In this document: positions 1 to 64,000 of the stretch, piece after piece
Layout: each line of letters opens with the position of its first letter
How positions within the stretch are numbered: the stretch's first letter is position 1
Assembly: GCA_025360715.1 (NCBI GenBank)
Contig: JANYBS010000114.1
Span: 1-64,000, forward strand
Reading direction: 5' to 3'
DNA: 64,000 nucleotides
From: Candidatus Eiseniibacteriota bacterium
Lineage (GTDB): Bacteria; Eisenbacteria; RBG-16-71-46
The notes under the pieces: model-generated
Database searches by the model: none
Told to the model about the DNA's origin: nothing
The model's input: the letters and a program-made list of their open reading frames with translations, nothing else
Position numbers and translations under genes: made by a program

Positions 1-19
1 TTCCAGCGTTTCGTGGACC

Positions 20-77
20 GATGCGGGGTGTACCTCCCGCATCCTCAACGGGGCTCGAACACGGTGCTCTACCGTGT
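20..77 (+). promoter_or_regulatory. Tandem hairpins in the rplM upstream region (candidate r-protein leader)
   Basis: GATGCGGG(20-27)/CCCGCATC(36-43) 8-bp stem; ACACGGT(59-65)/ACCGTGT(71-77) 7-bp stem; rplM starts at 113. Confidence 0.45.
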
Positions 78-112
78 CTTGCGCGCCCGTGGCAGTGATC
101 ATCGGAGGATGG

Positions 113-547
113 ATGAAGACCTATTCCGCCCGTGAGGCAGACATCACGCGCCGTTGGCTCGTCGTGGACGCCGAAGGGAAGACCCTTGGCCGTCTCGCCG
201 CGCAGGTTGCGAGTGTCCTCAAGGGCAAGCACAAGCCGATCTACACCCCGCACATGGACACGGGTGACCATGTCATCGTGATCAATGCGGAAAAGGTCCG
301 GCTGACCGGCACCAAGCCGGAGAAGAAAACGTACTTCCACCACACCTTGTATCCGGGCGGCGCCACAGTGACCCGCCTGAGCGATCTCCTGAGCAAGCAT
401 CCGGAGCGCGTGATCATGAAGGCGGTCAAGGGCATGATGCCCAAGAACCGTCTTGGTAACGCGATGATCCGCAAGCTCAAGGTATACGCGGGACCCGAAC
501 ATCCGCACTCGGCGCAGATGCCCGAAGTGTGGAATCTCGAAGCCTGA
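113..547 (+). CDS. rplM: 50S ribosomal protein L13
   Basis: MKTYSAREADITRRWLVVDAEGKTLGRLA; L13 signature; start trimmed from ORF start 74 to ATG 113 preceded by ggagg. Confidence 0.97.
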   Translation: MKTYSAREADITRRWLVVDAEGKTLGRLAAQVASVLKGKHKPIYTPHMDTGDHVIVINAEKVRLTGTKPEKKTYFHHTLYPGGATVTRLSDLLSKHPERVIMKAVKGMMPKNRLGNAMIRKLKVYAGPEHPHSAQMPEVWNLEA

Positions 548-558
548 AAGGGGCAAGC

Positions 559-954
559 ATGGCGACCACGACGATCAAGCCCCTGACGGGCCGGCGCAAA
601 GAGGCCGTCGCACGCGTCCGCCTGGTGGCGGGTACGGGCCAGGTGAAGGTGAACGACAAGACGGCTATCGAATACCTCAAGCGCGATTCCCTCGTGCGTC
701 AGGCGCTCGGCGCGCTGACGGCCACGAACCTGATGGATAAGTATGACGTGATCGCGCGCGTGCATGGCGGCGGGCTCACCGGTCAGTCCGGTGCGATCCG
801 CATGGCCATCGCCCGTGCGCTCGTGCGTCACGACGAGACGCTGAAGGGCCAGCTGGGCCGCGAGGGCTACCTCACGCGCGATTCGCGCATGAAGGAGCGC
901 AAGAAGTACGGCCAGCCGGGCGCGCGCAAGAAGTTCCAGTTCAGCAAGCGCTAG
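559..954 (+). CDS. rpsI: 30S ribosomal protein S9
   Basis: ends GQPGARKKFQFSKR, typical S9 C-terminus; adjacent to rplM. Confidence 0.97.
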   Translation: MATTTIKPLTGRRKEAVARVRLVAGTGQVKVNDKTAIEYLKRDSLVRQALGALTATNLMDKYDVIARVHGGGLTGQSGAIRMAIARALVRHDETLKGQLGREGYLTRDSRMKERKKYGQPGARKKFQFSKR

Positions 955-982
955 TCGGAACGCGGACACCTAAAACTCACAC

Positions 983-1059
983 GCCCTGACGGACGCGCCG
1001 GGGTCACGTTGCGAAGCTCATCGAGCTCGAACGCGATGGCGCGAGGTAAGACGCAGGGC
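983..1059 (+). promoter_or_regulatory. Nested stem structure in rpsB upstream region (candidate S2 leader)
   Basis: GCCCTG(983-988)/CAGGGC(1054-1059); CGCGCC(994-999)/GGCGCG(1038-1043); CGTT(1007-1010)/AACG(1030-1033); AGCTC(1015-1019)/GAGCT(1023-1027). Confidence 0.5.
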
Positions 1060-1085
1060 GGCGGCTGAACCCCACAGGAGGCGAC

Positions 1086-1853
1086 GTGGCTGAGATCCAG
1101 ATGAAGGACCTGCTCGAGGCGGGTGTCCACTTCGGACACCAGACCCGGCGGTGGAATCCGCAGATGAAGCGCTTCATCTTCATGGAGCGCAATGGCATCT
1201 ATATCATCGACCTGCAGAAGACCCTCAAGTGCATCCAGGAGGCCCGCGCGGTCATCCAGAAGGTCGTGCGCGGCGGTGGTCACATCCTGTTCGTCGGCAC
1301 CAAGAAGCAGGCCAAGCTGATCGTCGCCGAAGATGCGACGCGCTCGGGCCAGTACTACGTGACGGAGCGTTGGCTGGGCGGCATGCTCACCAACTTCAAG
1401 ACGATCCGCACGAGCATCAAGCGTCTCAAGGACCTCGATGCGATGGAAGCCGACGGCACCTTCGAGAAGCTCGCGAAGAAGGAAGTCTCGCGCCTCGGCC
1501 GTGAGCGAACGCGTCTTGAGTTCGCCTTCTCGGGGATCAAGAACATGCCGGGCCTCCCGTCGCTGGTGTTCATCGTCGACACGAAGAAGGAGAAGATCGC
1601 AGTCGCCGAGGCGAGCCGTCTGGCGATTCCTATCGTCGGCGTGGTCGACACGAACTGTGATCCGTCCGAGATCGATTTTCCGATCCCGGGCAACGACGAT
1701 GCGCTGCGCGCGATCAAGCTCTTCACGGGCATGGTCGCGGATGCGATCGCGGACGCGAAGTCGACGGCCCTCGAGGGCTCCGACCAGGCGACCGTGTCGT
1801 TCGGTGGCGAAGATGCCGAGGCCGTGAGCAGCACTGCGCCCGCTGGCGCTTGA
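1086..1853 (+). CDS. rpsB: 30S ribosomal protein S2
   Basis: [35 protein letters not shown] start, SD aggagg. Confidence 0.98.
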
Positions 1854-1873
1854 TCCACAAGCTGGCCTTATCG

Positions 1874-1909
1874 ACGCCCGTTCGCGCCTGTCAGGGTGCG
1901 GGCGGGCGT
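1874..1909 (+). other. Intergenic hairpin between rpsB and tsf
   Basis: ACGCCCG(1874-1880)/CGGGCGT(1903-1909) with inner GCGCC/GGGTGC pairing. Confidence 0.45.
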
Positions 1910-1931
1910 TCCAACACGCTAGGGGAGTGTC

Positions 1932-2525
1932 ATGACGATCACCGCGGAACAGGTCAAGCAGCTCCGGGAGATGACCGGCGCTGGGATGATGGAGTGCAAG
2001 AAGGCGCTTGGCGAGACATCGGGTGACCTCGAGAAGGCCGTCGACGTCCTGCGCAAATCGGGAATCGCGAAGGCGGCCACGCGCGCGGACCGCGCGGCGT
2101 CGCAAGGCCGCATCGAGGCCTACATCCACGATGCGCGTATCGGCGTGCTCATCGAGGTGAACTGCGAGACGGACTTCGTCGCGCGTACCGACGATTTCAT
2201 CCGCCTGTGCAAGGATCTGGGGATGCAGGCGGCAGCTGCGAACGCCGAGTTCGTGCGCCGCGAGGAAGTGCCTGCCGAGCGCGTGCAGCGTGAGCGCGAT
2301 ATCTACGCCGCGCAGTTGGCGGCCGAAGGCAAGCCGGCGAATATGATCGACAAGATCACCGAGGGCAAGCTGAACAAGTTCTACTCGGAGATCTGCCTCA
2401 TGGAGCAGCCGTTCATCAAGGACGACAAGCAGACGATCGACCAGTTGGTGAAGACGGCATCGTCCAAGACGGGCGAGAACATCGTCGTGCGCCGCTTCGC
2501 TCGATTCAAGCTGGGCGCGGAGTAG
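1932..2525 (+). CDS. tsf: Elongation factor Ts (short form)
   Basis: MTITAEQVKQLREMTGAGMMECKKAL; TDFVAR motif. Confidence 0.97.
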   Translation: MTITAEQVKQLREMTGAGMMECKKALGETSGDLEKAVDVLRKSGIAKAATRADRAASQGRIEAYIHDARIGVLIEVNCETDFVARTDDFIRLCKDLGMQAAAANAEFVRREEVPAERVQRERDIYAAQLAAEGKPANMIDKITEGKLNKFYSEICLMEQPFIKDDKQTIDQLVKTASSKTGENIVVRRFARFKLGAE

Positions 2526-2528
2526 GCA

Positions 2529-3242
2529 TTGGCCGCGCGCTATCAGCGGATCCTCTTCAAGCTGAGCGGGGAACTGCTCGCGGGTGATGCCGGTACGGGC
2601 ATCCGCGATGAAGTGCTCGCCGGCCTCGCGGACGAGATCCGTGACGTGCACGCGATGGGCGTGCAAGTCGGCATCGTGCTGGGCGGAGGCAACATCTTCC
2701 GCGGCCTCTCCGCCAGCATGCGCGGTATGGACCGGGTGACGGCAGACCATATGGGCATGCTCGCCACGGTCATCAACTCGCTCGCCCTGCAGCACGCGCT
2801 CGAGAAGCGCGGGCTGTTCACGCGCGTCATGTCGGCGCTCAAGATGGACCAGGTCGCGGAGCCCTATATCCGACGCCGGGCGGTGCGCCACCTCGAGAAG
2901 GGGCGTATCGTGGTACTCGCGGCAGGCACCGGCAATCCGTACTTCACCACGGACACTGCGGCGGTCCTGCGCGCGATCGAAGTGGGTGCTGAAGTCATCC
3001 TCAAGGGTACGAAGGTGGACGGTATCTACACGGGCGATCCGGTCAAGGACCCGTCGGCCACATTCATCCCCACCATCAGCTACATGGATATCTTGAATCG
3101 CGGCCTCAAGGTCATGGACTCGACCGCCATCTCTCTGTGCATGGACAACCGGCTCCCGCTCGTGGTGTTCAACGTGGGCGTGCCGGGGAATCTGACGAAG
3201 CTCATGCGAGGCGAGACGGTGGGCACCCGCGTCGGAGAGTGA
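2529..3242 (+). CDS. pyrH: UMP kinase
   Basis: [13 protein letters not shown]...[11 protein letters not shown] start. Confidence 0.96.
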
Positions 3243-3246
3243 TCCC

Positions 3247-3804
3247 ATGTCGAACAAGCATCTGAGCGAAGCTGAAGATCGTATGAAGAAAGCCGTCGAC
3301 TCCGTGAAGCACGAAGTCGGTGGTGTGCGTACGGGCAAGGCGAGTGCGGGTCTGCTCGACACCGTGCGTGTCGAGGCCTACGGCTCCCACGTGCCGTTGC
3401 AGCAGGTGGCTAACGTGACTGCGCCGGAGCCACGTCTGATCGTGGTGCAGCCCTGGGACAAGGGCCTGATCAAGGCCGTCATGAAGGGCATCACCGAAGC
3501 GCAGCTCGGACTCAATCCGACCGACGATGGCAACATCGTCCGTATCCCCGTGCCGACGCTCACCGAGGAGCGCCGCAAGGAACTGGCCAAGCTCATCGCC
3601 AAGTTCGCCGAGGAAGGCCGCGTCCACATCCGCCAGATCCGTCACGACGTGAACAAGGCGATCAAGGATGAGGAAGGCGCGGGTGTGCTTCCGGCCGATG
3701 ATGCGAAGCGCCTCACGGCCGACGCACAGAAGCTCACGGATAAGTACACCGGCCTCATCGACGAGCTGCTCAAGAAGAAGACCGCCGAGGTGCTGGAGGT
3801 CTGA
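3247..3804 (+). CDS. frr: Ribosome recycling factor
   Basis: RRF core: VRTGKASAGLLDTVRVEAYG...VHIRQIRHDVNKAIK. Confidence 0.96.
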   Translation: MSNKHLSEAEDRMKKAVDSVKHEVGGVRTGKASAGLLDTVRVEAYGSHVPLQQVANVTAPEPRLIVVQPWDKGLIKAVMKGITEAQLGLNPTDDGNIVRIPVPTLTEERRKELAKLIAKFAEEGRVHIRQIRHDVNKAIKDEEGAGVLPADDAKRLTADAQKLTDKYTGLIDELLKKKTAEVLEV

Positions 3805-3864
3805 GCCGCCGCGCGATGCGCCTTACGGCCATCGCGTCCGAATCGCACCGGATGCGGAGTCGAC

Positions 3865-4617
3865 TTGCCTACTCGAGTCCCGAGCACGCTCAGCCCTGAA
3901 GCCCTGATCGCCCGCGGCAACGTCCCGCGGCACGTCGCCATCATCATGGATGGTAACGGCCGCTGGGCGAAGGCGCGTGGCGTCCCCCGGCTCATGGGCC
4001 ACCGCGCCGGCCGCGAATCGGTGCGCGAAGCCGTGCGCGGTTGCGTCAGACTGGGTGTCGACGTGCTCACGCTGTACACCTTCTCGGTCGAGAACTGGCA
4101 GCGTCCTGCGCGCGAGGTGGCCGCGCTCATGACGATCCTGCGTCAGACGCTGCGATCTGAACGCAAAGAGCTCAAGGGCAATAACGTCCGGCTGCAGGTC
4201 ATCGGCCGCACGCACGAGTTGCCTGCGCCGGTCCGCCAGGAGATCGCCGACACGCAGAAGTACCTGGGCGATTGCACGGGCATGCTGCTCAACCTTGCGC
4301 TCTCGTACAGCGGCCGCGCCGAGATCGTGGACGGCGTGCGCCGGCTGCTCGCCGACGCAAGCATCGACAAGCTCGATCCCAAGGCCGTCGACGACGAGTT
4401 GTTCTCCAGCTACATGTACACGGCTGGCCTGCCGGACCCCGACCTGCTCATCCGTACGAGCGGGGAGATGCGCATCTCGAACTTCATGCTCTGGCAACTC
4501 GCGTATACCGAACTGTGGATCACCGATACGCTGTGGCCGGACTTCCGACAGAACCACCTGTTCCAGGCGATCGCGGAGTACCAGGGCCGCGAACGCCGCT
4601 TCGGCCGCACGGACTGA
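3865..4617 (+). CDS. uppS: Isoprenyl transferase (undecaprenyl diphosphate synthase)
   Basis: HVAIIMDGNGRWAKARGVPRLMGHRAG. Confidence 0.96.
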   Translation: MPTRVPSTLSPEALIARGNVPRHVAIIMDGNGRWAKARGVPRLMGHRAGRESVREAVRGCVRLGVDVLTLYTFSVENWQRPAREVAALMTILRQTLRSERKELKGNNVRLQVIGRTHELPAPVRQEIADTQKYLGDCTGMLLNLALSYSGRAEIVDGVRRLLADASIDKLDPKAVDDELFSSYMYTAGLPDPDLLIRTSGEMRISNFMLWQLAYTELWITDTLWPDFRQNHLFQAIAEYQGRERRFGRTD

Positions 4618-4631
4618 AGCGAGCCCGCGCG

Positions 4632-5558
4632 ATGCGACCCGAAGAAGCTCCGCCCGCACCGGCGCACGACGACCAGCAGGTGCTGACCGCGCGGCCCAAG
4701 ACCGGATCCTGGTCGCTGGGCCTGCGCATCGGCAGCAGTGTGCTGTTCGTGCCGTTGCTGCTCATGCTCGCGCGCGCCGGCGGCATCGCGTGGCTTGCGC
4801 TGGTGGCCGTGCAGGCGATCGCGGGCCTGATCGAGTTCTACGGCATGATGCGCGCCAAGGGCCACGTGGTCGTGCAGTGGCTGGGGTTCCTCGCGCTCCT
4901 CGCCGTGCTGGGTCTTGCGTACCGCCCGTACACGCCGCACGCGGCATTCCTCGCGACCGCGGCGCTCATGCTCCTGCTCGCGCTCGCGCTGCGGCATCCC
5001 GAGCGCACCGGCATCGTCGAGAGCCTGTCGGTGACGATCTTCGGCGTGCTGTACGTGGGCTGGCTCTCGGCGCATTTCGTGTTGCTGCGCGAACTGCCGT
5101 GGCGCGCGGGACTCGACTACGGTGATGGCATGAAGCTCGTGCTTTACGCGTTCCTCGTCACGTGGAGCTGCGACACCGGCGCGTACGCGATCGGCCGCAT
5201 GTTCGGCCGCACGCGGCCGTGGGCGGCGATCTCGCCGCGCAAGACGCTCGAGGGTTCCGCGGGCGGTTTCGCCTTCGCGATCCTCGGCGCGTGGATCGGC
5301 TCGAAGTGGTTCATGCATTCGGCCGCGGGCTTGCCGTGGCTGCGCACGCTCGATGTGCTCGCGATCGGCGCGCTAGTGGGCGTCTGCAGCCAGGTCGGTG
5401 ACCTGGCCGAGTCGCTGCTCAAGCGCGACTCGGCGAGCGGGGATTCGTCCGACCTGATCCCTGGCCACGGCGGCGTGCTCGATCGTTTCGACTCGCTCTA
5501 TTTCGGTGCGCCGATCGTCTACTACTACCTGAAGATCGTCGTCTTCCAGATCCCATGA
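4632..5558 (+). CDS. cdsA: Phosphatidate cytidylyltransferase
   Basis: multi-TM; C-terminal GDLAESLLKRDSASGDSSDLIPGHGGVLDRFDSL CTP-transferase signature; start trimmed to ATG 4632. Confidence 0.94.
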   Translation: MRPEEAPPAPAHDDQQVLTARPKTGSWSLGLRIGSSVLFVPLLLMLARAGGIAWLALVAVQAIAGLIEFYGMMRAKGHVVVQWLGFLALLAVLGLAYRPYTPHAAFLATAALMLLLALALRHPERTGIVESLSVTIFGVLYVGWLSAHFVLLRELPWRAGLDYGDGMKLVLYAFLVTWSCDTGAYAIGRMFGRTRPWAAISPRKTLEGSAGGFAFAILGAWIGSKWFMHSAAGLPWLRTLDVLAIGALVGVCSQVGDLAESLLKRDSASGDSSDLIPGHGGVLDRFDSLYFGAPIVYYYLKIVVFQIP

Positions 5559-6733
5559 TGCGGGGACCCTCGACCACTCGCCGCACGCTCGCCGTGCTCG
5601 GCTCCACCGGCTCGATCGGTGTGCAGACGCTCGACGTGGCCGCACGCGAATGCGAGCGGCTTGAAGTGGTCGCGCTGGCTGCCGGCCGCTCGCTCGAGGC
5701 GCTCTGTGCTCAGGCCGCGCAGTGGCGGCCGAGTCATCTCGCGCTCGAACATGCTGCCGATCCCGCCGCCGCCAAGCGCGCGCTCGCCGAGGCCGCGCCG
5801 GGCGCGCATGTGGAGGTGGGAGAGGGCTCTGCCGCGCGACTGGCCGCCGCATGTGGCGCCGGGCTCGTGGTCAACGGCATCGTAGGCGCGGCCGGCCTTC
5901 CCGCTTCGCTCGCCACGCTCGATCGCGGCGCGCGCCTGGCGCTGGCGAATAAAGAGAGCATGGTCGTGGGCGGACCGCTCGTGCGGGCATCACTGGCGCG
6001 CGCCGGCGGCGCGCTGCTGCCCGTGGACTCCGAGCACTCCGCTGCGCTGCAGTGTTTGCTTGGCCGCACACCGGCGGAGGTCGCGAAGCTCACGCTCACG
6101 GCCTCGGGCGGGCCGCTGCGCAAGCATCCTGACTGGCGCCGTGCCACTCGCGCCGAGGTGCTCGCGCATCCGGTGTGGGCGATGGGCGCGCGCATCACGA
6201 CCGATTCGGCGACGCTCTTCAACAAGGGCCTCGAGATCATCGAGGCGCATTTCCTCTACGACCTGCCGTACGAGAAGCTCGACGCAGTGATCCACCCCAA
6301 CGCGATGGTGCATGCGCTGGCCACGTTCACCGACGGCTCGCTCATGGCGCAGGTGGCGCGCGCCGACATGCGTCTGCCGATCCAACTGGCGCTCTCGTGG
6401 CCTGAGCGCTGGGGCGAATCGGTGGCGCCGGTCACCGCACTGGCACTGGTAGGGCTCGAATTCGAAGCGATCGCGCCCGGGCGGTTTCCCATGTTCGAGC
6501 TCGCGCTCGCGGCAGGCCGCACCGGCGGCACGGCGCCTTGTGTGCTCAACGCCGCGGACGAAGTGGCGGTGCAGGCATTCCTGGATGGCGCCATCGCCCT
6601 GGGCGAACTACCGGGCGTGCTCGCGCGCGTGCTCGAGCAGCACACGGTGCAGCCGGTCGAGTCGCTCGAGCAACTGCGCGAGGCCGATGCATGGGCGCGC
6701 GAGGCCGCCCGCGCCGCTGTGGTGCGCACATGA
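5555..6733 (+). CDS. dxr: 1-deoxy-D-xylulose 5-phosphate reductoisomerase
   Basis: LAVLGSTGSIGVQTLDV...ANKESMV...PVDSEHSA...NKGLEIIEA. Confidence 0.96.
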   Translation: MMRGPSTTRRTLAVLGSTGSIGVQTLDVAARECERLEVVALAAGRSLEALCAQAAQWRPSHLALEHAADPAAAKRALAEAAPGAHVEVGEGSAARLAAACGAGLVVNGIVGAAGLPASLATLDRGARLALANKESMVVGGPLVRASLARAGGALLPVDSEHSAALQCLLGRTPAEVAKLTLTASGGPLRKHPDWRRATRAEVLAHPVWAMGARITTDSATLFNKGLEIIEAHFLYDLPYEKLDAVIHPNAMVHALATFTDGSLMAQVARADMRLPIQLALSWPERWGESVAPVTALALVGLEFEAIAPGRFPMFELALAAGRTGGTAPCVLNAADEVAVQAFLDGAIALGELPGVLARVLEQHTVQPVESLEQLREADAWAREAARAAVVRT

Positions 6734-7764
6734 TCCTGCGCGCACGCACCGCGCCTGCGCGCGCGAGCCTTGAGCGCGCCGCGCGCCGCTTGGCCGGCCA
6801 GCGCGTGGTCGTGTGGGGCGATTTTGTCGTGGATGAATATTGGCGCTGCCAGTCGGGGCGTGTCTCGCGCGAAGCGCCGGTGCTGGTGCTCGAGTACCAG
6901 TCGCGCAGCAGCCAGGGCGGCGGCGCTGCGAATGCCGCGCTCAACCTGGCCGCCCTGGGCGCCGACGTGCGCGTCGTGGGTTGGGTCGGCGCCGATGATG
7001 CGGGGCACGAGTTGCGCCGGCTGCTCGCGAACGCCGGCATCGACACGGACGGATTGCTGGAACACGACCACGCGCCGACGATCGTGAAGACGCGGGTGGT
7101 GGCCGGCGATACGCACACCGCGCGCCAGCAGGTGGTGCGCATCGACCGCGGCTCGCGCTTTGCGTCCACGCTTGCGGCCCGGCGCGCACTGGCGGAGGCC
7201 GCTCGCGTAGCATCGAAAGACGCTCGCGCCGTGGTGCTGAGCGACTACGGCTACGACTCGGTCACCCCCGAGGGCGCACGCACGCTGATCCGCGCTTGGC
7301 GCCGGGAGGGAGTCACCATCGGCTTGGACGCGCGCTATCGCCTGGCCAGCTATCGCGGTGTCACGCTCGCCACGCCGAACGAGGGTGAGGCCGCCGCCGC
7401 GGCCGGCGTGACGATCCACGACGAAGCCTCGCTCACACGCGCGGCCACAAGGCTGCGCCGCCGCATGCAGGCGGAGCACCTGTTGGTGACGCGTGGCCGC
7501 GACGGTCTCACGCTCTGGGGTGACGGTGGGGCATCGAGTCTGGAAGCCTGGGGCGGCGAAGAGGCCGTCGACGTGACGGGTGCCGGTGACGCTGTGGTCG
7601 CGACGGCCACGCTCGCGCTGGCCTCCGGAGCCGCGCCACTGGTGGCGGCCGCACTCGCGAACGTGGCCGGCAGCGTGGCGGTGAGCCGGCGCGGCGCCGT
7701 GGCGGTCACGCTGGCCGAGTTGCGCCAGGCGCTGGTTCCGGGAGCCGCGCGGAGGAGTCGGTGA
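6730..7764 (+). CDS. rfaE1: D-glycero-beta-D-manno-heptose-7-phosphate kinase (RfaE1/HldE N-domain-like)
   Basis: GDFVVDEYWRCQSGRVSREAPVLVLEYQSRSSQGGGAANAA; C-term DVTGAGDAVVATATLALASG; start ATG 6730 overlapping dxr stop. Confidence 0.9.
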   Translation: MILRARTAPARASLERAARRLAGQRVVVWGDFVVDEYWRCQSGRVSREAPVLVLEYQSRSSQGGGAANAALNLAALGADVRVVGWVGADDAGHELRRLLANAGIDTDGLLEHDHAPTIVKTRVVAGDTHTARQQVVRIDRGSRFASTLAARRALAEAARVASKDARAVVLSDYGYDSVTPEGARTLIRAWRREGVTIGLDARYRLASYRGVTLATPNEGEAAAAAGVTIHDEASLTRAATRLRRRMQAEHLLVTRGRDGLTLWGDGGASSLEAWGGEEAVDVTGAGDAVVATATLALASGAAPLVAAALANVAGSVAVSRRGAVAVTLAELRQALVPGAARRSR

Positions 7765-8267
7765 GCGCGTTCGCGCCGGCAGGTTCGCGCATCGTCTCAC
7801 GCGAACAAGTGGCCGCCGACGCGGCGGCATGGCGCGCCTGCGGGGAGCGAGTGGTACTCGCCAACGGTGTGTTCGACCTGCTGCACGTGGGCCACGTGCG
7901 CTATCTGCAGGACGCTCGCTCACTGGGCGAGCGGTTGATCGTGGCCGTGAACGGCGATGCGTCGGTGGCGGGCAGGAAGGGCCCGGGCCGGCCGGTACTC
8001 TTGGCGCGTGATCGTGCGGCGCTCGTGGCCTCACTGCGCGGCGTGGACCGCGTCGTGCTCTTCGATGATCCCACCGTCGATGCGTTGCTGCGCGAGTTAC
8101 GGCCGCACATCCACGCCAAGGGCACGGACTACCGCACCGACAATGTGCCCGAGCGCGCCACCGCCAGCGAGGTGGGCGCGCAGACCGCGATCACCGGCGA
8201 TGCCAAGAACCACGCGAGCCGCGAGTTGGTCGAGCGCGTGCGCGCGCTGCATCCGGGCGGCGCGTGA
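7761..8267 (+). CDS. rfaE2: D-glycero-beta-D-manno-heptose 1-phosphate adenylyltransferase (RfaE2-like)
   Basis: VVLANGVFDLLHVGHVRYLQDARSLGERLIVAVN nucleotidyltransferase HxGH. Confidence 0.9.
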   Translation: MSAFAPAGSRIVSREQVAADAAAWRACGERVVLANGVFDLLHVGHVRYLQDARSLGERLIVAVNGDASVAGRKGPGRPVLLARDRAALVASLRGVDRVVLFDDPTVDALLRELRPHIHAKGTDYRTDNVPERATASEVGAQTAITGDAKNHASRELVERVRALHPGGA

Positions 8268-9274
8268 GCGCGATCGTCGCGATCCGCCTGCGGGCGATGG
8301 GCGACGTGGTGCTCACGACGCCGGCACTCGCATCGCTTGCGGCGGGGCATCCGGACGCCGAGCTGCATGTGGTGACCGAGAGTCGCTTCGCGCCGCTACT
8401 CAACGGCCTGCCGTTCATCCACAAGGTCTGGGGCATGGAACGCAGCACGAGCTCGACGCTGCAGACCGGCTTGGCGCTGCGGCGACTCGCCCCGAAGACC
8501 GTGGTGGACTTCTTCGGGAACTCGCGCAGCGCCTTCATCGCCAGGCTCGCGGTCGCGGGTCGGGTCTTCGGGTATGCGCTGCGCGGCCGCGAGCACGCCT
8601 ACGACGTGACCGTGCCGCGCGAACTGCGCGGGCCCGGGGACGCGCGCGAACACGCCTCTGCCGTGCATCTGCGCTTGGCGTGTGCAGCCGGCGGTGCAGA
8701 AGTGCCGCTCACGCCGCGCGTGGCGCTGGACCCCGCTGCGGTGGCGCAAGCGCACGCGCTACTCGCGAGCGCGGGCGTGCGTGACGCAGCACGCACGGTA
8801 GGCCTTGTTGCCGCGGGCTCGTGGCCCACCAAGATGTGGCCGGTCTCGCACAGCACGGTGCTCGCGCGTGAGCTCATGGCCGCCGGCCACGAAGTACTCG
8901 TGATCGCCGGTCCGGGTGAGGAGGCGCTCACGCGGCGCCTGCTCGAGCATGCGGCGAGCGTGCGCGTACTGCCGCCTTGCGGCGTGGCCGCGCTCGCGGC
9001 GGTCATCGCGAAGTTGCGCGCGGTCGTGGGTACCGACAGTGGCCCGCGGCATCTGGCGGCGGCATTCGGCGTGCCGAGTTTCGCCTGGTTCGGCCCCACG
9101 CATCCCGCCACGTGGAACCCGCCCGGCGCGATGCACGGCTTCTGGCGTACGAGCCTGCCGTGCCGCGGCTGTGACCTCACGCGCTGCCCGCATTGGAACT
9201 GCCTGCCGGGGCTCGATCCCGCGCAGGGCGCAGCGCTTGTCCTGGCTCACCTCGCAGCACATGCCTGTGCCTGA
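8264..9274 (+). CDS. Glycosyltransferase family 9 (heptosyltransferase-like)
   Basis: AIRLRAMGDVVLTTPALASLA...VGTDSGPRHLAAAFGVPSFAWFGPTHPATWNP. Confidence 0.9.
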   Translation: MSAIVAIRLRAMGDVVLTTPALASLAAGHPDAELHVVTESRFAPLLNGLPFIHKVWGMERSTSSTLQTGLALRRLAPKTVVDFFGNSRSAFIARLAVAGRVFGYALRGREHAYDVTVPRELRGPGDAREHASAVHLRLACAAGGAEVPLTPRVALDPAAVAQAHALLASAGVRDAARTVGLVAAGSWPTKMWPVSHSTVLARELMAAGHEVLVIAGPGEEALTRRLLEHAASVRVLPPCGVAALAAVIAKLRAVVGTDSGPRHLAAAFGVPSFAWFGPTHPATWNPPGAMHGFWRTSLPCRGCDLTRCPHWNCLPGLDPAQGAALVLAHLAAHACA

Positions 9275-10037
9275 CGCGCTCCCGGTCTCGGTGCTGCTGC
9301 TCGTGCGCGACGAGCTCGCGGATGTGCGCGAGCTGCTGCCCACGCTCGCGTTCGCGCGCGAAGTCGTGGTGGTCTGGGATGCGCAGGGTGATCCCGCGAC
9401 CCGCGACGTGGCCGCCTTGCTCGGCGCGCGGGTGCATGCCCACGCGCTCGCAGGATTTGGCGCGCAACGCGTATTCGCGCTTTCGCAGTGCACGCAGGAG
9501 TGGGTGCTCTGGCTGGACGCCGACGAGCGACTGGAGGCCGGCGCGGCAGAGGCGATCGCGGATCATATCCGCAGCGCCGTCGGCGCGCCGCTCGCCTTCG
9601 TGCGGCGCACATGGTTCCTGGGCCAGCGCATCCGCTTCTGCGGTTGGCAGGGCGAGGTCATCGTGCGGCTCTTCCGCCGCGAAGGCGCGGCCTTCGACGA
9701 CGCCCGCGTACACGAGAAGCTGCTGCTGCCCGCCGGCGCCGCGTCACGCGACGGCCGCGCGCGCATCACGCATCACAGCTATCGCACGTGGGCCGACTGC
9801 GTGCGCAAGATGCATCGCTACGCAGAGGCCAACGCCGAGCAGGCCTACGCGCAGGGCCGGCGCGCGAGTGTGCTCGATGCGTGGCTGCGGCCGCCATTGA
9901 GATTCCTGCGGCAGTATGTGTTTCAGCTGGGCGTGCTCGACGGCGTGCGCGGCGCTCAGGTCTGTTGGCTCGCCGCCGCGCAGGTACATGAGAAGTACGC
10001 TCGTCTGCGCGAGCTGGGCGCGCGGGCCGCCCGATGA
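9261..10037 (+). CDS. Glycosyltransferase family 2 (WaaE/KdtX-like)
   Basis: PVSVLLLVRDELADVRELLPTL...EWVLWLDADERL...HHSYRTWADCVRKMHRYAEANA; start ATG 9261. Confidence 0.85.
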   Translation: MPVPDALPVSVLLLVRDELADVRELLPTLAFAREVVVVWDAQGDPATRDVAALLGARVHAHALAGFGAQRVFALSQCTQEWVLWLDADERLEAGAAEAIADHIRSAVGAPLAFVRRTWFLGQRIRFCGWQGEVIVRLFRREGAAFDDARVHEKLLLPAGAASRDGRARITHHSYRTWADCVRKMHRYAEANAEQAYAQGRRASVLDAWLRPPLRFLRQYVFQLGVLDGVRGAQVCWLAAAQVHEKYARLRELGARAAR

Positions 10038-11131
10038 AGCGCGTGTGCTTTGCCGGCGCCTACGACCCCGGTTATCCGCGCAACCGCATCCTGCGCGAAG
10101 GCGTTCGGCGCGCGGGCTGGGGCGTGCTCGAGGCGCGTGTGGCCGAGAAGCGCGCGTGGCGGCGGTACCCGGCGCTCGCGTGGGCGCTTGCGCGCCACAG
10201 CCGCGAGGCCGACGTGCTGCTCGTGCCGGAGTTCCGCCACAAGGACATGCCGCTCGTCTCGGCGTTGCGCGGCCGCCGGCCCGTGGTGTTCGATCCACTG
10301 GTCTCACGGTGGGACACGCTCGTGGGCGACTGGCGTATTCATTCGCATGGCTCCGCGCAGGCGCGCTGGAATCGTATGCTCGATCGCTGGAGTCTTGGGA
10401 GCGCACAGATGGTGCTTTGTGATACCTGGGCGCATGGCGAGCTACTACAAGAATTGGGCGCGCCTCGCTCACAGCTGCGGCGCGTGCTGGTGGGGGCCGA
10501 GGATGAGTTCTTTCGTGTGGTGACGCAGCCCCCGGCTCCGTGTGCCAGCTCGGGCGGTGTCCGCATTCTTTACATCGGCGGGTTCCTGCCGCTGCACGGC
10601 GTCCGTACGATCCTGGAGGCGGCGCGCATCCTGGAGTCGCGCGCAGCCAAGTATCCGCCATTCACGTTCCAACTGGTGGGGCGCGGAATCGAGTACGACG
10701 AGTCGCGCGCGTTCGCGAGCTGGCACAAGCTCGAGCGCGTGGAGTTCACCGGGAAGCTCGACTACGCCGGCGCGCCTCAGGTGTTCGCGAGCGCTCACAT
10801 CGTGCTGGGCGCGTTCGGTGCGGGTGCCAAGACCGGGCGCGTGATCCCGCACAAGCTCTACCAGGGTCTCGCCGCGGGCCGTGCCGTGGTCACGGGTGAC
10901 GGGCCTGGCGTGCGCGAAGTATTCACGCACGGTGAGCAGTTGGTGCTCGTGCCTCGCGCCAACGCCGAAGCGCTCGCGGCCGCGCTCGCAGGGCTCATCG
11001 GCGACGCCGACCTGCGCGCGCGCCTGGGGGCGGCGGCGCGCGCGCGCGCGCTCGAGGTGGCCACGCCCGACGCGGTGGGCCGCACGCTCGCCGATGCAAT
11101 TGGGGAGTTGGTGCCGGGAGGTAGCGCGTGA
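10034..11131 (+). CDS. Glycosyltransferase (GT4-like)
   Basis: VRILYIGGFLPLHGVRTILEAARIL...IPHKLYQGLAAGRAVVTGDGPGVREVF. Confidence 0.85.
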   Translation: MKRVCFAGAYDPGYPRNRILREGVRRAGWGVLEARVAEKRAWRRYPALAWALARHSREADVLLVPEFRHKDMPLVSALRGRRPVVFDPLVSRWDTLVGDWRIHSHGSAQARWNRMLDRWSLGSAQMVLCDTWAHGELLQELGAPRSQLRRVLVGAEDEFFRVVTQPPAPCASSGGVRILYIGGFLPLHGVRTILEAARILESRAAKYPPFTFQLVGRGIEYDESRAFASWHKLERVEFTGKLDYAGAPQVFASAHIVLGAFGAGAKTGRVIPHKLYQGLAAGRAVVTGDGPGVREVFTHGEQLVLVPRANAEALAAALAGLIGDADLRARLGAAARARALEVATPDAVGRTLADAIGELVPGGSA

Positions 11132-12264
11132 GCAAGCAGGTGCCGTTGCGCATCGCGCATGTCGACACCGGCCGCACCTGGCGCGGCGGGCAGGGACAGG
11201 TGTTCCTACTCATGCGCGAACTCGCGCGCCGCGGCCACACGCAGGCGCTGTTCGCGCCGCAGGGACCGCTGCTCGAGCGCGCGACAGAGGCGGGCCTGGC
11301 GGTCATGCGTTGGGAATCACATGGCGATGTCGACCTGCTGGCGATGCTGGCTGCGCGTCGCGCGCTGCGGGCATTCGCGCCCGATATCGCGCATCTCCAC
11401 AGCGGCCATGCGCACACGCTCGGTGCGTGGCCGGCGCGTTGGGCCGGCGTGAAAGCCACGGTGGTCGCAAGACGCGTCGACTTCAAGGTCGCGCAGAATG
11501 TGTTCAGCTCGCTCAAGTACCGCATGCCGGTCGATCGCTACTTCTGTATCAGCCGCGGCGTCGAGCAGGTGATGCTCGCCTCCGGCGTGCCCGCGGCCAA
11601 GCTCGCACTCGTCCCCAGCGGTATCGAGCTCGATGAAGTACTCGCCGAAGGCGCCGCGCCGGCTCCCGAACTGCGCGCGTGGCTCGGCATTCCTGCGGAT
11701 GCTGCGGTCGTGGGCACGGTGGCCTCGCTCGCGCCGCACAAGCACCACGTGCTGTTGCTGCAAGCGGTGCCGAAGATCCTGGCGGCGCGTCCCGGCACGC
11801 ATTTCGTGTGGCTGGGCGAAGGGGAGTGCCGCGCGGAGCTCGAACGGCTACGCGCCGAACTCGGCCTGCAGGCGGTGGTGCACATGCCTGGGTTCCATCC
11901 GCAGGCGAAGGCACTCATGCGGCAGTTCACCGTGTTCGCGTTGACGAGTCACCTGGAAGGCCTGTGTACCTCTCTTCTGGACGCGCAGGTCTTGGGAGTG
12001 CCGATCGTCGCCACGGCCGTGGGCGGCATCCCCGAAGTCGTGACCGACGACCAGACGGGCGCGCTCATCGCCACGCTCGAACCGCAGGCCGTTGCGGTGC
12101 GGGTTCTGACGGCCCTCGCCGAACCCGAGCGCCGCGCGCGGTGGGTGTCGGCGGCACGGGAGTCCGTGAAGGCTTTCGGCATCGCGCATACGACAGAGCG
12201 CACGCTCATCGAATATGCTCGCGTACTCGAGGAACGTCACGGGGCCATGAAGGGGAGACGATGA
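11128..12264 (+). CDS. Glycosyltransferase family 4
   Basis: RIAHVDTGRTWRGGQGQVFLLMRELARRGH...LEGLCTSLLDAQVLGVPIVATAVGGIPEVV. Confidence 0.9.
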   Translation: MSKQVPLRIAHVDTGRTWRGGQGQVFLLMRELARRGHTQALFAPQGPLLERATEAGLAVMRWESHGDVDLLAMLAARRALRAFAPDIAHLHSGHAHTLGAWPARWAGVKATVVARRVDFKVAQNVFSSLKYRMPVDRYFCISRGVEQVMLASGVPAAKLALVPSGIELDEVLAEGAAPAPELRAWLGIPADAAVVGTVASLAPHKHHVLLLQAVPKILAARPGTHFVWLGEGECRAELERLRAELGLQAVVHMPGFHPQAKALMRQFTVFALTSHLEGLCTSLLDAQVLGVPIVATAVGGIPEVVTDDQTGALIATLEPQAVAVRVLTALAEPERRARWVSAARESVKAFGIAHTTERTLIEYARVLEERHGAMKGRR

Positions 12265-13469
12265 GCCGTTGGAGCTGGCTGGGCGAAGAGCAGGGCGCCG
12301 GCGCCACTGCGATCCGCGTGGCGCGCGCCTGTGTGCTGGTACTCGCATGCGTGGTGCCTTTCAGTATCGCACTCACGGAAGCGGCACTGATCACCGGCTT
12401 GGTCGCGATGTTCGTGGCGCGGCGGCAGGGTCGCGCGTTCACGTTCCAGAGCTCGGCGCTTGACTGGGCGTGCATGGGAGTCGCGGCAAGCTGGATTTTG
12501 GCGTCGCTCACGAGCCCGGAGCAGCTCGCGTCGTTCATCCATGTGCGCAAGCTCTATGCGATGGGACTCATCTGGCTCACTGCCGAGACGATGCGATCAC
12601 CGGCCGCGCGCGCGAAGTTCGTGCCGCTCGTCGCGGCGGGCGCCTCACTCACAGCGGTGGCGGGCTATCTCATCTACGCGTTCATGGTGCGCGTGGAACC
12701 CGCGTACCGGCTCAAGAGCCTGCTCTCGAACCAGATGACCTCGGGCGGGGTGCTTGCGGCCGCGTCGTTGTGGGCGCTGGGAGCGATCACGAGCGGCACG
12801 CGCAACCGCCGGCTTGCGTTCGCCGGGATCCTGATGGTGCTGCTGCCAGCGCTCGCGCTCACGCAGACTCGCAGTCATTGGATGGGCTTCGCGGTGGGCG
12901 CCGTGATCATCCTGCTCTCGCGCGTGCCGCGCGCGTGGTGGGTGGTACCGGTGGGCGCAGTGGCGTTCCGATTCGCGGCGCCGGCGCGGCTTGCGGCAAG
13001 GTTCAGCAGCATCCTCGACCCGCACGAACCGGGCAACGCCGGGCGGTTATCGATGTGGCGCTCGGGCTGGGACATATTCCGCGAGCACCCCATCACGGGT
13101 GCCGGCGTCCAGGACCTGCTGGCGCTCTATCGCCAGCACAAGTACCCCGACGCCACGTTCGAGGCGGGGCATTTCCACAACAACTTCGTGCAGTTCGCTG
13201 TCTCGGCCGGAGTCATCGGCTTGGGGGCGTTCACTTTCTGGGTGGTCGCAGGGTTCCGCCAGCTCTTGCGCGCGCGGGCGGCCGCCACGGCCGATGACCG
13301 CGGGCTCATGGCTTCGGCGTTGGCGATCTTCGCCGCCATGCTCGTGGCGGGCATGTTCGACTTCACTTTCGGCGACGCCGAGGTGGTCTACCACAGCTAC
13401 CTCGCGCTGGGTCTGGCACTGGCGGTCCTGCCGGCCCGGGGTGGAGCGAACGCGCCTGCGGGCCGATGA
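12261..13469 (+). CDS. O-antigen ligase / WaaL-family membrane protein
   Basis: multi-TM; LTQTRSHWMGFAVG...SMWRSGWDIFREHPITGAGVQDLLALY...GHFHNNFVQFAVSAGVIGL; start ATG 12261. Confidence 0.87.
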   Translation: MSRWSWLGEEQGAGATAIRVARACVLVLACVVPFSIALTEAALITGLVAMFVARRQGRAFTFQSSALDWACMGVAASWILASLTSPEQLASFIHVRKLYAMGLIWLTAETMRSPAARAKFVPLVAAGASLTAVAGYLIYAFMVRVEPAYRLKSLLSNQMTSGGVLAAASLWALGAITSGTRNRRLAFAGILMVLLPALALTQTRSHWMGFAVGAVIILLSRVPRAWWVVPVGAVAFRFAAPARLAARFSSILDPHEPGNAGRLSMWRSGWDIFREHPITGAGVQDLLALYRQHKYPDATFEAGHFHNNFVQFAVSAGVIGLGAFTFWVVAGFRQLLRARAAATADDRGLMASALAIFAAMLVAGMFDFTFGDAEVVYHSYLALGLALAVLPARGGANAPAGR

Positions 13470-13491
13470 AGTCCTCACGTCCCCCTGACGC

Positions 13492-13521
13492 TTGACGCTT
13501 GCGAATCCACGAGAGTAGCTT
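13492..13521 (+). promoter_or_regulatory. Candidate sigma70-type promoter upstream of rseP
   Basis: TTGACG(13492-13497)-N18-TAGCTT(13516-13521). Confidence 0.45.
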
Positions 13522-13553
13522 CGGCGTACCTCTCACCCGGACAAGGAGATGCC

Positions 13554-14963
13554 GTGGTCCTGAGCAACCTGCTGCAGAACGCGCAGAACACTCTGCAGGT
13601 GGGACTCCTGCTGGTCGTCGTCCTCGGCATCGTGGTGTTCGTCCACGAGTTGGGACACTTCCTCGCCGCCAAGATGTGTGGCGTGACCGTCCTCAAGTTC
13701 TCGCTTGGCATGGGCCCGGAGATCGTCGGGTTCACCCGCGGCGGTACGCGTTACTGCCTCGCATGGGTGCCGCTGGGTGGCTTCGTGCAGATGGCCGGCG
13801 ACAGCCCGAACGAAGACGGCACCATGCCCCAGGGCGGGCCAGAGCAATTCCTCACGCATCCGTGGCCCGGGCGCATGTTCATCGCCGTCGCCGGCCCACT
13901 CTCGAACCTGATCACCGCATACGTCGTGATGGTCGTCATGTGCCTGAACGGCATCACGCAGCCCGACTTCCCGAGTGTACTCGGCGCTGTGCCCGATACC
14001 AGTGCGGCGTATCACGCCGGGCTGCGCGAGGGTGATCGCATCCTCGCTCTGGGCGGCAGGAGCGTCCGCACGTGGCACGACATGGAAGTGCTGGCCGACG
14101 CGCGCGACCGCGCGAAGGCTTTCGAACTCTCGCTCGAGCGCGGCACGCAGAACGTGACGCTCACGCTGGATGCTGCGCAGTCGCGCCCTGTGCTCAGCGG
14201 CCTCGAGCCGCAGGCGCGCCCGGCGATCGTCGGATCGCTCATGACCGGTATGCCGGCCTACCGCGCCGGCGTGCAGGAGGGCGACCACATCCTCGCGGTC
14301 GACGGCCATCCGGTCGCGCGCTTCGATGAGATCGTCGGATTCGTGCGGCCCAAGGTCGACCAGCCCGTGGTACTCACACTGCGTCGCGGCAGCGAGACCA
14401 TCGAGCGCACGGTCACGCCGATCACCGCCGGCGGCAAGTCCGGCAACAAGGACGGCGTGATCGGCATCGAGGCGCCGCGTGGCATGACGTGGGTGCAGCA
14501 CTTCGGACTGCTCGAGGCGATCAAGGCGAGCTTCAGCGGCACCGGCGGACTCGTGCAGACCGTCTATGCCGGCATGTGGCTCAGCATCTCGCGGCCGGTG
14601 TACTACCACGAGTATGTGGGCGGTCCGATCTTCATCGCCCAGATGGCGCGCGACTCCGCGCGCAAGGGCCTGGACCAGTTCCTGTACTTTCTCGCCATGA
14701 TCAACTGCGCGATCATGGCGTTCAATCTGCTGCCGGTCCCACTGCTTGATGGCGGGCACATCACCCTCGCGCTCTTGGAAGCCGTTCGCCGCCGCAGTCT
14801 CTCAGCGCGTGCGTACATCAATTTCCAGAAAGTCGGACTGGTGCTCGTGGGCACATTGTTCGTGCTGATCCTGTCCAAGGACATCGTTCGTCCGTTCCAG
14901 CGCATGCATGCTCTCGACAAGGCTCCCCGGGAGACGACCACGGTTGCGCCGACCTCGCGTTAG
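13554..14963 (+). CDS. rseP: RIP metalloprotease RseP (site-2 protease, two PDZ domains)
   Basis: GIVVFVHELGHFLAAK HExxH; NLLPVPLLDGGHI. Confidence 0.96.
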   Translation: MVLSNLLQNAQNTLQVGLLLVVVLGIVVFVHELGHFLAAKMCGVTVLKFSLGMGPEIVGFTRGGTRYCLAWVPLGGFVQMAGDSPNEDGTMPQGGPEQFLTHPWPGRMFIAVAGPLSNLITAYVVMVVMCLNGITQPDFPSVLGAVPDTSAAYHAGLREGDRILALGGRSVRTWHDMEVLADARDRAKAFELSLERGTQNVTLTLDAAQSRPVLSGLEPQARPAIVGSLMTGMPAYRAGVQEGDHILAVDGHPVARFDEIVGFVRPKVDQPVVLTLRRGSETIERTVTPITAGGKSGNKDGVIGIEAPRGMTWVQHFGLLEAIKASFSGTGGLVQTVYAGMWLSISRPVYYHEYVGGPIFIAQMARDSARKGLDQFLYFLAMINCAIMAFNLLPVPLLDGGHITLALLEAVRRRSLSARAYINFQKVGLVLVGTLFVLILSKDIVRPFQRMHALDKAPRETTTVAPTSR

Positions 14964-16917
14964 CCGAAGGTTCGCTTTCGGCCCGTTCACCGCTCTGCTA
15001 CTACTCTGCAGCGCGGTGCCTCTCGTGCGGGCACAGACCATCGACCTGCCCGAGGACCTTCGCAGCGTTCGCGACGTTCGCTTCATCGGCCTCAAGGCGC
15101 TGGGCAAGAAACAGCTCAAGGGCGCGAACCTCAAGACGCGCAAGCCGTCGATCCTGCCGTGGCGCGACAAACCCACGTTGCGGCGCGATTACCTGCTCGC
15201 GGACTCTGCGGCGATCGTCTCGCTCTACCGCCACTATGGCTACCTCGACGCCCGCGTACGCGTGCTGCTCGAGGCCGGCGCCGACCCACGCGCCTCGCGC
15301 GTCGTGTTCACCATCCGCGAAGGTCCGCTCTCGCGCGTGGACAGCCTCGCGTTCTCGGGCCTGACTGCCTACTCCGAGCGCGACCTTCGCCGTTCGCTGC
15401 TCGCGCAGCCGGGGCGGCCCTTCGACCCGGCATTCGTACCGCTCGATACGTCGCGCATCTATTCGTTGTACCAGGAGCGCGGGCATCTCGTGCACACCAT
15501 GGGCGTCGCGCGCCGCGACTCCGCTCAGCCCACAAGTATCCATGTTCATTATTTCGTGGACGAGGGCCCGGAATATCGGGTCGGCAAGGTGGGGTACAGC
15601 GCTGTGGGCGACGTCCGCGAATCGCTCGCGCGCCGCGAACTTCTGGTAAAGCCGGGGCAGGTATTCCGGCGCACGCGACTGGATGACTCGATCGAGCGCC
15701 TGTACAAGACGACGCTCTATCGCCAGGTCCAGGTGACGCCGCTGCCGGACTCCGGGCGCAAGACGATCGACTTCGAGATGCGTGTGAGCGAGCGCAAGCC
15801 GCGCTGGGTGGACACCGGTATCGGCTCTGGCGCCACCGATCGCATCAAGCTCGACGCTGCTTGGGGCAATCGCAACCTGGACTCGCGCGCATTGCAGGGC
15901 GTGCTCGACGGCAAGTTGGCTTTTGACGGCTCGTTCAAGTTCCACGAAGGACGCACCGATGCCACGCTTACCGAACCGTGGCTGTTCGGCACGCGGCTGA
16001 CGGGCCAGTTCGGCTTGTTCTACCAACAGCTCGACGACCGCACGGACCCGAACTTCGTGCTTTCGTCGGATACGCGGGGTGTGAACTTCCTGCTTTACAA
16101 GGAACTGTCGCGCACCGCGCGCCTCACGCTGGTCGAGGAGAGTTCGCTCGTCCATCAAAGCTATGGCCTGATCGGTGCGCAGGTGAACGTCGTGGCCGAC
16201 TCGCTGGCCAATGCCGTGCTGCCACGCTATCGCGCGAACACGCTGCGCGCGACGCTCGAGCGCGACATGCGCGACAACAAGGTGCTGCCCTCGCGGGGTT
16301 CGTACCAGCAGCTGATCACCGAGCTCGCGGGCGGTCCGCTGCGCGGGCAGTCGAGCTACGACAAGCTCGTGCTTTCCAGCATCTGGTACAAGCCGTTCAG
16401 CAATGGCTGGAAGCTTGCGGCGCGGCTCTCGGGCGGCGTCATGTCGCCCAACGGCGATGAACCGTCGAGCTTTTCCCCCGAAGCCGGCCTCGACCCGCAG
16501 GTGGCCCGGGTGCCACGCGAATCGCGATTCTTCGTGGGCGGCGTGAACTCGATCCGCGGCTGGGGTGATAACTCCATCCCTTCAGGCGGCGGATTGGCGA
16601 TGGGTCTTGCGAATATCGAGATGCGCATCCCGCTGGCCGGACCCTTTGGCATCGAGACTTTCGTGGATGCCGGAAATGTCTGGGCGCGCCCACGATATAT
16701 CAAGGGCCGGGACTTCATCCTGCCGTGGCAAGCGCCACGCGGTCTCGATGGCGACGTGCGTTACAGCTATGGTGTGGGGGCACGGTTGGTGCTGCCGTTC
16801 GGGCCCCTGCGGGTGGACCTGGCGTGGGGCGACCGGCCGGACTTCCCGCGCTCGAAGTGGAAGGGTGACAAGCTCCTGCCTTTCTCGTACCAGTTCGCGA
16901 TCGGACCCTCATTCTGA
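14908..16917 (+). CDS. Omp85-family outer membrane protein (TamA/BamA-like, POTRA + barrel)
   Basis: POTRA-like repeats (VRFIGLKALGKKQL; VDSLAFSGLTAYSERDL), barrel region FFVGGVNSIRGWGDNS, terminal Phe. Start uncertain: ATG 14908 or TTG 14944, both overlapping rseP. Confidence 0.9.
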   Translation: MLSTRLPGRRPRLRRPRVSRRFAFGPFTALLLLCSAVPLVRAQTIDLPEDLRSVRDVRFIGLKALGKKQLKGANLKTRKPSILPWRDKPTLRRDYLLADSAAIVSLYRHYGYLDARVRVLLEAGADPRASRVVFTIREGPLSRVDSLAFSGLTAYSERDLRRSLLAQPGRPFDPAFVPLDTSRIYSLYQERGHLVHTMGVARRDSAQPTSIHVHYFVDEGPEYRVGKVGYSAVGDVRESLARRELLVKPGQVFRRTRLDDSIERLYKTTLYRQVQVTPLPDSGRKTIDFEMRVSERKPRWVDTGIGSGATDRIKLDAAWGNRNLDSRALQGVLDGKLAFDGSFKFHEGRTDATLTEPWLFGTRLTGQFGLFYQQLDDRTDPNFVLSSDTRGVNFLLYKELSRTARLTLVEESSLVHQSYGLIGAQVNVVADSLANAVLPRYRANTLRATLERDMRDNKVLPSRGSYQQLITELAGGPLRGQSSYDKLVLSSIWYKPFSNGWKLAARLSGGVMSPNGDEPSSFSPEAGLDPQVARVPRESRFFVGGVNSIRGWGDNSIPSGGGLAMGLANIEMRIPLAGPFGIETFVDAGNVWARPRYIKGRDFILPWQAPRGLDGDVRYSYGVGARLVLPFGPLRVDLAWGDRPDFPRSKWKGDKLLPFSYQFAIGPSF

Positions 16918-19900
16918 TGTCGCAGACGCCCTCGAAACCGCCCGCGCCGCCGGCCGGTCCGCCTCCTGGGGATCCGCCCGGGCCGGACCCTGCGCGCGAG
17001 CGCGAAGGCGCGGGGGGACACGAACACCACGGCGTGGTCGAGGCGATCCGCGAGGAGATCGAGGAGGTCGTCGAGCACGTCCCGCAGCCCGTGCGCTGGA
17101 CGGTCGGCAAGCTGATCCGGGTCGCGTTGCTCTCGCTGGCGGGATTGGTCGTGCTCGCGATCGTGAGCACGGTCCTGTATCTGGGCAACCGCACCCAACT
17201 CGTCGCGAATGAGCTGGCGCTCATCCTGAACCAGACGCTCGCGCAGCGCAGTGACGTGGTGCTGCAGTTGCGCGATATCAAGGGCAATCCGTTCACGGGC
17301 TTCCGCATCCTGCAGCCGCGTGTGCGATACCGCGACGATTCCGGCACGCTGCTGGAAGCCGACGAGATGCGAATCCAATATTCGGCGATCGGGCTCCTGC
17401 GCGGCGACTCGCAGCCCATCGACGTCACGATCGAGAGACCCATCGTGCACTTCGACCGCGGTCGGAAGGGAGCCTGGCGCGTGCCGGTATGGCATGGCAC
17501 CGAGAAGCATGGCGGCGGCAAGGCGCGCACGCTCACGTTCGCCCTGCACCTTCGCAAGGCGCAGCTTTCGGCGCCGGGTCCGCTGGGCGAGGTTCGCGAC
17601 ATCGACCTGGACCTGGACGGCGCCACGGGAGATGAGACGCGCGTGAACCTGCGGCGCATGAAGTGGAGCGAGGGGCCGTGGCATAGCCGCCTTGATCAGC
17701 TGGGCGCGGAGTTCCGCGCCGATGCGGACAGCGTGCGCTTCCGGATCAGCGACCTGCGCACCGGTGATGTGACGCTGCGCGCGGTGGGATCCTGGAAGAA
17801 GGGCACGGCGCTCAAGCGCGTGCACGCCGAGATCGATCGCGTGAGGTGGGGCTGGCTCGCCGAGGTTTTCGACAATGGCTCGTTCGATGTCGATGGCGAA
17901 GGTGCCGCGATCGTCGATGCTGTCGGAGACCAACGCTGGAAGGGCAGCTTCGACGCGCATCTCACGTGGGACAGTCTCGCAGTCAAGGGCACGGGGCTCG
18001 TGGGCTGGGACGGCAAAAGCCTGTCGGTGGATTCGCTCTCGGGCCGCTCGCCGGCCGGCGATCTGGACGGCATGCTGCGTTGGTCCAAACTCGGCTGGGA
18101 GATCGGCGGCAAGGCCCGTCACGCGAATCCGGCATTCTGGTCGGCGCTGCGTTTGGAGGGCTGGCCGGCAGGCGACCTGAACGGCGACTTCCGCTATGCC
18201 GTCGACACGCGGCTCAAGGACAAGGCCACCTCGTTCCTGTTGGCGCATCTGCTCGCATCGCAGTGGACCGGCTGGAATGTGGACTCAGCGCAGGTGCGCG
18301 TGGATTTTCCCGCACAGGCCGCGGATTCGTTCTCGGTCCTGGGCTGGCGCCGCGGTGGCACGTTCACTTTGCATGCGCTCACCGGCGCGAACGGCTGGGC
18401 GGGGCCTTACACGCTCGATCAGTTCCCGCTCGAGGAATGGCCGGATGGCCGCGCGAGCGGGCTCACCGGTGTGCTCACGCATGGCGAAGGACGCGTGGAG
18501 GACCGCAAGGGCGTGCTGCTCGTGAGCGGCACACTCGACGGTGCGCGTACGGATTGGAGCGCCGCGCATTTCGCGCGCTGGCACCTGGACGGCATCCAAG
18601 GGCAGTTGCTGCCCAAGCCCGATCTGATCGCACGCGCCCAGACGCATGATGGGTCCTTCGTGGGCGTGCACCTGGATAGCGCGCAGGCGCAGCTTCATCT
18701 GGGCGACCAGCGCGTGGCGTTCGCGCCTTTACGCGCGGCCGCCGGCGACACCGTGTTCGTCATGACGGGGCACGCGGACTGGAGCGGCAACCATTGGAGT
18801 ATGGAAATGGATACGGCCAGCGCCACGAGCCGGCAGTTCGCATGGACCGCCGAGCCGCCCATGCGCATCTCGGGCGATGAGCAAGGCACGGTGTTCGACC
18901 GCGTGAGCCTTCACGACCAGCAGGCGCGCCTGGATGTGCGTGGACGCTGGGCGTCGCCCAAGGGTTTCTACGATGTGGCACTCGAAGGCCACGATCTGGA
19001 TCTGGGCCGCATGGGCATGCCGCTCGAATGGGGTCTCGGCGGCACAGGCGACGCCCGTCTGGTGGTGAATGGCCGCGCGGGCGACCCGCGCTGGATGTTC
19101 GAGGGTCGCGCGAGCCGGCCGGAATGGGACCATCATGGCTGTGACTCGCTGGCGATCTCGCTTGCCGGCCAGCCCGCTCGCCTCGACGTGAAGGACCTTC
19201 TCTACGTGCTCGACACGGGCACCGCGCGCTTGGCCGGCGAGGTGGACCGTACCGCGCACGCGTGGCCCGATTCGCTCTCGGCCACGGCGGTGATCCGCTG
19301 GCTGAGCGATGCCGGGCATTGGCAGGGCGATCTGGCGATCCATCACCTGGCCATCGACCGGTTCGGAGCGATGGCGCCCCAAGCGGAAGGGTGGCGCGGC
19401 GAGCTCGAGGGCAAGCTCACCATCGCGGGCCGTCCGCAGGAGCCGGAGTTGGACCTCACCTTGCGCGCCGACGACCTGTCATGGCGGGACTACCGTGCGC
19501 AGCGCATCGAGACGCAAGCCCGGTACCGAGGCGGCGTGCTTGCGATCCCGGAGACGCGCGTGACGATGCAGAACGTGGTCAGCACGCTTTCGGGGGAGAT
19601 GCCGTTGGAACTGGCGCTGGGCCGCACGCCAGTGGTTCCGGATGCGCCCATGCACGGTCGCATCCAGGCGCCCAAGGGCGATCTGCAACTGCTGCCGTTG
19701 CTCGTCCCGCAGATCCAGGCCGCGCACGGGCGCTTCGACCTGGACGCTACGCTCGGCGGCACCACGCGCCATCCGCAACTCACGGGCACCGGTCATATCC
19801 GTGACGGTTCGCTGCGTCCCGCGGGCCGCGAGGAGGTGCTCGACAAGGTCTACGCTGACATGCACTTCGATGAAGCGCGCATCACGCTCGATTCGCTCAC

Positions 19901-21056
19901 CGCCGTTCAGGGCCGCACCGGGCGCGTGAATGCGAGTGGTGTGGTGCGGCTGACCGGGCTCGCGCTGAAGGATTACCTCTTCGACCTGCGCATGCGCGAC
20001 TTCGCGGCCACGCAGCAGGGGCTCTATGCCATGTTGTTCGATGGGGATTTCAAGGTGGCCGATGGCCCGCGCGTGAATGGCGAGCGGCTACCTCAAGTCT
20101 CGGGCGACGTGCGGCTCAAGCGGGGCGTCGTGGAGTTCGACTTCGCGAACCAGACCGAGGTGGAGAAGCGCGCCGCGACGACCGAGCCGCTGTTCTGGAC
20201 GTATAAGGTGCACATGGCCGCGTCGAACAACCTGCGCTGGCGGCCGCCGGACGGTGAGATCGAATTCGATGCCGATCTGGACCTGGAACAGACCCCGGAC
20301 TCGCTGCTCATCTATGGCGAGATGCACGCGGTCAAGGGCACGTATTTCTTCCTGAGCAACCGCTTCAAGGTGACTCAGGCGGATCTCACGTTCGACAACC
20401 AGAAGGGCGTCGATCCCGACCTGGCGATCACCGCCGAGACGACGCTGCGCCCCAACCTGCCGCGCGGGGCGACCGCCTCTGTCACCGGTGCGACCGACAA
20501 CGCCACCACCGAGACCATCTATGCGAGGATCTCGGGACGTTCGAGCCAGCCCGTCATCGAACTGACGAGCGCCAGCGGCTGGGACCAACCCGAGATCATC
20601 GCCGAGTTGACACTCGGACGGTTCACCGGGGCGACCGGCAATTTCTCCGCCACGGACCCTGCCGAGAACTACCTGACCCGCCAGTTGAGCGCGCAGCTCT
20701 CGCGCGACCTGTCCAAGGTCTTCAATGACGCCATCAACCAATGGGAGGTGCAGCGCGAGCAAGGTTCGCTGCTGCGCGGCGACGGCAGTGTCTACCTGCG
20801 CGTGGGCGGCGACGTCACGCCGCAGATCTCGTGGAGCCTGAGCCAGCGCCTGCCGGGTCTGGACCGGCCGTATTCGACCACTACGACCACGAACACGAAT
20901 ACGCTCTTCGAGCGCGACGTGGAGCTGGAGTACCGCATCAATCGCTTCATCTATGTGACGACCGGGCTTGCCCAGCGCCGGCTGCTCACCGGGACCGCGC
21001 AGGCCCAGACCGCTCCAGACTTCAACGTGAACCTGAAGGCCCGGTGGGAATACTGA
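16917..21056 (+). CDS. TamB-like translocation/assembly module (DUF490 C-terminus)
   Basis: ~1379 aa; N-terminal TM anchor; C-term LTFDNQKGVDPDLAITAETTL...ISGRSSQPVIELTSASGWDQPEIIAELTLGR. Confidence 0.88.
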   Translation: MSQTPSKPPAPPAGPPPGDPPGPDPAREREGAGGHEHHGVVEAIREEIEEVVEHVPQPVRWTVGKLIRVALLSLAGLVVLAIVSTVLYLGNRTQLVANELALILNQTLAQRSDVVLQLRDIKGNPFTGFRILQPRVRYRDDSGTLLEADEMRIQYSAIGLLRGDSQPIDVTIERPIVHFDRGRKGAWRVPVWHGTEKHGGGKARTLTFALHLRKAQLSAPGPLGEVRDIDLDLDGATGDETRVNLRRMKWSEGPWHSRLDQLGAEFRADADSVRFRISDLRTGDVTLRAVGSWKKGTALKRVHAEIDRVRWGWLAEVFDNGSFDVDGEGAAIVDAVGDQRWKGSFDAHLTWDSLAVKGTGLVGWDGKSLSVDSLSGRSPAGDLDGMLRWSKLGWEIGGKARHANPAFWSALRLEGWPAGDLNGDFRYAVDTRLKDKATSFLLAHLLASQWTGWNVDSAQVRVDFPAQAADSFSVLGWRRGGTFTLHALTGANGWAGPYTLDQFPLEEWPDGRASGLTGVLTHGEGRVEDRKGVLLVSGTLDGARTDWSAAHFARWHLDGIQGQLLPKPDLIARAQTHDGSFVGVHLDSAQAQLHLGDQRVAFAPLRAAAGDTVFVMTGHADWSGNHWSMEMDTASATSRQFAWTAEPPMRISGDEQGTVFDRVSLHDQQARLDVRGRWASPKGFYDVALEGHDLDLGRMGMPLEWGLGGTGDARLVVNGRAGDPRWMFEGRASRPEWDHHGCDSLAISLAGQPARLDVKDLLYVLDTGTARLAGEVDRTAHAWPDSLSATAVIRWLSDAGHWQGDLAIHHLAIDRFGAMAPQAEGWRGELEGKLTIAGRPQEPELDLTLRADDLSWRDYRAQRIETQARYRGGVLAIPETRVTMQNVVSTLSGEMPLELALGRTPVVPDAPMHGRIQAPKGDLQLLPLLVPQIQAAHGRFDLDATLGGTTRHPQLTGTGHIRDGSLRPAGREEVLDKVYADMHFDEARITLDSLTAVQGRTGRVNASGVVRLTGLALKDYLFDLRMRDFAATQQGLYAMLFDGDFKVADGPRVNGERLPQVSGDVRLKRGVVEFDFANQTEVEKRAATTEPLFWTYKVHMAASNNLRWRPPDGEIEFDADLDLEQTPDSLLIYGEMHAVKGTYFFLSNRFKVTQADLTFDNQKGVDPDLAITAETTLRPNLPRGATASVTGATDNATTETIYARISGRSSQPVIELTSASGWDQPEIIAELTLGRFTGATGNFSATDPAENYLTRQLSAQLSRDLSKVFNDAINQWEVQREQGSLLRGDGSVYLRVGGDVTPQISWSLSQRLPGLDRPYSTTTTTNTNTLFERDVELEYRINRFIYVTTGLAQRRLLTGTAQAQTAPDFNVNLKARWEY

Positions 21057-21145
21057 ACCCTTTCGGCTGGGAAGAACCCGGGCTGGCAACTTCTGACGCG
21101 CCCGGAACGTCTGGCGCTTGTCAGGTGTAGTAGTGTCCTCAGGGA

Positions 21146-21163
21146 GCGCTCCGGCCGGAGCGC
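21146..21163 (+). repeat. Perfect 18-bp palindrome GCGCTCCGGCCGGAGCGC in 5' region of next gene
   Basis: reads identically on both strands; 26 bp upstream of ATG 21189. Confidence 0.85.
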
Positions 21164-21188
21164 GCGACCGGGTTCGAAAGGGAGACGG

Positions 21189-24100
21189 ATGAGAGCACGT
21201 GGTGGGGTGGGCGCACTGCTCGTCGCGGTGCTGGTCACGGCTTGGTCGTGGATCGCCGCGAGTCCTGCGAACGCGCAGTATTTCGGGCAAAACAAAGTCC
21301 AGTACGAGATGTACGACTGGCACTCGATCTCATCGGATCACTTCGAGGTGTATTACTACCCAGGGTCCGACAGCCTGGCGATGCGCACACTCGATCTGGC
21401 CGAGAAGACCAACGTCATCTTCTCGAAGCGCCTGGGCCATCAGCTGACCAAGCGTATCCCGATCATCCTGTACTCGTCGCACAACGACTTCTCACAGACG
21501 AACGTCACTCCCGAGCTGATCGATGGATCCACGGGCGGCTTCACCGAGGTGCTGCGCGATCGGGTCGTGGTGCCGTTCACGGGATCCTACGAGGACTTCC
21601 GCCACGTCCTGGTGCACGAACTCACGCACGCGTTCCAGTTCGACATCCTCTACAACAACACCGGCGTTTCGCTGCTTTCGGGCCAGGGATTCTTCCAGAT
21701 GCCGCTGTGGTTCGCCGAGGGCATGGCCGAGCAGTTCTCGCTCGGTATGGAGCCGAACGCCGAGATGTTCTGCCGCGACGGCACGCTCAACGGCTACCTG
21801 CCGCCGCTCCAGTACGCCGGCGGCTATCTGGTCTACAAGATGGGCCAGTCGGCGATCGGTTACCTGATCGACCGCTATGGGGAGGAGCGCTTCCGTGACG
21901 TGCTCAAGCGCTCGCGGCAGATGCGCAATTTCGACCGGGCCTTCGAGCGCACGTACAACATGCCGGTCAACAGGTTCGACGTGCAGTGGCATGAGTACCT
22001 GCGTAAGCGCTATTGGCCGCAGATCGCCACGCGCGAACAGCCCGACCAGTTCGGCAAGCGCCTCACGGACCATCGCCGCGACCAGAGCAATCTCAATATC
22101 GCGCCCAGCGTCTCGCCGCAGGGCGATCGCATCGCGTACTTCAGCGACCGCAAGCAGTACTCCGACGTCTATTTGATGTCGGCGTTCGACGGCCGCGTCA
22201 TCCGCCGCGTGATCCGCGGCGAGCGCAACCGCGCGTTCGAGGCCCTGCCGCTGCTGCGAGGCGGCATCACGTGGTCGGCCGACGGCGAGCGCATGGCGCT
22301 CACCGCCAAGAGCGCGGGCCGTGACCGGCTGTACATCGTCGATTCCCGCCGCGGCGACATCCTGCACCGCTTCGACCTGCCGTGTGACGAACTCACGTAT
22401 CCGGCGTGGTCGCCGCAGGGCGACTCCATCGTCGTCGGCGGCATCAAGAACGGCCGCTCCGACCTTTATCTGGTCGACGCCAAGAGCGGTGCGGTGACGC
22501 GACTCACAGACGATACCTGGGACGAGAAAGAGCCCGCTTGGTCGCCTGACGGCAAGCGCATCGTCTTCGCCTCCGACCGTCTGGCTCCCGTCGTGCTGCA
22601 GGCGACGCCGCCCAAGGCGGGCTTTGGGCGCTACGGACTGTTCGAGATGGAGCTGGCCACCCGCAACGTGACCAAGCTGCTCGATACCTCGGGCGATGAT
22701 CATTCGCCCGTGTGGGCGCCCGACGGCCGGCGTGTCGCGTTCATCTCGGATCGCGGCGGCGCGTCGAACATCTTCCTCTTCGATCCCGCGGACCGCACCG
22801 TCACCCAACTCACCGACGTGCTCGGCGGTATCCTGAGCCTGTCGTGGTCGTCGAAGAACGACCGTCTTGTGTTCGCGGCCTTCAACCGCGCGGGCTGGGA
22901 CATCTTCGCCGTGCAGGAACCGCTCTCGCTCGATCCCGTCCTGCAGCGCTTGCGCCGCAAGACCCCTCTGGCGGTGCTGCAACTGGAGCAGGCCGGGACG
23001 CCGTCGGCGGCCGACTCGCTGGCCACGCCGCTCTACGGCGTCTCGCCGCTCGGCGCGCTGGCGTCCAGTTGGCCGGATTCCGCGAGCGCTCCCGATACCT
23101 CGCTGGTCGCAGGGCGCCAGCGGCCCGATGGCCCGCGCTCGCCGCTACCCGCGGTGGCGGCCGAGCCGCCCGCATGGAACTCCGGCGGACCTTCCAGCTT
23201 TGGTGGCCAACCGATGTTGCCGCTGCCGCCCGCGCCGGATTCCTCCAAGGCGATACCGATCAAGACCCCGCTCGTGGAGCACGGCGGTCCCTTCGCACTC
23301 TCCGACAGTGTGCTCGCGCAGCGCCCGGCGCCGTACCGCTGGCGCTTCGGTGCGGAATCGGCGAACGGCGGATTCCTCGCGGCTTCCGGATTCGGTTTCG
23401 TGGGCAGTACGCAGTTGCTCTTCAGCGACTTCCTGGGCGATCGCAGCCTGTACGTGGCCGCCGACGTGATGCCACAGGCGCTGGAAGAGACGAACGCGCT
23501 TGCGATCTACAGTTACCTTCCGCGTCGCTGGGACTGGCAGGGCGGATTCTTCCATTTCAAGAACTACTACCAATCGCGCGTCACCACGCTGGGCGAGCAG
23601 TTGAGTAGCGCGCAGGTGTTCTCGGAGCGCAGTTTCGGCGCCCTGGGCGGGGTGAGCTATCCGTTCGACCGTTTCCGTCGCGCGGATCTGCAGTTCACGC
23701 AGATGTTCGTGGAGCGCACGTTCTACGGTCAGAATCCGGACGGGACCTATTACCGCAATGGTAAGCAGTACCGCTCGGTCACTTCACCGTCGCTATCGCT
23801 CGTGGGCGACAACGCGCTCTTCGGTTACTACGGCCCGGTCAACGGTTCGCGCTACAATCTGACTTACAGCCCGTCGTTCGCGTTGTTCTCGAATGCGCTG
23901 GCGTACCAGACAGTCACATTCGACTATCGCCGCTACTGGGATCTCACCAACGGCTACACGTTCGCGTTCCGCACGCTCGATGGTGTGAGCGGTGGCCGCG
24001 ATCCGCAGGGCTTCCGCGTGGGCGGGTTCTCGACGCTGCGCGGCTTCCGGGATTTCGACATCATCGGTTCGCGTATGGCGATCTACAACGTGGAGTTGCG

Positions 24101-24392
24101 CTTCCCGTTCATCCAGCAACTGGGCTTGGTGGGGCCGCTGCCGCTGGGCGACTTCAACTTGAAGGGCGCGATCTTCAGCGATGGCGGCGTGGTCTGGAAC
24201 AAGGGCGACAAGCTGCAACTCACGAGCGTCGACGCCCGCGGCCGGCATCTGGAGAGCCCATACCTGAGCTTCGGCACGGGCATCCGCAGCTTCTTCCTGT
24301 TCGCCCTCGTGAAGCTTGACGTGGCCTGGCACACGAACCTTCGCGACACGAGCGGGCCCCGCTGGCACTTCTCGATCGGGCCGGAGTTCTAG
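21189..24392 (+). CDS. Peptidase MA-like metallopeptidase + TolB/PD40 beta-propeller + Omp85-type barrel fusion
   Basis: signal peptide; HVLVHELTHAFQFDIL (HExxH); repeats such as PAWSPDGKRIVFASDR and PVWAPDGRRVAFISDR; C-term GFRVGGFSTLRGFRDFDIIGSRMAIYNVELRFPFI...WHFSIGPEF. Confidence 0.88.
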   Translation: MRARGGVGALLVAVLVTAWSWIAASPANAQYFGQNKVQYEMYDWHSISSDHFEVYYYPGSDSLAMRTLDLAEKTNVIFSKRLGHQLTKRIPIILYSSHNDFSQTNVTPELIDGSTGGFTEVLRDRVVVPFTGSYEDFRHVLVHELTHAFQFDILYNNTGVSLLSGQGFFQMPLWFAEGMAEQFSLGMEPNAEMFCRDGTLNGYLPPLQYAGGYLVYKMGQSAIGYLIDRYGEERFRDVLKRSRQMRNFDRAFERTYNMPVNRFDVQWHEYLRKRYWPQIATREQPDQFGKRLTDHRRDQSNLNIAPSVSPQGDRIAYFSDRKQYSDVYLMSAFDGRVIRRVIRGERNRAFEALPLLRGGITWSADGERMALTAKSAGRDRLYIVDSRRGDILHRFDLPCDELTYPAWSPQGDSIVVGGIKNGRSDLYLVDAKSGAVTRLTDDTWDEKEPAWSPDGKRIVFASDRLAPVVLQATPPKAGFGRYGLFEMELATRNVTKLLDTSGDDHSPVWAPDGRRVAFISDRGGASNIFLFDPADRTVTQLTDVLGGILSLSWSSKNDRLVFAAFNRAGWDIFAVQEPLSLDPVLQRLRRKTPLAVLQLEQAGTPSAADSLATPLYGVSPLGALASSWPDSASAPDTSLVAGRQRPDGPRSPLPAVAAEPPAWNSGGPSSFGGQPMLPLPPAPDSSKAIPIKTPLVEHGGPFALSDSVLAQRPAPYRWRFGAESANGGFLAASGFGFVGSTQLLFSDFLGDRSLYVAADVMPQALEETNALAIYSYLPRRWDWQGGFFHFKNYYQSRVTTLGEQLSSAQVFSERSFGALGGVSYPFDRFRRADLQFTQMFVERTFYGQNPDGTYYRNGKQYRSVTSPSLSLVGDNALFGYYGPVNGSRYNLTYSPSFALFSNALAYQTVTFDYRRYWDLTNGYTFAFRTLDGVSGGRDPQGFRVGGFSTLRGFRDFDIIGSRMAIYNVELRFPFIQQLGLVGPLPLGDFNLKGAIFSDGGVVWNKGDKLQLTSVDARGRHLESPYLSFGTGIRSFFLFALVKLDVAWHTNLRDTSGPRWHFSIGPEF

Positions 24393-24418
24393 ACTTTCCT
24401 CCTCCCGCATCCTCATCA

Positions 24419-24460
24419 CGAAGACCCTCTGCGATACGGACGCGGAGGGTCTTCGTTGTT
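24419..24460 (+). terminator. Rho-independent-like terminator
   Basis: CGAAGACCCTCTGCG / CGCGGAGGGTCTTCG stem (one G-T pair) followed by TTGTTT. Confidence 0.8.
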
Positions 24461-24513
24461 TGCGTCGAGAGAGCAGCACGGCGGGCATCGCGAGTCCGCC
24501 GCGGCTCCGGTGT

Positions 24514-24631
24514 GGGGGGGCGGGACGCCTCGGCGTCGCTCGGCGGCATCGTGCCGCCTCGCTCCTCGCTACGGGCCCGCTGCGCCATCCTGGCTCCGCG
24601 AGCCCTCCGCGCCGAGGGTCCCGACCCCCAC
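24514..24631 (+). repeat. GC-rich repeat, copy 1
   Basis: CTCGGCGTCG..TCGGCGGCATCGTGCCGCC...GCCATCCTGGCT; inner hairpin GGCGGCA-TCG-TGCCGCC (24542-24558); bounded by GGTGTGGGGG(24509-24518)/CCCCCACACC(24625-24634). Confidence 0.8.
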
Positions 24632-24720
24632 ACCTGCGCCGCTCCAAGTGTGCGGGGCGCCCTGATGCGACACCGGCCCGCGCTCGATCGCATCGCCTTC
24701 CTGACGAAGCGTCGGCGGCG

Positions 24721-24840
24721 AGGGGGTCAGATGTGCGAGGCGTGAAGCGCTCTCGCAGCCAGGATGGCGGAGAGAGCGCGGAGCAAGGAGGTCGGCGGCA
24801 CGATGCCGCCGACCGACGCCGAGCTCATCTGCGCCCCCCG
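24721..24840 (-). repeat. GC-rich repeat, copy 2 (inverted relative to copy 1)
   Basis: reverse complement aligns with copy 1: GGGGGGCG..CTCGGCGTCGGTCGGCGGCATCGTGCCGCC...GCCATCCTGGCT; inner hairpin GTCGGCGGCA-CGA-TGCCGCCGAC (24791-24813). Confidence 0.8.
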
Positions 24841-24995
24841 CCGGCCGCCGCGGTGAACGGGCACTGGTGTTTGTGACGCCAGGCTCCAGGCGCCAGATGC
24901 GACACGACAGACGCCACAGGAGGGGGCGCATGTCCAACCCCTGACATTGCAACATGCACGCTTGCGACCGAACTGCATGTGGCGCAAGGATAGGT

Positions 24996-25008
24996 CGATA
25001 CAGTATCG
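24996..25008 (+). promoter_or_regulatory. Short inverted repeat upstream of glnN (candidate operator)
   Basis: CGATAC-A-GTATCG. Confidence 0.35.
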
Positions 25009-25122
25009 TCGTAGGTCTCCCGGACTCCTCGTGGGGCCACTCGCGACGGGTCCACTTGCTCCATACGAATCGTCAAGGTCCGATAGCGGGATCCTGCCGG
25101 TCCACATCCTTAGGAGAGCACC

Positions 25123-27333
25123 ATGTCATCGCCTCGCAGTCACGCGCGCATCGCTGTGATGAACCGCCAGCCCCGCACGTTCGACGCGCCGCGCCAGCCC
25201 GATGGCCACCGTTCACCGGTGAGCACCTACTACGGGCGCCACGTCTTCGACCTCATCAAGCTGCGTGAGAAGCTGCCGCGCGAGATCTTCCAGTCGCTCG
25301 TCTCGACGCTGCGCAATAGTGCGCCGCTGTCGAAGGAAGTCGCGGAGACGGTCGCGTCTGCCGCGCGCGAGTGGGCCGTCTCGCATGGCGCCACGCACTT
25401 CACGCACTGGTTCCAGCCCATGACCGGCCTCACCGCCGAGAAGCATGACGCGTTCATCGACCTGAACGTGAGCATGACCGGCGAGGCGCGCGTACTCGAG
25501 AAGCTCTCGGGTTCGCAGCTCTGGCAATCCGAGCCGGACGCCAGTTCGTTCCCGTCGGGCGGCATGCGCAGCACGTTCGAAGCGCGCGGCTATACCGCGT
25601 GGGACCCGACCGTGCCCATGTTCCTTGTCGAAAGTGCGAACGGCCGCACGCTCTGCATCCCGAGCGTGTACATCAGCTACCACGGCCACAGCCTGGACCA
25701 TAAGACGCCGCTGCTGCGTTCGGTCGAGGCGCTCAACAAGAACGCCGTCGCGTTCCTCAAGTTGCTTGGCGACGTCGATGTGAAGTCCGTCGCCGCCACG
25801 CTGGGTGTGGAGCAGGAGTACTTCCTTGTCGACCGCGCGCACCACGCGCTGCGCACCGACCTCATGCTGGCCGAGCGCACGCTGCTCGGCGCTGCCTCGC
25901 CGCGTCACCAGCAATTCGAGGATCACTACTTCGGCACCATCCCGCCGCGCGTGATCGCCTTCATGGAAGAGCTGGAATTCGAGCTCTACCGCCTGGGGAT
26001 CCCCATGCGCACGCGTCACAACGAGGTCGCGCCGATGCAATTCGAGATGGCGCCGATCTTCGAGGACCTCAACCTGGGCGTGGACCACAACGTGCTGGCG
26101 ATGGACGTGGCGCGCAAGGTGGCGCTGCGCCATGACTTCGTGTGCTTGTTGCACGAGAAGCCGTTTGCGGGAATCAATGGCAGCGGCAAGCACTGCAACT
26201 GGAGCATGTCCACGGACCGTGGCGAGAACCTGCTCGAGCCGGGCAAGACGCCGCACCAGAACCTGCGCTTCCTGGCGTTCCTCGCGGTGTGCCTCAAGGC
26301 CGTGCACGATCACGCGGTGGCATTGCGCTGGTCGGTCTCGGGTCCGAACAACGACCTGCGCCTGGGCGCCAACGAAGCGCCGCCGGCGATCCTGTCCGCG
26401 TTCGTCGGTGACCAGCTCACCAGCATCATCGACCGCACCATCGCGGGCGATGCAGCCAAGGATCCCGAGCACTTCGTGCTCGAGATGGGCGTGGCGAAGC
26501 TGCCGACGCTCGCCAAGGACAACACCGATCGCAACCGCACCTCGCCATTCGCCTTCACGGGCAACAAGTTCGAGTTCCGCGCCGTGGGAAGTTCTGCGAA
26601 CTGCGCGGTGCCGATGGCGGTGCTCTCGGGCGCTGCCGCGAAGTCCTTGGCCGAGATGACCGAGCGGCTCAAGAAGAAGCTCGAGGCCAAGCCGGGTCAC
26701 CGTGACCAGATGGTGGCCGAGTTGCTGCGCGAGGTGTTCACCGAGTCGTCCGCAGTGCGCTTCGAGGGCAATGGTTACTCGGACGAGTGGAAGGCCGAGG
26801 CCAAGAAGCGCGGCCTGCCCAACCTGGTCGATACGCCGGCCGCGATCCAGGCGCTCACCGACAAGCAGAACCATCAATTCCTGGTCGATGTGGGCGTCTT
26901 CTCGCAGCTCGAGTTCGACAGTCGTGTGAATGTGTCGCTCGAGCGCTACATCAAGCAGGTCACGCTCGAGGCCGAGACGGTGGCCGAGATGGTGCTCACG
27001 CAGGTGATCCCGGCGGCTGAGAAGCAGCTGGCGCTCACGGGTTCGGCGTGGCGCACGGTCACCGAGTCCGGCGGCAAGGGCACGATCTACAGCAGCCGCG
27101 TCAAGGCGCTCACCGCTGGCCTGGAGGCGTTGCTCGACGGCGCCGAGAAGTTGCAGAAGACGCTGCACGAGGTGCATAGCGGTCACGACGAGATGAAGGT
27201 CTGTGCGCGGCTGTCCGCCGAAGTGCGGCCGCTCATGCAGTCGGTCCGTGATGCCGCCGACCTGATCGAGAACCTGGTCGACGATGAGATCTGGCCGCTG
27301 CCCAAGTACCGCGAGATGCTGTTCGTGAAGTAA
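25123..27333 (+). CDS. glnN: Type III glutamine synthetase
   Basis: ~736 aa; SVSGPNNDLRLGANEAPPAILSAFVGDQL; FAGINGSGKHCNWSMSTDRGENLL; NRTSPFAFTGNKFEFRAVGSSANCA. Confidence 0.95.
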   Translation: MSSPRSHARIAVMNRQPRTFDAPRQPDGHRSPVSTYYGRHVFDLIKLREKLPREIFQSLVSTLRNSAPLSKEVAETVASAAREWAVSHGATHFTHWFQPMTGLTAEKHDAFIDLNVSMTGEARVLEKLSGSQLWQSEPDASSFPSGGMRSTFEARGYTAWDPTVPMFLVESANGRTLCIPSVYISYHGHSLDHKTPLLRSVEALNKNAVAFLKLLGDVDVKSVAATLGVEQEYFLVDRAHHALRTDLMLAERTLLGAASPRHQQFEDHYFGTIPPRVIAFMEELEFELYRLGIPMRTRHNEVAPMQFEMAPIFEDLNLGVDHNVLAMDVARKVALRHDFVCLLHEKPFAGINGSGKHCNWSMSTDRGENLLEPGKTPHQNLRFLAFLAVCLKAVHDHAVALRWSVSGPNNDLRLGANEAPPAILSAFVGDQLTSIIDRTIAGDAAKDPEHFVLEMGVAKLPTLAKDNTDRNRTSPFAFTGNKFEFRAVGSSANCAVPMAVLSGAAAKSLAEMTERLKKKLEAKPGHRDQMVAELLREVFTESSAVRFEGNGYSDEWKAEAKKRGLPNLVDTPAAIQALTDKQNHQFLVDVGVFSQLEFDSRVNVSLERYIKQVTLEAETVAEMVLTQVIPAAEKQLALTGSAWRTVTESGGKGTIYSSRVKALTAGLEALLDGAEKLQKTLHEVHSGHDEMKVCARLSAEVRPLMQSVRDAADLIENLVDDEIWPLPKYREMLFVK

Positions 27334-27353
27334 GCGGTCGTTACGGTCTGATG

Positions 27354-27385
27354 GCGCGGGCTGCGGAGTGATCCGCGGCCCGCGC
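27354..27385 (+). terminator. Terminator-like hairpin after glnN
   Basis: GCGCGGGCTGCGGA-GTGA-TCCGCGGCCCGCGC; weak T-tract. Confidence 0.6.
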
Positions 27386-27391
27386 GCTTCA

Positions 27392-27421
27392 TTGGTGGCC
27401 CTTCGTGCTTTCCGTTAGATT
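27392..27421 (+). promoter_or_regulatory. Candidate promoter of the helicase gene
   Basis: TTGGTG(27392-27397)-N18-TAGATT(27416-27421). Confidence 0.45.
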
Positions 27422-27466
27422 CGCGGGCGAGCCCATTCGATCCCAACGTCCTCGCGGAGTGCCTTC

Positions 27467-29783
<2,317 letters not shown>

Positions 29784-29800
<17 letters not shown>

Positions 29801-30086
29801 GGAAGTCCAGCGCGTCGCGGAACTCGCGCGCCTCGAGATCGCGGCGGACGCCGTGGACCGCGTGGCCGCGCAGTTGAGCGGGATCCTCGACTTCGTCGCG
29901 ACGCTCGACGCGCTTGATCTGGGCGACTGCGAGCCCACGGCGTTCGCGCCGGCGGCAGCGCCGCTGCGCGCCGATGTGCCCGACGAGTCGCGCCGCTTGG
30001 GCCCCGAGCGCGCCACCGCCGCCGCACCGGCCGCGGAAGAAGGCTATTTCCTGGTTCCGCCGATCGTGGAGAACGTCAACCCATGA
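29784..30086 (+). CDS. gatC: Asp-tRNA(Asn)/Glu-tRNA(Gln) amidotransferase subunit C
   Basis: MSISREEVQRVAELARLEI; position before gatA. Confidence 0.92.
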
Positions 30087-31567
30087 GTCGCGCGCCGAAC
30101 GAGACCTGGAAGCTAGGCGCCGCCGCGCTAGCCGCGCGCGTGCGCGACGGCCGCGTGAGTGTGACGGACGCCGTGGAGTCGGGCTGGGTCGGCCCCGCGA
30201 GCATGTGGGAACACGACGTGAACGCGGTCGCGCACCATGATGCCGAAGTACGCCGCGAGGCCGCAGCCGGGGCGAGCGGGCAGGGCCCGCTTGCCGGCGT
30301 CCCCGTGCTCGTGAAGGACAACCTGTGCACGGTCGAATACCCGACCACGTGCGCGTCGCGCATCCTGGCCGGCTATCGCGCACCGTACGATGCCACGGTC
30401 ATCCGCCGTCTGCGCGAAGCAGGCGCGGTGATCGTGGGCAAGGGCAACATGGACGAGTTCGCCATGGGCTCCTCCAACGAATACAGCGCGTACGGCCCAA
30501 CGCGGAACCCGTTCGATCTCTCGCGCGTGCCCGGCGGCTCGAGCGGCGGCCCTGCTGCGGCGGTCGCCTACGGCCTGGTGCCCGTGGCGCTGGGCTCTGA
30601 CACCGGCGGCTCGGTGCGCCAACCCGCGTCGTTCTGCGGCGTGTATGGCCTCAAGCCCACCTACGGCCGGCTCTCGCGCTACGGCTTGGTCGCGTTCGGC
30701 TCCTCGCTGGATCAGGTCGGCATCTTCGCGCGGCATGCGCGCGACGTTGCGGTCACGTACGCGGTGCTCGCTGGCGAGGATGGCTACGACGCGACCACGC
30801 GCTTGGGCCCGGCGCCCGATGTGAGCACGTTCGCGGCGGGCGTGAAGGGCCTGCGGTTCGGCTGGCCCGCGAACCTGTGGGCGCAGGGCGTGGACGCCGC
30901 GATCGTGGCGGCGCTCGAGCGATCGGCCATCGCCCTTGAACGTGCGGGCGCAGTGCGCGTTGTGCTCGATTTCCTGCCCGGAACCTACGGAGTAGCGGCC
31001 TACTATCTGGTGGCGACCGCCGAGGCGAGTTCCAACCTCGCGCGCTTCGACGGCGTGCGCTACGGCTTCCGTCATGAAGAAGCCGCCGACGTGCGCGCCA
31101 TGTACACGCGCACGCGCAGCGAGGGCTTTGGTCCCGAGGTACAGCGCCGCATCCTGCTGGGTACGTATGCGCTCAGCTCAGGCTACTACGACGCGTACTA
31201 CCTCAAGGCACAGCGCGCGCGCACGCGCATCCGCCGCGAGTTCCAGAGCGCATTCGCGCAATGCGACTTCATGCTCCTGCCGGCCGCGCCGTCGCTCGCC
31301 TTCAAGGTTGGGGAAAAGACCGACGACCCGCTGGCCATGTACCTGAGCGATGTCTTCACGATCGGCGCGAACCTCGCGGGGATCCCTGGGCTCACGGTGC
31401 CCGCGGGTCGCACGTCCGAGAACCTGCCGGTGGGTGTGCAGATGCTGGGCCCTGAAGACAGTGAACCGAACCTGCTGCGCGCCGCGCGCGCACTCGAAGT
31501 GGGCGGCGATGTCGCGCTGCTTTCGACCGACGAGGATCCGGAGTTCGTATGGCCTACGAAGCGGTGA
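30083..31567 (+). CDS. gatA: Glu-tRNA(Gln) amidotransferase subunit A
   Basis: GNMDEFAMGSSNEYSAYGPTRNPFDLSRVPGGSSGGPAAAV. Confidence 0.96.
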   Translation: MSRAPNETWKLGAAALAARVRDGRVSVTDAVESGWVGPASMWEHDVNAVAHHDAEVRREAAAGASGQGPLAGVPVLVKDNLCTVEYPTTCASRILAGYRAPYDATVIRRLREAGAVIVGKGNMDEFAMGSSNEYSAYGPTRNPFDLSRVPGGSSGGPAAAVAYGLVPVALGSDTGGSVRQPASFCGVYGLKPTYGRLSRYGLVAFGSSLDQVGIFARHARDVAVTYAVLAGEDGYDATTRLGPAPDVSTFAAGVKGLRFGWPANLWAQGVDAAIVAALERSAIALERAGAVRVVLDFLPGTYGVAAYYLVATAEASSNLARFDGVRYGFRHEEAADVRAMYTRTRSEGFGPEVQRRILLGTYALSSGYYDAYYLKAQRARTRIRREFQSAFAQCDFMLLPAAPSLAFKVGEKTDDPLAMYLSDVFTIGANLAGIPGLTVPAGRTSENLPVGVQMLGPEDSEPNLLRAARALEVGGDVALLSTDEDPEFVWPTKR

Positions 31568-32997
31568 TCGGGCTGGAGTGTCATATCCAGCTCAAGACGC
31601 GCACGAAGATGTTCTGTGGATGCGAGGTGGAGTTCGGCCGTCCGGCGAACTGGAACACCTGCCCGGTGTGCTTGGGGTTACCCGGGGCGCTGCCGCGTAC
31701 GAATATCACCGCGATCGCCTACGCGCTGCGCCTGGGGCTGGCGCTGGGCTGTGACATCCGTCACGAGAGCGTGTTCGCGCGCAAGAACTACTTCTATCCC
31801 GACATGCCCAAGAACTACCAGGTCACTCAGTACGACCTGCCCCTCTGCGAGCACGGCACACTGCCCGTGGTGGTCGAAGGCGAATCGCGCACCTTCGAAC
31901 TCATGCGCATCCATTGTGAAGAGGACGCCGGCAAGTCGTTTCATCCCGAACGCGTGGGTGACCGCCGGATCTCGCGGCTGGAGTTCAACCGCGCGGGCAC
32001 GCCACTGCTGGAGCTCGTGACCGAGCCGGTGCTGCGCACGCCGGCGGAGTGCGCGGCGTTCCTCACGCAACTGCGCAAGCTCGTGCGCGCGCTCGGCATC
32101 TCCGATGGCGACATGGAGAAGGGTCAGCTGCGCTGCGATGCGAACGTGAGCCTGCGCCCGGTGGGGCAGAGCGCGCTGGGAGTCAAGACCGAGATCAAGA
32201 ACCTGAACTCCATCAAGGGTGTCGAGAAGGGCGTGACAGCCGAGATCGATCGCCAGCGCCGCGAACTGGAGTCAGGCGCGAGGATCGTGCAAGCGACGCT
32301 GCTCTACGACGCCGACCATGACAAGCTCGCCATCATGCGCACCAAGGAGAGCGCGCACGACTACCGCTACTTCCCGGAGCCGGACCTACCCGTGCTGCGT
32401 GTGACCGACGCCGACCTTGATGCGGCGCGCGCGGCGCTGCCCGAGCTGCCATGGGTGCGCGAGGCGCGGTTCGTGTCTCAGTACGGCCTGCCACCTTACG
32501 ATGCCGCCGTGCTCGGTGATTCGCGCGAGCTGGCGGATTACTACGAGGCCTGCGCGCGTGGCGGGGATGCGAAGCTGGCGAGCAACTGGATCATGACCGA
32601 GGTACTGCGCGTGCGGAATGACCGGGGCTGGCCGCTCGAGAAGTGGGCGGAGCAGGTGCCGGCGCCGCGGATGCGAGCGTTCCTCGACAAGGTCGCGGCC
32701 AAGGAGCTGCCGGGACCCGTGGCAAAACAGGTGTTTGCATGGATGGCCGACGAGGCCGGCTCGGTGGACGAGCTGCTGGCGCTCCACGGCATCCAGGTGC
32801 AGGGCTCGGCCGAAGACCTGCGGCCGTTGGTGCTGCAGGTCCTCGACGAGAATCCCGGCCCCGTGGCGCAGTACCTTGCGGGCAAGACCATCACGATCGG
32901 CTATCTGACCGGCGCGGTCATGAAGAAGAGCGGCGGCCAAGCGGTGCCGCAGGTGGTCCAGCAGTTGCTCGCCGAGGAGCTCGCGCGCCGGGGTTGA
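31549..32997 (+). CDS. gatB: Glu-tRNA(Gln) amidotransferase subunit B
   Basis: YEAVIGLECHIQLKTRTKMFCGC...YPDMPKNYQVTQYD. Confidence 0.96.
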   Translation: MAYEAVIGLECHIQLKTRTKMFCGCEVEFGRPANWNTCPVCLGLPGALPRTNITAIAYALRLGLALGCDIRHESVFARKNYFYPDMPKNYQVTQYDLPLCEHGTLPVVVEGESRTFELMRIHCEEDAGKSFHPERVGDRRISRLEFNRAGTPLLELVTEPVLRTPAECAAFLTQLRKLVRALGISDGDMEKGQLRCDANVSLRPVGQSALGVKTEIKNLNSIKGVEKGVTAEIDRQRRELESGARIVQATLLYDADHDKLAIMRTKESAHDYRYFPEPDLPVLRVTDADLDAARAALPELPWVREARFVSQYGLPPYDAAVLGDSRELADYYEACARGGDAKLASNWIMTEVLRVRNDRGWPLEKWAEQVPAPRMRAFLDKVAAKELPGPVAKQVFAWMADEAGSVDELLALHGIQVQGSAEDLRPLVLQVLDENPGPVAQYLAGKTITIGYLTGAVMKKSGGQAVPQVVQQLLAEELARRG

Positions 32998-33013
32998 GGA
33001 AAGGAAGTGGCAC

Positions 33014-33697
33014 ATGGCCTTCCGTATGCAAGTCCGCCGCGCGCTCGCGGCGCCTGTCGGTGGTGAGCTTCGATCGGTGTTCGCGGCTCCGCTCATCACG
33101 GCCATCATCGCCGATGGCCAGGCCGATGAGCGCGCGGAGACCGCGCTCGTGGAACTCATCGACGCCCTGGTGCGGATCGGCCTGCCGCGCGGCCGCATGT
33201 TCGCGCTCCTCACGGGTTCGGGCCCCGCGGGAGTGACGCCGCGCGAGCGGGCACGCGAGCTGCACGACACGCTTGGCGTGCCGGTGCTGGTGCACGATCC
33301 GGGACGTTCCGCGCACTCGCGCGCCGGCGTGCTGGCCGACGGTACGGTGCTCGATCTGGATGACGAGTTGCGCGAAGCCGAGGCGGTCGTGGTGGTGGGG
33401 CGATTCGGCACGGATCGCGGCCAGGCCGTGCGCGGTGGGTTCTGCGCGCTGGCCCCAGGACTGGCGTCCAAGGACTGTGCGGCTGCGCTGATCCCCGATG
33501 CTGCATCGCCGTGGTCCCAGCGTGTCGAGCAGGCGATCGCCCGCGGCCGCGAGACCGCCTCGCACGTGCGATGCGATTTCGCGCTGCTCTGGAGCGACGA
33601 CGACCCGCCGCGCGTGCTTGCGGGAGTCGGTGACGTGGTCTTTGCGAAGGCGCTTGCCGATAGCTGGCTTTCGCGCGAACCCAGCTGGACTGCGTGA
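33014..33697 (+). CDS. LarA N-terminal-domain-like (DUF2088-like) stand-alone protein, probably non-catalytic
   Basis: Resembles LarA N-domain layout (ADLVIgiGg..y.GFsGGrK.ilPG): EAEAVVVVGRFGTDRGQAVRGGFCALAPGLASKDC; only 227 aa. Confidence 0.5.
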   Translation: MAFRMQVRRALAAPVGGELRSVFAAPLITAIIADGQADERAETALVELIDALVRIGLPRGRMFALLTGSGPAGVTPRERARELHDTLGVPVLVHDPGRSAHSRAGVLADGTVLDLDDELREAEAVVVVGRFGTDRGQAVRGGFCALAPGLASKDCAAALIPDAASPWSQRVEQAIARGRETASHVRCDFALLWSDDDPPRVLAGVGDVVFAKALADSWLSREPSWTA

Positions 33698-33749
33698 GCA
33701 GGCGGCGCGGGACTGGCGGCTGGCGAAGCGTTCGCGATAAGGTGTCCTC

Positions 33750-35087
33750 ATGAGCGCTTCCTGCATCCTTGTCATCGGTTCCGGCGGCCGCGAACATGCG
33801 ATCGCCTGGCGCTTGGCGCGCGACCCCCATGCGCCAACGGTGCATGTCGCGCCCGGGAACCAGGGAATCGCGCAGTACTTCACCTGCCACGCCGTGTGTG
33901 AGACCGACCCTACTGCCGTCGTGACGCTCGCGCAGCGCTTGCGCGCGGAGTTGGTGGTTGTCGGGCCTGAGGCGCCGCTCGCCGCCGGAGTGGCCGATGC
34001 GCTTGCCGCCGCCGGCATCGTGGTATTCGGTGCCTCGCGCGAGTGCGCGAGGCTCGAAGCCAGCAAGTGGTATGCGAAACAGGTCATGCGCGAGGCGGGT
34101 GTGCCCACCGCCGAAGCGCTCGAGTGCACCAGCGTCACGCAGGCGGCGACGGCGCTTGAGACGATGAGCCGCTTCGCGCCCCCTTGGGTGCTCAAGGCCG
34201 ATGGGCTCGCGGCAGGCAAGGGCGTGCTGGTGACACGCGAGCGCGCCGCCGCCGAGGCGTTCGCGCGCGAATGCCTGGAGGGCGCACGCTTCGGTGAGGG
34301 CGGGCGCCGCCTCGTGATCGAGGAGTTCCTCGCGGGCGACGAGGCATCGGTGATCGCGATCTGCGATGGTGAACGCTTCGTGCTGCTTCCGGCCGCGCGC
34401 GACCATAAGCGCGCGTTCGATGGCGATGAGGGCGCCAACACCGGCGGTATGGGCGCGTTCGCGCCGCTGGTCGATGTGACGCCCGCGCTCGAATCGCAGA
34501 TCGGTGAGCGCATCGTGGCGCCCGTGCTGCGCGTGATGGCGGGCCGGGGTGCGCCGTATCGGGGCGCGCTCTATGTGGGGCTCATGCTCGGGCCCGCAGG
34601 TCCGCGAGTCGTGGAGTTCAACGCCCGCTTCGGCGATCCCGAGACGCAGGTCATACTTCCGCTGCTGGGCGCCAGCCTGAGCGGTATGCTGGAACATGCC
34701 GCCTTGGGCCGCCTCGCAGTGGGGGAATGCACCCGCCTTCCCGGCGCGGCGGTCGCCGTGGCGATCACCGATGTGGACTATCCCGGAACCGCCCGAGGTG
34801 GCGGGCGCATCGCAGGTTTGGAGGATCTCGAGGCCGCGCAGAGCGGCGTGACGGTGTTCCACGCCGGCACTCGTCTCGAGGGTGGCCAGTGGCGCGTGGC
34901 CGGTGGCCGTGCGGCCTACGTGATGGCAGAAGGTGAGGACGTCGCCGCAGCTCGCTCGCGCGCCTATGCGGCGATCGCGCGGCTCGGCGGAGATGGTTGG
35001 CGCGTGCGCCGCGATATCGCGGCGAGCGCGGAGCAGCGGAACCTGGAGCACGGTAAGGCGAGACCGGCCGTGCGAGGAGTGGACTGA
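33750..35087 (+). CDS. purD: Phosphoribosylamine-glycine ligase
   Basis: ILVIGSGGREHAIAWRLA; ATP-grasp; FNARFGDPETQVILP. Confidence 0.96.
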   Translation: MSASCILVIGSGGREHAIAWRLARDPHAPTVHVAPGNQGIAQYFTCHAVCETDPTAVVTLAQRLRAELVVVGPEAPLAAGVADALAAAGIVVFGASRECARLEASKWYAKQVMREAGVPTAEALECTSVTQAATALETMSRFAPPWVLKADGLAAGKGVLVTRERAAAEAFARECLEGARFGEGGRRLVIEEFLAGDEASVIAICDGERFVLLPAARDHKRAFDGDEGANTGGMGAFAPLVDVTPALESQIGERIVAPVLRVMAGRGAPYRGALYVGLMLGPAGPRVVEFNARFGDPETQVILPLLGASLSGMLEHAALGRLAVGECTRLPGAAVAVAITDVDYPGTARGGGRIAGLEDLEAAQSGVTVFHAGTRLEGGQWRVAGGRAAYVMAEGEDVAAARSRAYAAIARLGGDGWRVRRDIAASAEQRNLEHGKARPAVRGVD

Positions 35088-35089
35088 AG

Positions 35090-35770
35090 ATGGAGATCCT
35101 GCGCGTCGATCCCGAACGCCCGGATGCCCGCACGCTTGATGCCGCGGCCGAGGCCGTGCTGCGAGGTGGCGTCATCGCGTTCCCGACGGACACGCTGTAT
35201 GGCCTGGGTTGTTCCCTCTTCGATGTCTCGGCCGTCGAGATGATCGCGCGCCTCAAGCGCCGCGATCCTCGGCACGCCGTGATCTCGCTCATCCCCGATC
35301 CCCAGCAGGCCTGGGGGCTCGCGCTGACCGTGAATCCGGTAGCCGAGAAATTGATCCGTGCATTCTGGCCCGGTCCGCTGTCGCTGATCTTTCTGTCGGC
35401 AGGCATCGTGCCGGTGCGCGTGCAGGGCCAAGGCGGCACGATCGCACTGCGCTGCCCCAAGGATCACCTGTCCCATGCGCTCCTCGAGCGCATCGGTGGG
35501 CCGATGGTCTCGAGCAGCGCGAACGTCTCCGGGCTGCCCCCGGCCGAGACCGCGGATGCGGTCGTGGCCACGTTCGGCAACCAACTGGACCTGATCCTGG
35601 ATGGCGGCCCCCGGCGTGGCGGCGTGCCCTCGACCCTGGTCGATGTGAGCGGTCCCAAGCCGAAGCTTCTTCGCCGTGGTGAACTGGACGTGACAAGTGT
35701 GCTCGGCGAGTTCGAGGACCTGACCGTGGGGCACAACACGGGCGACAGCACGGGAGGCCGCAACGGTTGA
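35090..35770 (+). CDS. tsaC: L-threonylcarbamoyladenylate synthase (Sua5/YciO/YrdC)
   Basis: GGVIAFPTDTLYGLGCSLFD; MVSSSANVSGLPPAETADAV. Confidence 0.9.
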   Translation: MEILRVDPERPDARTLDAAAEAVLRGGVIAFPTDTLYGLGCSLFDVSAVEMIARLKRRDPRHAVISLIPDPQQAWGLALTVNPVAEKLIRAFWPGPLSLIFLSAGIVPVRVQGQGGTIALRCPKDHLSHALLERIGGPMVSSSANVSGLPPAETADAVVATFGNQLDLILDGGPRRGGVPSTLVDVSGPKPKLLRRGELDVTSVLGEFEDLTVGHNTGDSTGGRNG

Positions 35771-35805
35771 CGGGCCGCGAAGCGCCCGGCTACCCTTGCC
35801 TTTCC

Positions 35806-36318
35806 ATGTCCGATGAGAAAGCGGTGGTTCGCGTCCTTTTCGTGTGCACGGGCAATACCTGTCGCAGCCCGCTCGCGGCTGCAGCGCTCGTGTCCGAGAT
35901 GGCCGGTGATCTTTCAGCGGATCCGGCACGACTCGAGATCCTTTCTGCCGGTACTTCGGCCGGAGAGGGGCAGCCGGTGAGTCGTGGTTCCCTCGAGGTC
36001 GCCGCCCGGTCGGGGATCGATCTCTCGGGACATCGAGCACGTCGCGCCACGTCCGCGCTCGCGCGGTCTGCGGATCTCGTGCTCGTGATGGAACCGTTGC
36101 ACCGTGTCGCGATCGAAGCGCTGGGCGCGCCGCGGGAACGGGTACACGTATTGAGTGAATGGCCCGAACCAGGCGAGGGCGACCTGCCGGTCTCCGATCC
36201 ATTCGGTGCTTCGATCGAAGCGTATGAGGAATGCTGGCGGCGCATCCGTCACCATATCCGGCGCGTGGCGCCGGCGGTGCGGGCGGCGCTCAAGGCACGC
36301 GACGCGTCCGGCTCCTAG
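35806..36318 (+). CDS. Low molecular weight protein-tyrosine phosphatase family
   Basis: VLFVCTGNTCRSPLA P-loop; DPFG motif; start ATG 35806 (alternative TTG 35767). Confidence 0.88.
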   Translation: MSDEKAVVRVLFVCTGNTCRSPLAAAALVSEMAGDLSADPARLEILSAGTSAGEGQPVSRGSLEVAARSGIDLSGHRARRATSALARSADLVLVMEPLHRVAIEALGAPRERVHVLSEWPEPGEGDLPVSDPFGASIEAYEECWRRIRHHIRRVAPAVRAALKARDASGS

Positions 36319-36357
36319 GAAGAGTGCGCGCCGCTCCACCTTTTTGAGGGTCGAGCC

Positions 36358-37305
36358 ATGGCGATGATCAAGAGTGAGAAGATCTGGATGAACGGCCAGT
36401 TCGTGGCCTGGGACGAAGCGAAGGTGCACGTCCTGTCGCACGCGCTGCACTACGGCTCGAGTGTCTTCGAAGGCATTCGCTGCTATCCCGGAAAGAACGG
36501 CCCGGCCATCTTCCGGCTCGGTGATCATATCGAGCGGCTCATGCAGTCGGCCAAGATCTATCGCATGGCCGTCCCGTTCTCGCAGGCGCAGATCGAGCAG
36601 GCATGCCTGGAAACCGTGAGCGTGAATTCCTTAAAGGAATGTTATATCCGCCCGCTCATCTACCGTGGCTACGAGCACGTGGGCGTGAACCCGATCGGCA
36701 CGCCGATCGAAGTCGCGATCGCCGCCTACCCGTGGGGCAAGTACCTGGGCGATGACGCGCTCACCAAGGGCGTCGCGGTCAAGATCGGCACGTGGGCACG
36801 CATGGCGCCGAACACGCTGCCGGCGCTCGCCAAGGCGGGCGGCAACTACTTGAACTCGCAACTGCTCAAGCTCGAGGCCGTGACCGACGGCTACGCCGAG
36901 GCGATCGCGCTCGATACGAATGGCTACGTGAGCGAGGGCAGCGGCGAGAACCTGTTCATCGTCATGAAGAACGAGCTCATCACGCCGCCGGTGCACGCCA
37001 GCATCCTGGCCGGCATCACGCGCGCCTCGGTGATGACACTGGCGAAGGAACTCGGCTACACGGTGCGCGAGTCGGTCGTGCCGCGTGAGATGCTCTACAT
37101 CGCCGACGAGCTCTTCTTCTCGGGCACGGCGGTCGAAGTGACGCCGATCGTCTCCGTCGACCGCGTCACGGTCGGCACCGGTGAGCGCGGCCCGCTCACC
37201 AAGGCGATCCAGGACGCGTTCTTCGGCATCGTGCGCGGCGAGCTGGCTGATCGCCATGGCTGGCTCACCGCTGTCCCGCAGGGCGTCGCCGCCCAGCGAG
37301 GCTAG
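36358..37305 (+). CDS. ilvE: Branched-chain amino acid aminotransferase
   Basis: HALHYGSSVFEGIRCY; EGSGENLFIV; KAGGNYLNSQL. Confidence 0.94.
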   Translation: MAMIKSEKIWMNGQFVAWDEAKVHVLSHALHYGSSVFEGIRCYPGKNGPAIFRLGDHIERLMQSAKIYRMAVPFSQAQIEQACLETVSVNSLKECYIRPLIYRGYEHVGVNPIGTPIEVAIAAYPWGKYLGDDALTKGVAVKIGTWARMAPNTLPALAKAGGNYLNSQLLKLEAVTDGYAEAIALDTNGYVSEGSGENLFIVMKNELITPPVHASILAGITRASVMTLAKELGYTVRESVVPREMLYIADELFFSGTAVEVTPIVSVDRVTVGTGERGPLTKAIQDAFFGIVRGELADRHGWLTAVPQGVAAQRG

Positions 37306-37309
37306 TGCC

Positions 37310-37767
37310 ATGAGAGTCGCCATCGGTAGCGACCACGCCGGGTTCATGCTCAAAGAGGCCATCAAGGCGGACCTGATCCGCCAGGGGCACGAGGTCGCCG
37401 ACCTGGGCACGACGTCCACAGAGTCCGTGGACTATCCGGACTTCGCTATCCCCGTGGCCGAGAAGGTGGTGGCGGGTGAGGCGGACAAGGGCGTGGTCGT
37501 GTGCGCGACCGGCATCGGCGTGAGCATCGCCGCGAACAAGGTCGATGGCGCTCGCGCCGCGGTGGTCACGAGTGACGAGGTCGCGCACTTCTCGCGCGAA
37601 CACAACGACGCCAACATCATCGCGCTCGGCCAGAAGACGGTGCCGGGCACCGAGGACGCGCTGCGCTGGGTGCGTGCGTTCCTCGAGACTCCCTTCGCAG
37701 GTGGCCGGCACGAACGGCGCGTCGAGAAGATGCACACCTATGAAGTGGAGCACCATCACCCCGAGGA

Positions 37768-37771
<4 letters not shown>
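37310..37771 (+). CDS. rpiB: Ribose 5-phosphate isomerase B
   Basis: [34 protein letters not shown]. Confidence 0.95.
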
Positions 37772-39051
<1,280 letters not shown>

Positions 39052-39076
39052 AACGCGCGTATTCCCGTTCTGCAAT

Positions 39077-39114
39077 GCGAAGGGCGCCCTTACCCGGCGC
39101 CCTTCGCGCTTTTC
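39077..39114 (+). terminator. Rho-independent-like terminator after glyA
   Basis: 12-bp perfect stem GCGAAGGGCGCC/GGCGCCCTTCGC, 7-nt loop, followed by GCTTTTC. Confidence 0.85.
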
Positions 39115-39229
39115 ATGGGCATCCGCGCAGTATCGGCCGCTGGCACCGGTCCTGCAATCCCTGAGCGCGGCTTTCACCACTTTGCTCCCGATCTGCATCT
39201 TGCTCTCACTCGCCGGGATTCCCCCACCT

Positions 39230-39682
39230 ATGCTCGACCACTTCGCTCTGCGGCTGATCTCGCGGGCCGTGCCGGTCCTCGTACCGGGAGCGCGCCTGCA
39301 TCACGAAGCGCTGGCCCGCGCTGCCGCCGGTCAGCCGGCCGAGGCCGAGCGCATGTTCGAGGCTGCTGCGGCGGCGTACCGGCGAGAGTGGGCGGTCGAG
39401 CCCATGGCACGCTTGCGCGTTCAGCAACGCATGGTGAAGGCGCGCGCGGGTGGCGATGCGATGCACGAGGCCGATGCGATGCTCGAGATCGTGCGGGCGT
39501 TGAACAAGCTCGACCGGATGGAGTCCCTGGCCGCGCCCTTCGCGATGAGGGATGCCCGGGAGGTGCTGTCGGAATGGCTCGCGGCAAGCCATGACGTGAG
39601 CTTGACGGTCGAGGATGCCTCCGTGGCCGGCGTGCCACCAGCGGTCGCCACCGAGCTCGCGGCCTTGCAAACCGCCGCCTGA
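39230..39682 (+). CDS. Hypothetical helical protein
   Basis: ORF downstream of terminator; MLDHFALRLISRAVPVLVPGARLHHEALARAAAGQPAEAERMFEAAAAAYRREW. Confidence 0.6.
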   Translation: MLDHFALRLISRAVPVLVPGARLHHEALARAAAGQPAEAERMFEAAAAAYRREWAVEPMARLRVQQRMVKARAGGDAMHEADAMLEIVRALNKLDRMESLAAPFAMRDAREVLSEWLAASHDVSLTVEDASVAGVPPAVATELAALQTAA

Positions 39683-39788
39683 CCTGGCGCGCGCGCCGAA
39701 GGACTTCCCAAGCGTCCGGCAATGGCTATACTGCGGGGCACTCTCCGGCATCCGCGATGGACCCGCAGTTCCCTTCCAGGAAGGAAGC

Positions 39789-40772
39789 ATGACCGTCGAC
39801 CCGCAATCGGCCCGGCGCATCGAACGCGCTGGCGAGACCTTGATGCGTGTCCGTGATGAAGTCGGACGCGCCGTCGTCGGCCAGAAGTACATGGTCGACC
39901 GTCTGCTCATCGGCCTGCTTACGGGCGGCCACGTGCTGCTCGAAGGCGTTCCCGGACTGGCAAAGACGCTGGCCGCGAACAGCCTTGCGCAGGCACTGAG
40001 CCTTCGCTTCCGGCGTATCCAGTTCACGCCGGACCTGCTGCCCGCCGATCTCACCGGCACGGTCATCTATAACCCGCGTGAAGCCACTTTCAGTGCCAAG
40101 CGAGGGCCCCTTTTCGCGAACCTCGTGCTTGCCGACGAGATCAATCGCGCGCCCGCCAAGGTGCAGAGCGCGCTGCTCGAGGCCATGCAGGAGAAGCAAG
40201 TGACCTTGGGCGACGAGACGCTGCCGCTCGAGTCGCCGTTCCTGGTGCTCGCGACGCAGAACCCGATCGAGCAGGAGGGCACGTACCCGCTGCCCGAGGC
40301 GCAGAGCGACCGGTTCATGCTCAAGGTCAAGGTGGACTATCCCGATCGCGCCGAGGAGAAAGAGATCCTGCGCCGCGCCGGGCTGGGCACCATGCCCACG
40401 CTCAAGCCGCAAGCCACGCGCGAGCAGGTCATGGACGCGCGTGACGCCCTGGCCAGCGTCTATGTGGATGACAAGATCCAGGAATACGTGCTCGATCTGG
40501 TGATCGCCACGCGCCGGCCCAAGGAGCATGGTCTGCCGCTCGACCATCTGATCACATTCGGTGCCTCGCCGCGCGCGACGCTATTCCTGGTCCGCGCCGC
40601 CCAAGCGCATGCGCTCGTCGTGGGCCGGCCTTATGTGTTGCCCGAGGATGTGAAAGCGATCGCGCTCGACGTCCTGCGTCACCGCATCCAGGTCTCGTAC
40701 GAGGCCGAGGCGGAAGGCGTGGACGGTGAAGAGGTCGCGCGCCGTATCCTGGAGCAGGTCCGCGTGCCTTGA
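39789..40772 (+). CDS. MoxR-family AAA+ ATPase
   Basis: GGHVLLEGVPGLAKTLAANSLAQAL; QNPIEQEGTYPLPEAQSDRFMLK; start ATG 39789. Confidence 0.94.
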   Translation: MTVDPQSARRIERAGETLMRVRDEVGRAVVGQKYMVDRLLIGLLTGGHVLLEGVPGLAKTLAANSLAQALSLRFRRIQFTPDLLPADLTGTVIYNPREATFSAKRGPLFANLVLADEINRAPAKVQSALLEAMQEKQVTLGDETLPLESPFLVLATQNPIEQEGTYPLPEAQSDRFMLKVKVDYPDRAEEKEILRRAGLGTMPTLKPQATREQVMDARDALASVYVDDKIQEYVLDLVIATRRPKEHGLPLDHLITFGASPRATLFLVRAAQAHALVVGRPYVLPEDVKAIALDVLRHRIQVSYEAEAEGVDGEEVARRILEQVRVP

Positions 40773-41656
40773 TGGCCACCGGCGAACTGCTCAAGAAAGT
40801 CCGCCGGCTCGAGATCCGCAGCCGCCGCCTCGTCGCCGACCTCTTCGCGGGCGGCAGCGCCAGCGTATTCAAGGGCCGCGGAGTCGAGTTCGAAGAGGTG
40901 CGCCCGTACGTTCCCGGTGACGAGATCCGCGACCTCGACTGGAACGTGACGGCGCGTCTGGGCGAGCCGTACGTGAAGCGCTTCGTCGAGGAGCGCGAGC
41001 TGACCGTGCTGCTCGTGGTGGACCTGTCGCGCTCCATGCGCTTCGGTACCGGGGGCCAGGACAAGCGCGAGATGGCGGCCGAGCTCTGTGCCGTGCTGGG
41101 GTTCTCGGCGATGCGCAACAATGACCGTGTGGGGCTCGTGCTCTGCGGCGAGAAGGTCGAACACTTCGTGCCGCCCTCGCGCGGACGCACGCACCTGTTG
41201 CGGTTGCTCCGCGACCTGCTCGAGCGCGAGCCCAGCTCACCGGGGACGCGGCTGGGGGAGGCGGCGAAGTTCGTCAACCGCACCATGCGCCGCCACACGT
41301 TGGTGTTCTGGATCTCGGACTTCGAAGATGTGCTGGATGTGAAAGACTGGCGCGTGCTCTCGCGTCGCCACGAGGTGACGGCGCTCGCCCTGCGCGACCC
41401 GCGCGATGAGCACCTCCCCGACGTCGGCTGGGTGATGCTCGAAGATCTGGAGAGCGGGCAGCGGCGATTGGTCGACACCGGCGACGCCAAAGTGCGCCAG
41501 CGTTACCAAGCGGCCGCGCGCGAGCGCCGCCGCCAGGTCGAAGCGACCTTGAAGCTGGCGCAGTGCCCATTCCTGGAACTGCGTACGGACCGGCCCTATC
41601 TGCCCATGCTCATGCGCCATTTCCAGGCGCGCCGCCGTGGCCGGGGCGCCGCGTGA
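40772..41656 (+). CDS. DUF58 domain protein (VWA-like)
   Basis: GRGVEFEEVRPYVPGDEIRDLDWNVTARLGEPYVKRFVEERELTVLLVVDLSRSM. Confidence 0.93.
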   Translation: MATGELLKKVRRLEIRSRRLVADLFAGGSASVFKGRGVEFEEVRPYVPGDEIRDLDWNVTARLGEPYVKRFVEERELTVLLVVDLSRSMRFGTGGQDKREMAAELCAVLGFSAMRNNDRVGLVLCGEKVEHFVPPSRGRTHLLRLLRDLLEREPSSPGTRLGEAAKFVNRTMRRHTLVFWISDFEDVLDVKDWRVLSRRHEVTALALRDPRDEHLPDVGWVMLEDLESGQRRLVDTGDAKVRQRYQAAARERRRQVEATLKLAQCPFLELRTDRPYLPMLMRHFQARRRGRGAA

Positions 41657-42771
41657 GGCGAACGCTTGCGCGCGCCGTGCTGGCGATGCTGGCGATTCCG
41701 GCGATGGCGACGATGCTGGCTTCAGGCAGTGCCGCCGCCGCGCCGGCGCCACCCTCCATCACGCGATTGAGCGGCCAGCGGCCGCAGGCGTTGCGCTCCG
41801 GCCCGCGCGATACGTCCGCAAGCGGTGTGCGCATGCGCGTGCAGCTCACACCGGCGCCTGTGCATGTGGGTGAGCGCGTGCGCTATCACGCGATGGTCCT
41901 GGTACCGCGCGGCACCGACGTGCGCTTCGGCGCCCCCGATGTGGGCGGCGACTTCACGTGGGGGGCACGCACGGCCGGACGCACACGCGCTGCCGACAAT
42001 GGCGACAACGGCCGCACGCCCACGGACAGCGTGTGGGTGGACCTGCCGCTGCAGTTGTTCCGCTCGGGCTACGTCGATGTGCCCGGGCTCACGTTGCAGA
42101 TCACGCCGTTCCCCGGCACGACGCGCGCAGGCGCGACACGCCTGCCGATCGCGCACGTGATCGTGATCCCGAGCGTGACCGCCGCCGACTCGAATGCTCA
42201 GTTGCGTCCCGTGCGCGGCCCCTTGGGCGCGCCCTGGTGGGAGCGCATCTCGTGGACATTGGTGGCGATCGGCGTTGTGGTACTCGCCGCGATCCTCGCC
42301 CTCGTGCGCTACCTGCGCGCGCGCAAGCGCGTAGCGCTCTCTGCGCCCGCGCTCGTGCGGCCGCTCACGCCGCGGCTCGACCCCGCCGCAGAGGCACTGC
42401 GGGCGCTCGCCGAACTGCGAGCGCAACGCTTGCCCGAGGCGGGGCAGTATGGCGAGCACGCGCTGGCGCTCACGCGCATCCTGCGAAGGTTCCTCGAGGC
42501 GACGGTCGGCGCCACGATGCCCGGCGACACGAGCGCGGAATTGCTGGCGCATCTGCGCGGCTCGCGGCTGAGTGCGGCGGACTTGCAGCGTCTCGAAGGC
42601 CTGTTGGGATTCTGGGACCGCGTCAAGTTCGCGCGCGCGCCCATGGGCGCCGACGAGGCGCACCGCTGCGAGGACGCGGTCGAGGGCTTCGTGCGGCAGG
42701 CGATGCCCGCTGCGCCCGCGCCGGTCCCGGGTGCCGCGCCACCTCGAGCCGCCAGTGGTGGTGCCTCATGA
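41653..42771 (+). CDS. Bat-cluster membrane protein of unknown function
   Basis: signal peptide, BatD-like beta region, one central TM, cytoplasmic helical tail; GTG start overlapping DUF58 gene. Confidence 0.7.
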   Translation: MRRTLARAVLAMLAIPAMATMLASGSAAAAPAPPSITRLSGQRPQALRSGPRDTSASGVRMRVQLTPAPVHVGERVRYHAMVLVPRGTDVRFGAPDVGGDFTWGARTAGRTRAADNGDNGRTPTDSVWVDLPLQLFRSGYVDVPGLTLQITPFPGTTRAGATRLPIAHVIVIPSVTAADSNAQLRPVRGPLGAPWWERISWTLVAIGVVVLAAILALVRYLRARKRVALSAPALVRPLTPRLDPAAEALRALAELRAQRLPEAGQYGEHALALTRILRRFLEATVGATMPGDTSAELLAHLRGSRLSAADLQRLEGLLGFWDRVKFARAPMGADEAHRCEDAVEGFVRQAMPAAPAPVPGAAPPRAASGGAS

Positions 42772-43754
42772 TGCGCTTCGAGTACCCGTGGGCGCTGTTG
42801 TTGCTGTTGCTCGTGCCGGGCCTCATGTTCTGGCGCTGGCGCCGGCCCGATACGCAGCCCGCCGCGGTGCTGTGGGGCTCGCTGCAGGGACTGCGCGCGC
42901 CGGGACTGTGGGGCGCGCTCGTGTTGTTCGTGCGCACGCTGCCGTGGGCCGCGCTCGTGCTGGCGATCATCGCGCTCGCGCGGCCGCAACAGGGCGTGCA
43001 GCAGAGCGAGGTGGATTCCAAAGGCGTCGACATCGTGCTCGCGATCGACATCTCGCCCAGCATGCGAGCACAGGACATGGGCGGCGGCGACCGCTTGGAC
43101 CTTGCCAAGGGCACCGCGCGTGAATTCGTGCGTGGCCGCCCGCATGACCGCATCGGCGTGGTGGGTTTTGCCGCGACCGCGTTCACGCAGTGCCCGCTCA
43201 CGCTGGATCACGACACGCTGGGCGAGTTGTTGGGCGATCTCGACTTCGGCCTGGCCGACGACGGAACGGCGATCGGCATGGGCTTGGCCACCGCGGTGCA
43301 GCGTCTGCGCGAGAGCAAGACGCCCAGTAAGGTCATCGTGCTGCTCACCGATGGTGAGAACAACCGCGGCGCCATCGATCCGCTCACGGCAGCCGATCTG
43401 GCGCACGCGATGGGCGTGAAGGTCTACACGGTACTGGTGGGCCGCCCGTCGATGGTGCCGGTCGAGACCATCGATCCCGTGCTGGGCCGTACGGTGACCA
43501 TGCAGCCGGTCGATGTGGACCCGGCCACTCTGCAGGAGATCTCGCGGCGCACGAACGGCCGGTTCTTCCGCGCCAGTGACGCCGCGACGCTGAGTGGTAT
43601 CTATGGCGAGATCGACCGCTTGGAACGCGCGCCGATCCGGGCGCTCGTCTATCGCGAGTACCGCGACCTGGGCCCACTGCTCATGGCTTTCGCTGCCGCG
43701 GTACTAGGCATCTTCATGTTCTCGAACGCCACCTGGGCATTCCGCGCGCCATGA
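42768..43754 (+). CDS. batA: BatA-like VWA domain membrane protein
   Basis: VDIVLAIDISPSMRAQDM MIDAS; LLTDGENNRG; start ATG 42768. Confidence 0.9.
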   Translation: MMRFEYPWALLLLLLVPGLMFWRWRRPDTQPAAVLWGSLQGLRAPGLWGALVLFVRTLPWAALVLAIIALARPQQGVQQSEVDSKGVDIVLAIDISPSMRAQDMGGGDRLDLAKGTAREFVRGRPHDRIGVVGFAATAFTQCPLTLDHDTLGELLGDLDFGLADDGTAIGMGLATAVQRLRESKTPSKVIVLLTDGENNRGAIDPLTAADLAHAMGVKVYTVLVGRPSMVPVETIDPVLGRTVTMQPVDVDPATLQEISRRTNGRFFRASDAATLSGIYGEIDRLERAPIRALVYREYRDLGPLLMAFAAAVLGIFMFSNATWAFRAP

Positions 43755-45535
43755 CCTTCGTCCATCCTACTGCGCTCTGGATTCTCGCTCTATTGCCGCT
43801 GCTCGCGCTCTTCGAGTGGCGGGCCGTGAAACGCGCTGAGCGCGCCGCCCGCCTCATGGTAGGCACGCGCGCGGGCCAGGCATTGCTCGCGCAGCAGTTG
43901 CCCGGCTCGCGTCGGCTGGGGCTCGCCCTGCGCCTGGCGGCGGTCGCGATGCTCATCATCGGTGCCTCGCAGCCGCAGTGGGGCCACGAGAGCGTGCGGC
44001 GGCAATCGCAGGGCTCCGACCTCGTGTTCGCGATCGATGTGTCGGCCAGCATGGACACGCGCGACGTGCCGCCCTCGCGCATCGACGAGGCGCGACGCGA
44101 AGCGCTGGGACTGCTCGAGCGCGTCGAGGGCAGCCGCGTGGGCGTGGTGGCCTTCGCGGGGGATGCGATCCGGCTCTGCCCGCTCACGCTCGATCACGCG
44201 ACCGCTCGATTGACGCTCGAGACGCTCGCGAGCGGCAGCGTGAGCACGCCCGGCACCGACCTGGGCAAAGCTCTGCACACGGCGCTGCGCGCGTTGCCGG
44301 CGGGCCGCCGTGATGAGCAGGCGATCGTGCTGTGGACCGACGGCGAGGACCTGGAGGGTCATGCGGCCGGCGCGCTCGCCGATCTCAAGCGCGAAGGCGT
44401 GCGTGTGTTCACGGTGGGTGTGGGCACCCCCTCGGGCGACGTGATTCCAGTGGTCGATGAGGCCGGGCAGGTCGTGGACATGCGCAAGGACGAACAGGGC
44501 CAGATCGTGCGCAGCAAGCTCGACGAGAACCTGTTGCGCGACCTGGCGCGATCCACGCGCGGCGGGTACTTCAGTGCTGCGCGTATGGGCGGCGAGCTCT
44601 CGCGCCTGGCTGCGGCCATGGGTTCGCTCGCGCGTTCGAGCCATGGCAGCAAACTGATCGAGCGCCCGGTGTCGCGCTTCCCGTGGTTCGCGGCACTCGC
44701 GATGCTGCTGCTGCTCACCGAGCATGCGCGGCCACGCCGCCGCCGAGAGGGCGCGCCGCTGCGGGCGGCGCCGGCGCCGAAGGCGAGCAAGCCGGCGCCT
44801 CGCGCGCCTGCGGCCACGAAGTCCGCGGCGCGGGTCGCGGCGCTGCTCCTGGGCGCACTCGCGCTCGTGACGCCAGCCACGGTGCGCGCGCAGTCGGATT
44901 GGGCGCGCGGCGATGCTGCCTTCCGCCGCCAGCAGTGGGCGCGCGCGGAGTCGCTGTACACGGCGCGCGCGAAGCGGGGAGGAGCGCCGGGGCCGCTGCA
45001 GGTGGACCTGGCCACGGCCAGATCGCGCGGCGCCAAGCGCGAGGAGGGCATGCGCGACCTGGACCGCCTGACGGCGATGACGGGTCGTGTGGGGCAGGCC
45101 GCTGGCTACAATCTGGGCACGCTGCTGGGTGACCAGGGCGAGACGCAGAAGTCGGTCGATGAGTTGCGCCGTGCGCTCGAGCGCGATCCGAACGACAAGG
45201 ACGCGCGCTGGAACTACGAACTCATGCGCCGCAGGCTCGAGGAACACAAGCAGAAGGAGCGCAAGCAGCCGCCCAAGCCCGACCCGAAGAAGGACCAGCA
45301 GCCGCAGCAACAGCCGCAGCAGAAGCCGGGACAGCCGCAGCCGCAGCCGCCTCAGCCGCAGGGACAAGGCCAGCAGCCCAAGGAGGACGATGGTCCTCCG
45401 CAGGGTGGCGCGCCGGGCATGACCAAGCAACAGGCCGAGCGTTTGCTGGGTTCACTTCAGGAGCTCGAGCGGCTGGAGAAGCAGCGCGCCAAGCGCACGA
45501 AGGTGATGCAGGAGAAGCGAGGCAAGGATTGGTGA
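43751..45535 (+). CDS. BatB/BatC-like fusion: VWA domain + TPR region + Pro/Gln-rich tail
   Basis: DLVFAIDVSASMDTRDV; TPR-like NLGTLLGDQGETQKSVDELRRALERDPNDKDARWN; QPQQQPQQKPGQPQPQPPQPQ. Confidence 0.88.
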   Translation: MTFVHPTALWILALLPLLALFEWRAVKRAERAARLMVGTRAGQALLAQQLPGSRRLGLALRLAAVAMLIIGASQPQWGHESVRRQSQGSDLVFAIDVSASMDTRDVPPSRIDEARREALGLLERVEGSRVGVVAFAGDAIRLCPLTLDHATARLTLETLASGSVSTPGTDLGKALHTALRALPAGRRDEQAIVLWTDGEDLEGHAAGALADLKREGVRVFTVGVGTPSGDVIPVVDEAGQVVDMRKDEQGQIVRSKLDENLLRDLARSTRGGYFSAARMGGELSRLAAAMGSLARSSHGSKLIERPVSRFPWFAALAMLLLLTEHARPRRRREGAPLRAAPAPKASKPAPRAPAATKSAARVAALLLGALALVTPATVRAQSDWARGDAAFRRQQWARAESLYTARAKRGGAPGPLQVDLATARSRGAKREEGMRDLDRLTAMTGRVGQAAGYNLGTLLGDQGETQKSVDELRRALERDPNDKDARWNYELMRRRLEEHKQKERKQPPKPDPKKDQQPQQQPQQKPGQPQPQPPQPQGQGQQPKEDDGPPQGGAPGMTKQQAERLLGSLQELERLEKQRAKRTKVMQEKRGKDW

Positions 45536-47895
45536 AAGCGTGGCTGCGTAGGACTTGCCGGTGGGGCACGGCCCTGATGCTGACGATCGCTGCGCTCGCG
45601 CTGCTGCCGCACGATGCAGCCGCGGCCACACAGGTGCAGGCGCGCCTGAGTGCCGGCGCCGTCGAGGCGCGCGGGACCGTGACGCTGGTCGTGTCGATCT
45701 CCGACCCCAAGGGCGGCGTGGGCGATCCGCAGGTGGATCTGCCGCCGGGTGTCGCGATCCTCGGCAGCGCACGCGCGCAGAACTTCAGCTTCGTGAACGG
45801 CCGCGCCAGTACACAGGTGGAGTTCCGTTACGAGATCGGCGGCGACCGCGTGGGGCACTTCCAGGTCGGGCCGACCCGCGTGCGTGTCGGCGATCAGGTC
45901 TACGTCGCGGCCGCGCTGCCGCTCGACGTCACCGCGACAGCGCCCAAGCTGCCTTCGGGCGGCGCCAGTGGCGGCCTCGGCGGCGGCAGTGCCTCACGCA
46001 TCGCCTCGCTCGTGATCGACGTGCAGCCAAGCCACCCGTACGTGGGCGAACTCGTGCAGTTGAGCGTGCGCTTGGTGCAGCGTGTCGCACTCGCAGAGGA
46101 TTCCCAGTACGAGGTCCCGCCGACGCCAGGATTCTGGGGCGAGAACTACGGCGATCCGCGCGTGTACGAGGGCCGTGAAGGCGGCCGCCTGGTGGCGGTG
46201 ACCGAACGCAAGGCGCGGCTGTATCCGCTTGCGGCCGGTGTCGCCACTGTGGGACAGGCGGCAGCGTTGGTGGTTCCGGCGAGTTCGGGCACCGACCCGT
46301 TCTTCGGCGGCGGCGGCGGCTCGCAGCCTGTGCAGATCCACAGCGAATCGCTGCACGTGAATGTGCGGCCGCTTCCCGGCGGCGCGCCTGCGGGCTTCGA
46401 TGGCGCGGTTGGAGAATATGCCGTGAGCTGGACACTGGATCGTTCGCACACGGCGCAGGATCAACCGATCACGCTCGACCTGGATGTGCGTGGCAGCGGC
46501 AACCTGCCGCTCATCCATACGCCGGCGATGGCGCTGCAGGACTTCGAGGTCTTCACCAGCACCATCCAGGATTCGCTTGCGCCGCTGGGCGAGCGCAGCC
46601 CCAGCCGGCGACGCTTCCAGTGGACACTCATGCCCAAGCACGCGGGCACGCTGCGCGTCCCGCCGATCGAATGGGCGTGGTTCGAGCCGCGCTCGGGCGC
46701 CTACCGGCGCGCGGCGCTCCCGCCACTGTCGCTCGAAGTCCTCGCCGCCGACGGCGCGCATGCGAATGACCACGATGGCTCGTTCCCGGACCGTTTGGCG
46801 GCGCACCCCGCCGATCCTGGCGCGCGCGGTGCGTGGGGCTGGGCGTTCCTGCTTGCGGGCGCGCTGGCCGGCCTCGCCGTGCGGTTCTGGATCCGCGGCG
46901 GCCAGGGCGACCCGCTCGCGGCCGAACGCGGCCGCCAGCGCGAATGGCTGCGCGCGGTGGGCCTGGCGCACGGTCCGGACTTCTGGCGTGCGGCGGATGA
47001 ATCCGTCGCGTGGGTGGAATCGCGCGGCGGCCAGGTGCTGCGGCTTCGCGATGACATCGCGGCCGCGCGCTATGGCAAGCAGCTGGACCGCGAGGAAGAC
47101 GTACGCCGCCGTCTGGTCGAGCGCATCGCCGAAGCGCTGCCGGCCGGCGGTGGCAAAGGCCCGTGGCGGCCGCTGGCGATCGTCTGTGCGCTCGCCGCAT
47201 TGCTGGCCTGGGCGCTCGGCGCGCCGCAACATGGCGATGAGCGCTTGAGCGCGCGGGCGCGCACGGCCGACCGCGCGGCGCGTGAGGGCCGGCCGGCGGC
47301 CGCCGCGGCGGAGTGGACGCGACTTTGGGACGAAGCGCCCGGCTCCCCGGCGCTGGCCGCGCGCATGGCGTGGTATGAGCTTTCGCAGGACAGCTTGGCG
47401 GAAGCGGCGACATGGGTGCTGCGCGGGCAGGGCGGCGAAGCGCGCGATCCTTCGCTGGGATTCATCGCCGAGCGTGTGCGCGAGGCCGGCGCGCTCACGG
47501 GCGCACATGCGCCAGCCTCGCCGCTGCGCTCGTGGGAGTGGGCGGCGCTGGCATCCGCGTTGGCGCTGGGATGTCTGTTGGAATGGCCGCGGCGTTGGAG
47601 CGCCATCTTGCTCGGCGCGCTCGCCATCGCTGCCGTGGCTGCGCCGCTGGTGATCGGTGCGTTGCGAAGTGGCGCATCGCTGGCCGTGGTAAGGCACACG
47701 GTCACGCTCGACGGCGCGGGCCTGGACCTGGACGCCGGGCAGGTGGTGCGAGTGCTGGGCGTCAGCGCTAAGGGCGTGAGCGTGAGTGCCGGCCGCGACC
47801 TTGTCGGCGTGGTGCCGCTCGATGCCGTGCGGTTCCTGAGCGGTCCTACGGGCGCCGCCGCGCAGCCTCCGGTCTCGCAACGACCAGCACCATGA
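45532..47895 (+). CDS. BatD-like protein with C-terminal TPR/SH3-like extension (BatD-BatE fusion)
   Basis: QVQARLSAGAVEARGTVTLVVSISDPKGG; late TM segments; C-term RHTVTLDGAGLDLDAGQVVRVLGVSAKGVSVSAGRDLVGVVPLDAV. Confidence 0.83.
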   Translation: MKAWLRRTCRWGTALMLTIAALALLPHDAAAATQVQARLSAGAVEARGTVTLVVSISDPKGGVGDPQVDLPPGVAILGSARAQNFSFVNGRASTQVEFRYEIGGDRVGHFQVGPTRVRVGDQVYVAAALPLDVTATAPKLPSGGASGGLGGGSASRIASLVIDVQPSHPYVGELVQLSVRLVQRVALAEDSQYEVPPTPGFWGENYGDPRVYEGREGGRLVAVTERKARLYPLAAGVATVGQAAALVVPASSGTDPFFGGGGGSQPVQIHSESLHVNVRPLPGGAPAGFDGAVGEYAVSWTLDRSHTAQDQPITLDLDVRGSGNLPLIHTPAMALQDFEVFTSTIQDSLAPLGERSPSRRRFQWTLMPKHAGTLRVPPIEWAWFEPRSGAYRRAALPPLSLEVLAADGAHANDHDGSFPDRLAAHPADPGARGAWGWAFLLAGALAGLAVRFWIRGGQGDPLAAERGRQREWLRAVGLAHGPDFWRAADESVAWVESRGGQVLRLRDDIAAARYGKQLDREEDVRRRLVERIAEALPAGGGKGPWRPLAIVCALAALLAWALGAPQHGDERLSARARTADRAAREGRPAAAAAEWTRLWDEAPGSPALAARMAWYELSQDSLAEAATWVLRGQGGEARDPSLGFIAERVREAGALTGAHAPASPLRSWEWAALASALALGCLLEWPRRWSAILLGALAIAAVAAPLVIGALRSGASLAVVRHTVTLDGAGLDLDAGQVVRVLGVSAKGVSVSAGRDLVGVVPLDAVRFLSGPTGAAAQPPVSQRPAP

Positions 47896-48446
47896 GCCTG
47901 CGCGCCGCACTCTTGCTATCGCTCGCCCTCACGTGGCCGGTGCAGGCTTTCGATGATGCCGCGCGGGACTGGGCACTCTCGTGCCGCCGACCGTACCTGA
48001 CGCAGCCCATGCGCGTGGCCTCGGACAAGGCGCGGGTCATGCTGATCGCAGGCGCCGCCGTAGGGCTGCTCTCGGGCGCCACCGGGCGGCTATTGGTGAG
48101 CGAGACCGCGGTCGTATTGGTGCCGGTCAACCTCGTCGTTGAAGCCCTCAAGTATGCGACCGACCGCACGCGCCCCGATGGCACGCACAAGCGCAGCAAC
48201 TCGGCATTCCCCTCGAGCCACACTGCGAACGCGTTCGCGGTGGCCACCGTGCTCGCGCGGCGCTGGCGTCGCGGTGCGCTGGCGTTCTTCGCATATGCGG
48301 CGTTGGTAGCCTTCTCGCGCATGTACCTGGATCGCCACTGGGCGAGCGACGTGATCGCAGGCGCGGCGCTGGCGATCGCGATCGCATGGTTCGTGGGCCA
48401 GGCGTTCGGGCGCTGGCGCGCAGGACGCGTTCTCGCAAGCGCTTGA
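47892..48446 (+). CDS. PAP2-family phosphatase
   Basis: KYATDRTRPDG...NSAFPSSHTANAFAVATVLA...SRMYLDRHWASDVIAGAALA. Confidence 0.9.
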   Translation: MSLRAALLLSLALTWPVQAFDDAARDWALSCRRPYLTQPMRVASDKARVMLIAGAAVGLLSGATGRLLVSETAVVLVPVNLVVEALKYATDRTRPDGTHKRSNSAFPSSHTANAFAVATVLARRWRRGALAFFAYAALVAFSRMYLDRHWASDVIAGAALAIAIAWFVGQAFGRWRAGRVLASA

Positions 48447-48644
48447 AGCGTGAACGTAAGAGTTGGCGTGAAGCGGTCGGGTGTGGGTGAGCGCACCCGG
48501 GCTGGTTTCTGAATGCGGCGCGGAACGAACCAGAGCTTGCCCGCGATGTCACTCCCGTGTGAATCTCCAGCTTGCCCGCACGTTCTCCATCCTCGGAGCG
48601 GTTCGACTCTGTTAACCTGCCGGTGTCGCAGGAAGGATGGGCCC

Positions 48645-49115
48645 ATGGCGATCGCTGACCTCACATCGCTCCCGGTTTTGGGGATCGAGCGTGTCGAACT
48701 CCGGCACAAGCTGCGCGTTTCCGCACTGACGCAACTCCTCACCGCCGCTTCCGTGCGTGGCATCGTGCGCGGATCCACCGCACTTCTGGAGAGCGTTCAG
48801 CGTCTCGAGCGGCTACTGCCGAGTGCACTCGGCAAGCAGGTCGCCGTGCCACAGGTACGCTCGATCGCGGTCGAACGCCCCGATGTCATCGTGGGACGTT
48901 CCCTGCGCGGGATCGAATGGGACGCGCCCGGCGGCGAGCTCGTTCGCTTGGTGGTGCTCGTGCTCACGCCGGCGGGCATGGGCGTCGACTCTCACCTCGA
49001 TCGCGTGCAGCAATACGCGCATCTGGTGCGTCAGCAGCGGACCCGCCAGCGCTTGATCGAGGGCGACGACGACACTGCCCGCGCCATCCTGACTGCCGCC
49101 GCGGAGGGCCGATGA
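48645..49115 (+). CDS. PTS EIIA type-2-like protein lacking the apparent active-site histidine
   Basis: PDVIVGRSLRGIEWDAPGGELVRLVVLVLTPAGM...LDRVQQYAHLVRQQRTRQRLIE resembles EIIA-Fru/PtsN C-terminal half; expected P-H-x-(R/K) reads VPQVR. Confidence 0.6.
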   Translation: MAIADLTSLPVLGIERVELRHKLRVSALTQLLTAASVRGIVRGSTALLESVQRLERLLPSALGKQVAVPQVRSIAVERPDVIVGRSLRGIEWDAPGGELVRLVVLVLTPAGMGVDSHLDRVQQYAHLVRQQRTRQRLIEGDDDTARAILTAAAEGR

Positions 49116-49453
49116 GCACTTTGGACGCGTTGATCGAGCTTCAGGATCTCGACCAGTTCGCCGAGATGTTCGCGGACCCTGCGAATGTCTCGCGCCTGCG
49201 CCGGCTGGGTTACGCGGTGGAGAAGCGCGAGGGGCTCGAGCGCGAGCGCGAACGGCTCGTGGGTTCGCTCGAGCGCCGCTGGGTCGTTCTCTACGAGCGC
49301 TCGCTGGCGCGCTATGGCCGCGGTCTCACGGCCGTGCGCGCCCGGGTGTGCCAAGGCTGCTTCATCACGCTGCCCACGTCGGCGGCGCCGCCGCCGGGTG
49401 AGGCCATGGTCCACCTGTGCGAGGGTTGCGCCCGGTTGCTGTACTGGGCGTGA
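49112..49453 (+). CDS. Short C4 zinc-ribbon (DUF164/zf-RING_7-like) protein with coiled coil
   Basis: CQGC...CEGC with RLLYW ending; ATGA overlap with preceding gene. Confidence 0.65.
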   Translation: MSTLDALIELQDLDQFAEMFADPANVSRLRRLGYAVEKREGLERERERLVGSLERRWVVLYERSLARYGRGLTAVRARVCQGCFITLPTSAAPPPGEAMVHLCEGCARLLYWA

Positions 49454-49597
49454 TCGCGCCTCATCACGGGGTATCGCTCGTCGCGATGATGTCGCTCGCG
49501 GCGCGGTGGCCGTGCTACTCTGTTCGGGCCGGGAACCCTTTGTATCCATTGGTATCCATGGCATCGATCCGACCGGAAAAAGGATGACACCCGAACG

Positions 49598-50059
49598 ATG
49601 AAGACCTCTCGAGGCCTTTGCCTCGCTGTGCTGGCGTGCTACCTGACCGCCACCAGCTGCACCACGCTGCGCGAGATCCCGCGCGGCCAATACGCCTTGG
49701 CCGCTGACCGCAAGGCCGTGCGCGTGACCACGCGCGAAGGGCTGCAGTACGAGTTCGACTACGCCACCTTCGATGCGGATTCCATGCAGGGCTTCCGGCA
49801 CCGTCAGGACGTGGAAGGCCCGCTCGACCAGGTCGCCACGGTGCATTTCGCGCTCGATGACATCGCGCATCTCGAATCGCGCGGCGTGGACTGGTATCGC
49901 ACGAGCCTGGTCGGGGGCGGGATCCTCGCCGGCGTGGTGGCGGTGGGACTCACGGCTGCTGCCCGCAACTCCAACGACGGCGGCGGCTCGAGTGGCGGGC
50001 CCAAGGGCATCAGCATCCCTTCCGGCATCAGGCTCTTAAGGGGCGGCGCGAGCCACTGA
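49598..50059 (+). CDS. Putative lipoprotein with glycine-rich C-terminus
   Basis: MKTSRGLCLAVLACYLTATSCTT lipobox; one internal hydrophobic segment. Confidence 0.7.
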   Translation: MKTSRGLCLAVLACYLTATSCTTLREIPRGQYALAADRKAVRVTTREGLQYEFDYATFDADSMQGFRHRQDVEGPLDQVATVHFALDDIAHLESRGVDWYRTSLVGGGILAGVVAVGLTAAARNSNDGGGSSGGPKGISIPSGIRLLRGGASH

Positions 50060-50392
50060 TGCGCCGAGCAGCGACCCCGTGAGATCGGCGGCCAGGTCCA
50101 TGCGATCGAAGCCGCCATGGCGGATGTCGCGCAGCTCTTTGAGGAACCCGAGTGCGAGTGTGCCTGCGAAGCTCCAGGCGGGGCGGCGCGAGAGCACCGT
50201 GGCGCCTGCTGCGATCGTGAACGAGAGCGAGGCGTGCTGCAGGCGGTCGCTGCGTAGCAGTCCCATCTGCCACGCGCGCACGGGCGCGCTGGGGAATGCC
50301 GGTGCGATCGCCGTGGTGTCCGGCGCGGTATCCGCGGCGCGCGCGGCCTTGGGCGCGATCAGCGAGCCCAGCGCGATCGCCAGCGCCAGCAC
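50036..50392 (-). CDS. DUF2279/YfiM-like small membrane protein
   Basis: VLALAIALGSLIAPKAARAAD...RLQHASLSFTIAAGA...GFLKELRDIRHGGFDRMDLAADLTGSLLGA; GTG start; 3' overlap of 24 bp with lipoprotein gene. Confidence 0.68.
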   Translation of the reverse strand: MLALAIALGSLIAPKAARAADTAPDTTAIAPAFPSAPVRAWQMGLLRSDRLQHASLSFTIAAGATVLSRRPAWSFAGTLALGFLKELRDIRHGGFDRMDLAADLTGSLLGASVARAAP

Positions 50393-50401
50393 GGTGTTCG
50401 C

Positions 50402-51820
50402 ATGAACGCGTGGTTCGGCGCAGAGGAAGCGGATAAGGCGCGTCAGCGCGCCGAGGCAAGGCTGTGCCAGCATGCGTTCTCGCCCGGAGTGCTGTCGGCG
50501 TTCGCGCGCATCCGTGAAGCGCGTGGCCAGGCCTGGATCGTGGGCGGTAGCGTTCGCGACGTGTTGCTGGGCCGCGCGGCCGCCGGCGATGTGGATGCCG
50601 CGACGACGCTGCTGCCCGAACGCGTGCGTTCGGCCTTCCCGAGCAGTGAGCCGATCGGCGGACGTTTCGGCACCGTGCTCGTGATGTGGGAGGACGCGCG
50701 CATCGAGTTCACGACGCTGCGCACCGAAGGCGCCTACAGCGACGCGCGGCATCCCGATGCGGTCACGTTCAGCCGCGACCCGCTCGAGGACATGGAGCGG
50801 CGCGACCTCACGGTGAACGCGCTGGCATTCGATCCGCTCGCGGGTGTGCTGCTCGACCCGCACGGCGGCGCGCTCGATGTGGAGCGCCGGCGCTTGCGCG
50901 CGGTGGGCGATGCGCGCGTGCGCTTTCGCGAGGACGCCCTGCGCGCACTGCGGGTGGCGCGCTTCGCGGTCACGCTCGAGATGCAGGTCGAGGCAGACAC
51001 GCGCGCGGCGCTCGTGGAGGTCGTCGCCACCGCGCCGCTGCTGGCCGTGGAGCGCGTGCGCGTGGAACTCGAGAAGATGCTCACGGGACCTAAGCCCAGT
51101 GACGGACTCGAGATCCTGCGCGAGGCGGGTCTGTTGGGCGTGTGGCTGCCCGAACTGCAGCACTGCCGCGGCGTCCCGCAGAACCGTCACCATACCTACG
51201 ACGTCTATTTTCATTCGCTCTACTCCTGCGATGCAGCGCCGGCCGACAAGCCCGTGGTGCGCTGGGCGGCGCTGCTGCATGACATCGGCAAGCCAGCCAC
51301 GCGCGTCGAGCGCGCCGGTGAGGGCACGTTCTACAATCACCAATCCGTGGGTGCGGACCTAGCGGCGCAGTTGCTGGACCGCCTGCGCTGCGCGCACACG
51401 TTCCGTGACGAGGTCGTGCATCTTGTGCGCGAGCACATGTTCGACTATCGCACGGATTGGAGTGACGCGGCGGTGCGCCGCTGGCTGCGCCGGGTGGGCC
51501 CCCACAGCGTGGCCGACCTATTCGACCTGCGCCTGGCGGACCGCATCGGCAACGGTACGCGCAGCGCGGCGGGCACTGACCTCGATGAACTGGCCACCCG
51601 AGTCGAGCGCGAATTGGCTGCGGGCTCGGCGCTGGGAATCGCGGACCTCGCGGTCGATGGCCGCATCGTGATGGAGGTGTTGTGCGTCCCGCCCGGGCGC
51701 GTGGTGGGTGAGAGTCTTGACGCATTGCTCGAAGTGGTGCTCGAGGACCCGGCGCGCAACACCGAGGCGTTCCTGCGGACCGTCCTTGAGGAGCGCCGCG
51801 CTCGCATGTCGCTAGCTTGA
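50402..51820 (+). CDS. cca: CCA-adding enzyme / poly(A) polymerase family with HD domain
   Basis: AWIVGGSVRDVLLGRAAAGDVDAAT; RRDLTVNALAFDP; RWAALLHDIGKPAT. Confidence 0.92.
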   Translation: MNAWFGAEEADKARQRAEARLCQHAFSPGVLSAFARIREARGQAWIVGGSVRDVLLGRAAAGDVDAATTLLPERVRSAFPSSEPIGGRFGTVLVMWEDARIEFTTLRTEGAYSDARHPDAVTFSRDPLEDMERRDLTVNALAFDPLAGVLLDPHGGALDVERRRLRAVGDARVRFREDALRALRVARFAVTLEMQVEADTRAALVEVVATAPLLAVERVRVELEKMLTGPKPSDGLEILREAGLLGVWLPELQHCRGVPQNRHHTYDVYFHSLYSCDAAPADKPVVRWAALLHDIGKPATRVERAGEGTFYNHQSVGADLAAQLLDRLRCAHTFRDEVVHLVREHMFDYRTDWSDAAVRRWLRRVGPHSVADLFDLRLADRIGNGTRSAAGTDLDELATRVERELAAGSALGIADLAVDGRIVMEVLCVPPGRVVGESLDALLEVVLEDPARNTEAFLRTVLEERRARMSLA

Positions 51821-51846
51821 CATGATTTCGAGCGGACTCTTATCCT
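51817..51846 (+). promoter_or_regulatory. Sigma70-type promoter upstream of polyprenyl synthase
   Basis: TTGACA(51817-51822)-N18-TATCCT(51841-51846); -35 contains the TGA stop of cca. Confidence 0.7.
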
Positions 51847-51892
51847 GCGTCGCGCCTTTTCCTGACCCCTCCAAAGGGACTTCCCACCACGC

Positions 51893-52885
51893 ATGAGTGT
51901 TGATACCCGGATCCTCGATCTTCAGCGACCTGTCAAGCGCCAGCTGGAACAGGTCCAGAAGCAGCTGGAGGGCCTTTTCCGCACGCCCGTTCCCATCCTG
52001 AACGAGGTGGGCGGTCATGTGCTTGCGACGCGTGGCAAGAAATTCCGGCCGACGTTGCTCCTGCTCACCGCCAAGCTGCGCGGCCACCTCGGTGAGGACG
52101 CGATCATCTGCGCCACCGTGGTCGAACTCGTGCACGCTGCGGCGCTCATCCACGACGACTCCGTCGATCGCAGCCATCTGCGGCGCGGCATGCCCACGGT
52201 GAACGGCCTGTGGACCGACGAGATGGCCATCATCATGGGGGACTACCTGTACGCGCAGTCCATGTCGCTACTGGTCAAGCATGAGCAGAACGCAGCCATG
52301 GGCATTCTTGCGAACGTCGTCACGGACATGTCTTGCGGGGAGGCGCTGGAGTTCCAACATGCGTTCAACCTCGATGTCTCCGAGACGGAGTACGAAGAGC
52401 TGATCCGCGCCAAGACCGGCTCGCTCATCGGCGCATCGACGGAGATCGGCGCGGGCCTCAACGGCGGCGCCAAGGACCACAAACGCCGCGCGGCCTATCG
52501 TACGTTCGGCGACAAGATCGGCATCGCGTTCCAGATCGTCGATGATCTCTTCGACTACCTGAGCGATTCCGAAGTGACTGGCAAACCGGTCGGCTATGAC
52601 CTTGCCGACGGCAAGGTGACGCTGCCACTCATCGCGGCACTGCGTCAGGCGACCGAGGCCGACGGCAAGAAGCTGCGCGTGCTCGCGTCGCGCAAGAAGT
52701 GGACGAAGGGCCAGTGGGCCCAGCTCTGCGCGCTCATCGAGCGCGCGGGCGGATTCGAGTACTCGCGCCAGCGCGCGCGAGTGCTCGCCGATGAGGCGCG
52801 CGCGATACTCGCGGGCGAGCCTCGCACCGCGGCGCGCAAGGCGCTCGACGCGGCGATCGATTACGCCGTCAGCCGCGACCACTAA
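51893..52885 (+). CDS. ispB: Trans-isoprenyl diphosphate (polyprenyl) synthase
   Basis: AAALIHDDSVDRSHLRRGMPTVN; GIAFQIVDDLFDYLSD. Confidence 0.93.
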   Translation: MSVDTRILDLQRPVKRQLEQVQKQLEGLFRTPVPILNEVGGHVLATRGKKFRPTLLLLTAKLRGHLGEDAIICATVVELVHAAALIHDDSVDRSHLRRGMPTVNGLWTDEMAIIMGDYLYAQSMSLLVKHEQNAAMGILANVVTDMSCGEALEFQHAFNLDVSETEYEELIRAKTGSLIGASTEIGAGLNGGAKDHKRRAAYRTFGDKIGIAFQIVDDLFDYLSDSEVTGKPVGYDLADGKVTLPLIAALRQATEADGKKLRVLASRKKWTKGQWAQLCALIERAGGFEYSRQRARVLADEARAILAGEPRTAARKALDAAIDYAVSRDH

Positions 52886-52906
52886 GCCGGTTGCAGGGAT
52901 GAAGTC

Positions 52907-53284
52907 ATGACCACCAGGCCCCGCCCCGCCCATACTGTGTCTTCACTCACGCTCGTGAAGGCTGCCGCCAAGGCCGCCCAGGCGAAGAAGGCCGAGGACA
53001 TCATCGCGCTCGACCTGAGCGGCCTGCAGGCCGTCTCGGACTACTTCCTCGTGTGCTCCGCAGGCAGCGAGCCGCAGGTGAAGGCGATCGCGGAGAACGT
53101 CGAAGAAGCACTGCGCGAACTCGGCGCGAAGCCGTGGCATGTCGAGGGGCGTGAGGGCCGGCGCTGGGTGCTGCTCGATTTTGTCGACGTCGTCGTGCAC
53201 GTGTTCCACGAGAAGACGCGCGAGTACTACCTGCTCGAGCGCTTGTGGGGCGACGCGCGGAGCGTGGACCTTGATCTGGACTGA
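52907..53284 (+). CDS. rsfS: Ribosome silencing factor
   Basis: DIIALDLSGLQAVSDYFLVCSAGSEPQVKAIAENVEEAL; VLLDFVDVVVHVFHEKTREYYLLERLWGDA. Confidence 0.95.
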   Translation: MTTRPRPAHTVSSLTLVKAAAKAAQAKKAEDIIALDLSGLQAVSDYFLVCSAGSEPQVKAIAENVEEALRELGAKPWHVEGREGRRWVLLDFVDVVVHVFHEKTREYYLLERLWGDARSVDLDLD

Positions 53285-53297
53285 GCTCCGCAGCGGC

Positions 53298-55007
53298 ATG
53301 GCCACTGCCCTTGAGGCGGCCGGCCTGCTCACGAGCGAACGCCTGGCGCGGCTCGAGCTCGCGATCCCGCGCGAACCCTCGCACGGCGATTGGACCACGA
53401 ACCTCGCCATGGCGATCGCCAAGGACGCGAAGCGTCCGCCACGGCTGTTGGCCGAGGAGCTGGCGAAGGCGTATCCGCTCGGTGGCTCGATCGGCGCGGT
53501 CGAGGTGGCCGGCCCCGGCTTCCTGAACTTCCGGTACACCGATGCGTTCGTGGCGTCCTTGCCCGCGCGTATCCTGGGCGAGGGCGAGTCCTTTGGGCGC
53601 TCCGAGCACGGCGCGGGCGAGGCGATCCTTGTGGAGTACGTGAGCGCGAATCCCACGGGTCCCATGAATGTGGTCAGCGCGCGCGCGGCCGCCGTTGGCT
53701 CGACCTTGGTACGCCTCCTCGACGCCGCGGGCTATGCGGCGGCGGGCGAGTTCTACGTGAATGACGCGGGCAATCAGGTGGACCTGCTCGGTGCGTCGGT
53801 CGCGGCCCGCTTCGCGCAGCGGCTCGGCCTCGAGCGAGAGGTGCCCGAAGGGGGTTATCAGGGACAGTACCTACACGCGCTGGCGGCGCAGCTCCCCGAG
53901 GCCGATGGCCGCGCGGCACTCGATGCGCCAGAGGGCGCGAAGTGGTTCCGGGACCAGGTGCTCAGTCGCATGGTCGCGCGGCAGAAGCAGGACCTGGCCG
54001 ACTACGGCGTCACGTTCGAGCGCTGGTTCCTGGAGTCCACGCTGCACCAAGGTGGCGCGGTCGACGAGACGTTGCAGACGCTCACGGGCCGCGGCATGAC
54101 GTACCGTTCGCGGGGGCCGCTGGGCGTGAGCGAAGCCGCGCAGGGCCGCGTGAACGCCGAAGAGGGCGCGGCGGCAGGCGCTGCCGAAGCCACGTGGCTC
54201 AAGACCTTCGAGTACGGCGACGACATGGACCGCGTGGTCGTGCGCGCCGACGGGCGGCCCACGTACCTGCTGCCGGATATCGCCTACCACCGCGATAAAC
54301 GCGCGCGGGGATTCCGCCGTGCGATCAACCTGTGGGGGCCGGACCATCACGCGTACGTGGCCACGCTGTCGGCGGCGCTGCAGGCCTGCGGCCTCGAGCG
54401 CGACTTCCTTCAAGTCTTGATCGTGCAACAGGTGAACCTGCTGCGCGACGGCGTCGAGGTCAAGATGAGCAAGCGCGCCGGCGAGTTCGTGACCTTGCGC
54501 GACCTCATCGATGAAGTCGGCCCGGATTGCGCGAAGTTCTTCTTCCTCATGCGCGCCACGAATTCGCATCTGGATTTCGATATGACGCTGGCGCGCGCAC
54601 AGAAGGACGAGAACCCGGCTTACTACGTGCAGTACGCGCACGCGCGTGTGGCGTCCGTGTTGCGCAAGGGTGCCGAGGCCGGCCTGGCCCCCGAGGCGGG
54701 CGAAGCTCACGCGGTCACGCATCTCGCAGAAGCCCACTTGGTGCGCAAGCTGTCCACATTCCCCGAAATCGTGCGGGGCGCGGCGATCAACCGCGAGCCG
54801 CACCGCATCCCTGGTTACCTGATCGAGACGGCCGCGGAGTTCCACCGCTTCTACCACGCGTGCCAGATCGTCGGTGAAGACCCCGTCCTATCGCGCCACC
54901 GCTTGCGGTTGTGCGCGGCGACGCAGCGTGTGCTGCGCAACGGCCTCTCGCTCATGGGTGTCTCGGCGCCCGATCGTCTGGAGCGTGAGGCGGAGATCCC
55001 GGCATGA
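53298..55007 (+). CDS. argS: Arginyl-tRNA synthetase
   Basis: IPREPSHGDWTTNLAMAIAK; VEYVSANPTGPMNVVSAR; VKMSKRAGEFVTLRDLIDEVG; start approximate. Confidence 0.95.
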   Translation: MATALEAAGLLTSERLARLELAIPREPSHGDWTTNLAMAIAKDAKRPPRLLAEELAKAYPLGGSIGAVEVAGPGFLNFRYTDAFVASLPARILGEGESFGRSEHGAGEAILVEYVSANPTGPMNVVSARAAAVGSTLVRLLDAAGYAAAGEFYVNDAGNQVDLLGASVAARFAQRLGLEREVPEGGYQGQYLHALAAQLPEADGRAALDAPEGAKWFRDQVLSRMVARQKQDLADYGVTFERWFLESTLHQGGAVDETLQTLTGRGMTYRSRGPLGVSEAAQGRVNAEEGAAAGAAEATWLKTFEYGDDMDRVVVRADGRPTYLLPDIAYHRDKRARGFRRAINLWGPDHHAYVATLSAALQACGLERDFLQVLIVQQVNLLRDGVEVKMSKRAGEFVTLRDLIDEVGPDCAKFFFLMRATNSHLDFDMTLARAQKDENPAYYVQYAHARVASVLRKGAEAGLAPEAGEAHAVTHLAEAHLVRKLSTFPEIVRGAAINREPHRIPGYLIETAAEFHRFYHACQIVGEDPVLSRHRLRLCAATQRVLRNGLSLMGVSAPDRLEREAEIPA

Positions 55008-55933
55008 CCCAGCCTCAGCGCATCCTCGTCGTCGGTTCCGTCGCGCTGGATTCCATCCGCACGCCTTATGGCGAGGCGGAAGAGGCGCTCGGCGGTTCGG
55101 CTTCGTACTTCAGCTTCTCCGCGAGCCACTTCGCGCCGGTATCGGTGTGCGCGGTGGTGGGGGAAGACTTCCCGGCGGAGCATCGCGCGAAGTTCGAGGG
55201 CCGCGGTGTCGACCTTTCGGGGCTGGAGACCGCGGCCGGTCGGACGTTCCGCTGGCGCGGTGAGTACATGGCGGAGTTGGGGCACGCGCACACGCTCGAG
55301 ACGCAGTTGAACGTGTTCGCGGATTTCCATCCGAACGTGCGCGATGACCATCGCAAGGCGCCCTATGTGTTCCTCGCGAACATCGATCCGGACCTGCAGC
55401 TCGAGGTGCTCAGCCAGGTCAAGAAGCCTACCCTCACGCTGTCGGACACCATGAACTATTGGATCGCGCGCAAGCCCGACCGAGTGTTCGAGGTGCTGCG
55501 CCGCGTCGACGTGGCGCTGCTCAACGAAGAAGAGGCGCGCGCGCTGGCAGGCGAGACGCATCTGGCCAAGGCAGCCGAGAAGCTGCTCGAGCAGGGCGCG
55601 AACGCGGTCATCATCAAGAAGGGTGAGCATGGCGCGCTGTACCATTCGCGAGAAGAGCGTTTCATCACGCCGGCCTATCCGGTGACCGCGCTCACCGATC
55701 CGACCGGCGCCGGCGACTCGTTCGCGGGCGGGTTCATCGGCATGCTCGCGCGCTTCGGCCGTACCGACGGCGAGGCCCTACGTCAGGCGATGGCCTGCGG
55801 TACGGCCATGGCATCGCTGGCGATCGAGTCCTTCAGTCCTGCCCGTCTGATCGAGACCTCTCCGGAAGAGATCGATGACCGCGTCCGGGCGCTTCATGGC
55901 ATGGTTCACTACGACTTGTTCCCGATGTTCTGA
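55004..55933 (+). CDS. PfkB-family sugar/nucleoside kinase
   Basis: LVVGSVALDSIRTPYGEAEEALGGSASYFSFSAS; DPTGAGDSFAGGFIG. Confidence 0.9.
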   Translation: MTQPQRILVVGSVALDSIRTPYGEAEEALGGSASYFSFSASHFAPVSVCAVVGEDFPAEHRAKFEGRGVDLSGLETAAGRTFRWRGEYMAELGHAHTLETQLNVFADFHPNVRDDHRKAPYVFLANIDPDLQLEVLSQVKKPTLTLSDTMNYWIARKPDRVFEVLRRVDVALLNEEEARALAGETHLAKAAEKLLEQGANAVIIKKGEHGALYHSREERFITPAYPVTALTDPTGAGDSFAGGFIGMLARFGRTDGEALRQAMACGTAMASLAIESFSPARLIETSPEEIDDRVRALHGMVHYDLFPMF

Positions 55934-56025
55934 AGGCCCTTCGAAAGTCGCATGGTTCCAAAGGTGAGGCCTGTGTTAACCTCGCGATCCGTTCGACTCT
56001 TCCGAGGGGGAAGGGAGCACCGGCC

Positions 56026-56817
56026 ATGACAGCCACGATGACGCTTGCCACGAAGGCCGAGTCTGAGATCCGCAACCTCCGCGACATCGAGGGTGTGAGC
56101 GTTCGCGTGGATGGTGACGTGATCCGCGAGATCCACGTCGTCACCCGCAGCGACCGCAACCCAAAGCAGATCGTCCGCGACATCCAGACGATCCTGCGCG
56201 CCAAGGTGGGGGTCGCCATCGATCACCGTGTGGTTTCGGTCGCCCAGGCTCGCCATGACGATGCGCCGCCGCTCGCGCCGCCGTCTGCGCACGCCGCCGC
56301 CGACGCTACTGCCGCGCCTGCTCCCTCCGCGCGCGCCGCCGCGCCGGGACGCGAGAGCGCCGCGCATCTCGAGGAGGACGATCCGCTCGCCCGTGCTGAG
56401 CGCATCCGCTTCGAGGGAGTGAACCTGTTCGTCTCCGGGCCTCGCACGCAGGCTCAGGTGGAGCTTCGCTGGAAGGGCTTGCCGCGCATGGGCAGCGCTT
56501 CTGGTTTTGCTACTCGCGATGAGTCGCACCGGTTGATCGCCCAGGCCACGGCGTCGGCCGTCCAGGAGTTCCTCTCGGACCCGGTCGCGATCAATATCCA
56601 AGCCGCGGAGATCGTCCAGGTCGGTGGCCGCCGCCTGGCGGTCGTCTGCCTGACCCTGCTTGCGCACCGCAACGAGAAGGCGCTCACGGGCAGTTGCATC
56701 GTGGAACAGGATACGCCCCAAGCCGTGGTACTCGCTGCACTCGCCGCCTTGAATCGCGTGGTGGGCGGGATGCGCGTGAAGGAGCCCACGGAGTATGTTC
56801 TGCGGGCCGGACGCTGA
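56026..56817 (+). CDS. Uncharacterised protein, two-part architecture with Ala/Pro linker
   Basis: N-term IRNLRDIEGVSVRVDGDVIREIHVVTRSDRNPKQIVRDIQTILRAKVGVAIDHRVVSVAQ; C-term RLAVVCLTLLAHRNEKALTGSCIVEQDTPQAVVLAALAALNRV. Confidence 0.85.
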   Translation: MTATMTLATKAESEIRNLRDIEGVSVRVDGDVIREIHVVTRSDRNPKQIVRDIQTILRAKVGVAIDHRVVSVAQARHDDAPPLAPPSAHAAADATAAPAPSARAAAPGRESAAHLEEDDPLARAERIRFEGVNLFVSGPRTQAQVELRWKGLPRMGSASGFATRDESHRLIAQATASAVQEFLSDPVAINIQAAEIVQVGGRRLAVVCLTLLAHRNEKALTGSCIVEQDTPQAVVLAALAALNRVVGGMRVKEPTEYVLRAGR

Positions 56818-56876
56818 CGGCCACCTTCCACAAGCGAAAGCACCGCCGAGCCCAGCGGGCGAGGCCGCTGAAGTTT

Positions 56877-56910
56877 CGTATCTCCGACACCACCTCAAGA
56901 GGAGGATACG
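56877..56910 (+). promoter_or_regulatory. Hairpin with anti-SD-like loop upstream of micro-ORF
   Basis: CGTATCTCC(56877-56885)/GGAGGATACG(56901-56910) stem with one bulge; loop contains CCACCTC (56890-56896). Confidence 0.55.
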
Positions 56911-57003
56911 CCTAGCGAAGCGAAGTAGATCTGCGAAGCGGACCCGTCCACAGGCGCATCCCGCGCCCAGTGGAACTCCAGTATCTGAAGGAGGTGGGTC
57001 TGA

Positions 57004-57054
57004 ATGGATCTGCTCATCGAGATCATCGAGCTGTTCGGCAAGGCGGGCTGGTAA
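57004..57054 (+). CDS. Micro-ORF, 16 aa: MDLLIEIIELFGKAGW
   Basis: ATG...TAA preceded by AAGGAGGTG (56988-56996), full match to canonical anti-SD with 9-nt spacing from GGAGG; too short for the supplied ORF track. Confidence 0.6.
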   Translation: MDLLIEIIELFGKAGW

Positions 57055-57142
57055 GCCTTTGACCTGACGTTCACGTATCTCACTTCTGCGGTGGTGTCGG
57101 TCTCATCTTTCCGTCACCCCGGAGCCCCTGGCGCGAGAACCT

Positions 57143-58465
57143 GTGAGTCACCCGCACCACCATCGGCATCCGGTGCAGTTCCGGTCGTACTATCTGGCGG
57201 TCCTTGTGATCGCTGCGACGCTGATCGCACGCGCGTTGCCGCACGAGGTCATGCCGCACCCGTGGTTCGCCGCGGGCGCATTCCTGCTCTTGGTCATGAG
57301 CGAGCTGGCGCCAGTGGCGATGCCTGGTGGCGGTTACGTGTCGGCGAGCACGGTCTTCGACCTGCCATGTGTGCTCATCATCGGTCCGCTCTGGACGGCG
57401 CTGATCGACATCGCCGCCAACGTTCTCGTGCACGGCATGGTTCTGCGCAAGCCGCCGGTGCGTGTTCTGCACAACTCGGCCATCTTCACGATCGGGTACT
57501 TCGGCGCAGCATGGGCGTTCGAGACCGCCGGCGGCCGCATCGGTACGCTGATCTTCCCGCAGGACGGTCTGGCGCTGCTGGCGAGCGGCTTGGTGTATTT
57601 CGCCGTGAACTCGATCTGCGTCTCCACCGTTATCGGCCTCACGGCCGGGCCGAGCCCGTGGCGTATCTGGCAGCGCAACTTCCAGCAGGGCCTCATGCAT
57701 CACCTGTCGTTCATCGCCCTGGGCGCGCTGGTCGCGGTCGTGTACGTGACCGCTGGGCCGTGGGGGATCGCCTTGTTCGGGCTGCCCTTGCTCGTGGCGC
57801 GCTATTCGTTCAAGAGCCACCTCGAGCTCAAGAGCGACCTCAAGGACTTCGTGCGCGCGCTCACCGAGGTGCTCGAAGAGGTCGATCCCTACACGCGTCA
57901 TCACTCGGTGCGCGTCTCGGAATATTCCGTTCGCATCGCGCGGGGCATGGGACGGCCCGAGCGCGAGGTCGACGATATCGAGTATGCCGCGCTCGTGCAC
58001 GATCTTGGCAAGATCGGCCCGCAACACCAGCACATCCTGCAGAAGCCCGGGAGTCTCTCGCACGAGGAACAGCGCACGCTGCGCGCGCATCCGGCGGCCG
58101 GGGCCGAGATCGTGGCCAAGGTCCGCGCGTTGCGCCGCGCCGCCGAGATCGTGCGCTCGCACCACGAACGCCCCGACGGCCAGGGCTATCCGTTCGGCCT
58201 GCGCTCGGCAGACGTGCCGATCGGCGCGCGCATCCTGAACGTGGCCGACGCCTTCGACGCCATGACCAGCGACCGGCCTTACCGTCGCGCGCTTCCGCTC
58301 GATGCAGCCTTGCGCGAACTCGAGCGCGGCGCCGGCACGCAGTTCGATCGCGACGTCGTGCAGTGCATGCTGCGCATGCAGCGCTCCGGCGCGTTCCCGC
58401 TGATCCCGAGCCCGAGCAGTGAGGATCTGCAGCTGCTGCGGCTCAAGACCCGGGTGGGAGGCTGA
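57143..58465 (+). CDS. Membrane-anchored HD-GYP domain protein (putative c-di-GMP phosphodiesterase)
   Basis: multi-TM N-terminus; RHHSVRVSEYS...LVHDLGKIG...SHHERPDGQGYPFGL...ADAFDAMTSDRPYR. Confidence 0.92.
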   Translation: MSHPHHHRHPVQFRSYYLAVLVIAATLIARALPHEVMPHPWFAAGAFLLLVMSELAPVAMPGGGYVSASTVFDLPCVLIIGPLWTALIDIAANVLVHGMVLRKPPVRVLHNSAIFTIGYFGAAWAFETAGGRIGTLIFPQDGLALLASGLVYFAVNSICVSTVIGLTAGPSPWRIWQRNFQQGLMHHLSFIALGALVAVVYVTAGPWGIALFGLPLLVARYSFKSHLELKSDLKDFVRALTEVLEEVDPYTRHHSVRVSEYSVRIARGMGRPEREVDDIEYAALVHDLGKIGPQHQHILQKPGSLSHEEQRTLRAHPAAGAEIVAKVRALRRAAEIVRSHHERPDGQGYPFGLRSADVPIGARILNVADAFDAMTSDRPYRRALPLDAALRELERGAGTQFDRDVVQCMLRMQRSGAFPLIPSPSSEDLQLLRLKTRVGG

Positions 58466-59493
58466 TGCGCTACCGCGACGCCGGTGTGGACATTTCCCGC
58501 TCTGACGCGATCAAGGACCAGGTCATCGCCGAGATCCGCTCCACTTGGGGGCCCGAAGTGCGGCCGCTCGTCGGCGGATTCGCCGGCGTCATGCGCTACC
58601 CCGCAGTGGCCGGCAAGCCGCCGATGCTGGCCGCGACCATGGATGGTGTGGGCACCAAGCTTCATCTCGCCATGCAGGCGGGGCGCCTGGACGACGCCGC
58701 GGCCGACCTCGTGTACCACGGCGCCAATGATCTGCTCGTGCACGGCGCGCGGCCCCTCGCGTTCCTCGACTACGTGGCGCAGGCCAAGCTGGCGCCCGAG
58801 GCCGTACTCGATGTGGTGCGCGGGCTTGCGCGCGCCTGCCGAGAAGTCGGCGCTGCGCTCCTGGGCGGGGAGACCGCCGAGATGCCCGATACGTATCTCC
58901 CGGGCGTGATCGATGTGGCCGGCTGCATGCTGGGCACGGTCGATGACGATGCGCTGCTCGATGGTTCGCGTGTGCGCGTGGGCGACCACGTGCTGGGGCT
59001 TGCTGGCAGCGGCCTGCACACGAACGGCTACAGCCTGGCGCGCCGCGTCCTCAAGGCATCGGGCCTGACGCTCAGCGATGCGCTGCCCGGCGGCGCAGGC
59101 GAGCGTGTGGGCGATGCGCTACTCGCTCCGCATCGTTGGTACGGGCGCAGCGTGCTGCCGCTCGTCGCCGCGGGGCGCATCCGTGCCATGGCGCATGTGA
59201 CCGGAGGCGGTATCGCAGGCAATCTCGTGCGCGTGTTGCCCGAGGGTTGCCTCGCGCAGGTGAACGCGTTTGCATGGCCGCGGCCGACGGTGTTCCAATG
59301 GCTCATGCAAGTGGGCGAGGTGCCGGAAGAAGACGCGCGCACCGCGCTCAATCTGGGCGTGGGGATGGTGGTCGTGGCCGATAGCGGCGATGCCGGCGCG
59401 GTCACCGCTGCGCTGCAGGCTGCCGGAGAGACCGTCTGGCCGCTGGGCGTGATCGCGTCGGGCGAGCGCGGTGTGGAGTGGCTGGAGTCGTGA
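58465..59493 (+). CDS. purM: Phosphoribosylformylglycinamidine cyclo-ligase
   Basis: YRDAGVDISRSDAIKDQV; ATMDGVGTKLHLA; GLAGSGLHTNGYSLAR; HVTGGGIAGNLVRVLP. Confidence 0.95.
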   Translation: MRYRDAGVDISRSDAIKDQVIAEIRSTWGPEVRPLVGGFAGVMRYPAVAGKPPMLAATMDGVGTKLHLAMQAGRLDDAAADLVYHGANDLLVHGARPLAFLDYVAQAKLAPEAVLDVVRGLARACREVGAALLGGETAEMPDTYLPGVIDVAGCMLGTVDDDALLDGSRVRVGDHVLGLAGSGLHTNGYSLARRVLKASGLTLSDALPGGAGERVGDALLAPHRWYGRSVLPLVAAGRIRAMAHVTGGGIAGNLVRVLPEGCLAQVNAFAWPRPTVFQWLMQVGEVPEEDARTALNLGVGMVVVADSGDAGAVTAALQAAGETVWPLGVIASGERGVEWLES

Positions 59494-59574
59494 GCGGTTC
59501 CTGAGGTCTCGCAGTGGCGGCTTTCAGGAGAAGTCGCCAGGTCCCCGTGGGTGGTGTGGTGGTGGAGGTGGTGG

Positions 59575-60579
59575 ATGGAACGGGAGCGAGTGCGGGACGC
59601 GGCTGAGGCCGCGGCCCCTGAGATGGTCGGAGAGTCCCCCGCGTGGCGCGAACTGCTGCAGCAGCTGCCGCGCATCGCCGCCAGCGGCATGCCGGTACTC
59701 CTGCTGGGCGAGACGGGCACCGGCAAGGAACTCGTCGCGCGCGCCATCCACGCGTGGAGTCCACGTCGGCGCCAACCCTACGTGGCGCATAACTGCGGTG
59801 CGACGCCCGATAGCTTGATCGAAAGTGAGCTCTTCGGGCATGCCCGTGGTGCCTTCACCGGGGCGGTGAGCGAGCGCGGCGGACTCTTCGAGGCCGCCGA
59901 TCGCGGCACGCTCTTCCTGGATGAGATCGGCGACGCCAGCGCGCTATTGCAGATGAAGCTGCTGCGCGTGCTTCAAGAAGGCGAGGCCCGGCGCGTGGGG
60001 GATACTCGCGTTCGCAAGGTCGACGTGCGGATCGTGACCGCCACACACCACGCGCTGGAACGCGCGGTGGCCGAGAAGGGCTTCCGCGCCGACCTGTACT
60101 TTCGCGTGGGTGCGGTGCGCGTGCGACTGCCGGCCCTGCGCGAGCGCGGTCGCGACATCCTGCTGCTCGCGCGACACTTCTTGGCTCAGGCCGCGCTGCG
60201 CATGAATGAAGAGCCGCCGGCGATCGAGCCGGGGCTGGCCGAACGTCTGCTGCGTCATCACTGGCCCGGAAATGTGCGTGAACTCGCGAATGCCTGTCAC
60301 TACGCGGTGCGTGTCGCGGGCGCGCGTGGTCTGGTGACGGCGGCGCACTGGCCTGACGCGCCTTTCGCGCAGGCCGTGGCCGAGGGCGCCGGCCTGCATG
60401 CCGAGACGCGCGCGCTCGAGGAGCGCCGCTTGCGCGAGATGCTTCATCGCACGCACGGCAACAAGACCGCGGCCGCGCGCGCATTGGGGCTGTCGCGGCA
60501 GGGGCTGCTCAAGAAGCTGCAGCGCTATGGGATCGCGGTGGGGGTCGGCCCGGAAGGGACCAACCCAGAGGCCGACTGA
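59575..60579 (+). CDS. Sigma54 enhancer-binding protein (AAA+ and Fis-type HTH, no sensor domain)
   Basis: [83 protein letters not shown]. Confidence 0.92.
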
Positions 60580-60917
60580 GGCAGCCGATCCGTGAGCGAC
60601 GCTGGCAGTTCTTGCGAGCGAGCCGGCGCGTCCGTCCGGCAGGCCTGCCACCAAAGGTCCTCCGCCACGCGATGCTGCTCGATCGCACTCGCGCAGTTCC
60701 ACCATCGTGCAATGAGTGAGCGGTCCGGTGGCAGCGGCCAGATCCGCCGTACTGATCGCGACAGCGCGTTCAAAACAGGGGTCGTGCTCTCCGCCATCCG
60801 CTCCACCCGGGCTGCCAGCAGGCCTTCGGGCAGCGAAGCGAGCGCGCGGCCGAACAGCTGCCTGATGGCGGAGTCCTCCTCTTGACCCTCGAATCGCGGC
60901 GAGACGCGAGTCGGCAC
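60525..60917 (-). CDS. Hypothetical protein, 3' end overlapping the sigma54 regulator
   Basis: GTG start; MPTRVSPRFEGQEEDSAIRQLFGRALASLPEGLLAARVERMAESTTPVLNALSRSV; no + strand gene over 60580-60917. Confidence 0.45.
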   Translation of the reverse strand: MPTRVSPRFEGQEEDSAIRQLFGRALASLPEGLLAARVERMAESTTPVLNALSRSVRRIWPLPPDRSLIARWWNCASAIEQHRVAEDLWWQACRTDAPARSQELPASLTDRLPQSASGLVPSGPTPTAIP

Positions 60918-60974
60918 CGCGGTCAGCAGGCGCGCGCAAGGTCACACGCGAGCCTGCGCCAGGCGCCGATGGTC

Positions 60975-61030
60975 CGGACGCTTCGCAGTTCGGACTCTTC
61001 GCCGGACTCTTCGCTGCCGGACTCTTCGCT
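60975..61030 (+). repeat. Four copies of a 12-mer CGGACtCTTCGC
   Basis: 60975-60986 (CGGACGCTTCGC), 60991-61002, 61003-61014, 61019-61030. Confidence 0.85.
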
Positions 61031-61150
61031 TGCGGCCGGACATGCGCCAAGTTAGCGTCGCCGTCTCGAAAGTCGCATCGGCGTCCGGGCATGGGCTGCG
61101 GTGCAGCGCGCCGCAGGGCGGTGGCTGCGTGAATGACCAGGAGGAGCATC

Positions 61151-62164
61151 GTGGCGAAGAAGACATACAAGGTCGCGCTCGTCGGCGTAGGCGCCGCGGC
61201 GCAGATCAACCACATCCCAGTGCTCAAGCGCACCGATGGGCTGGAGTTGGTGGCGCTCTGCGATCACGACCCGGAAAAGGCGCAGCGTGTGGCACAGAAG
61301 TTCGGAGTGCCGGCTTCGTACGGACGACTGGAAGACCTCCTCGCCGACGACACGATCGATGCGGTCGACCTGTGCACTCCCAACTTCCTGCATTCACCCA
61401 TGGCCGTCGCTTCACTTGAGGCCGGCAAGCACGTGCTTTGCGAGCGCCCGCTCGCGCGCAGCGGCATCGAGGCCGCGGCCATGGTGAAAGCGGCCAAGAA
61501 GCATGACCGCATGCTCATGTGCGCGGTGCAGCACCGCTTCCGGCCCGATGCGCAGTTGCTGCGGCGGTTCGTCGAGAAGGGCGACCTTGGCGATGTGTAC
61601 TTCGCCAAGGCCGGCTGGTTGCGCCAGCGCACCGAGTGGGATTCCGACGAGTGGCGCCGGCTCAAACGGGAGTCCGGCGGCGGCGTCGTGCTCGACCTGG
61701 GCTTCCAGATGCTCGACCTCTCACTGTGGGTGCTCGGCGGCAAGAAGGTCCTGAGCGTGACCGCCAGCGTGCACCGCGCCAAGAAGGGCGAGGTCGAGGA
61801 TTCGGCGACGGCGTTCCTGCGCCTCGAGGGCGGCGCGACGCTCACGGTGGAACTCACGTGGGGTCTGCTCATGGAAAAGGATTTCGCCTACTTGAACCTG
61901 TTCGGCTCCGGTGGCGCGGCGTTGCTGAATCCGTTCCGCGTGCACAAAGGCATGCACGGCACACTCGTGAACGTGACGCCGGCACTGGAAACCAGCAAGA
62001 ACCAGTACCGCCAATCCATGGAGGCGCAGGTCGATCATTTCGTCGAGGCACTGCGCGGCGCGAAGAAGCCCATGGGCACGGCCGACGAGATCCTCCAGGT
62101 GATGGAGCTCATGGACGCAATCTACAAGAGCGCGGACACGGGCAAGGAAGTCAAGGTCGGTTGA
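61151..62164 (+). CDS. Gfo/Idh/MocA family oxidoreductase
   Basis: KVALVGVGAAAQINHIPVLKRTDGLELVALCDHD; DLCTPNFLHSPMAVASLEAGKHVLCERPLA; GTG start. Confidence 0.92.
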   Translation: MAKKTYKVALVGVGAAAQINHIPVLKRTDGLELVALCDHDPEKAQRVAQKFGVPASYGRLEDLLADDTIDAVDLCTPNFLHSPMAVASLEAGKHVLCERPLARSGIEAAAMVKAAKKHDRMLMCAVQHRFRPDAQLLRRFVEKGDLGDVYFAKAGWLRQRTEWDSDEWRRLKRESGGGVVLDLGFQMLDLSLWVLGGKKVLSVTASVHRAKKGEVEDSATAFLRLEGGATLTVELTWGLLMEKDFAYLNLFGSGGAALLNPFRVHKGMHGTLVNVTPALETSKNQYRQSMEAQVDHFVEALRGAKKPMGTADEILQVMELMDAIYKSADTGKEVKVG

Positions 62165-63709
62165 GTGACCCGTATGGGTCGCTCTGACCTGTGGCTCGCG
62201 GCCGCGTCGGGACTTCTGCTTGGCGCCGCGTTCCTGCCGGCGCCGCTCGGCTGGCTGGCGTGGAGCGCGTTCGTGCCGCTCCTGATCGCGCTCGAGCGGC
62301 GCGTGGCGGCCGGCGCGAACAAGCGCCAACTCTTCGCGCTGGGTTACGCCGGCGGGTTGGCGTTCTTTCTCACCGGCATCCACTGGATCGCGTTGCTCTC
62401 GGACGTCGCAAGCACGATCAAGTGGATCAAGTATGTGGCGTGGATATGCGCGGGGGCGTATCTGGCGGTGTACTGGGGGCTCGCCGCGTTGCTGGCCGGT
62501 GTGCTCGCGCGGCGTTCGGGTGTGGCTGCGCGCTGGACTTTTCTGATCGCGCTCATGCTCATCGAGGAAGTACGCGGCGCCGGTGAGCTGGGCTTCCCGT
62601 GGTTCCAGCCCGGCTATACGCAGGCGCAGTTGCCCGCGCTGCAGCTGGCCGCGTACGGCAGCGTGACGCTCGTCACGCTCTGGGTGCTGGCGTTGAACGC
62701 GAGCCTGCTTGGCGCGCTGCGCCGGCGTTCGCTCGCGGAGCCGGCGCTGGCCGCTGCGCTCTTGTTGCTGCCGACGATCGCGGGACTTCTGGCGCCCAAG
62801 CCCATCGCGCCCGTCACCGCGCCGCATCACTCGGTGGCGCTCGTGCAGGGCGATGTCCCGGGCGAGATCAAGTGGGCCGGGGACCATCAGCAGCAGATCC
62901 TCGATGGCTTCCTGGCGCTCTCCGACACCGCAGTCGCACGCGGGCCCGGCGCGCCGATGCTGGTGCTGTGGCCCGAGACCGCCACGGGCAGCTATCTGCG
63001 TAAGTCGCTCGACCAGAGCATCGCGGTCGCCGCATGGGCGCACCGCAACGCCACGCCCATCTTCACGGGTTTCGCGGATTACAGCTTTGGCAAAGACGGC
63101 AAGCCGCAGCCGTGGAACGCGGCGGGGCAGTGGGGCGCCGACGGTTCGCTCAGCGACATCTATGCGAAGCGCCACTTGGTGCCATTCGGCGAGCGGATCC
63201 CTTTTCAGTGGCTCATCCCTGCGCTTGGCAAGATCGACTTCGGCCAGGCCGAATGGCTCCCGGGGACGGCGCCCGTGTTGTTCCCAAGCGCGGCGGGGCC
63301 GTTCAGTACACTCATCTGTTTTGAAAGCATCTTCCCGGAGCTCGCGCGCGGTGATGTGAAGAAGGGCGCGCGCTGGCTCGTGGTGATCACGAACGACGAA
63401 TGGTTCGGCAACAGCGCGGCGCTCTATCAGCATGCCGACATGGCGCGATTCCGTGCCGTGGAGAACGGCGTCCCGCTCGCACGCGTCGCGAACACCGGGC
63501 TCACCGAACTGATCGACGCGCGAGGCGGAGTGGTCGCGCGGTTGCCCGTCTTCACGCCTCAGGTACTACGCGCCGACTTGCCGCCCGCATTGCCGGAGAC
63601 GCTCTACACACGCTTGGGCGACTGGCCGGGTTGGCTGGCGGCGATCGCCGCCCTGGCACTGGCGCTGGGGCTGCTGCGCGCACCCGCGAGGCCGCCTCGC
63701 GCGCTTTGA
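62165..63709 (+). CDS. lnt: Apolipoprotein N-acyltransferase
   Basis: multi-TM N-term and nitrilase domain: LWPETATGSYL, KRHLVPFGERIPF, ICFESIFPELAR, ITNDEWFGNSAALYQH. Confidence 0.94.
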   Translation: MTRMGRSDLWLAAASGLLLGAAFLPAPLGWLAWSAFVPLLIALERRVAAGANKRQLFALGYAGGLAFFLTGIHWIALLSDVASTIKWIKYVAWICAGAYLAVYWGLAALLAGVLARRSGVAARWTFLIALMLIEEVRGAGELGFPWFQPGYTQAQLPALQLAAYGSVTLVTLWVLALNASLLGALRRRSLAEPALAAALLLLPTIAGLLAPKPIAPVTAPHHSVALVQGDVPGEIKWAGDHQQQILDGFLALSDTAVARGPGAPMLVLWPETATGSYLRKSLDQSIAVAAWAHRNATPIFTGFADYSFGKDGKPQPWNAAGQWGADGSLSDIYAKRHLVPFGERIPFQWLIPALGKIDFGQAEWLPGTAPVLFPSAAGPFSTLICFESIFPELARGDVKKGARWLVVITNDEWFGNSAALYQHADMARFRAVENGVPLARVANTGLTELIDARGGVVARLPVFTPQVLRADLPPALPETLYTRLGDWPGWLAAIAALALALGLLRAPARPPRAL

Positions 63710-63735
63710 CAGGGGGGGGAGCGCGAAACTAGATT
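63706..63735 (+). promoter_or_regulatory. Sigma70-type promoter upstream of asd
   Basis: TTGACA(63706-63711)-N18-TAGATT(63730-63735); -35 contains the TGA stop of lnt. Confidence 0.65.
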
Positions 63736-63848
63736 GCCTCCTTCGAGTCCTCCTTCTTGCCCTTCACCGGGAGTTACTCCTTGTCGCCGGCAACGCTGAA
63801 TGCTCCTGGACGAAACCGCGCTGAGACGCGGAGCACCGGGAGGCGGGT

Positions 63849-64000
63849 GTGAGTCGTACGCTCGCCATCCTCGGAGCCACCGGACTGGTCGGGCGCACCA
63901 TGCTGTCGGTGCTCGAGCAGCGCGGCTTCCCGCTCGATGACCTGCGCCTGCTCGCGAGTCCGCGCGGCGCCGGCCGCACGCTGTCGTTCCGCGGCCGCGA
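63849..64000 (+). CDS. asd: Aspartate-semialdehyde dehydrogenase (partial, runs off window)
   Basis: VSRTLAILGATGLVGRTMLSVLEQRGFPLDDLRLLASPRGAGRTL. Confidence 0.85.
   Translation, partial: MSRTLAILGATGLVGRTMLSVLEQRGFPLDDLRLLASPRGAGRTLSFRGR

Follow-up and report, generated by a model that had tools for sequence, protein, structure and literature searches.

A conserved micropeptide gene between a 56026-type gene and a MASE9-like HD-GYP gene in Candidatus Eisenbacteria, and its possible part in signal sensing

Introduction

Between a gene of no assigned family and the gene of a membrane HD-GYP protein, the genome considered here carries an open reading frame of only 16 codons, and the question that this locus raises is whether so short a frame is a gene at all and, if so, what its product does beside a predicted c-di-GMP phosphodiesterase. 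The whole stretch of DNA that was analysed, hereafter the window, is 64 kb long; the genome to which it belongs measures 4.29 Mb and has its relatives among Candidatus Eisenbacteria. A first-pass annotation, made from the letters of the window, had placed the micro-ORF at 57004-57054 of the forward strand behind a strong Shine-Dalgarno (SD) sequence. The frame is present exactly as it was written and its product is MDLLIEIIELFGKAGW, while the SD, AAGGAGGTG, occurs as a single copy in the window when both strands are searched and also forms the 3' strand of a stem in a conserved RNA. Under a strict rule the window contains two SD-led ORFs of 12-30 codons, of which this one is the only hydrophobic one. 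The features of the locus are collected in Table 1. A GC-rich 27-bp stretch at 56843-56869, 3' of the 56026 gene, has a 96% match on another contig of the same genome (C222:1537-1563).

Table 1. Features of the micropeptide locus (positions in the window)
Feature	Position	Strand	Basis
Soluble protein, 263 aa, without assigned family (56026-type protein)	56026..56817	+	AlphaFold pLDDT 86; Foldseek
Upstream copy of the AGCGAAGCG element of the RNA leader	56913..56922	+	9-mer AGCG[AGT]AGCG
Conserved structured RNA leader: GCGAAGCGGA, anti-SD strand GGACCC.., internal hairpin, SD strand	56931..57002	+	Covariance models, covariation, fold
Shine-Dalgarno AAGGAGGTG, 3' arm of the RNA stem	56988..56996	+	Only copy in the window
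Micropeptide gene, product MDLLIEIIELFGKAGW	57004..57054	+	Conservation across loci and codon tests
C-terminal tail GKAGW, proposed ligand/recognition element	57037..57051	+	Codon-position mismatches, presence on lipoproteins, within-genome matching
Membrane HD-GYP protein, 440 aa, predicted c-di-GMP phosphodiesterase	57143..58465	+	Pfam HD_5 4.7e-36; Foldseek 9rbz, 4mcw
7-TM N-terminal sensor domain, MASE9-like, predicted ECF S-component fold, proposed tail receptor	57170..57847	+	Pfam, AlphaFold, Foldseek

The micro-ORF evolves as a coding gene

Related genomes with the same gene neighborhood had been set beforehand as the test on which the micro-ORF could fail. Among the Eisenbacteria, a conserved, SD-led micro-ORF was found at this position in 23 of the 23 HD-GYP loci with a 56026-type gene in front, and upstream of HD-GYP in 0 of the 7 loci without that gene, all of which belong to family f5. 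A tie of the micropeptide to one or both of its neighbors had been proposed by the first-pass annotation, and within the phylum it is seen for both: the peptide is present where the 56026-type and HD-GYP genes adjoin and absent where the former is missing.

The frame also bears the marks of selection on its product. In 17 related genomes of family f1, mismatches in the last 12 codons amount to 0.40, 0.16 and 0.51 at codon positions 1, 2 and 3, i.e., conservation is highest at the second position and lowest at the third, and the flanks of the ORF in the same sequences are random, with 0.69-0.74 at each position. The pN/pS ratio over the last 14 codons is 0.58, a value equalled by 1 of 300 column shuffles, and is 0.79 and 3.2 in the shifted frames. 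The suggested comparison of synonymous with non-synonymous change therefore reveals conservation at the amino-acid level. What is conserved is not the helix, whose residues vary among hydrophobic and acidic ones, but the G[KR]AGW tail at the C-terminus; the tail is almost fixed (single exceptions on peptides are GRASW, TKAGW and GKGGW), with mismatches of 0.14, 0.14 and 0.46 by position in its GKAGW codons. A chance ORF is ruled out by the codon pattern and the presence across the phylum. Judged by these patterns of substitution, the micro-ORF is almost certainly a real conserved gene that evolves as a protein. It had not been recognised as a member of a described family, and neither Pfam nor NCBIfam gave a match in a scan that covered its relatives of at least 20 aa.

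Distribution across phyla

A DNA pattern consisting of an SD and G[KR]AGW followed by a stop finds micro-ORFs throughout the Eisenbacteria. In 338 genomes outside the phylum the G[KR]AGW pattern gave chance-like matches only, and the exact tail is therefore regarded as phylum-specific, with different tails in other phyla. Peptides outside the Eisenbacteria were traced through the 56026-type and HD-GYP proteins rather than through the tail, and in this way the same receptor was found to be preceded by equivalent peptides of 20-40 aa (16 to 40 aa overall) in Clostridia, in Actinobacteria and in further phyla. Clostridial peptides are of the MKKAK..ALTSLxSLxLAGGAxFxWR type and 25-30 aa long, those of Acidimicrobiia and other Actinobacteria lie upstream of a divergently placed HD-GYP gene, and in another phylum each of five genomes has a single GGRNDW-ended peptide, located at the HD-GYP locus in those inspected. 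An equivalent peptide was also found in single genomes from several other families, and the tail variants across groups include GKAGW, GKGGW, GGRNDW, GGHAWW and GGAGWNWR. In the other phyla the peptide is found at 8 of 8 HD-GYP-linked 56026 homologs versus about 0 of 32 unlinked ones (Fisher about 1e-8, calculated from hand-compiled counts and ignoring shared ancestry). In one actinobacterium the peptide VKIRLLGLAGALAALFYTAGAYFRW and the RNA element precede a MASE9 histidine kinase and not an HD-GYP gene, which is why the peptide appears, from gene order, to follow the sensor domain rather than the output. Peptide and sensor domain are linked across phyla and, in this one case, across output domains.

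Tailed micro-ORFs were also seen in other settings. In L021 (1199-1321) a micropeptide carries its tail in three tandem copies (...GGHAWWANGGHAWWMSGGHAWW), and no GGHAWW was found elsewhere in that genome. Family f5 genomes (L213-L217, L226, L227) have GKAGW micro-ORFs, mostly as tandem pairs, between a histidine kinase gene and lon, distant from HD-GYP and without the RNA leader. In families f4, f6, f9 and f11 (L218-L224), GRAGW micro-ORFs in up to three tandem copies (L219) lie near genes for sigma-54 activators, TPR proteins, Ser/Thr kinases or ZU5-like lipoproteins, and in L222 the RNA leader model matches immediately 5' of the micro-ORF.

The 56026-type gene

The upstream neighbor encodes a small N-terminal alpha/beta domain, a disordered linker and a C-terminal domain like the regulatory domain of LeuA and citramalate synthase. 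In Foldseek, this C-terminal half matches the regulatory domain with which LeuA binds amino acids (1sr9, E=6e-6; also LiCMS, 3f6h), and the protein has no family in Pfam or NCBIfam. The gene is kept beside the micro-ORF and HD-GYP gene across phyla, and in loci that have neither HD-GYP nor peptide it still keeps its place between pfkB and purM. The loci L379-L383 show what is probably the common order in other families, with the MASE9 kinase followed by a second gene (M23-like peptidase), polyprenyl synthetase, pfkB, the 56026-type gene and purM; compared with it, the micropeptide and HD-GYP genes look like an insert between the 56026-type gene and purM. The 56026-type protein may possibly read the leader RNA or a metabolite.

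A structured RNA leader at the ribosome-binding site

From the 56026-type gene to the micro-ORF, the leader is composed of AGCG[AG]AGCGGA, an SD-complementary strand, an internal hairpin, CAGAGT or CAGAAT, and the SD. The 9-mer AGCG[AGT]AGCG lies 58-130 nt 5' of the peptide start in nearly all loci, and the stem covers the ribosome-binding site of the micro-ORF, which it could hide. The structure has 13 pairs, which in an alignment of 20 clostridial sequences can form in 97.3% of the cells versus 32-48% in slid controls; 8 of these pairs have changed on both sides, and 0 of 500 shuffles attain any of the measures. The Eisenbacteria alignment gives weaker support because the stem scarcely varies there. 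Two covariance models were used, R1 from clostridial sequences only and R2 from Eisenbacteria with the window sequence left out. In other loci, 353 kb in total and from several phyla, R1 has 28 matches at E<=5; every one lies directly 5' of these peptides, and the window leader is among them with 11.7 bits, whereas 463 kb of control loci yield five weak matches, i.e., chance level, one of which (L211) lies just 3' of a 56026 homolog at a contig end. R2 finds the window leader at E=4.9e-8 and also several clostridial leaders. The window leader folds with its SD region paired at an energy that is not exceptional for its composition (z=-1.2), and the fold of one clostridial leader is exceptional (z=-3.9). 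In all, there is little doubt that the RNA leader is real. Like translational riboswitches, it combines conserved unpaired motifs with a covarying stem that includes the SD; unlike the known SD-hiding RNAs, it matches no Rfam family at gathering score and precedes a micropeptide. CsrA-type binding was not adopted as the input to the RNA, its loops being GCGGA and not ANGGA.

A short ORF with a strong SD and a structured RNA directly 5' of a regulatory gene is also what would be expected of a cis-acting leader peptide, the translation of which, set by the RNA structure, controls the HD-GYP gene while the product itself is inert, and conserved C-terminal residues beside the stop are reminiscent of arrest peptides. 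However, the tail is found on lipoproteins (see below) and on micro-ORFs that are not upstream of HD-GYP, it is present three times over in L021, and the peptides differ in length from 16 to 40 aa. Moreover, in contrast to attenuation leader peptides, no terminator-like site was found on the + strand by a simple scan of 55900-57300, which includes the interval from micro-ORF to HD-GYP. We consider such a leader peptide improbable.

The HD-GYP protein and its sensor domain

The HD-GYP protein of the window keeps the HD pair and the HHExxDGxGYP motif. Its membrane region coincides with that of Pfam MASE9 (PF20972), for which Pfam gives a domain name only; the window protein scores 23.4 bits (E 6.6e-5), just under the cut-off of 24.3, and its homologs in L043 (41.3 bits) and L350 (31.5 bits) exceed it. 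To our knowledge, MASE9 has no known ligand. AlphaFold predicts a 7-TM domain (pLDDT 87). In Foldseek, the catalytic half places HD-GYP structures first, and the next best matches are the ECF S-components RibU, FolT and ThiT and CbiM/NikM, with TM-scores by target of about 0.6 for RibU, FolT, ThiT and CbiM; the RibU match reaches 0.66 by target at prob 1.0, with an E of only 0.02-0.5 and a predicted model as the query. On this modelled structure, the membrane domain is assigned the ECF S-component fold. The fold is common to transporters and sensor kinases and has its pocket near the outer face (Partipilo and Slotboom, PMC11109136), for which reason the tail is proposed to enter that pocket. 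Among the homologs, one HD-GYP protein is fused to a C-terminal PP2C phosphatase domain (L374:2388-4667).

The tail is shared with lipoproteins

When G[KR]AGW followed by a stop was searched in the Eisenbacteria with the SD requirement dropped, a family of lipoproteins of about 170-320 aa emerged, with a signal peptide, a lipobox Cys and the ending ...HFSxY..G[KR]AGW. Tails match within most genomes. They are all K in f5 genomes and all R in f4, f6, f9 and f11; G006, the one GKGGW genome, has GKGGW on the peptide and on two lipoproteins; and G020 has FYRAGW(GPGGP) on the peptide and TYRAGW on the lipoprotein. G010 has both K and R forms, and the window's own genome is an exception, with GKAGW on the peptide and GRAGW on its one tailed lipoprotein (L270, ending HFSAYRATGGRAGW). 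A few tails are not strictly C-terminal (GRSGWGD, GKAGWKQQP..), and the tailed lipoproteins of L322 and L323 continue past it (...HFSRYVVGGKAGWKQQP..), so that the tail need not be strictly terminal. Nor are tailed lipoproteins universal, since GGRNDW occurs once per genome in the second phylum, at the HD-GYP locus in those inspected.

The MASE9-like domain also stands alone as a membrane protein of ~240 aa, and 11 of the 14 such proteins in the phylum adjoin a tailed lipoprotein, three having no tailed neighbor. Because of this adjacency and of the matching of tails within genomes, the tail is tied to the membrane domain of the receptor. The MASE9 kinases that were inspected in the phylum have no tailed lipoprotein beside them, and many tailed lipoproteins do not adjoin a MASE9 gene. 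In a hand-compiled tally that ignores shared ancestry and is driven by few clades, MASE9 and tails have a common phylogenetic profile, the genomes without a MASE9-like match (mainly family f10) having zero verified tails. Genomes of family f5 keep MASE9-HD-GYP with no peptide in front, so that a pairing there would need to operate in trans. A different 25-aa micropeptide, MTRLPKKVLFRIAAAAATLIGLVSF, was seen at the start of a stand-alone MASE9-like gene with a tailed lipoprotein downstream (L338:1420-1497), and a relative of it has the same position in L337 (2196-2273).

That peptides and lipoproteins bear the same tail, in variants specific to lineages, could also mean that G[KR]AGW marks C-termini for sorting or processing by an export or protease machinery unconnected with MASE9. 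This reading is very unlikely: tail genes adjoin MASE9-like genes in two distinct architectures, the two share their phylogenetic profile, and residues follow the W in some tails.

A peptide partner for the sensor domain

A functional partnership of the tail with the sensor domain is probable. As to its nature, we lean, by a little, towards an RNA-controlled peptide whose tail is an outward ligand, tethered or free, or a tethered subunit of the S-component-fold receptor, and sets HD-GYP activity. In this model, the GCGGA-flanked strand of the leader would pair with the SD region and hide the start site, and the RNA would thus repress until some signal opens it. The product would be a small exported or membrane-inserted peptide, the tail of which (GKAGW here) would serve as extracytoplasmic ligand or tethered subunit of the adjacent MASE9-like domain, and how active the attached HD-GYP domain is as a c-di-GMP phosphodiesterase would depend on whether the pocket is occupied. 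Export, an outside tail, direct binding, the effect on phosphodiesterase activity and whatever the RNA senses are what we infer from genes and predicted structures. A weak point of the ligand model is that the 16-mer of the window's family, acidic and amphipathic, is not a standard export substrate and has no obvious features of a Sec substrate.

Alternatively, the peptide may not be a signal but a small subunit built permanently into the MASE9-type sensor in the membrane, i.e., a stabiliser or assembly factor, as KdpF and CbiN are in their complexes. This role would suit a single-helix peptide of 16-30 aa whose gene adjoins that of a polytopic membrane protein, the fold resembles those of ECF S-components and CbiM, which have small partners, and the linkage is kept across different outputs. 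However, it is the tail that is fixed and not the helix, the tail is also carried by soluble lipoproteins, and tandem micro-ORFs and the triple GGHAWW tail suit a ligand better than a 1:1 subunit, which leaves a permanent subunit unlikely.

Within the ligand model, the peptide could be a diffusible pheromone cut from a precursor, with quorum sensing via the HD-GYP protein. Its build resembles that of short hydrophobic pheromones, and the tandem copies and the GGHAWW triple repeat agree with this. ZU5 domains act as autopeptidases in bacteria (PMC3482391), and the near-invariant HFSxY before the lipoprotein tails is as in self-cleaving ZU5 domains, with H193, F194 and S195 (HF-S, the predicted cleavage site) at least 90% conserved in A3. 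Nevertheless, the Pfam ZU5 match of the tailed lipoproteins is weak and below threshold (14.5 bits at best versus a cut-off of 21; E about 0.05), cleavage and release would be hypothetical steps, and a tethered ligand accounts for the same data; this sub-case is conceivable, and a minority view among us.

Relation to known systems and concluding remarks

HD-GYP domains, the S-component fold, short signaling peptides and SD-hiding RNAs are each known already. In the SHP/ComS systems of Streptococcus, a tiny ORF with a strong SD and a hydrophobic stretch, and with a conserved C-terminal end that often contains Trp, adjoins the gene of its receptor. The micro-ORF of the window is likewise a short hydrophobic peptide gene with a strong SD, but it is adjoined by a 56026-type and an HD-GYP gene and not by an Rgg/ComR (HTH-TPR) gene, its proposed receptor is a membrane S-component-fold domain on HD-GYP, and the RNA leader and lipoprotein carriers have, as far as is generally known, no counterpart there. 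In contrast to AgrD, with its conserved Cys/Ser and an AgrB gene nearby, the Eisenbacteria peptides have no Cys and no AgrB-type gene lies beside the micro-ORF of the window. The S-component fold is known for binding vitamins and pyruvate, and we know of no genetically encoded peptide partner described for it. S-component-fold receptors (5TMR/LytS-type histidine kinases) and ECF S-components have, as here, a seven-helix membrane domain with an outward pocket and varied outputs (PMC11109136), although in this case the MASE9 sequence match is weak and the output is HD-GYP. The tailed lipoproteins share the HFSxY, within a predicted domain, with the ZU5 autopeptidases of bacterial surface proteins, but match them weakly in sequence and are without toxin or adhesin parts.

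Neither the micropeptide family nor the RNA nor the tailed lipoproteins, nor the way in which all three go together with MASE9, turned up in the databases or literature searched, and the literature search gave no publication on a pairing of HD-GYP with a micropeptide. Whether these elements amount to a new class of peptide signaling is a point on which we are evenly divided. Such a class would use a five-residue C-terminal signal with its own SD-hiding RNA, and S-component-fold receptors would pass it on to c-di-GMP breakdown or to a kinase. Lipoproteins that partner receptor-only proteins would display the signal at their ends as well, and signals and receptors would have diversified together in several phyla. 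The leader RNA is in itself a new candidate cis-regulatory RNA spanning phyla. If the model is true, an uncultured phylum as well as many Clostridia and Actinobacteria would possess a peptide-receptor system absent from the databases searched, an orphan family of c-di-GMP sensors would gain a natural ligand, and the S-component fold would be able to read peptides.
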